Source: a virus
Reading direction: 5' to 3' (one strand)
DNA length: 22,736 bases
IMG/VR virus record: IMGVR_UViG_3300037584_000909
Span: 1-22,736 of that record
The number at the start of each line of letters is the position of its first letter. Within the stretch, counting starts at the first letter, position 1. Under the pieces are notes generated by a model. It saw only the letters and a program-made list of their open reading frames with translations. It made no database searches and had not been told where the DNA came from. Both the position numbers and the translations under genes were made by a program. Below, piece by piece: positions 1 to 22,736 of the stretch.

Positions 1-311
1 GTTATCCTTCTGCGTTGTGAGTTCTCGGGTTTCCAGATAGCAGTAGGCTGGTCAGCTGAAACGCGATAGTCACCCAATCGGCCAAACGGCACAGATTGAT
101 CGGTCCACAGTTGATACCAACCTACTAACTTTCGTTGACCGCCTACGTTAATGTAAGCCCGACCAATAGACCCGTCGGCGATCAAACCCTTTTTAGGGTC
201 CGGTTCTAAACCATGTTCGGCCAGGAATTGACCAAACTGGTGTAGGTAATCAGTAGTAAATGGCGTGTTAAAATTCTTTGGTTTGCTGGGTCGGGTTATC
301 TTTAGTGTCAC
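1..311 (-). CDS. Primase-like protein, N-terminal part (cut by window edge)
   Basis: The minus strand stays open for 103 codons from a GTG at 311 to the window edge, with an AGGAAA ribosome binding site about eight bases upstream. Around residues 40-90 the protein reads GLIADGSIGRAY, then GWYQLWTDQSVPFGRLGDYR. This resembles the N-terminal module of phage and plasmid primases, whose pattern is a polar 'G-h-h-R' strand, 'GWY.l..D...p.g.fGD.R' and then a Toprim or helicase domain. From family knowledge the protein would prime DNA synthesis, perhaps fused to a helicase; that part lies outside the window, so the function is inferred from the N-terminus only. The gene diverges from the SSB-like gene at 406 and they share a 94-base intergenic region. 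Confidence 0.6.
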   Translation of the reverse strand, partial: MTLKITRPSKPKNFNTPFTTDYLHQFGQFLAEHGLEPDPKKGLIADGSIGRAYINVGGQRKLVGWYQLWTDQSVPFGRLGDYRVSADQPTAIWKPENSQRRRI

Positions 312-330
312 AAATTATTTCCTATTGGTC

Positions 331-356
331 TTGCTTTATTTATTAAAGTGTATAAA
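331..356 (+). promoter_or_regulatory. Promoter-like sequence for the SSB-like gene
   Basis: TTGCTT (331-336) and TATAAA (351-356, inside TATAAAAT) are separated by 14 bases, which is short for a sigma70-type promoter. The string AAAGTGTATAAAAT here resembles AAAGAGTATAAAAT at 3736-3749, so the two -10 regions may belong to one class. The remaining 312-405 region holds the AGGAAA site of the divergent primase gene and the TAGGAG site of the SSB-like gene; nothing else was seen. Confidence 0.35.
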
Positions 357-405
357 ATCTTACAAGATAATATCTAAATAAGCAAACACATTATAGGAGA
401 TTAAT

Positions 406-1122
406 ATGAGCTTAACTGTAAACGCATCCGGGGGCGGCGAAGATTTTGCTAAGCTAGAGCCGGGTAAATATGAGGGGACTTGTTTCAGAATCGTAGATCT
501 TGGAACCAGTGAACAAGAATATAAAGGCCAGGTCAGCAAGAAGAAAAGAATACGCCTGGACTTTGAAATAACCAAGGCGGTCGATCCAGATACCAACGAG
601 ATCATCATGCAAGATGGCAGACCTTTTGGTGTGGGTAAAACTTATACCGCATCATTGTTTGAGGCCGCAACGCTAAGAAAAGATTTAGAAAACTGGAGAG
701 ATAAAACTTTTACCGAAGAGGAGCTTGCAGGTTTTGATGTGGGTGTCCTAGTAGGTATGACAGCCAGGATTGAGATTGGTCATACTGCGCCAAGTGATTA
801 TGGTCCAGGTGGTAATCCAAAGATTCTCAAACTATCACGTCCCGACGGCGGCGTACAAAAAGTTCCAACCGTCAATCCACAAAACACTTTTGACATGGAA
901 GTTTATTGTGACGAGTTCAACGGCAACATGAGCGATAAGACTAAAGCCATGGTTGATATCTTCGATCAATTACCAACTTACCTACAAATGGAAATAGAAA
1001 AAAGTTTTGAATACCAAGCGGCTGTAGAAGATGGCCAAAAGGTAGAACCCAAAACAGCGGAACCTGGACTTGCAGACCTAGCAAAGCCAGACGATAACGA
1101 GGAACCAAACATCCCGTTTTAA
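406..1122 (+). CDS. Single-stranded-DNA-binding-like protein with SSB-type acidic tip
   Basis: This 238-aa protein starts at ATG 406 behind a good TAGGAG site. Its N-terminal 190 residues look like the phage DUF669-type ssDNA-binding family: a short lead, LEPGKYEGT at about 17-25 (the first strand of an OB-like fold), then KKKRIRLDFEI and later FDVGVLVGMTARIEIGH strands. The last ten residues, DDNEEPNIPF, are acidic and end in I-P-F, as in bacterial SSB (DDDIPF), the peptide that recruits replication and repair partners. The role is therefore inferred as coating ssDNA in replication or recombination, which fits the primase upstream and the exonuclease at 2200. The fold assignment is by eye. 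Confidence 0.6.
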   Translation: MSLTVNASGGGEDFAKLEPGKYEGTCFRIVDLGTSEQEYKGQVSKKKRIRLDFEITKAVDPDTNEIIMQDGRPFGVGKTYTASLFEAATLRKDLENWRDKTFTEEELAGFDVGVLVGMTARIEIGHTAPSDYGPGGNPKILKLSRPDGGVQKVPTVNPQNTFDMEVYCDEFNGNMSDKTKAMVDIFDQLPTYLQMEIEKSFEYQAAVEDGQKVEPKTAEPGLADLAKPDDNEEPNIPF

Positions 1123-1129
1123 CAATTTT

Positions 1130-1186
1130 GAGAGCGGCCTAATATTCTCTGGTGAATACTTGCTCCCTTAAAAGCTGGCCGCTCTC
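1130..1186 (+). promoter_or_regulatory. Large RNA hairpin between SSB-like and DUF3310 genes
   Basis: GAGAGCGGCC (1130-1139) and GGCCGCTCTC (1177-1186) are perfect 10-base complements around a 37-base loop. Inside the loop TATTC and GAATA can form a smaller hairpin. A short TTTT (1190-1193) follows three bases after the stem, and the next gene's AGGAG site follows at 1197-1201. It could be an attenuator, a processing or stability element, or a control on translation of the next gene. The T-run is too short and displaced for a classical terminator. Confidence 0.55.
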
Positions 1187-1206
1187 GCCTTTTACCAGGA
1201 GATTTT

Positions 1207-1497
1207 ATGCAAGAACAAGACCCAATAAATCCTAGTCATTACAAAGAAGGCGATGTCGAATGTATTGAGGCTATTAAGTCCTCATTAGATACCAACGCTT
1301 TTCATGGCTATCTCAAAGCATCGGTTATGAAATACTTGTGGAGGTATGACAAAAAGGACAACCCTGCATTGTGTTTAGGTAAAGCGCAGTGGTTTATGAA
1401 TAGATTAGTTAATGAACATAATCAGAGTGTGGAAGATGATCTATGGACCATGGCTCAAGTAGAGGCCGACGCCGAAAGCAAACCAGTAGAGTTTTGA
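1207..1497 (+). CDS. DUF3310 family protein
   Basis: This 96-aa protein starts at ATG 1207 behind CCAGGAG. Residues 5-68 carry the DUF3310 pattern (once called SaV-like): DPINPSHYKEGDVECIEAI, then FHGYLKASVMKYLWRYDKKD and KAQWFMNRL. The family is very common in phage early and replication regions; the nucleotide-kinase label sometimes given to it is not supported here by any P-loop, so no enzymatic role is assigned. The C-terminal 25 residues are acidic and not part of the domain. Its TGA stop overlaps the TTG start of the next gene (TTGA), which suggests translational coupling. Confidence 0.8.
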   Translation: MQEQDPINPSHYKEGDVECIEAIKSSLDTNAFHGYLKASVMKYLWRYDKKDNPALCLGKAQWFMNRLVNEHNQSVEDDLWTMAQVEADAESKPVEF

Positions 1498-2210
1498 CCG
1501 ACATTCATTACAACGTTTTTTCTCTGCCAGCGGCACTCATGGTCGAACATAATATGTCAGAAGAAATGGTTTCAGATCTAAATACTTTTTTAGATAGGCT
1601 CAGAGAAAACAAAAACAAAGAATCTGCTGGCGATAAATTGATTGGCCAAATACATAATGGTGAACAATTAACCATAGATTTCACATTACCAGAAATACTT
1701 GAATTCAGAACCGTGGTTGAAAATCTAGGTGTGAGCTACCTTAGACACTTTGTTGAATTTACTAAATCACAGATCCACCCGAAAAGAGTTGAAATGGATC
1801 AGTTGTGGTCAGTGCATAGTTTTGAAGGTGACTACAATCCAATACACGATCATTTAACCAAATCGCCTATGGGTATATCATTTACTTGTTGGACCAAGAT
1901 ACCGGATCAAATCAGTAAACCAGGAGAAGAAGAAAAATTACATTATGATTTATATAACAGTTCTGGTGCTATTGATGGCTTTATTAATTTCACTTATGGC
2001 TTGAACCAAACTGGAGACCCAGAACGTTTACGGCCATCGCAATCAAGATACATAAAACCCGAGGTTGGTAAACTTCTTATGTTTCCATCCTGGATGCAAC
2101 ATTGCGTATATCCTTTCTTTGGACCAGGAGAACGACGCACCGTTGCTGGTAATCTTAATTGTTTTAACTTAACACCCGAACAAATACAGGAGGCTCAGAA
2201 TGGAGTTTGA
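1494..2210 (+). CDS. 2-oxoglutarate/Fe(II)-dependent oxygenase, phage type
   Basis: The 238-aa reading starts at TTG 1494, which overlaps the DUF3310 stop as TTGA. The frame is open upstream to 1443, but those residues (RGRRRK...) are an out-of-frame reading of DUF3310. The C-terminal half has the double-stranded beta-helix signature: NPIHDH at 115-120 supplies the first metal-binding histidine pair, GKLLMFPSWMQHCVYP at 192-207 contains the distal H203, and GERRTVAGNLN follows with the Arg that would bind 2-oxoglutarate (R214 or R215). This matches the putative 2OG-Fe(II) oxygenase family (PF13759-like) often found in marine phages. The substrate is unknown. Residues 1-105 are a family-specific alpha-helical part. 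The end overlaps the exonuclease gene by 11 bases. Confidence 0.75.
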   Translation: MTDIHYNVFSLPAALMVEHNMSEEMVSDLNTFLDRLRENKNKESAGDKLIGQIHNGEQLTIDFTLPEILEFRTVVENLGVSYLRHFVEFTKSQIHPKRVEMDQLWSVHSFEGDYNPIHDHLTKSPMGISFTCWTKIPDQISKPGEEEKLHYDLYNSSGAIDGFINFTYGLNQTGDPERLRPSQSRYIKPEVGKLLMFPSWMQHCVYPFFGPGERRTVAGNLNCFNLTPEQIQEAQNGV

Positions 2211-2973
2211 AATAGGAATATACGACGATTTAACTTACGAAGAGTATGCAAGCATACCAGCTTATAGATCTCACGATCTAACCTCGGCCATAAAATGTCC
2301 GTACAGCTGGAAAAATGCAAAGCCAATGCAACAGACTCCAGCGTTGCTGGAAGGTCGAGTACAACACACCGTGTTCCTGGAATATCATAAGTTCGATGAT
2401 GAGTTCGTAATTCAACCCCAGATTGATCGTAGAACAAAAGCAGGTAAAGAAATGTGGGAAGATTTCCAGGGAACCGTCGGCAATCGCACGGTCATTAGCC
2501 AGGATCTATTTGATCTTTGTATGGAGCGCAGACGTATCATTCGAGATTACATCCCTAGACCCGAACACAAAGTAGAAAGGTCCTTGGTGTTTATGTGGCA
2601 CGATCAACAGTTTAAATGCAGAATGGACTGGTACGACGGTAAAGATGTTTGGGATCTTAAAACATGCCGTGACGCATCACCCAGAGGTTTCAAACAAGCG
2701 ATTAATAATTTTAAATATCACATGCAGGCCGCTTTATATTTGGATGCTTGTAAGGCCTTAGATCTACCAGCGGATAAGTTTAACTTCCTGGCTCAAGCAA
2801 AGACAGATCCATATCCTTATGCGGTTTACTCTATGTCCACCGAGGCTATCGGATATGCAAGGGCCAAGAACGAACAGGCCCTAGCCATGATATTAGAATG
2901 TGAAAAGTCTGGTAAATTTACACCGTTTAATTTAGATGGCCCGCAAACCGTGGAGCTTGGTGATCTTTACTAA
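2200..2973 (+). CDS. PD-(D/E)XK exonuclease-like protein (RecE/DUF3799 type)
   Basis: This 257-aa protein has an AGGAGG site inside the end of the previous gene. It follows the RecE-like phage exonuclease pattern: Y21-A-Y-RSHDLTSA-IKCPYSWK at 20-37, EGRVQHTVFLE at 51-61 with H56, D143 in RMDW, then the catalytic D152-L-K154 in VWDLKTC, and a QAALYLD helix at 176-182. These are the core residues of the PD-(D/E)XK nuclease fold. With the SSB-like protein two genes upstream it suggests a phage recombination or end-resection system, although no RecT/Erf-type annealase is visible in the window. The stop codon overlaps the stop of the convergent gene. Confidence 0.75.
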   Translation: MEFEIGIYDDLTYEEYASIPAYRSHDLTSAIKCPYSWKNAKPMQQTPALLEGRVQHTVFLEYHKFDDEFVIQPQIDRRTKAGKEMWEDFQGTVGNRTVISQDLFDLCMERRRIIRDYIPRPEHKVERSLVFMWHDQQFKCRMDWYDGKDVWDLKTCRDASPRGFKQAINNFKYHMQAALYLDACKALDLPADKFNFLAQAKTDPYPYAVYSMSTEAIGYARAKNEQALAMILECEKSGKFTPFNLDGPQTVELGDLY

Positions 2974-2981
2974 AAAAGATC
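2962..2981. terminator. Bidirectional hairpin spanning two overlapping stop codons
   Basis: GATCTTT (2962-2968) and AAAGATC (2975-2981) form a 7-base stem around a 6-base loop that contains both stop codons (TAA on plus, TAG on minus, sharing CTAA). The stem is AT-rich and lacks a T-run on the plus side, so it would be a weak terminator. Its symmetric place between convergent genes is the main support. Confidence 0.35.
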
Positions 2982-3683
2982 TTGATACAAATTAAATATT
3001 CGGTTTTTGTTACATAACCAAAAGACTAATAAATATCTATCGCCAGATCCTACTGGCAAGCCTTTATGTAAATGCGTAAAGCTGGGAAAGATTAAGGCGT
3101 GGCCTGTTGGCAAAGGTTTGATGGCCCCGTGATTATGAAACTCGGTTCCACCGCCCTCATAATCTCCTGTGTTTAAAGGAACCACAACACTAATATCTGC
3201 GCTTTCGTCGTGGTGCCAGGCTCCTTGTTTCTTATCTTTGAGGTTGTAGTTTGCTATTTGTATGCTTGCTGGATCCCCACAACTCCTTTGCCAAATCGCC
3301 ATAAAGATTGGATTCAACACTGTTTGGGCCACAAACCACATGTTGCGATAAAGGTCTGGACATTGTTGTTGTAATACGATCTCTGGGATCTGCCGCAAAG
3401 TATCTTCATCTTTATTCCCTTCGAACCCTATCTCTTTTCGCATGCTCTCAATCTCTTTGACCAAGAGCTTACAAAACTGTCTGCGGAATAACGGTATTTT
3501 ATAAACGTCTGGATATATTTTTTTGGCCATACGATGCACTGGTGTCTTTGCCATCTTTTCTGTTCCAGCATCGGCATGATACTTGGCTACAATCGGCACC
3601 GTTTCTTGAATCGCATCATAAGTCGCCTGGTTAATCATCCAGTGAGATTGCATGCTTAAAAGGTAGTTTTTTAGCTTATACAT
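2970..3683 (-). CDS. 2-oxoglutarate/Fe(II)-dependent oxygenase (prolyl-4-hydroxylase-like fold)
   Basis: This 237-aa protein has a clear C-terminal 2OG-Fe(II) domain: WHHDES at 156-161 gives the H157-x-D159 pair, DYEGGGTEFHNHG at 174-186 is the usual 'y.GG.tef' strand, and PTGHALIFPSFTHLHKGLPV at 192-211 holds the distal H206, followed by GSGDRYLLVFWL with R216 for 2-oxoglutarate. All core residues are present, so the enzyme is probably active. The substrate (protein, nucleic acid or small molecule) cannot be told from the sequence. The N-terminal 140 residues are helical and unrecognised. No strong ribosome binding site precedes ATG 3683. It is the only gene on this strand between 312 and 4232 and looks separately controlled. 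Confidence 0.8.
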   Translation of the reverse strand: MYKLKNYLLSMQSHWMINQATYDAIQETVPIVAKYHADAGTEKMAKTPVHRMAKKIYPDVYKIPLFRRQFCKLLVKEIESMRKEIGFEGNKDEDTLRQIPEIVLQQQCPDLYRNMWFVAQTVLNPIFMAIWQRSCGDPASIQIANYNLKDKKQGAWHHDESADISVVVPLNTGDYEGGGTEFHNHGAIKPLPTGHALIFPSFTHLHKGLPVGSGDRYLLVFWLCNKNRIFNLYQDLF

Positions 3684-3719
3684 TGGAAATTATTTTATCA
3701 TACATTTTTTGATAATTAA

Positions 3720-3746
3720 TTGTATATATGTGCAAAAGAGTATAAA
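3720..3746 (+). promoter_or_regulatory. Promoter-like sequence carrying the shared 16-base motif
   Basis: TTGTAT (3720-3725) and TATAAA (3741-3746) are separated by 15 bases. The first 16 bases, TTGTATATATGTGCAA, match 15 of 16 with the minus-strand sequence at 22556-22541. The -10 lies only about nine bases before ATG 3756 and there is no ribosome binding site, so a leaderless or nearly leaderless transcript is possible. The same 72-base region also serves the divergent oxygenase gene. Confidence 0.45.
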
Positions 3747-3755
3747 ATTACCCCC

Positions 3756-3935
3756 ATGGAAACTATAATTGACAACACAAAAACGAGGAAAAGTTTAGCA
3801 GTAGATGTAAAAACCTATGAGCTCTTACAAGATATTTGCTCAATGGAACGAAGATCCAAGATAGATCAATTAAAAGTTCTTATTGAAAAAGAACACAAAA
3901 GATTGAACGCTCCTGGTGTCGAGTCCAATGTTTAA
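3756..3935 (+). CDS. Small ribbon-helix-helix-like candidate DNA-binding protein
   Basis: This 59-aa protein starts at ATG 3756. The frame is open to 3720, but that would put the start inside the promoter-like sequence. Residues 10-48 (RKSLAVDVKTYELLQDICS, then MERRSKIDQLKVLIEKE) have the shape of a ribbon-helix-helix unit: a short polar/hydrophobic strand KSLAVDV, a first helix, a turn at the arginines, and a second helix. Such proteins act as dimeric repressors or CopG/Arc-like regulators. The assignment rests on pattern only. If right, it may control its own promoter and the related site at 22541-22556. It overlaps the next gene by eight bases. Confidence 0.45.
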   Translation: METIIDNTKTRKSLAVDVKTYELLQDICSMERRSKIDQLKVLIEKEHKRLNAPGVESNV

Positions 3936-4161
3936 AAACATCATGTCTAAAAAATCTACTCCGCAATCTTATAAGCCGGTGCTAGAGGCCCCGGAAGTTA
4001 TTGAATTGTTTAGTCGATTAACATTGCACCAACAGGCCGCTTTGTTAAGACTTATTTCTCGCAACTTAGAAATGAAACTTAACGGAGAAACTTACATGGG
4101 TTATGAGCTTGACTACGAAGTCGTTGGAGCCATGATCCAGGCAACCGAAACAGAACAATAG
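3928..4161 (+). CDS. Hypothetical small protein
   Basis: This 77-aa protein begins at ATG 3928 and overlaps the previous gene by eight bases. A GTG at 3916 and an ATG at 3943 in the same frame are alternatives, and no ribosome binding site decides between them. The sequence is mostly helical, with APEVIELFSRLTLHQQAALLRLISRNLEMKL in the middle and an acidic end. I do not recognise a family. Position suggests that it is co-transcribed with the ribbon-helix-helix candidate, after which a hairpin ends the plus-strand unit. Confidence 0.6.
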   Translation: MFKNIMSKKSTPQSYKPVLEAPEVIELFSRLTLHQQAALLRLISRNLEMKLNGETYMGYELDYEVVGAMIQATETEQ

Positions 4162-4206
4162 CCGCGGTTAGGCAACAATCATTTCCAGCCTATCCTCCTA
4201 GACTTC

Positions 4207-4233
4207 GGAGCGTAGTTTGCGGCAAAACGCTCC
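4207..4233. terminator. Hairpin between convergent transcription units
   Basis: GGAGCGT (4207-4213) and ACGCTCC (4227-4233) form a 7-base GC-rich stem. Inside it TTTG (4216-4219) pairs with CAAA (4223-4226) around CGG, with a two-base AG bulge. The element ends right at the stop codon of the minus-strand operon and lies 46 bases after the plus-strand stop at 4161, so it can serve both directions. There is no long T-run. Confidence 0.45.
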
Positions 4234-4487
4234 TACTTTGATCTACTCTTTCTAGCTGTCTTAGTTCTAGCGAAAGATCTATTCTTGCTTTTATGCACTG
4301 CTCTCAAGTTGCCTGGAGAGTTATCCATAGGATTTCCGTTCCTATGGTGGACGTCTAAACTGTCGCCCTTTTTTACTTTACCAGATTTTAAAGCCATACG
4401 CCTAGCGGCGTTTCTGGATGCTCGTTTCTTTTTTTGTTCGGGCCTGGAGTGATAGTTTGCATACTCCTTTTTATAATCCCTGGCCAT
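4233..4487 (-). CDS. HNH endonuclease-like protein
   Basis: This 84-aa protein has a very basic N-terminal helix region (residues 1-40) and an HNH-type core: DVHHRNGNPMDNSPGNLRAVH at 45-65, with H47/H48 as the first histidine(s), N60 as the central Asn, and H65 or N69 at the end. Small proteins of this type are frequent in marine podovirus genomes near the virion operon; roles suggested for HNH proteins include packaging-linked cleavage and homing. It is the last gene of the minus-strand operon and is coupled to the previous gene by a TAATG overlap. The zinc-binding Cys pairs found in larger HNH enzymes are absent. Confidence 0.7.
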   Translation of the reverse strand: MARDYKKEYANYHSRPEQKKKRASRNAARRMALKSGKVKKGDSLDVHHRNGNPMDNSPGNLRAVHKSKNRSFARTKTARKSRSK

Positions 4488-6907
4488 TAGACAAGATCTG
4501 TTATGCCAGCTTGCCTCATAGCAATCTCACGATCTCTTGGATCTGGGATCACGGTTGGAGAAACTGCCATATCCGATTCTTGCGTAAATAAATTACCCTC
4601 GACTTGTGGCACATCAAAACTACGCAATCTATTTTCGAGATCCAGGTTGTTCGGCATAAGTTTATTTGAAACTTCGTCTCCAGATACTTCTCTAAATGCT
4701 TGTTCGTTTGCGTTTGGTTTTGCCATTGGTAAACCAGATTCAGACGCCTCCCAGTCAACAGGCTCAACGCTATCTCCTGTTAATCCTTCGGTAACAGCTC
4801 TAACCTCTTCTCTAATATCTGGATTAGCCTCATAAATTTGATACAACCTTCTAACATGTTGGCCCCAGGACATTGGATCGTAGGCGGCTTTTTCTGCGCC
4901 TTCGGCTAACCAGTTTACGAATTGTTTATTGGTTAGTAATTTAGCAGAGGCATAAGGAGCTACTAATGCGCCTAAACCGTATTCAAATCCTTCGGATCCA
5001 AATAGTCTGCCTAACCCCACATCGGCACCCATAACACCGAGTGTTCCCATGGCAAAAGCCACTCTGGCCGTGCCAGAAGGGTTTGCCATTTGATCGGCAG
5101 ATTTACCTATTCTGTCGATTGTAAACACTAAATTATCTAATGCTGGCACAAGTTCTTCGTGCTCAGTTCCCTTAAATAAAGCCTCTTTGGCCTCTTTACT
5201 TAAACCGTTCCAGTTAGTGATAAACCTTTTTGGAGAAAAACCTTGCTCAGAAATATATTCACTTCCCTCTTTTGCAACTTGTTCACCTAGCTCTGCCGCA
5301 CTTGCCATACCGGGAGTTGGTAATCCCATCCTGCCAAGCATGTAACCAGATATAACATTAAATTCATCGGCATTAAGTTCGTTTCTTAGTTTTAATAGAT
5401 CCTCACCGCCGTCTTTTGCGCCGCGTAAAACATATTTGAGAGCGTCGGTAGCTCTTACTTCACCTTTTTTTATTATGTCGTCTATGTATTTCATGCCACC
5501 AACTTTACTTGAACCTTCTTTAACAAAAGCGTTAGCGGCTTTGTAGGTTTTAAAAGCATCGGCGTTATCTGATTGTTTAACCAAGGCATCTAAGTCTTTG
5601 GTTATGTAGCCAACCAGTTCTTTTATTTTTCTGTTTTGCGCACTCAAAGCACCCCTAGACTCAGCGGACCTCAAGTTATACATAAGACTGGATCTAAAAT
5701 CTTTTAAGGTGTTGTAATTTAAAACCCCGTTATCTGCATCTTTTAATAATTTTTCTGCTTGTCTCAAAGCTGGATCCAACTCTGGTTTACCTGTTGCTGT
5801 CTTAGATCTGGCTAAATAATTTTCTACAAACTCCGCTGTGTTTTTGCCATCTGAAACCAAATTAGCTGGCATAAATTTATTTACAGCTGAATACATTTCA
5901 TTTACTTGGTTATCGTAATCAAGCCTTGCTCTACGAGCACCTTTAACTAATTCTTCCGCGGCCTCGGCTGTAGTTCTTATCCCACCATATTTTTCTGCTA
6001 GATCTTTCGCAAAGTTATCTATTTGATTGATTGTTTGTGCGGCATTTTCTTGCATAATTTTTGTGGACGCCGGAGCACCAGCTAACGCTTGTTCTGCTAG
6101 GTTTAATACTGGGTTAGCTGTTACTTGGCCAGCGCTTGGATCTGTTACGCCAACACTAGCCATTTTATCTTTTGCTACTTTAGCCTCTTTTGACATGGCT
6201 CCCGTAACAAAGCGTATAGGCTGTCCAGCCACATACTTAACACCTTGAACCACTTTATTAATTACAGGGCCACCAGCGGCGTTTATGCCAGCTGTAGTAC
6301 CATAATCAAACAATCTTTCCATACCTGTTCGGCTATCTTCGGTTTCACCAAAAAAATCTAAAATTCCGATGTAGGCCTCTCTTGCTGTAGCGCTACCAAC
6401 GCCCTCACCAAGAACCACACCAGCGCCAACTCCCATCGGTCCTGCTGGTGCGCCTAAAATACCACCACCAATAGCTCCGCCAATAGCTCCTGCTGTTTCT
6501 GCTATTTCTGGGCCCACATCTACAAAATCTCTTAGTCCTGGGACTGGCATACCAAATAATCTTAGATCTTCATCAAATAAAGTAAGCTGTCCTGTTTCGG
6601 GATTTGTAAAAACAAAGTTGCCGCGACCATACTTAACTGCTCCATAATCTGGATCCAAAACTTCAACAGGCACGGCGTCTGGATAAAAGTTTTTAAGGGT
6701 TGCTAATTTATCATTTGGTTTTTGAGCGGCACTAACACTAGCTCGGACATTTGCTGGAGCTCCTGTTTTAGTATCTATCGAGTTTAATATTTTTTCTTGT
6801 GCTAACTTTCCTATTAAAGCATCTTGATAAGACTCATCATCGTCTTGTTCGGGTGAGACCATGGCCAAAAGAGTTTCGTCATCTAGTGATTTAAAACCGT
6901 CATTCAT
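4487..6907 (-). CDS. Large virion protein, probably internal/ejected
   Basis: This 806-aa protein starts at ATG 6907, overlapping the previous stop (ATGA). Residues 139-173 form a long Gly/Ala-rich hydrophobic stretch (AIGGAIGGGILGAPAGPMG...) after VDVGPEIAETAG. This resembles the membrane-active segments of internal proteins that podoviruses eject into the cell. From about 230 to 560 it is mostly charged helix with likely coiled coils, and another hydrophobic patch follows (VAFAMGTLGVMG, LGALVAPYASAK). Size and place at the end of the tail operon fit an ejected core protein. No lytic transglycosylase or peptidase motif was found. The function is inferred from context. Confidence 0.5.
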   Translation of the reverse strand: MNDGFKSLDDETLLAMVSPEQDDDESYQDALIGKLAQEKILNSIDTKTGAPANVRASVSAAQKPNDKLATLKNFYPDAVPVEVLDPDYGAVKYGRGNFVFTNPETGQLTLFDEDLRLFGMPVPGLRDFVDVGPEIAETAGAIGGAIGGGILGAPAGPMGVGAGVVLGEGVGSATAREAYIGILDFFGETEDSRTGMERLFDYGTTAGINAAGGPVINKVVQGVKYVAGQPIRFVTGAMSKEAKVAKDKMASVGVTDPSAGQVTANPVLNLAEQALAGAPASTKIMQENAAQTINQIDNFAKDLAEKYGGIRTTAEAAEELVKGARRARLDYDNQVNEMYSAVNKFMPANLVSDGKNTAEFVENYLARSKTATGKPELDPALRQAEKLLKDADNGVLNYNTLKDFRSSLMYNLRSAESRGALSAQNRKIKELVGYITKDLDALVKQSDNADAFKTYKAANAFVKEGSSKVGGMKYIDDIIKKGEVRATDALKYVLRGAKDGGEDLLKLRNELNADEFNVISGYMLGRMGLPTPGMASAAELGEQVAKEGSEYISEQGFSPKRFITNWNGLSKEAKEALFKGTEHEELVPALDNLVFTIDRIGKSADQMANPSGTARVAFAMGTLGVMGADVGLGRLFGSEGFEYGLGALVAPYASAKLLTNKQFVNWLAEGAEKAAYDPMSWGQHVRRLYQIYEANPDIREEVRAVTEGLTGDSVEPVDWEASESGLPMAKPNANEQAFREVSGDEVSNKLMPNNLDLENRLRSFDVPQVEGNLFTQESDMAVSPTVIPDPRDREIAMRQAGITDLV

Positions 6908-7533
6908 AATAGACCAGCCTCCTGTAGTTTAGCTTGCAACTCTGGATTGTTTTTTGCTCTTTCTTTTAATTCTTCTAAAGCATCCTCATTTGGGGCAGAG
7001 CCACCAAAACTTTGTACCTCTTTCTTTGTTCTGTCATAGGCTTTTCCTGCTTGGCCTTTCATTCCAGCATAAGCATCCCTTCGGGCCTGTCTTTTAGCTA
7101 ACATGGTGCCAGGATCATCGCCAAATTCCGGGAAGTAAGTTTTATTGATCCACACGATTTCACTATCATTAATTACCGCACCTGTTTCTTGTCTAAGCTG
7201 TGCTGTAGAAAAGTCTAGTTTTGCTCTTTCGTATTGTTTGTACTTTGGTGAGGATAACAATCTTTCTACGGCGTCGGGAACAAAAGGTAAATTATTTACC
7301 GCTATGTCATATAAATTTACAGGATTAAAACCGCTGTCCTCTAAATCTTCTAGTTGACGTAACGCGTTTTCCATCCTTATTGCAAAGTTTGCTTGTCTTT
7401 TTTGGCCCTCGGTCAATGGGTCCTTAACTTTCTCGGTTCCTGGTATAACCCCACCAACAGTTACATTGCCAGCCATTTCACCCATAGTGGCTTGATTTTT
7501 TTCGTCTTGCGTTAATATTCTTGGCGTTGGCAT
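6904..7533 (-). CDS. Hypothetical helical virion-operon protein
   Basis: This 209-aa protein is rich in Lys, Glu, Gln and Ala and appears almost wholly helical. It has a low-complexity end (EELKERAKNNPELQAKLQEAGLL) and no membrane segment, signal peptide or known motif. It is coupled at both ends (TAATG upstream, ATGA downstream) and sits between proteins thought to be internal virion components, so a structural or assembly role is likely but unproven. Confidence 0.6.
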   Translation of the reverse strand: MPTPRILTQDEKNQATMGEMAGNVTVGGVIPGTEKVKDPLTEGQKRQANFAIRMENALRQLEDLEDSGFNPVNLYDIAVNNLPFVPDAVERLLSSPKYKQYERAKLDFSTAQLRQETGAVINDSEIVWINKTYFPEFGDDPGTMLAKRQARRDAYAGMKGQAGKAYDRTKKEVQSFGGSAPNEDALEELKERAKNNPELQAKLQEAGLL

Positions 7534-8261
7534 TAAAACACCGCCTCGTTAGTTCCGTCTGAGTAAACTGGCTTGCCCTGGAAAGTCTTACCTGTCGGTG
7601 TCCATGTAACCCCATTATCATCGGTAATTGTATTTCCTTGGTTTTTTCTGTAACTACTAAGGATGCCCTCAACATCTATTCCTGGTTGCTCTACAGGTAT
7701 GGTTCCTGTCTCTGTTTGTTGCAACGTCACCTTCGGTTGTTTTGCAACTGCTACAGCTAAAGCATACTCTGGAGTATCCTTCAAAGCAGGGTTTTTTTCA
7801 GCTCTCACTACATAATTTAAAGCAGACGCTAAAGAGCTAGTGCCTTCCATAAAACCGCCCTGCTCTAATGCTAAATCAAATTGTTGTTCTAAATATTCTT
7901 TTGAAAGCTCTAACTGTTGCGCTCTTTTGGCCTCAACTTGCTGATATGCCATCAAAGCCGCCTGTTGTCTAATTTTATCAGCCTCGATTCGTCTTAGCTC
8001 CGCTCCTTCACTAAAAGCGTTAAATCCTGCGGCTAAACCATAACCAATGGACGGTGCTTGGCCACTAGCCGCCTGGGCCGCTAATCCTGCTGATAAATCG
8101 GAGGCTAAATCAAATATGGTTTGTCGTCTAGGCGATGGAAACAACATAGACATTTGTGACATTTCAGCCTGGACATCGGACGCAGTGATTGGATCTGGTT
8201 GCAGACTAACGTACTGCTCAGAAATATCTGCTGGACTAAGGCTGGCTATACCAGTAGACAT
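7533..8261 (-). CDS. Hypothetical virion-operon protein
   Basis: This 242-aa protein has a polar first 40 residues, then an Ala/Gly-rich part (FDLASDLSAGLAAQAASGQ at about 46-64) and a long helix, RRIEADKIRQQAALMAYQQVEAKRAQQLELSKEYLEQQFDLALEQ (~88-132), likely coiled coil. The end contains GVTWTPTGKTFQGKPVYSDGTNEAVF, which looks like a small beta unit. No family is recognised. It is coupled by TAATG to both neighbours. The helical makeup matches proteins of podovirus ejection complexes, but this is an inference. Confidence 0.6.
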   Translation of the reverse strand: MSTGIASLSPADISEQYVSLQPDPITASDVQAEMSQMSMLFPSPRRQTIFDLASDLSAGLAAQAASGQAPSIGYGLAAGFNAFSEGAELRRIEADKIRQQAALMAYQQVEAKRAQQLELSKEYLEQQFDLALEQGGFMEGTSSLASALNYVVRAEKNPALKDTPEYALAVAVAKQPKVTLQQTETGTIPVEQPGIDVEGILSSYRKNQGNTITDDNGVTWTPTGKTFQGKPVYSDGTNEAVF

Positions 8262-9676
8262 TAGACCGCCCTCTGGCCCGGATTCATAAAGTTACCGAAA
8301 GCACCAAACGCCCCTAAACCAGTAGATAGACCTGCTTGTAAAGGACTAGGTGCCGGAGCAAAATCTGTGGTTGTCTGGAATTGTCCAGCTGGCGCCATGC
8401 TTACGAACGGTTGCAACGCTTGATATTGAAGTAATGGTGCCTGCTGTCTTTGTAATTGATTACGTCTTTGTGCATCAAGTCTTTGTTGTTCTAAGGCTTG
8501 TTGTTGCAGGCCAAAACCAGCTAATTGTTGCACGTCGGCGGCTCTAGCGGCCTGTGCTTGAGTGCCAAGTCCAGATAAGTTACCCGCCAAGCCAAACTGT
8601 GATTGTTGTCTTTGTTGACCGATTTGCGACTCTAATCCACCTAAACCACTTAATGCGCCAGCTAATTGTTGAGCACCGGCCATTCTTGAACCTGCTAGAT
8701 TAGCTAAACTACCTGCCGCTGTTCTTGCGGCTTGTTGTTGTCTAGCAAACTCTCCTAAACCTAGTCTCTGAGCCTCAGAGAACCCGCCTGCGCGTATTCC
8801 GCTGATAGCCTCACCTAAACCTCTACCAAGCGCCTCACGACGTTCTGCGGCGCCTAATCTTGCTCTGGATCCAAACGCAGACTCACCGCCTGTGGAGATA
8901 TCTCTAGCTCTCGCTAATATATCTTGTTTGTCGCCTTGCTCCATGATGTCACTTATGGTTTGTTGCACGACTTGTTGTTCAAACGGATTGTAAAATTGAC
9001 CTGTCATTCTTGGATCGTAAGCACCGAGTGTGCCCCGAATAAGTCCTTCGGACTCACCGATTCCAGATAATAAGCTACCTAATCCTGCTCGAGTTGCACC
9101 TAATCCAGCAAACCCAAGTCCTCTTGCTCTTTCTAAACCAGTGTCTAAAGCGCCAACACCTGTTCTAAACGCTTGTTCTGCGTCACTAATAAACCTATCT
9201 TGTATGCCAACACCTTGTCTTGCCAGTTCTTGCGCTCTGAGTTGGTCTGGGGTTAATCCTGCGACTTGTTCTTCTATAACGACAGGTTGGCCCTGCTCAT
9301 CAAAAAATACCTTTTCAGCGGCTCTCATGGCTCCAGGTATAAATCCACCTCTACCATCTAAACCAAATAATAATTGTTTAGTTAAAGGATCTAGTCCTGT
9401 TTCTATTCTTCTTATGCCGGACGCAAAAGGCGCATCATTAGCAACTTGTCTTACAGGTTGTGTCGTTGGTCCTGTTGTAGCCGGGACTGTGCTTACAGGG
9501 GGAGCAACAGGTTCAGAGGTACGTTGCACTGGCATGGCCTGTGCCGGTAATTTTGTTTGCACCGGTGCCTCCGGCATAATCGGTGCTTTAGGTAATTTAG
9601 CAAAGTCTAAATTAAATCTTGGTATCTTGCCGATACCCTCTAAAATATTTATTGGTAATGTAAATCTTGGTTCCAT
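8261..9676 (-). CDS. Gln/Ala/Gly-rich helical virion protein
   Basis: This 471-aa protein has a Pro/Thr-rich, flexible N-terminus (residues 28-75). A conserved-looking core at 219-310 contains AYDPRMTGQFYNPFEQQVV, then AFGSRARLGAAERREAL and GFSEAQRLGLGEFARQQQ. From 310 to 415 there is a Gln/Ala/Leu-rich region with long heptad-like helices. The 'Y.pr.....Y.NPf...V...' plus 'AFGSR' combination recurs in virion proteins of many marine phages, whose exact function is not settled; tail or ejection proteins are the usual guess. The gene follows the 540-aa protein with only a base between stop and start. Confidence 0.55.
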   Translation of the reverse strand: MEPRFTLPINILEGIGKIPRFNLDFAKLPKAPIMPEAPVQTKLPAQAMPVQRTSEPVAPPVSTVPATTGPTTQPVRQVANDAPFASGIRRIETGLDPLTKQLLFGLDGRGGFIPGAMRAAEKVFFDEQGQPVVIEEQVAGLTPDQLRAQELARQGVGIQDRFISDAEQAFRTGVGALDTGLERARGLGFAGLGATRAGLGSLLSGIGESEGLIRGTLGAYDPRMTGQFYNPFEQQVVQQTISDIMEQGDKQDILARARDISTGGESAFGSRARLGAAERREALGRGLGEAISGIRAGGFSEAQRLGLGEFARQQQAARTAAGSLANLAGSRMAGAQQLAGALSGLGGLESQIGQQRQQSQFGLAGNLSGLGTQAQAARAADVQQLAGFGLQQQALEQQRLDAQRRNQLQRQQAPLLQYQALQPFVSMAPAGQFQTTTDFAPAPSPLQAGLSTGLGAFGAFGNFMNPGQRAV

Positions 9677-9677
9677 G

Positions 9678-11300
9678 TTATGCCGACGGACGCGCTTGCC
9701 CGCTGAATACCTCCATGAGTTGATACATTAAATCAGTGCCGCTTTCTCTATTAGGTGAGCCATTTGGGGTCAATGTAACTATGCCGCCATCGTTTTGCAT
9801 GTCAAAACTTCCCGCGCCTCGTACAGCTCGGCCTGTCATTACAAACTCGCCGTCACTTAGCATGGCGGGTATATCGTCGCTGGTTTCTGTTCCAGGCCCA
9901 TCTATACGGCCATTCATTCTTTCAAAATCTTCCATGGCCACGTTACCGCCCTCGGCGTAAGCCATTGGCATAACCATGCCGCCGCCATACATACCTCTTG
10001 GTTTACCTCCAGATAGCTCTGGTAAAGTCCCTTCGGGTAATAAACCAAACTCAACAGGATTCGGTGCTGGTTGGCCCGTTCTTCTTGCTATCTCGGCCTC
10101 TATGTTGTATCTGCCTGTAGCGTCCATAGTTGTAAGCGGAGTTAAAGGCACACCTTTTTGGTCTTTGGCCTCATCGTAAGCTAATTTGCCAAGTCCTGCG
10201 GCCAGTGCTCCGATACCGCCCATTTTTAACATGTCTCCAAAACTGCCGCCAGATCCTCCACCAGATCCGCCAACACCCAGAATACCTCTTTGACCACCTG
10301 CGGCCATAGACCTTAATTGTTGTAATTGTGTTGGATCCATTGAGGCTAATTCGTCTGGGGTCAGTGAATTCAAGACCGATTGTGCTTGTTCTGCTTGCTG
10401 TGCGGCTTGCACTTGTGACATTGTTCCACTACCCAAACCGAATCTGTTCGCTAAACCTTTGCCTGCCTCTGGACCGCCTAAAAATTTAGAGCCAGTTTCC
10501 CCGAACATACCGCCACCGAGTAATCCAGATTTAGTGGTCAGCGCATCCATAATCCCGCCGAAACCACCGCTAGTCCCACCTGCTATAGATGAGATTCCTG
10601 GAATACCAGCTTTTGCTATACCGCCAGCTATAGTGCTACCAACTTTACCCAAAGCACCACCGATGCCAGGTATTTTAGTAGCTAATCCACCGATGCCACC
10701 CAAAACACCGCCTAAAGCGGTTCCGACTCCTGGAATAAAAGCCGCGATTGGCGCTACTTTTTTAACTACTTTGCCTAGTTTTTTTCCTATCTTTTTAAAG
10801 AAACCAAATTGCTCTAGTCCTGTGTTTGGGTTTAGACTTGCTATACCGACACCAACTACAGCCTCTTCGGGGTTGATCCCCATTTGGTTAAACTTGCTTT
10901 CTAATAAACTTTCTACTTCTGGGTCTTGCACGATTTCTGGAGGAACAACAACTTCCCCTGGTCTAACGTGAGCCAAGGCAGTATCTTCTCCGCCACCCAT
11001 GGCCGCAAGCTCTTGCGCTACTGAACCCAAAGGGGCCATAGCTTGAGCCTGCAATTTTTCTATCATCGCCATTAGACCTTCCCTTTCTTCGGGGTCTGTG
11101 GATGTTTCAGCCTCTTTAGCAATCTCCATAATTGCAGTTTCTTGATTAGTCATTTGACCTTGAGGCATAACTGAAAATCTTTCTTGAAGTATAGGGGCCA
11201 CTCTCTCTGCGGCTTTAGCTACTGGTTGAGGGGTCATTGCTTGTGCAAGAGCTCCCATTGGTAGTTTGTAAACTTTTTCTAATGATTCTGCTAATGCCAT
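9678..11300 (-). CDS. Virion protein with long glycine-rich membrane-active segment
   Basis: In this 540-aa protein residues 111-123 read HVRPGEVVVPPEI, and near the end (479-497) AMLSDGEFVMTGRAVRGAG. Both are of the 'GE-hydrophobic' kind seen repeatedly in phage tail and internal proteins. Between them lies a cationic stretch (FFKKIGKKLGKVVKKVAP, 167-184) followed by about 55 residues of Gly/Ile/Ala repeats (GVGTALGGVLGGIGGLATK, PGIGGALGKVG, TIAGG), which look able to insert into or cross a membrane. A Gly/Ser linker (GGSGGGSGG) follows. It is probably an ejected or tail-tip protein in genome delivery; this is inferred from composition and context. Confidence 0.55.
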   Translation of the reverse strand: MALAESLEKVYKLPMGALAQAMTPQPVAKAAERVAPILQERFSVMPQGQMTNQETAIMEIAKEAETSTDPEEREGLMAMIEKLQAQAMAPLGSVAQELAAMGGGEDTALAHVRPGEVVVPPEIVQDPEVESLLESKFNQMGINPEEAVVGVGIASLNPNTGLEQFGFFKKIGKKLGKVVKKVAPIAAFIPGVGTALGGVLGGIGGLATKIPGIGGALGKVGSTIAGGIAKAGIPGISSIAGGTSGGFGGIMDALTTKSGLLGGGMFGETGSKFLGGPEAGKGLANRFGLGSGTMSQVQAAQQAEQAQSVLNSLTPDELASMDPTQLQQLRSMAAGGQRGILGVGGSGGGSGGSFGDMLKMGGIGALAAGLGKLAYDEAKDQKGVPLTPLTTMDATGRYNIEAEIARRTGQPAPNPVEFGLLPEGTLPELSGGKPRGMYGGGMVMPMAYAEGGNVAMEDFERMNGRIDGPGTETSDDIPAMLSDGEFVMTGRAVRGAGSFDMQNDGGIVTLTPNGSPNRESGTDLMYQLMEVFSGQARPSA

Positions 11301-11302
11301 AT

Positions 11303-11614
11303 CTATCCTATCGTTACTGTTACAGCTCCTATACTCGCTGTTGCAGACACCCCGGTAGGGTATGTCTGGTGCTCGTAGAGATTCCTAAAGTTAGTGCCAT
11401 CAAAGCCTTGATGAACCTCTGTCGTACTGTTAAATATAATAGAGCCGGTAGCGAATTGCAATTCGCCGAGCTCTGTATTTGTGTAGCTCCTAGTAACATC
11501 TGGATCCTCCGAGGCCAGGTTTAACTCTAGTATTCTAACAAGCCTATTGAATGTATCAATTGAAACTTCCGCTCCTTGTGCTTGTGGCAGTCTTGTCTGT
11601 AGTAATTTACCCAT
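11303..11614 (-). CDS. Small conserved structural protein
   Basis: This 103-aa protein starts at ATG 11614, inside the TAATG overlap with the gp10-like gene. The first 35 residues (MGKLLQTRLPQAQ... FNRLVRILELNL) are helical and the rest is beta-rich and Thr/Gly-rich (FDGTNFRNLYEHQTYPTG, ending TVTIG). Proteins like this follow the tail hub protein in related marine phages as I remember them, but I cannot name a family. A short fibre-like or tail-tip component is plausible. Confidence 0.6.
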   Translation of the reverse strand: MGKLLQTRLPQAQGAEVSIDTFNRLVRILELNLASEDPDVTRSYTNTELGELQFATGSIIFNSTTEVHQGFDGTNFRNLYEHQTYPTGVSATASIGAVTVTIG

Positions 11615-13506
11615 TACCTACGCCCAGATTGCTGTATATCTACTCGGGTATTACCCAATCTCCATTTAAAATTTTTGCGATCTGGTTCTGTATTGTCGTC
11701 GTCTGATTCAAAACGTAAGACAAACTGCCGAGTTCGTGTTCTTAAACTTGAAAACGTAGATGAATTTTTTATTTGTGTGGTTGAGTCGGTTGTTAAAGTT
11801 TGATTGTTAAAATCTCTTCTTTTTACAACGACATTGATAGCTGGATCTGGACTTGTGCCTACATCATTTTGAAAAAGTATATCGGGTATAATTTTCTTCA
11901 AAAACACAAAGCTATCGCCGTCTGTAATGTCAATGTCTGCGGATTCTACAAACACACCATCCATAGAACTAGTGTCATCATCCGAACCGGTTTCATGTTG
12001 AAACAAATATTTTTCAGAGGATGACTCTCCTGCGGCCAATGGTTTTTCATTAATACCAGGAGGTAGCCAAGCATATCTTTCTAAAGATCCAATACTCCAG
12101 GAGTCCTCTTCGTAGTTATATATAACATACCTAGATATTTCGTCGGTATTATCGGTAATACTAGGGTAAAAAAACCAAATCTCTGAAAACTCTTCATTCA
12201 AACCTGTAAAACACTTAAACGACTGGTCAACGTCAAGATCTGAAAAAACATAATCTTGGACGCTACAATTAAGTTTTTTTATTGAACCGTTATAGAAGTA
12301 AAAAGCGTTTTTTGACATAAAAAAAACACCGTTTGGTGCATTTGCAAACGCTTTCGGTCCTATTAGTCCGGCACCCTCATTAATTAAATTAATCGCAAAA
12401 GTAAGTGGTGGGCCAATAAAAGACATGCTGTATAAGGAAGTATCTGTCCAAATTAAAACCTCTTGTCTTGATTTTATGCCACCAATTATTGATGAACCGC
12501 TGGAGAGACGCAAAGATCCTGCTGTATTTGTATTCAAGGGTTCAAACTCTAGTTCATTTTCTTGGTCTGAAAAGGCAACTAACATAGGATCTATAGATCC
12601 TGTTCTTGATCCGCCACTCAATGGATCGGCTCCTAAAACAATCAAATGTCTGTCAGTTTCGGAAGTTATTACTTGCAGAGCTTTTGTTGGTACTTTATTG
12701 GCCCCACTTACGGTAGAAAGTTCTACCGCTCTAGTAGAAAGACCATCGCCTTCAACCCACCTGTAGATACCTCCGTTTCTTGGGTTAATAATTAGATTTT
12801 CGCCAAAATTATCGTGTGTCCATTGTCTTAACTGGTTTGTGTCACTCAACGCTGTTGCGGCTCCCCAACCTCCAGCGCCCCATGTGCTAACACCCCAACC
12901 TGTGCTTGGTACAAATACATCAAGCCCAGAATTTATTTGATAGACTGCGTCTGTTGCTGATCCTCCGTTACCCGAGTCACTTGAATTTGCTGTGACTGTA
13001 GCACCTGTCGTATCTTTTGCTGTAATTTCGTAAGTATTGGTGCCAGTTACTAAATTTATTTGATATTCTTGATTTAATACGGTTGCTGTTATGTTGCCAC
13101 CCAAAGAAACCGCGCTTGAGAAAGTTACAAAATCACCATTGACTGCTCCGTGACCTGTTTCAGTTACGGTTATTGTTGAAGATCCGTTTGTAGCGGCAAA
13201 TGTTGTAGAATTTGTGGAGGATCTTCGTATTGGAGTAACGTCATAATATACATCACCATTTTCAATGTAATACTTATTGGTTGTGCCGATACCTAGATAT
13301 TGAGAGCCGTCAAGTGCCGTCCATGCGTGCAAAGCTCTCGGAGATCCAATAATTTCATTATCGGAATACTTTTGCCAACCTCCTATTTTTTCGACACGAC
13401 CTTTTCTGAACCGTATAAAATTACCGTCAACCCAACCACCTTCATTTGAGTAATCGGTTTCCTCTTTATTGATTCCAGGTCTGAAATTAACTTTTGTTAG
13501 TGGCAT
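11614..13506 (-). CDS. P22 gp10-like tail hub / DNA stabilisation protein
   Basis: This 630-aa protein starts at ATG 13506; a TTG two codons earlier is less likely. The N-terminus has the pattern of phage packaged-DNA-stabilisation and tail hub proteins: a leading FRPGINKEETDYSNEGGW, then GNFIRFRKGRVEKIGGWQKY. It continues as a beta-propeller-like chain of strands with repeated G-W-G and 'LIVLGADP', 'VLIWTDTSLYSMSF' elements. Residues about 100-185 are a Thr/Ser/Gly-rich insert (STITVTETGHGAVNGDFVTF...NTYEITAKD) that looks like a separate immunoglobulin-like or ubiquitin-activating-like module. In this family the protein closes the tail channel in short-tailed phages. Strong pattern match by eye, without a search. 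Confidence 0.7.
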   Translation of the reverse strand: MPLTKVNFRPGINKEETDYSNEGGWVDGNFIRFRKGRVEKIGGWQKYSDNEIIGSPRALHAWTALDGSQYLGIGTTNKYYIENGDVYYDVTPIRRSSTNSTTFAATNGSSTITVTETGHGAVNGDFVTFSSAVSLGGNITATVLNQEYQINLVTGTNTYEITAKDTTGATVTANSSDSGNGGSATDAVYQINSGLDVFVPSTGWGVSTWGAGGWGAATALSDTNQLRQWTHDNFGENLIINPRNGGIYRWVEGDGLSTRAVELSTVSGANKVPTKALQVITSETDRHLIVLGADPLSGGSRTGSIDPMLVAFSDQENELEFEPLNTNTAGSLRLSSGSSIIGGIKSRQEVLIWTDTSLYSMSFIGPPLTFAINLINEGAGLIGPKAFANAPNGVFFMSKNAFYFYNGSIKKLNCSVQDYVFSDLDVDQSFKCFTGLNEEFSEIWFFYPSITDNTDEISRYVIYNYEEDSWSIGSLERYAWLPPGINEKPLAAGESSSEKYLFQHETGSDDDTSSMDGVFVESADIDITDGDSFVFLKKIIPDILFQNDVGTSPDPAINVVVKRRDFNNQTLTTDSTTQIKNSSTFSSLRTRTRQFVLRFESDDDNTEPDRKNFKWRLGNTRVDIQQSGRR

Positions 13507-13535
13507 AAACAAATTCTACCATTGAGAGAATAGAA

Positions 13536-13964
13536 TTAAGCCAATCTAATAATAGCACCCGTAGCTGTTGCACTCGGGAATACAATTGTAAAATCACCCG
13601 CGGTGCTTGTCTTGTCTCCACCAAAGTCTATAGCACATACAGCTTTGTCAGAGTTGGTGTCGTTATAAATTAAACAACCTCTCGCAGTTACAGTAGCGTT
13701 ACTAAAAGTTAAATCAGCAAAATCACAAACCGCCGTGGTTCCAGACGCAACCGGGGTTACATTTGTTAAAGCAGATCCACCAGAGGTGTAGTTAGTTCCA
13801 CTTGCTTGACCAGTAGTTGTGAACGCAGTAGTACCAGCACCCAAAGTAGCGGATGAGGTATAAAGCGCTAATTTAAAAGAATTACCACTACTTGCAGTAA
13901 AGTTATGTGTTCCAACCAAAAGCTCCTGTTTGAAACTTGTGCATATTGCCGATGTAATAGCCAT
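13536..13964 (-). CDS. Small beta-rich virion structural protein
   Basis: This 142-aa protein consists mainly of short strands: FKQELLVGTHNFTAS, FKLALYTSSATLGAGTTAF, a Thr/Ser/Gly-rich middle, FADLTFSNATVTARGCLIY, and IDFGGDKTSTAGDFTIVFP near the end. This architecture, with 'F..eLl.G.HnF', 'lAlYtssA' and 'DFGGdKtss.GdFtv', recurs as a small structural protein in many phage genomes, often as fibre or tail-associated protein. It is preceded by GAGCTTTAA with only a one-base gap to ATG. Its Thr-rich composition suits an exposed virion protein. Confidence 0.65.
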   Translation of the reverse strand: MAITSAICTSFKQELLVGTHNFTASSGNSFKLALYTSSATLGAGTTAFTTTGQASGTNYTSGGSALTNVTPVASGTTAVCDFADLTFSNATVTARGCLIYNDTNSDKAVCAIDFGGDKTSTAGDFTIVFPSATATGAIIRLA

Positions 13965-14252
13965 TTAAAGCTCCTTTAATATATCGGCCATGTCACTGTG
14001 GCCTTGTTTAATTAACATATTTGCATAAGTCGTGTTCTTGGACTTAATTGCATTTTTAATACTATGTAAGATTACAGTATAAACTTGTTTTTGAAAAGCG
14101 TGAGCCTGTTGTTTTATATGGTCGGGCGCCTCATTAGAATAGTCACAAATTTTCTTCGTAGCTTGTGCGGCCCAAAACTCGGGCGAGTGACCTTCGTTTT
14201 CTGTTGAGTGAACAGAAATATTACCCATTTCAAAAGGACTTTCAACACTCAT
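13965..14252 (-). CDS. Hypothetical small helical protein
   Basis: This 95-aa protein starts at ATG 14252 (ATGA overlap). The core is helical: SPEFWAAQATKKICDYSNEAP at 23-43, then IKQQAHAFQKQVYTVILHSIKNAIKS and YANMLIKQGHSDMADILKEL. The arrangement 'W....t..I', 'A......v...i..AI.s' and 'LikQGh.DmA.il' is one I associate with a small conserved virion-operon protein in marine phages, with no known function. No transmembrane segment is seen. Confidence 0.6.
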   Translation of the reverse strand: MSVESPFEMGNISVHSTENEGHSPEFWAAQATKKICDYSNEAPDHIKQQAHAFQKQVYTVILHSIKNAIKSKNTTYANMLIKQGHSDMADILKEL

Positions 14253-14995
14253 CCTTTGTAGGGCTCCGGTGGTGCAACATCTTCATTAATTTTAAGACCA
14301 TACTGTTCAAGCTGTTCGTTAATCTCATCAAAAGGGCCTATTATAAACTCCCCCTCATGTGGTATTGCAACCAATGGTTTGTCTAATCTATGAAAACCAT
14401 ATAGTTTTTCGGTTGCTGGAACGTTTGAATCCAACACTGTAGATCTGCCGCTTATACCCACTAATATGTCATTTTCCATACATTTGCTGATCCAAAACTC
14501 TACACATGCTCTGCCCGCCTCTGCAAAGTGCATATTTTCTTTATAAGAAAAATCTATACCAAATAGATCTATCCTGCCAACCTGGCTCCATAATGCGTAA
14601 GCGATAGAATAGGCCACGGTATTATTTAGATAAGCGCATTTTGCAGAATCGCAAACTTCTTTGACAGGAAATAAAACTGGGTTTTTAACTCTTTCATCAA
14701 GCTCACATGTAAAAACAGGTGTGTTAGTTTTTGATAAAAGTCTTTGCATGACGTTAGTTTGTTTGCCTGCATCATCTGAATCGAAGAATCTGCTAGCTGG
14801 ATCCAGCATAAATATTTTGTGACATGGGTAAGTGGCCCCTGCTGAATTTATGCACCACACTTCGTCCCAGGTTCGACCGTTTTGTAAACCAATAGCAAAA
14901 TCTACCTGGCTTATTCCCAAGCCAACTATAGCTATGTTTTTACCTTCTAAATGTTCTTCTGGTTGTTGTTTGTTTGATTCTTCAAATTGTGTCAC
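14249..14995 (-). CDS. Rossmann-like protein, possibly MptE/DUF115-like
   Basis: This 248-aa protein starts at GTG 14995, inside a TAGTG overlap with the adaptor gene. Residues 19-36 (KNIAIVGLGISQVDFAI) form a nucleotide-binding-like strand-loop-helix, with WCINSAG at 47-53. Residues 123-151 (LNNTVAYSIAYALWSQVG, then IDLFGIDFSY) are the strongest diagnostic part, resembling the core of DUF115/MptE-like (6-hydroxymethylpterin pyrophosphokinase-type) and related glycan-synthesis Rossmann enzymes. Five cysteines are spread through the middle. What a soluble enzyme-like protein does in the tail operon is unknown; it may modify a surface or act on a metabolite. The family assignment is tentative. 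Confidence 0.5.
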   Translation of the reverse strand: MTQFEESNKQQPEEHLEGKNIAIVGLGISQVDFAIGLQNGRTWDEVWCINSAGATYPCHKIFMLDPASRFFDSDDAGKQTNVMQRLLSKTNTPVFTCELDERVKNPVLFPVKEVCDSAKCAYLNNTVAYSIAYALWSQVGRIDLFGIDFSYKENMHFAEAGRACVEFWISKCMENDILVGISGRSTVLDSNVPATEKLYGFHRLDKPLVAIPHEGEFIIGPFDEINEQLEQYGLKINEDVAPPEPYKG

Positions 14996-15642
14996 TAACT
15001 TACGCCGGTGCGTAATAGATCATATCTGTATTCGTCCCTGGTACCTCTACCTTCGGAAAGATTTTTCATCCTCGCTACCGCCTCCTTGAAACGCCCTTCA
15101 AACTGGGAAACGACATCAAGTGGCTCTTTTAGAAAAATCGCCCCTTCTACTAACGTGCCATACAACAATGCGTCTGGGAAATCCGTAGACAAGAATGTTG
15201 TGCCGCTGTCACTACCGCTCGTTAAAGATGCTGGTTTATGTAAATAATGCAACTCTACCGTGTAATTACTGTCCGGTAGAGGTGCAACCTCGAAAGCTGT
15301 GTCGTCAAACAAAGAGTAATATTTTGGTTTACCCGTTGTCGTTGTAGTAGGTGAGTATTCTTTAATAAAAGACGAATGTTTGAAATCTAAATAATCGTAT
15401 GTGTCTGAGCTAATAATAGCCAAACTAAATGGTGCATAAAAGTCTGTGGGTGTTGCTAAAAATCTATTACTTGATGTTAAAGTGCCTTGCACATTTTTTC
15501 TTTGCTTGGGTAGTTGAACCAGGCTAAATATACGATCTTCGGCCTCAGTAATAAAAGTAGGTAGCTGTGTCGTAAACGTTGATTCAGAGACTTGTAAATA
15601 GTCCTGGACAGCTGTTTTTAATGTGCCTAATGTAAAACTCAT
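14995..15642 (-). CDS. Neck/adaptor protein (SU10-adaptor-like)
   Basis: This 215-aa protein begins MSFTLGTLKTAVQDYLQ, continues TFITEAEDRIFSLVQLP, and then has beta segments (NRFLATPTDFYAPFSLAII, TAFEVAPLPDSNYTVELHYLHKP) and a C-terminal helix (FPDALLYGTLVEGAIFLKEP, then RFKEAVARMKNL). This order of N-terminal helices, central strands and long end helix is that of phage head-to-tail adaptor proteins of podoviruses such as SU10. It would bind the portal ring and extend the channel. It is coupled at both ends (ATGA upstream, TAGTG downstream). Family recognised by pattern. Confidence 0.55.
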   Translation of the reverse strand: MSFTLGTLKTAVQDYLQVSESTFTTQLPTFITEAEDRIFSLVQLPKQRKNVQGTLTSSNRFLATPTDFYAPFSLAIISSDTYDYLDFKHSSFIKEYSPTTTTTGKPKYYSLFDDTAFEVAPLPDSNYTVELHYLHKPASLTSGSDSGTTFLSTDFPDALLYGTLVEGAIFLKEPLDVVSQFEGRFKEAVARMKNLSEGRGTRDEYRYDLLRTGVS

Positions 15643-15953
15643 GTTGTTGATACCGTAACAGAACCCACACCCGATGTTAAACCAAAGGTAGTAAGCTCAT
15701 TGCCTAACTTACCGTCACCAACGTTAGTGTAAACAACAAAAAAATTGTTGTCATCTTTTTCCTCTGGTCTTGCATTTCTTAAAGCCTGTGGATCTTGCGG
15801 GACCGGTCTTGGCATCAGTTGAGGGTGTTTTGGATCGAATTGATCTGGCCCTACCAATAAACCGTCCCAGGTTTTTCGCATATCTTTAAGTTTATAGCGA
15901 AAGCCGGTTATGTCGCAGATACCGTAAGCAAATTTACCCGATGCAAAAGCCAT
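15639..15953 (-). CDS. Small conserved structural/neck protein
   Basis: This 104-aa protein begins MAFASGKFAYGICDITGFRYKL and continues MRKTWDGLLVGPDQFDPKHPQ at 25-45, a Pro-rich part, and a beta end (NNFFVVYTNVGDGKL, GLTSGVGSVTVSTT). The 'YGiCD.tGfrY.l..m..tWdGL.Vg..D...kHPQ' pattern occurs in small virion proteins next to neck genes in various phages; the actual role is not established. It has single Cys residues only, so no zinc site. It is coupled to its neighbours by TAATG and ATGA. Confidence 0.6.
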   Translation of the reverse strand: MAFASGKFAYGICDITGFRYKLKDMRKTWDGLLVGPDQFDPKHPQLMPRPVPQDPQALRNARPEEKDDNNFFVVYTNVGDGKLGNELTTFGLTSGVGSVTVSTT

Positions 15954-16648
15954 TATGCGTTGTTATAACTCCTAATATCTGGTGAGATTCTAAATGACGC
16001 TCTATCCTCGTCGGTTGATAAAGCTCTTGTGAATTCTTCTTCGTAAAGACTCTTTAACATTGCTGTTTTTTCTGGGGCCCGTTTAATTGAAATGTAATAT
16101 GCTAGACCTGCCGCTAGGCAAGGATAAAACCTAAATGGTAGATCTAATGTGTTTGTACCTGCGTCTGAATCATCCATTCTTGTAAGCACGTTCATAACCA
16201 CAGTGTAAGTGCTGGATTTATCTGGTGCGGGCCAGACTGAAATTTTAGGCGTAATTTGCTTGTTTACAAAAAATTGATTTGGTTTACCGGTAGATGATTT
16301 ATTAACAATGTGTGAATATTCAGCTCTGCTAAGTCTAGTCATAGGTAAATCACTTGTCTCAGAGCTAATGGTTTCGCGTATAAACACGTCTAATACATCT
16401 ATTGGTGCTGTACCATTGGTACTATCAATCGTATATTCAGTGGTGTCTTTTACCATAGCTACAGTTTTTTGAGCTATAGTCCATTGATTTAGGCCCCTGT
16501 TGGCCCACTCAGCCAACATAAGATTTAAACTTCTGTTTGCAGATTTGAGGTCATACCCTGTTCGCATTTCCAAGCCGCATCTTTCAAAAGCCTCTTCGAT
16601 GTATTCACCGACATCTAGTTCAAAGTCTTTGCTGTTAGATGTTGCCAT
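15953..16648 (-). CDS. Head-to-tail connector / tail tubular A-like protein
   Basis: This 231-aa protein has an N-terminal two-helix part (FELDVGEYIEEAFERCGLE, SANRSLNLMLAEWANRGLNQWT at about 38-59), then a beta-rich middle (TEYTIDSTNGT, VFIRETISS, ISVWPAPDKSSTYTVVMNVL), and a C-terminal helix region (PCLAAGLAYYISIKRAPEKT, EEEFTRAL). This is the layout of gatekeeper/connector proteins of short-tailed phages (T7 gp11 / P22 gp4 class). It would join the portal to the tail tube. Its place between the neck proteins and the small basic proteins fits. Both ends are TAATG overlaps. Confidence 0.55.
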   Translation of the reverse strand: MATSNSKDFELDVGEYIEEAFERCGLEMRTGYDLKSANRSLNLMLAEWANRGLNQWTIAQKTVAMVKDTTEYTIDSTNGTAPIDVLDVFIRETISSETSDLPMTRLSRAEYSHIVNKSSTGKPNQFFVNKQITPKISVWPAPDKSSTYTVVMNVLTRMDDSDAGTNTLDLPFRFYPCLAAGLAYYISIKRAPEKTAMLKSLYEEEFTRALSTDEDRASFRISPDIRSYNNA

Positions 16649-16773
16649 TATTTTTTAGATTTTTTTGTCTTTAAAGTTTTTTCTAATCTTTTTGCTTGGT
16701 TTGCATGCAATCTTGATGCTTTTTTTAGCTCTGCAATCATTTTTCTTTTTTGAGGTATTGTAAGTTCTGCCAT
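16648..16773 (-). CDS. Very small basic helical protein (41 aa)
   Basis: Reading the minus strand from ATG 16773 gives 41 codons to the TAA at 16648-16650. Both ends are exact TAATG overlaps with the flanking genes, so the stretch is fully used and the gene is probably real. The protein reads MAELTIPQKRKMIAELKKAS, then RLHANQAKRLEKTL and a Lys-rich tail. It is one amphipathic helix with a basic end. Residues 13-32 match the N-terminus of the 157-aa protein at 18509-18982 (KASRxHAxQAKxL), suggesting a shared binding or oligomerisation helix. No family is recognised. Confidence 0.65.
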   Translation of the reverse strand: MAELTIPQKRKMIAELKKASRLHANQAKRLEKTLKTKKSKK

Positions 16774-17453
16774 TATTCCTCCGTGTCGTTGTATAAGTTA
16801 TCGAATACTCGATTAACATCTAAGGTATAGTCTAAATCAGATTTTGAATAATGTATATGAGCAGAGGGTCGGAAGTCGGGTGCACCTTCGCCGTGTGTAA
16901 ACCAAGCTGGATGTGTAACCCGGACACGATTATTAGGCAAAGCTACTATGTTTCCTGTCCATTCGCCTGCATCTAAAAGCTCCATGACGTGACTTTGTTT
17001 GTGTTGTGCCGGATCATCCGCGATCTCGCTTTCAGTATAGTCAACCGTAAACATGTATTTGGCTGGGTAGAACTCACCGTCTATTTTTGCTATCCAGGGG
17101 CAAGGCGTCGCCCTATCAATTACATAAACCGCATGATTGTGGGATGAGCAATCCCAGGGTTGTGCATCATGCACGGCCATAGGTTCTGGCCATTCTTCAA
17201 AAACCGAGTCACCAACTAGAGCTGTAATTGGCATCCTGGCCCACATAGCGCCACCATGAACCGTATCTTCTGGTTCGCCGTCTGGAGCTATGCCTGTAAA
17301 TATAACCTGGAAACTTAGACACCTGCATGGCATTGATGTAACACCAACTGCCATCGCATGTAGAAACTCACCATGATATGCCTCATGGTTATGAGTATAT
17401 TCTTTTCTTACCCAACACTTGAAGTAGGGGATGTTTGAATGTAAGTACGCCAC
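16773..17453 (-). CDS. Conserved phage protein of unknown function
   Basis: This 226-aa protein starts at GTG 17453. There is no clear ribosome binding site, but a TATATAAAG sequence lies just upstream. The N-terminus, MAYLHSNIPYFKCWVRKEYT, and the following HNHEAYHGEFLHA are His-rich and look strongly conserved; further His/Trp/Cys residues follow (PMPCRC-like CRCLSF, QPWDCSSHNHAVY, CPW, THPAWFTHGEGAPDF). I recall such proteins in marine phage virion regions but know no function. The richness in His, Cys and Trp would allow metal binding, for which there is no direct evidence. Confidence 0.6.
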   Translation of the reverse strand: MAYLHSNIPYFKCWVRKEYTHNHEAYHGEFLHAMAVGVTSMPCRCLSFQVIFTGIAPDGEPEDTVHGGAMWARMPITALVGDSVFEEWPEPMAVHDAQPWDCSSHNHAVYVIDRATPCPWIAKIDGEFYPAKYMFTVDYTESEIADDPAQHKQSHVMELLDAGEWTGNIVALPNNRVRVTHPAWFTHGEGAPDFRPSAHIHYSKSDLDYTLDVNRVFDNLYNDTEE

Positions 17454-17472
17454 AATACTTTATATAAAAAAA

Positions 17473-17712
17473 CTATTTTCTGCCGAAAAGGCCCATGTTT
17501 TTCTTGCCATTCATTCTTTTGCCTTTTGACATCATTTTTCCGCCCTTACGCATACCCTTGGCCATCATTTTACCGCCTTTACGCATGCCTTTAGCCATCA
17601 TTTTGCCACCCTTTTTCATGCCTTTAGCTTTGACTTTACCGCCGACTTTGTAGCCTTTTGACTTCATCTTGCCGCCTTTTTTCATGCCTTTGGCTTTCAT
17701 TTTGCTTTTCAT
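17473..17712 (-). CDS. Lys/Met/Gly repeat protein
   Basis: This 79-aa protein is made of six 11-residue units after a short lead. Units start at residues 7, 18, 29, 40, 51 and 62, with consensus A-K-G-M-K/R-K-G-G-K-M-M; the last unit is degenerate. The end is NMGLFGRK. It has an AGGAG site at about nine bases from ATG 17712. About a third of the residues are Lys or Arg, with almost no acidic residue, so it probably binds nucleic acid or an acidic protein surface. It lies just behind the 102-aa protein, which has the same NMGLFGR end. Confidence 0.65.
   Translation of the reverse strand: MKSKMKAKGMKKGGKMKSKGYKVGGKVKAKGMKKGGKMMAKGMRKGGKMMAKGMRKGGKMMSKGKRMNGKKNMGLFGRK
17497..17694 (-). repeat. 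Six tandem 33-base coding repeats
   Basis: The six 11-residue units of the Lys/Met/Gly repeat protein are encoded by exactly 198 bases, six units of 33. The third to fifth units are most alike and the outer units have diverged. Since the unit is a multiple of three, units can be gained or lost by slippage or unequal recombination without breaking the frame. Confidence 0.75.
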
Positions 17713-17720
17713 ATTTACTC

Positions 17721-18029
17721 CTATGATCTACCGAATAAACCCATATTCGGCTTGTTTGAAATTATACCGCCTTTTGCGGCAAAAGTTTTTACATTTGTAG
17801 GTTTACCGCCTACGCCTTGTTTTTTAGCACGTTTCCTTCTAACCGCAGATTTTATTTCTGATTTAGTCATATTTTTAGCTGTTGATCTGGGAACGCATTT
17901 TGGATATTTTCTTTTTGATCCTTTAGTTGATGCGCGTCCGCACTTTTGAAATTTTCCGTCTTTCTTTGGCGCACCAATATCTACCCAATCACCTTTGGGG
18001 CCTTTACCAAACCATTCTTTTAACGACAT
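17721..18029 (-). CDS. Small basic Cys-containing virion-operon protein (DUF5872-like)
   Basis: This 102-aa protein reads WVDIGAPKKDGKFQKCGRAS at 16-35, then KRKYPKCVPRSTAKNMTKSE, SAVRRKRAKKQG and GGKPTNVKTF, ending NMGLFGRS. The series 'Wvdi..pk..GkfqpCGR...kg..kYPKCVP...A..mt..e...avrrKR' is a small domain frequent in marine phages that I associate with DUF5872, function unknown. Its two cysteines (C30 and C45) could form a disulphide or a half metal site. It is coupled by TAATG to the 50-aa gene. Confidence 0.65.
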   Translation of the reverse strand: MSLKEWFGKGPKGDWVDIGAPKKDGKFQKCGRASTKGSKRKYPKCVPRSTAKNMTKSEIKSAVRRKRAKKQGVGGKPTNVKTFAAKGGIISNKPNMGLFGRS

Positions 18030-18181
18030 TATTTATACTTTTTACTTTTTACTTTACGGCCTTTATTTTTACCGCCCGTCCTGGCTATTAAGCCTCGAGC
18101 TTTTGCTTGGGCCTTTTCACTAAATCCTAGTTTTTTACCAGATCTAATTTTTTTCTTAATTGTACTAACTTTTGCGACCAT
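18029..18181 (-). CDS. Very small basic protein (50 aa)
   Basis: The frame is open up to 18265, but the ATG at 18181 is preferred: it gives a 50-aa protein with a 17-base overlap with the previous gene, while the longer reading is the shadow of that gene in another frame. The sequence MVAKVSTIKKKIRSGKKLGF, then SEKAQAKARGLIARTGGKNKGRKVKSKKYK, is strongly basic. The 'lGFS.KAQAKA.GLI.R..G' core looks conserved in marine phages. The role is unknown; the block of basic proteins suggests DNA or scaffold interaction. Confidence 0.55.
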   Translation of the reverse strand: MVAKVSTIKKKIRSGKKLGFSEKAQAKARGLIARTGGKNKGRKVKSKKYK

Positions 18182-18503
18182 GAGCTTTTCTAATAGAATC
18201 TTTACCTTTTCTAAATATATTAGCGACGCCTTTTTTACCCATAACTTTGGCTCTCTGTTCGCCAACCGTCAAGATCTGTATTTTTCTAGCAAAAGGTTTT
18301 TTTATTCTTTTAACCTTATTAACTGTGGCGGTGGCGTCTGCCATGGTTTTAAACTTAATACTTACGGTATCTTTAGGGTTTTCGTCTGTGTATAAACGTC
18401 TGCCAGATCCTTTTGGTTTTTTACCAGTGCCAACCTTTGGATCTTTTCTTTTCCTAGATCCCTTACTAACAGATTTACCTATGCTACTTCTGCTAATAGC
18501 CAT
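18165..18503 (-). CDS. Small basic virion-operon protein
   Basis: This 112-aa protein has a basic start (MAISRSSIGKSVSKGSRKRK), then RRLYTDENPKDTVSIKFKTM at 35-54 and VKRIKKPFARKIQILTVGEQRAKVM. The 'grRLYTdENPkDTVsikF.t..da..tv.kv....kpfarKiQil.v..qRA.vm' series is one I recall in conserved small phage proteins without known function. It probably forms a small alpha/beta unit with a disordered basic tail. The overlap with the next gene is 17 bases. Confidence 0.65.
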   Translation of the reverse strand: MAISRSSIGKSVSKGSRKRKDPKVGTGKKPKGSGRRLYTDENPKDTVSIKFKTMADATATVNKVKRIKKPFARKIQILTVGEQRAKVMGKKGVANIFRKGKDSIRKAHGRKS

Positions 18504-18508
18504 GATCT

Positions 18509-18982
18509 TTAACTTCTAGGCACCCTAGTAGGCTTGCGTTTGCTGTCCATGATTGCGCCACAACCTCTAGCCTGGAGTGTTACAGCTCCACCGTTTTTCA
18601 TAAAACCCATTTTATTTCTAACCTTTGTAGGTAGTTTAGATAAGCCTTTGCCTTTATTACCAGCTGGTATTGGTCTTAAATTCTTATTACTCACTTCGCC
18701 TCCTTCTGCTTTTTTTGTGCCCTTGTATTTACCGCCTCTTTTTTTGTAAGTTCTTACTAACCAGGCGTTTGCATAAGCAGACGGGTAAACGTCAAATTTT
18801 CTTTTCGCCTCTGATTTAACTCTTTGATACAAAGAAGGGTTAGCGACATTGCTTGGTGTTTTAGATTTTGCACTACCGCCTTTTCCAAATTTTATGGTTT
18901 TTAAGGTTTTGGCCTGTTGCGCATGTGTTCTGCTGGCCTTTTCTAAACCTTTTATTACTTTTTTTATCTTTTGCTTAGCCAT
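18509..18982 (-). CDS. Basic virion-operon protein with modular ends
   Basis: This 157-aa protein seems built of three parts. Residues 1-28 form a helix, KASRTHAQQAKTL being similar to the 41-aa protein at 16648-16773. Residues 50-85 (SLYQRVKSEAKRKFDVYPSA, YANAWLVRTYKKRGGKYK) look like a small phage module often seen in DUF5872-like contexts. The end (FMKNGGAVTLQARGCGAIMD, SKRKPTR) carries the 'RGCGa.m..rRk.T' motif that terminates several marine phage proteins. The function is unknown. Strongly basic throughout, without a membrane segment. There is no clear ribosome binding site at ATG 18982. Confidence 0.65.
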   Translation of the reverse strand: MAKQKIKKVIKGLEKASRTHAQQAKTLKTIKFGKGGSAKSKTPSNVANPSLYQRVKSEAKRKFDVYPSAYANAWLVRTYKKRGGKYKGTKKAEGGEVSNKNLRPIPAGNKGKGLSKLPTKVRNKMGFMKNGGAVTLQARGCGAIMDSKRKPTRVPRS

Positions 18983-18987
18983 AATTA

Positions 18988-19281
18988 TTACCAGTTTTTA
19001 CAAGACCAATATCCAGCAGTAAAAACATCCTTCTTTTTTTGGACCGCATCGCAATTATGCCTGGCCCGAAAAGATTTACGTCTTTCTGGTTGATCTTTTT
19101 TGATTGACATTTTGGGATCGCCGTATCGCACGATCTTAACTTGATCGCCCTTTTTTGCTAATACAGCAAATTTTTTGTTTTTACCTGGTGTTCTTTTTTG
19201 TTTGTTATAACCAGGAAAAGACTCTCCGCGGTAGGATAACCTACCGCTCGGAGATCTTGTGACATCTTTGGTCGTTGCCAT
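18988..19281 (-). CDS. Conserved basic protein with Cys-containing C-terminus
   Basis: This 97-aa protein reads FPGYNKQKRTPGKNKKFAVL at 22-41, AKKGDQVKIVRYGDPKMSIK and RRKSFRARHNCDAVQKKKDV, ending TAGYWSCKNW. The pattern 'ygknkp.rtpg...k..V..k.g.kvk.irfGd..m...kd.p.rrksF.aRH.c.....k.t..YWsCk.W' is very widespread in phage genomes near head genes; its biochemical role is not known to me. It has a Cys at position 77 and a second at 94, so a disulphide or metal site is possible. It is the first of six consecutive basic proteins in transcription order. Confidence 0.7.
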   Translation of the reverse strand: MATTKDVTRSPSGRLSYRGESFPGYNKQKRTPGKNKKFAVLAKKGDQVKIVRYGDPKMSIKKDQPERRKSFRARHNCDAVQKKKDVFTAGYWSCKNW

Positions 19282-19284
19282 AGA

Positions 19285-19689
19285 TTAGTCGTATTTCTTG
19301 ATTAACTCCAAAATAATCATGTAGCTGTCACCACTAGAATGTCCAGTAGTTGTAAAATCGAGATCACCCGTTTTACCAGATCCAGCATTATTTGGAATCG
19401 CGGTGAATGTATCGTAATACTCATCTCCAGTTGAATCGGCTGGTAAACCAATAGCTAGCACGTTTGTACTTGCATCAAAATCTATTTTTACCGACATGCC
19501 GACACAGGACCACCATATTCTTTGAATATGTACTTCTGTGCATGCTTGTCCTTTTGTATTAGATCCTAAAGCAGAAACGTCTACTTTCTTTACAGCAGAT
19601 TCACCCGTGCCGTCCGATACGTTAGTGAACCGCAAAACAGCAGTTCTTTCACCATCTTGAATGGTTTGAGAGGTTACTGCGTCTGCCAT
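19285..19689 (-). CDS. Small beta-rich virion protein
   Basis: This 134-aa protein starts at ATG 19689 behind an AGGAAG site. It begins MADAVTSQTIQDGERTAVLR, then a series of strands: AVKKVDVSALGS, EVHIQRIWWSCVGMSVKIDF, NVLAIGLPADSTG and DSYMIILELIKKYD. Proteins with 't.qti.DG.r.av..ft..sDgtGE..v.kVDvsaL' occur in many marine phages close to the capsid genes and are usually taken as virion components, probably decoration or minor head proteins. Two Cys are present (residues 50 and 62). Confidence 0.65.
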   Translation of the reverse strand: MADAVTSQTIQDGERTAVLRFTNVSDGTGESAVKKVDVSALGSNTKGQACTEVHIQRIWWSCVGMSVKIDFDASTNVLAIGLPADSTGDEYYDTFTAIPNNAGSGKTGDLDFTTTGHSSGDSYMIILELIKKYD

Positions 19690-19690
19690 T

Positions 19691-20407
19691 TTATCTTCCT
19701 ACGATAGCTGTAACGTAATCAATAGTCATGGTTTTAGCCGCGGCCTCACCGTTTTGAATACCGAATGATACAGTCAATTCTTCGTTATCTGGTAGATTTG
19801 TGTTTACAACACCTACTGGCTCTGCGTTATTAACAGAGTAATGAACCAATGCTGTATCTGGATCTACAAAGAAAGCAACAGTAACAAAAGTGTCGTCTGC
19901 CATTGTGTGAATAGCAGTTGTATCTGTTGATGTGCTATCTTTTTCAACAATAAAGTCTAGGTTTGTATCACCGTCGTCTTTAATGAAGAAAATACCGTCT
20001 GATACTGCTAATGGAGAAGTATCAGTAATTTGTAGGCCAATAACAAAGTCAGATTGAGTTGCGTCGCTAACTTTAAATCTAGCTGAAAAATAAGCTCTTT
20101 TTGAACCGTCAATTAAAAAAGACTCGCCTTTTAATTGTAAAAAGTCGTTATCGTTATCGCCAGCCGCGTTAGTAAGCAACAGTTGACCACCAGCACCAGA
20201 AGTAATTGCCTCTGTTGCGGATCCTGTTCCTGCCTCGGTTGTTGTTACTGTCCAGTCACCACTGTTGTAGGTCATAAAATCATTGAAATAACCATAGTGT
20301 GTTTGGTCAGAAGGTAAAGGCACAAACATCGGTTGATCTTTTTTTGCCTTGGTTGCAACGGTGTTACCCGCCCATTGTATTTGGTTTTGAAAATGTGGAT
20401 TAGCCAT
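19691..20407 (-). CDS. Virion surface protein with LamG/concanavalin-like look
   Basis: This 238-aa protein starts at ATG 20407 behind a good AAAGGAG site. After a short basic lead it shows the strand series of a jelly-roll, lectin-like fold: HYGYFNDFMTYNSGDWTVTT, GGQLLLTNAAGDNDNDFLQL, GSKRAYFSARFKVSD, DFVIGLQITDTS, VTVAFFVDPDTALVHYSV and TMTIDYVTAIVGR. Such proteins follow the capsid gene in several marine phages and are probably decoration or fibre-like surface proteins. Rich in Asp, Thr and Gly. First gene after the intergenic region 20408-20498. Confidence 0.6.
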   Translation of the reverse strand: MANPHFQNQIQWAGNTVATKAKKDQPMFVPLPSDQTHYGYFNDFMTYNSGDWTVTTTEAGTGSATEAITSGAGGQLLLTNAAGDNDNDFLQLKGESFLIDGSKRAYFSARFKVSDATQSDFVIGLQITDTSPLAVSDGIFFIKDDGDTNLDFIVEKDSTSTDTTAIHTMADDTFVTVAFFVDPDTALVHYSVNNAEPVGVVNTNLPDNEELTVSFGIQNGEAAAKTMTIDYVTAIVGR

Positions 20408-20437
20408 TATGAACTCCTTTGTTTGTATTAATGGAAA

Positions 20438-20449
20438 GCGGCAAGCCGC
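20438..20449 (-). promoter_or_regulatory. Short GC hairpin with CUUG loop upstream of the surface protein gene
   Basis: On the minus strand GCGG and CCGC enclose CTTG, and TTTCC follows. A G(CUUG)C loop is known to be unusually stable in RNA, so this short hairpin in the leader, about 18 bases before the AAAGGAG site, may act as a pause or weak terminator, or protect the 5' end of the transcript. Confidence 0.35.
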
Positions 20450-20460
20450 CCCTCATCAAG

Positions 20461-20481
20461 CTAATTAATATTGTTAATTAG
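20461..20481. promoter_or_regulatory. AT-rich dyad, operator-like
   Basis: CTAATTAA and TTAATTAG are perfect 8-base arms around TATTG, lying 17 bases after the end of the HAD gene and before the surface protein gene. It could be a protein-binding operator or part of a promoter; no good -35/-10 pair can be fixed around it. The whole intergenic stretch 20408-20498 holds only this dyad, the GC hairpin and the ribosome binding site. Confidence 0.35.
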
Positions 20482-20498
20482 ATACTACACCCAAGGAA

Positions 20499-20987
20499 TT
20501 ACTTTAGCAAGTGAAGTGAGTCTAAAATATCAAGCGTATCTTTAGGATCTTTGTGCAATATACCAATGCCGCCAGCCTCCTCCCAGTGCTCAATGTTAGA
20601 CTTTTTATCATCGACCAGGACATGGTTTGGCCTAGCAAATATCTTTTTATCTTTACCCTTTAAAGTAGATGATACAACGACGCTCGGACAAACGTATTGT
20701 CTGATCCATTCAGTCTTATCTGCAACCACTAAAGGTCTATTGATTAAACCAGAACAAGTGAGGATCTCCCAGGGCAGGTTAGAATCTTTTACCCAGGCAA
20801 TTAGATCTAACGCCCCTGGCATGTAAGGCAAGTTTCTAAATAACCTTTTGTTAGTAAACTCAACCTTGCGATGATCGTAAGTTTGCTCGTTCCACAAAGG
20901 CCCATTAAGAAAGTCTGGGCCCTGGACACCTGCGACGAAGTCAGCCAAGACTCCGTCCATGTCTAGATAAATTTTACCTATTGCCAC
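20499..20987 (-). CDS. HAD-family 5'(3')-deoxyribonucleotidase-like phosphatase
   Basis: This 162-aa protein starts at GTG 20987, within the TAGTG junction. A longer in-frame reading from 21023 would run through the end of the previous gene and is rejected. Motif I is D9-M-D11-G-V-L at 7-15 (IYLDMDGVLADF), motif II is T77-C-S79 after PWEIL, a Lys follows (K91 or K114), and motif IV is LVDDKK with D126 and D127. This matches NT5C-like deoxyribonucleotidases of the HAD superfamily, which remove phosphate from deoxynucleoside monophosphates. It may take part in nucleotide recycling during infection. It is the last of six genes in the coupled accessory cassette. Confidence 0.75.
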   Translation of the reverse strand: MAIGKIYLDMDGVLADFVAGVQGPDFLNGPLWNEQTYDHRKVEFTNKRLFRNLPYMPGALDLIAWVKDSNLPWEILTCSGLINRPLVVADKTEWIRQYVCPSVVVSSTLKGKDKKIFARPNHVLVDDKKSNIEHWEEAGGIGILHKDPKDTLDILDSLHLLK

Positions 20988-21001
20988 TACGCCACCTCCA
21001 C
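20985..21001 (-). repeat. Conserved SD-stop-start junction block, copy 5
   Basis: On the minus strand GGAGGTGGCG is followed by TAG and by GTG as start of the HAD gene. It is the most diverged of five copies: TAGTG instead of TAATG. The upstream protein ends FVEVA. Confidence 0.8.
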
Positions 21002-21247
21002 AAATTTTTGAGCCCTTTTCCAACCTTCTCCATAAGTAATAGCTTGCTCTGGATCTATAAGAAAACCCTCTGCATCAAGCCACTTACAAAGTTGATTTGG
21101 TGTGCAACCCCAACCTTCACATAAATACATTATTTCCTTATACCACATGACAAAATTACCTTCGCTAACACCCATGTCGCCCTTGTTATAAGGCGGTATA
21201 TAGTAATCACCGTCTAAATCTATTTTTGGTTTAAATACATATTTCAT
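20987..21247 (-). CDS. Unknown cassette protein (86 aa)
   Basis: The sequence begins MKYVFKPKIDLDGDYYIPPY and has many aromatic residues, with GNFVMWYKEIMYLCEGWGCT in the middle and a helix at KRAQKFVEVA at the end. A small alpha/beta protein with two Cys (C57 and C62) and a Gly-Trp-Gly turn; no family recognised. It starts in a TAATG junction and ends in another, with a Shine-Dalgarno inside the end of the previous gene. Its final EVA comes from the shared junction. Confidence 0.65.
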   Translation of the reverse strand: MKYVFKPKIDLDGDYYIPPYNKGDMGVSEGNFVMWYKEIMYLCEGWGCTPNQLCKWLDAEGFLIDPEQAITYGEGWKRAQKFVEVA

Positions 21248-21261
21248 TACGCCACCTCCCT
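21245..21261 (-). repeat. Conserved SD-stop-start junction block, copy 4
   Basis: AGGGAGGTGGCGTAATG on the minus strand: the end of the 76-aa gene (R-E-V-A-stop) with the start of the 86-aa gene inside TAATG. Confidence 0.85.
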
Positions 21262-21477
21262 TGTATCTAAATCATTAACAAAAGCATCAATCATGGATTC
21301 TGCCTCTTTTTTTGTTGAGGTTTCTCCCCAAAACTCTGAACCCAGCTCACCAAATTCATTACCAAAATCATCGCCCCAGTTTTCGTCTGCATATTTACTT
21401 GGCCTCACCACATATACCAACTGGCCGAAATGGTTAGCAGTGCCTATTGTAAAATTGTTGTAATATTCATATTCCAT
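21247..21477 (-). CDS. Unknown acidic cassette protein (76 aa)
   Basis: This 76-aa protein begins MEYEYYNNFTIGTANHFGQL, has an acidic, Gly-rich middle (ENWGDDFGNEFGELGSEFWG), and a helix KKEAESMIDAFVNDLDTREVA at the end. No family is recognised. It looks like a small beta-then-alpha protein, perhaps binding or mimicking a nucleic acid by its acidic face, which is speculation. Both ends are junction blocks of the repeated type. Confidence 0.65.
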   Translation of the reverse strand: MEYEYYNNFTIGTANHFGQLVYVVRPSKYADENWGDDFGNEFGELGSEFWGETSTKKEAESMIDAFVNDLDTREVA

Positions 21478-21491
21478 TACGCCACCTCTCT
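21475..21491 (-). repeat. Conserved SD-stop-start junction block, copy 3
   Basis: AGAGAGGTGGCGTAATG on the minus strand, with one change (GAGAGG for GGGAGG) that weakens the Shine-Dalgarno. It encodes R-E-V-A-stop and the start of the 76-aa gene. Confidence 0.8.
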
Positions 21492-21887
21492 TTGTAATAA
21501 GTCCGCGTTGTGCTTTTTCAAAACATACAAAGCGGCTTGAGCCTTTTCTTTATCATGGTAGAAAATTCTTTTTGTATTTCCGTGCCTTGGATAATCAGCA
21601 AGGGATTTATCTGAATCAAAATCATGCGCCTCTAAAATATTAAGGTATTCAGTAGCATGATAACCAGGTTGGTCTCCATCCATAAAAGTGTGGATCTCTA
21701 AACCCGTCATTAAGTTTGGTAATTTAATACTGTATTTAGGGTATCGTAATATTTTGTCTTTACCAATCGGCTCGTCCGTTTTTTTATCATATTCGTAGTT
21801 ATATGCGTTTTTTACAATCTGTAACTCTAAATTCATAAGCAGATCGTACTCTTCTGAATATTGTTTGCAGTTTTTAAATTTAACCAT
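21477..21887 (-). CDS. Unknown cassette protein (136 aa)
   Basis: This 136-aa protein begins MVKFKNCKQYSEEYDLLMNL and has a helical start, a middle with KYSIKLPNLMTGLEIHTFMD (~51-70), RHGNTKRIFYHDKEKAQAAL and a final helix ending REVA. The HTFMDGDQPGYHATEYLNIL part is acidic and aromatic. No family is recognised, and no catalytic motif stands out. Both ends carry the repeated junction block, so its translation is probably coupled to both neighbours. Confidence 0.65.
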   Translation of the reverse strand: MVKFKNCKQYSEEYDLLMNLELQIVKNAYNYEYDKKTDEPIGKDKILRYPKYSIKLPNLMTGLEIHTFMDGDQPGYHATEYLNILEAHDFDSDKSLADYPRHGNTKRIFYHDKEKAQAALYVLKKHNADLLQREVA

Positions 21888-21901
21888 TACGCCACCTCCT
21901 T
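21885..21901 (-). repeat. Conserved SD-stop-start junction block, copy 2
   Basis: AAGGAGGTGGCGTAATG on the minus strand, identical over 17 bases to copy 1. It is a full Shine-Dalgarno followed by stop and start, and encodes K-E-V-A-stop at the end of the 59-aa gene. Confidence 0.85.
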
Positions 21902-22066
21902 ACAGTTGCATTTTAAATAAACAGTTTTTTCTGGCATTGGATTACCAAAAATATCCTCAAAAGTGATCTTTTTTTTACCAGTGCCTTCGCAATCCTCACA
22001 AAAACCAACGGTTTCAATAGTCGTTAAAGAAACCAGTTTGTCCTCGACATCAATATGAACAGCCAT
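21887..22066 (-). CDS. Small zinc-knuckle-like protein (59 aa)
   Basis: Reading from ATG 22066 gives 59 codons and a TAA at 21887-21889, exactly filling the space between two junction blocks. Residues 22-30 read FCEDCEGTG, a single CxxCxGxG unit like those in the DnaJ zinc-binding domain. The protein ends LKCNCKEVA, so C23, C26, C53 and C55 could together bind one zinc ion. One such knuckle is short for a DnaJ domain; small zinc ribbons in phages often mediate protein or RNA contact. It is too short for routine gene calling and easily missed. Confidence 0.7.
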   Translation of the reverse strand: MAVHIDVEDKLVSLTTIETVGFCEDCEGTGKKKITFEDIFGNPMPEKTVYLKCNCKEVA

Positions 22067-22080
22067 TACGCCACCTCCTT
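22064..22080 (-). repeat. Conserved SD-stop-start junction block, copy 1
   Basis: AAGGAGGTGGCGTAATG on the minus strand. It encodes K-E-V-A-stop at the end of the 139-aa gene and the start of the 59-aa gene, with 7 bases between GGAGG and ATG, a good Shine-Dalgarno spacing. Confidence 0.85.
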
Positions 22081-22485
22081 GTCGTTGTAAATGAAACCAT
22101 CAATATCAAAGTTGTCGATGACAACAGTTTGACCATGTGTTTTGTAAAGAGTGCCCTCGTCCATTGGGCCAAGTGGAACCAAAAACCAGTATTTGTTTTT
22201 GTTGCCGTCATAAATTACGTCGCCACTAGAAGTAGACCTTAAACCCATAACCTCGCCAGTTTTTTTGTTTATCGGCAAATCAACGGTGACTTTAATCCTT
22301 GGATCATAGTCATCGTTGACGATCTTTTTACCGTCATACTCAAACTCTGGGCCCCTAGACCAAGAGCCGTCAATGTTGTTGGTTAATCCAAAAGCCTCTC
22401 TGATTGTATTGACATCAACCTCAGCAACTTTTGTATAACCTTTGGTGTTATCACCAAACTCGTTTGCATGAAATACTTTTATCAT
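22066..22485 (-). CDS. Unknown cassette protein (139 aa), first gene of the array
   Basis: The ATG at 22485 is chosen because a CGGAGG site lies just upstream; a start at 22521 is open but has none and would lie inside the promoter-like region. The 139-aa protein begins MIKVFHANEFGDNTKGYTKV, with a beta-rich remainder (VTVDLPINKKTGEVMGLRST, DVIYDGNKNKYWFLVPLGP, TVVIDNFDIDGFIYNDKEVA). No family is recognised. It is acidic, contains no Cys and resembles a small beta-sandwich. The transcript probably starts at the promoter-like sequence at 22528-22556. Confidence 0.65.
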   Translation of the reverse strand: MIKVFHANEFGDNTKGYTKVAEVDVNTIREAFGLTNNIDGSWSRGPEFEYDGKKIVNDDYDPRIKVTVDLPINKKTGEVMGLRSTSSGDVIYDGNKNKYWFLVPLGPMDEGTLYKTHGQTVVIDNFDIDGFIYNDKEVA

Positions 22486-22527
22486 TTTTCCTCCGTTTTG
22501 ATTATTGAATACATTTCCCATATACCT

Positions 22528-22556
22528 AATATACTAAATATTGCACATATTTACAA
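22528..22556 (-). promoter_or_regulatory. Promoter-like sequence for the accessory cassette
   Basis: On the minus strand TTGTAA (22556-22551) and TATATT (22533-22528) are separated by exactly 17 bases, a good sigma70-type layout. The first 16 bases, TTGTAAATATGTGCAA, match the promoter-like sequence at 3720 in 15 of 16 positions. It sits between the terminator of the capsid gene and the first cassette gene, where a new promoter would be needed. Confidence 0.5.
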
Positions 22557-22591
22557 GTTTTTATACATATTATTTGTAATTAATTTAGGCC

Positions 22592-22617
22592 AAAAAAAAG
22601 GGCCCACCAGGGCCCTT
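22592..22617 (-). terminator. Strong intrinsic terminator after the capsid gene
   Basis: On the minus strand AAGGGCCC and GGGCCCTT form an 8-base stem around TGGT, followed directly by a run of T residues. It ends transcription after the probable major capsid gene, as is usual in short-tailed phages where the capsid gene needs a separate control level. Readthrough to the cassette would be partial. Confidence 0.9.
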
Positions 22618-22621
22618 AATT

Positions 22622-22651
22622 TGAAATACTTGAGTTATAAACGGTATTTCA
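22622..22651 (-). other. AT-rich hairpin between capsid stop and terminator
   Basis: TGAAATAC and GTATTTCA are 8-base complements around a 14-base loop, just ahead of the GGGCCC terminator in the direction of transcription. It may protect the capsid mRNA from 3' decay or be a processing site. Confidence 0.4.
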
Positions 22652-22661
22652 GTCGTTCTAT

Positions 22662-22736
22662 TTACGCACCTTGTGATCCGAAGATTCCTCTCCAATCAGA
22701 GAAACCAAATGAATATCTTTCACGCGCTTTGTAACG
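22662..22736 (-). CDS. Probable major capsid protein, C-terminal end (cut by window edge)
   Basis: Only the last 24 codons lie inside the window. They read RYKARERYSFGFSDWRGIFG, then SQGA and a TAA at 22662-22664. I associate the 'ARERYSfG..DwRGifGs.Ga' end with major capsid proteins of marine phages; this is memory-based and the segment is short. Support from context: a strong terminator immediately downstream, and small head-related proteins later in the same direction. The portal and terminase genes would then lie to the right of the window. Confidence 0.55.
   Translation of the reverse strand, partial: RYKARERYSFGFSDWRGIFGSQGA

Follow-up and report, generated by a model that had tools for sequence, protein, structure and literature searches.

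Whether phage genomes become mosaic by recombination at short boundary sequences, or by random joining followed by selection, is an old question. It is raised here by a row of six small genes in a 22.7-kb virus record, the whole 22,736-nucleotide stretch of which is called the window below. The genes encode proteins of 59–162 aa and follow one another without gaps on the minus strand after a terminator-like hairpin. They are linked by five joints, each of which fuses a Shine-Dalgarno, a stop and the next start in nearly the same short sequence (Table 1). The initial annotation read this block as a cassette joint at which single genes are exchanged, with strong, even translational coupling or a common C-terminal protein tag as alternatives.

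All five blocks of that annotation were located on the minus strand at the positions it gives, joints 1–5 having 0, 0, 2, 1 and 3 mismatches, respectively, to the 17-mer AAGGAGGTGGCGTAATG. By chance, 0.05 matches to the 17-mer would be expected (shuffled window, up to three mismatches), and five copies were found in none of 100 shuffles. The sequence common to the joints is GAGGTGGCGTA(A/G)TG, and the core that is invariant across all five is GAGGTGGCGTARTG. The claim that TAATG is fixed too does not quite hold, since joint 5 reads TAGTG and provides a GTG start. The stop and the next start share one base at each joint of the window, and the Shine-Dalgarno of the next gene lies inside the final codons of the previous one, e.g., AAG GAG GTG GCG TAA. 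The preceding proteins were said to be forced to end in K/R-E-V-A or V-E-V-A, and the five C-termini are of just these kinds (Table 1). The joint is asymmetric and lacks inverted repeats, and a promoter and terminator scan found neither element at the joints.

Table 1. Coordinates of the array, its joints and other features of the window.
Feature	Position	Strand	Remarks
Terminator-like hairpin	22598-22617	minus	left array border; terminator scan
Promoter-like site	22528-22556	minus	upstream of array; weak, 9/12; promoter scan
Shine-Dalgarno of LEAD	22490-22494	minus	GGAGG, then AAAA; no block
LEAD	22066-22485	minus	first array gene; 139 aa, ends KEVA
Joint 1	22064-22080	minus	AAGGAGGTGGCGTAATG; Shine-Dalgarno, stop and start
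ZnR	21887-22066	minus	59 aa, ends KEVA; CxxC-type cysteines, zinc-ribbon-like by eye
Joint 2	21885-21901	minus	AAGGAGGTGGCGTAATG
w3	21477-21887	minus	136 aa, ends REVA
Joint 3	21475-21491	minus	AGAGAGGTGGCGTAATG
w4	21247-21477	minus	76 aa, ends REVA
Joint 4	21245-21261	minus	AGGGAGGTGGCGTAATG
w5	20987-21247	minus	86 aa, ends VEVA
Joint 5	20985-21001	minus	GTGGAGGTGGCGTAGTG; GTG start
HAD-type 5'(3')-deoxyribonucleotidase	20499-20987	minus	162 aa; PF06941, E 6.9e-6; phrog_2643, E 1.7e-31
S1	19691-20407	minus	conserved structural-region gene directly 3' of array
Lys/Met/Gly-rich protein	17473-17712	minus	79 aa; 11-residue repeats, 33-nt direct repeats
Small HNH endonuclease	4233-4487	minus	PF13392; end of tail operon
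2-oxoglutarate/Fe(II)-oxygenase-like protein	2970-3683	minus	family differs from that of 1443-2210
RecE-like exonuclease VIII	2200-2973	plus	PF12684, E 7.9e-19; phrog_412, E 5.3e-51
2-oxoglutarate/Fe(II)-oxygenase-like protein	1443-2210	plus	family differs from that of 2970-3683
Probable single-strand-binding protein	406-1122	plus	by eye; acidic tail ending NIPF

The operon that precedes the hairpin has the major capsid gene as its last gene in relatives, where the nucleotidase, too, follows the array as its fixed right border. From S1 onward, gene order is stable in close relatives. In locus L307, which is more distantly related, S1 comes directly after the capsid gene (7919-8821), with neither array nor nucleotidase, a gene order which suggests that the array region as a whole is an insertion. 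Promoter-like sites such as that upstream of the array are rarer in the region than in the region's shuffles.

LEAD matched no Pfam, PHROG or NCBIfam family, and a fold search with its AlphaFold2 model (pLDDT 81) was without significant match. The same three collections gave almost nothing for the cassettes in general, DUF2958 and LPD29 being found in a few cassettes of relatives; we guess that the array's cassettes serve host takeover or counter-defence, probably as accessory genes. ZnR is the cassette family with the widest shuffling. w3 has three relatives (57-58% identity), whose neighbours differ, and w4 has no relative among the loci compared. The gene before w5 differs in each of the window, L124 and L130.

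Relatives of LEAD, 35 in number, were retrieved with its protein, and gene ends were counted in relatives retrieved by protein similarity, the motif playing no part in the retrieval. The exact block was present at 79 of 142 array-gene ends and at none of 381 other gene ends; together with the gene ends of the window, this bears out the earlier remark that the rest of the operon does without it. Likewise, an overlap of exactly one base was found at 118 of 142 array junctions versus 106 of 381 junctions elsewhere. The 17-mer is not wholly fixed, as the ZnR family mostly keeps AAGGAGG, with VV, VL, VT, VK, MA, AA or AT as final residues. Among joint ends with a last Ala codon, that codon is GCG in 83 of 104, versus 15% of the Ala codons in structural genes. 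That the block might be these phages' general strong ribosome site was considered and rejected, given its absence from all of the other gene ends. The cultured relatives examined, HTVC023P, HTVC027P, HTVC033P and 023Pt_psg01, also lack the block and use one-base TAATG overlaps without it.

The relatives show extensive swapping of partners at the joints. Considering all loci, LEAD's joint is followed by about 16 different gene families in 20 distinct junctions, and the 3' side of ZnR, with 25 distinct junctions, has about 20 families as downstream partners. In L124, for example, a LEAD that is 99% identical ends in the same joint, after which comes a wholly different gene. From zero (L142) to four cassettes (the window and L124) stand between LEAD and the nucleotidase, in differing combinations, and a given cassette recurs with different neighbours on either side. 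L136 is a mosaic of cassettes from L124, the window and L130, its LEAD and its later cassettes having their best matches in different relatives. In descriptive figures, since the pairs are not independent, and with part of the loci retrieved through the motif itself, block joints with upstream DNA at least 80% identical had unrelated downstream DNA in 127 of 147 pairs (86%), and those with downstream DNA at least 80% identical had unrelated upstream DNA in 64 of 82 pairs; for non-block joints the two counts were 124 of 503 (25%) and 439 of 838 (52%). The prediction that gene gain, loss and swap would break at the block thus held in the related genomes compared, and gene content, rather than being fixed while the junctions diverge, varies among relatives.

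The breakpoints can be placed within the joint. When the upstream DNA matches, identity drops from 1.0 to about 0.35, the background, right after the ATG; in the mirror profile, with the downstream DNA matching, identity drops just left of the Shine-Dalgarno. Within the joint, the part left of -7 varies with the upstream gene, and position 0, the first base of the start, with the downstream one; the ties of bases -5 to -3 are mixed, to both neighbours. This pattern puts most exchanges in the stretch from about -6 to the start codon, which includes the GCG, a triplet that a ribosome site does not need. Some exchanges are visible as simple indels. L138 and L173, with flanks 99/99% identical, differ by two cassettes (540 nt). 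L142 and L143 (flanks 98/98%) differ by 357 nt and share 16 bases, GGAGGTGGCGTAATGA, while L165 and L164 (98/96%, 302 nt) share 19 bases and L183 and L179 (96/96%, 339 nt) share 17. In total, 17 of 58 distinct colinear indels share at least 13 bases at the breakpoint, and for 16 of these 17 the shared bases are the joint or a close variant. What is seen is modular exchange at the joint: whole units come, go and change order, with breakpoints in the few bases that separate the Shine-Dalgarno from the start.

Exchanges were also seen at poor matches to the block, as with cassette f160, ending in GGGATAGCATAATG, and between L181 and L042, which have ATGA alone in common; the full block is therefore not required. 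The f160 protein (L162:5290-5586, L136:3508-3804) is a DUF2958 protein (PF11171, E 1.6e-25) that ends GIA with a degenerate joint, yet it swaps neighbours as other cassettes do.

Cassette f102, of 173 aa, provides an internal control, as its two ends differ. It was found at 69 places by protein similarity. At its 5' joint, which is mostly block-like, the upstream neighbours at 47 distinct loci fall into 15 clusters. At its 3' end, which is without a Shine-Dalgarno, there are 3 downstream clusters, and the nucleotidase follows in 39 of 45 cases. In L251, L288, L291, L295 and L296 the 3' end of f102 is of another kind, with a Shine-Dalgarno-like stretch; in L251 another gene replaces the nucleotidase, and in the other four f102 is followed by a separate downstream cluster. 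A second control is given by genes that stand first in an operon, where the same genes lack the block. LEAD is preceded by GGAGGAAAAATG in the window, and by the block in L143, where it is internal in an array. The block marks shuffled junctions, not fixed ones.

The cassette-joint reading is thus strongly supported, and we think it probable that the locus is a row of gene cassettes built on one standard joint, exchange taking place through the shared joint. The unit would be one small gene whose final codons double as the Shine-Dalgarno, stop and start overlap of the next, so that an inserted unit would take its ribosome signal from the left neighbour and give one to the right neighbour. Because each unit would supply the next ribosome signal, order could change without breaking translation and with coupling kept. 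Recombination would run through the shared 14-17 bases, perhaps assisted by larger nearby homology or by a phage exonuclease/annealing pathway. The block may be kept because it couples translation well and because matching joints are those that recombine. Both forces may act, selection for coupled translation shaping the joint and the identity of the joints then favouring more exchange.

As for the machinery, the genes for the RecE-like exonuclease and the probable single-strand-binding protein lie close together in the window. The exonuclease, recognised by its family matches, is a possible source of single strands for annealing. The sole family match of the putative binding protein is phrog_862, to which no function is assigned. 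The RecT and ERF annealing families had no match in five partial records, and homogenisation of block variants within contigs, a sign of gene conversion, was not significant (P 0.15).

The most serious rival accepts the cassette array and disputes the recombination step alone. It holds that genes are joined at random by illegitimate recombination and that the survivors are those which keep a Shine-Dalgarno, stop and start, the block being simply the best translational solution. The minimal homology quoted for RecA and Red is about 30 bp (PMC2327257), and the 14-17 bp of the joint fall below it; as exchanges occur at poorly matching joints too, illegitimate joining with selection stays a serious rival, and the failure to find an annealing protein is in its favour. 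Random joining would sit less easily with the near-constant geometry of the one-base overlap, with the conservation of a GCG that no ribosome signal needs, and with the quite different starts of structural genes, both in the same phages and in cultured relatives. We judge it a real possibility, though the less favoured one.

Much less probable is that the block serves translation only, as an optimised signal for coupled initiation or as the binding site of a translational regulator, with the shuffling unrelated to it. As this explanation would have it, AAGGAGGTG has a well-spaced match of nine bases to the anti-Shine-Dalgarno, and genes that are first in an operon have strong Shine-Dalgarno sites as well. 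Yet shuffling and block coincide even across the two ends of f102, a gene that lacks the block in first position has it in internal position, and no RNA hairpin beyond that of shuffled sequence was found around the five joints (z -0.21 to 0.54). Strong, even coupling is not exclusive of the cassette joint and is probably also true.

Selection of the E-V-A end as a protein signal, e.g., a degradation tag, is very unlikely. Variants of the ssrA degradation tag include LVA and AAV, and Ala ends are found without the exact block in 27 of 63 array genes versus 42 of 381 others, often as GIA, KVA or EMA. The ends of ZnR, on the other hand, vary after K-E (VV, VL, VT, VK), GCG is strongly favoured even though GCA and GCT are the commoner codons, and the tag is missing from the nucleotidase and from other genes in that operon. 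The use of GCG far above codon usage, with the variable ZnR ends, indicates that the DNA or RNA sequence is constrained, and not the residues alone; the tag alternative of the initial annotation is accordingly disfavoured. The enrichment of C-terminal Ala where the block is lost, seen in array genes of L121-L157 and L162-L202 and often after Val, Ile or Met, may reflect either degeneration of a former block or selection for the C-terminus itself.

We give as little credence to an integron-like site-specific system in which a recombinase acts on the joint. An ordered array with one gene and one joint copy per unit, and the presence of two array sites in the phage group, are what such a system might produce; the joint, though, is asymmetric, forms no inverted repeat or hairpin and tolerates many variants, and no recombinase was found among the window proteins scanned. 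Tandem duplication of one ancestral gene, with the end alone conserved, found no supporting evidence and appears, at the level of protein sequence, to be ruled out, as the six proteins, of 59-162 aa and with families that have their own relatives, show no mutual similarity apart from their ends (best blastp E 0.33 with the last three residues removed), just as was first noticed.

How far does the joint extend beyond this locus? Between the capsid protein of close relatives and those of Pelagibacter phages HTVC023P and HTVC027P, of 023Pt_psg01 and of DSL-LC04, identity is 59-62%; with a capsid protein from a contig that was binned as Candidatus Pelagibacter it reaches 89%. A second array lies near the primase gene in records of the same phage group. 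Loci L198, L197 and L200 belong to a different phage type, with a different terminase family (phrog_2 versus phrog_38), and ZnR, f102, f96 and f156 are common to the arrays of L198-type phages and of the window's group, at 72-92% DNA identity. All 55 families linked by the block, in 73 loci, belong to a single connected set. The search for the 15-base core that had been recommended found GGAGGTGGCGTAATG in at least 120 stretches of viral contigs. Open frames follow nearly all copies among the listed 15-mer matches, and many single matches may be just good ribosome sites. In cultured phages, ZnR and f102 had no match, and f81 had distant homologues alone, in four phages. In another part of the window, the proteins at the same place as the Lys/Met/Gly-rich repeat protein measure 71 to 123 aa in relatives, so repeat number may vary between phages.

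A wider and more tentative picture, which we hold to be rather doubtful as a whole, is that of a shared marine-phage pool of small accessory genes that use one joint in several lineages and are reshuffled continually by phage-encoded short-homology annealing, an integrase-free analogue of the integron in which the ribosome-binding site is the recombination site. Whatever its range, the joint offers a visible, repeated boundary and a natural control, a cassette that bears the joint at one end and lacks it at the other, and so makes the question of how mosaics arise testable. It also suggests a design rule for interchangeable genes, namely that a gene's own last codons carry the ribosome signal of the next, and it is a search key for mobile accessory genes in marine phages, mostly of no known function.

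Several known systems resemble the array in part. In integron arrays, as here, promoterless single-gene cassettes stand in a row with a repeated joint and vary in order and number. Unlike integron cassettes, those studied here have no attC-like inverted-repeat structure at their joints, share one base with the next cassette and rely on one another for the ribosome signal; no tyrosine integrase was found among the part of the proteins of this partial record scanned with Pfam and PHROGs. The PeSL elements of T4-type phages (Arbiol 2010, Comeau 2014), as summarised in PMC4503421, consist of a promoter and a stem-loop between genes. On that summary, they are like the joint in being a repeated gene-border element that accompanies modular shuffling of small genes, and unlike it in that the joint is a translational one of 14-17 bases within one operon, without promoter or stem-loop. 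For the start-associated sequences (SAS) of cluster K mycobacteriophages, a role in translation and possibly as a recombination target was suggested; their consensus, GGGATAGGAGCCC, precedes start codons and is often accompanied by a 17-bp inverted repeat (PMC3203893). SAS and the joint are both short asymmetric repeats at the starts of unrelated genes. The joint differs in sequence (GAGGTGGCGTARTG), has no 17-bp inverted repeat or hairpin at the five joints, fuses stop and start, and lets the swap be seen directly.

The closest parallel is found in the lambdoid phages, for which, in the account given by PMC3029335 (refs 21, 22), modular exchange by homologous recombination was proposed at short conserved boundary sequences. 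There, as here, a short conserved sequence lies at gene borders with different genes on either side in relatives. In the present arrays, the same sequence recurs at the module borders of relatives (79/142 versus 0/381), and homology breaks at it on both sides, as seen in the identity profiles, pair counts and indels. Unlike in the lambdoid phages, one sequence is repeated at many joints of a single-gene array, lies inside the upstream coding end and doubles as ribosome signal, stop and start. Boundary sequences cannot be found at most mosaic boundaries (PMC3029335), whereas here one can. A literature search, with most subscription literature beyond reach, found no match to the joint sequence and no description of a Shine-Dalgarno/stop/start joint inside a coding sequence with swaps.
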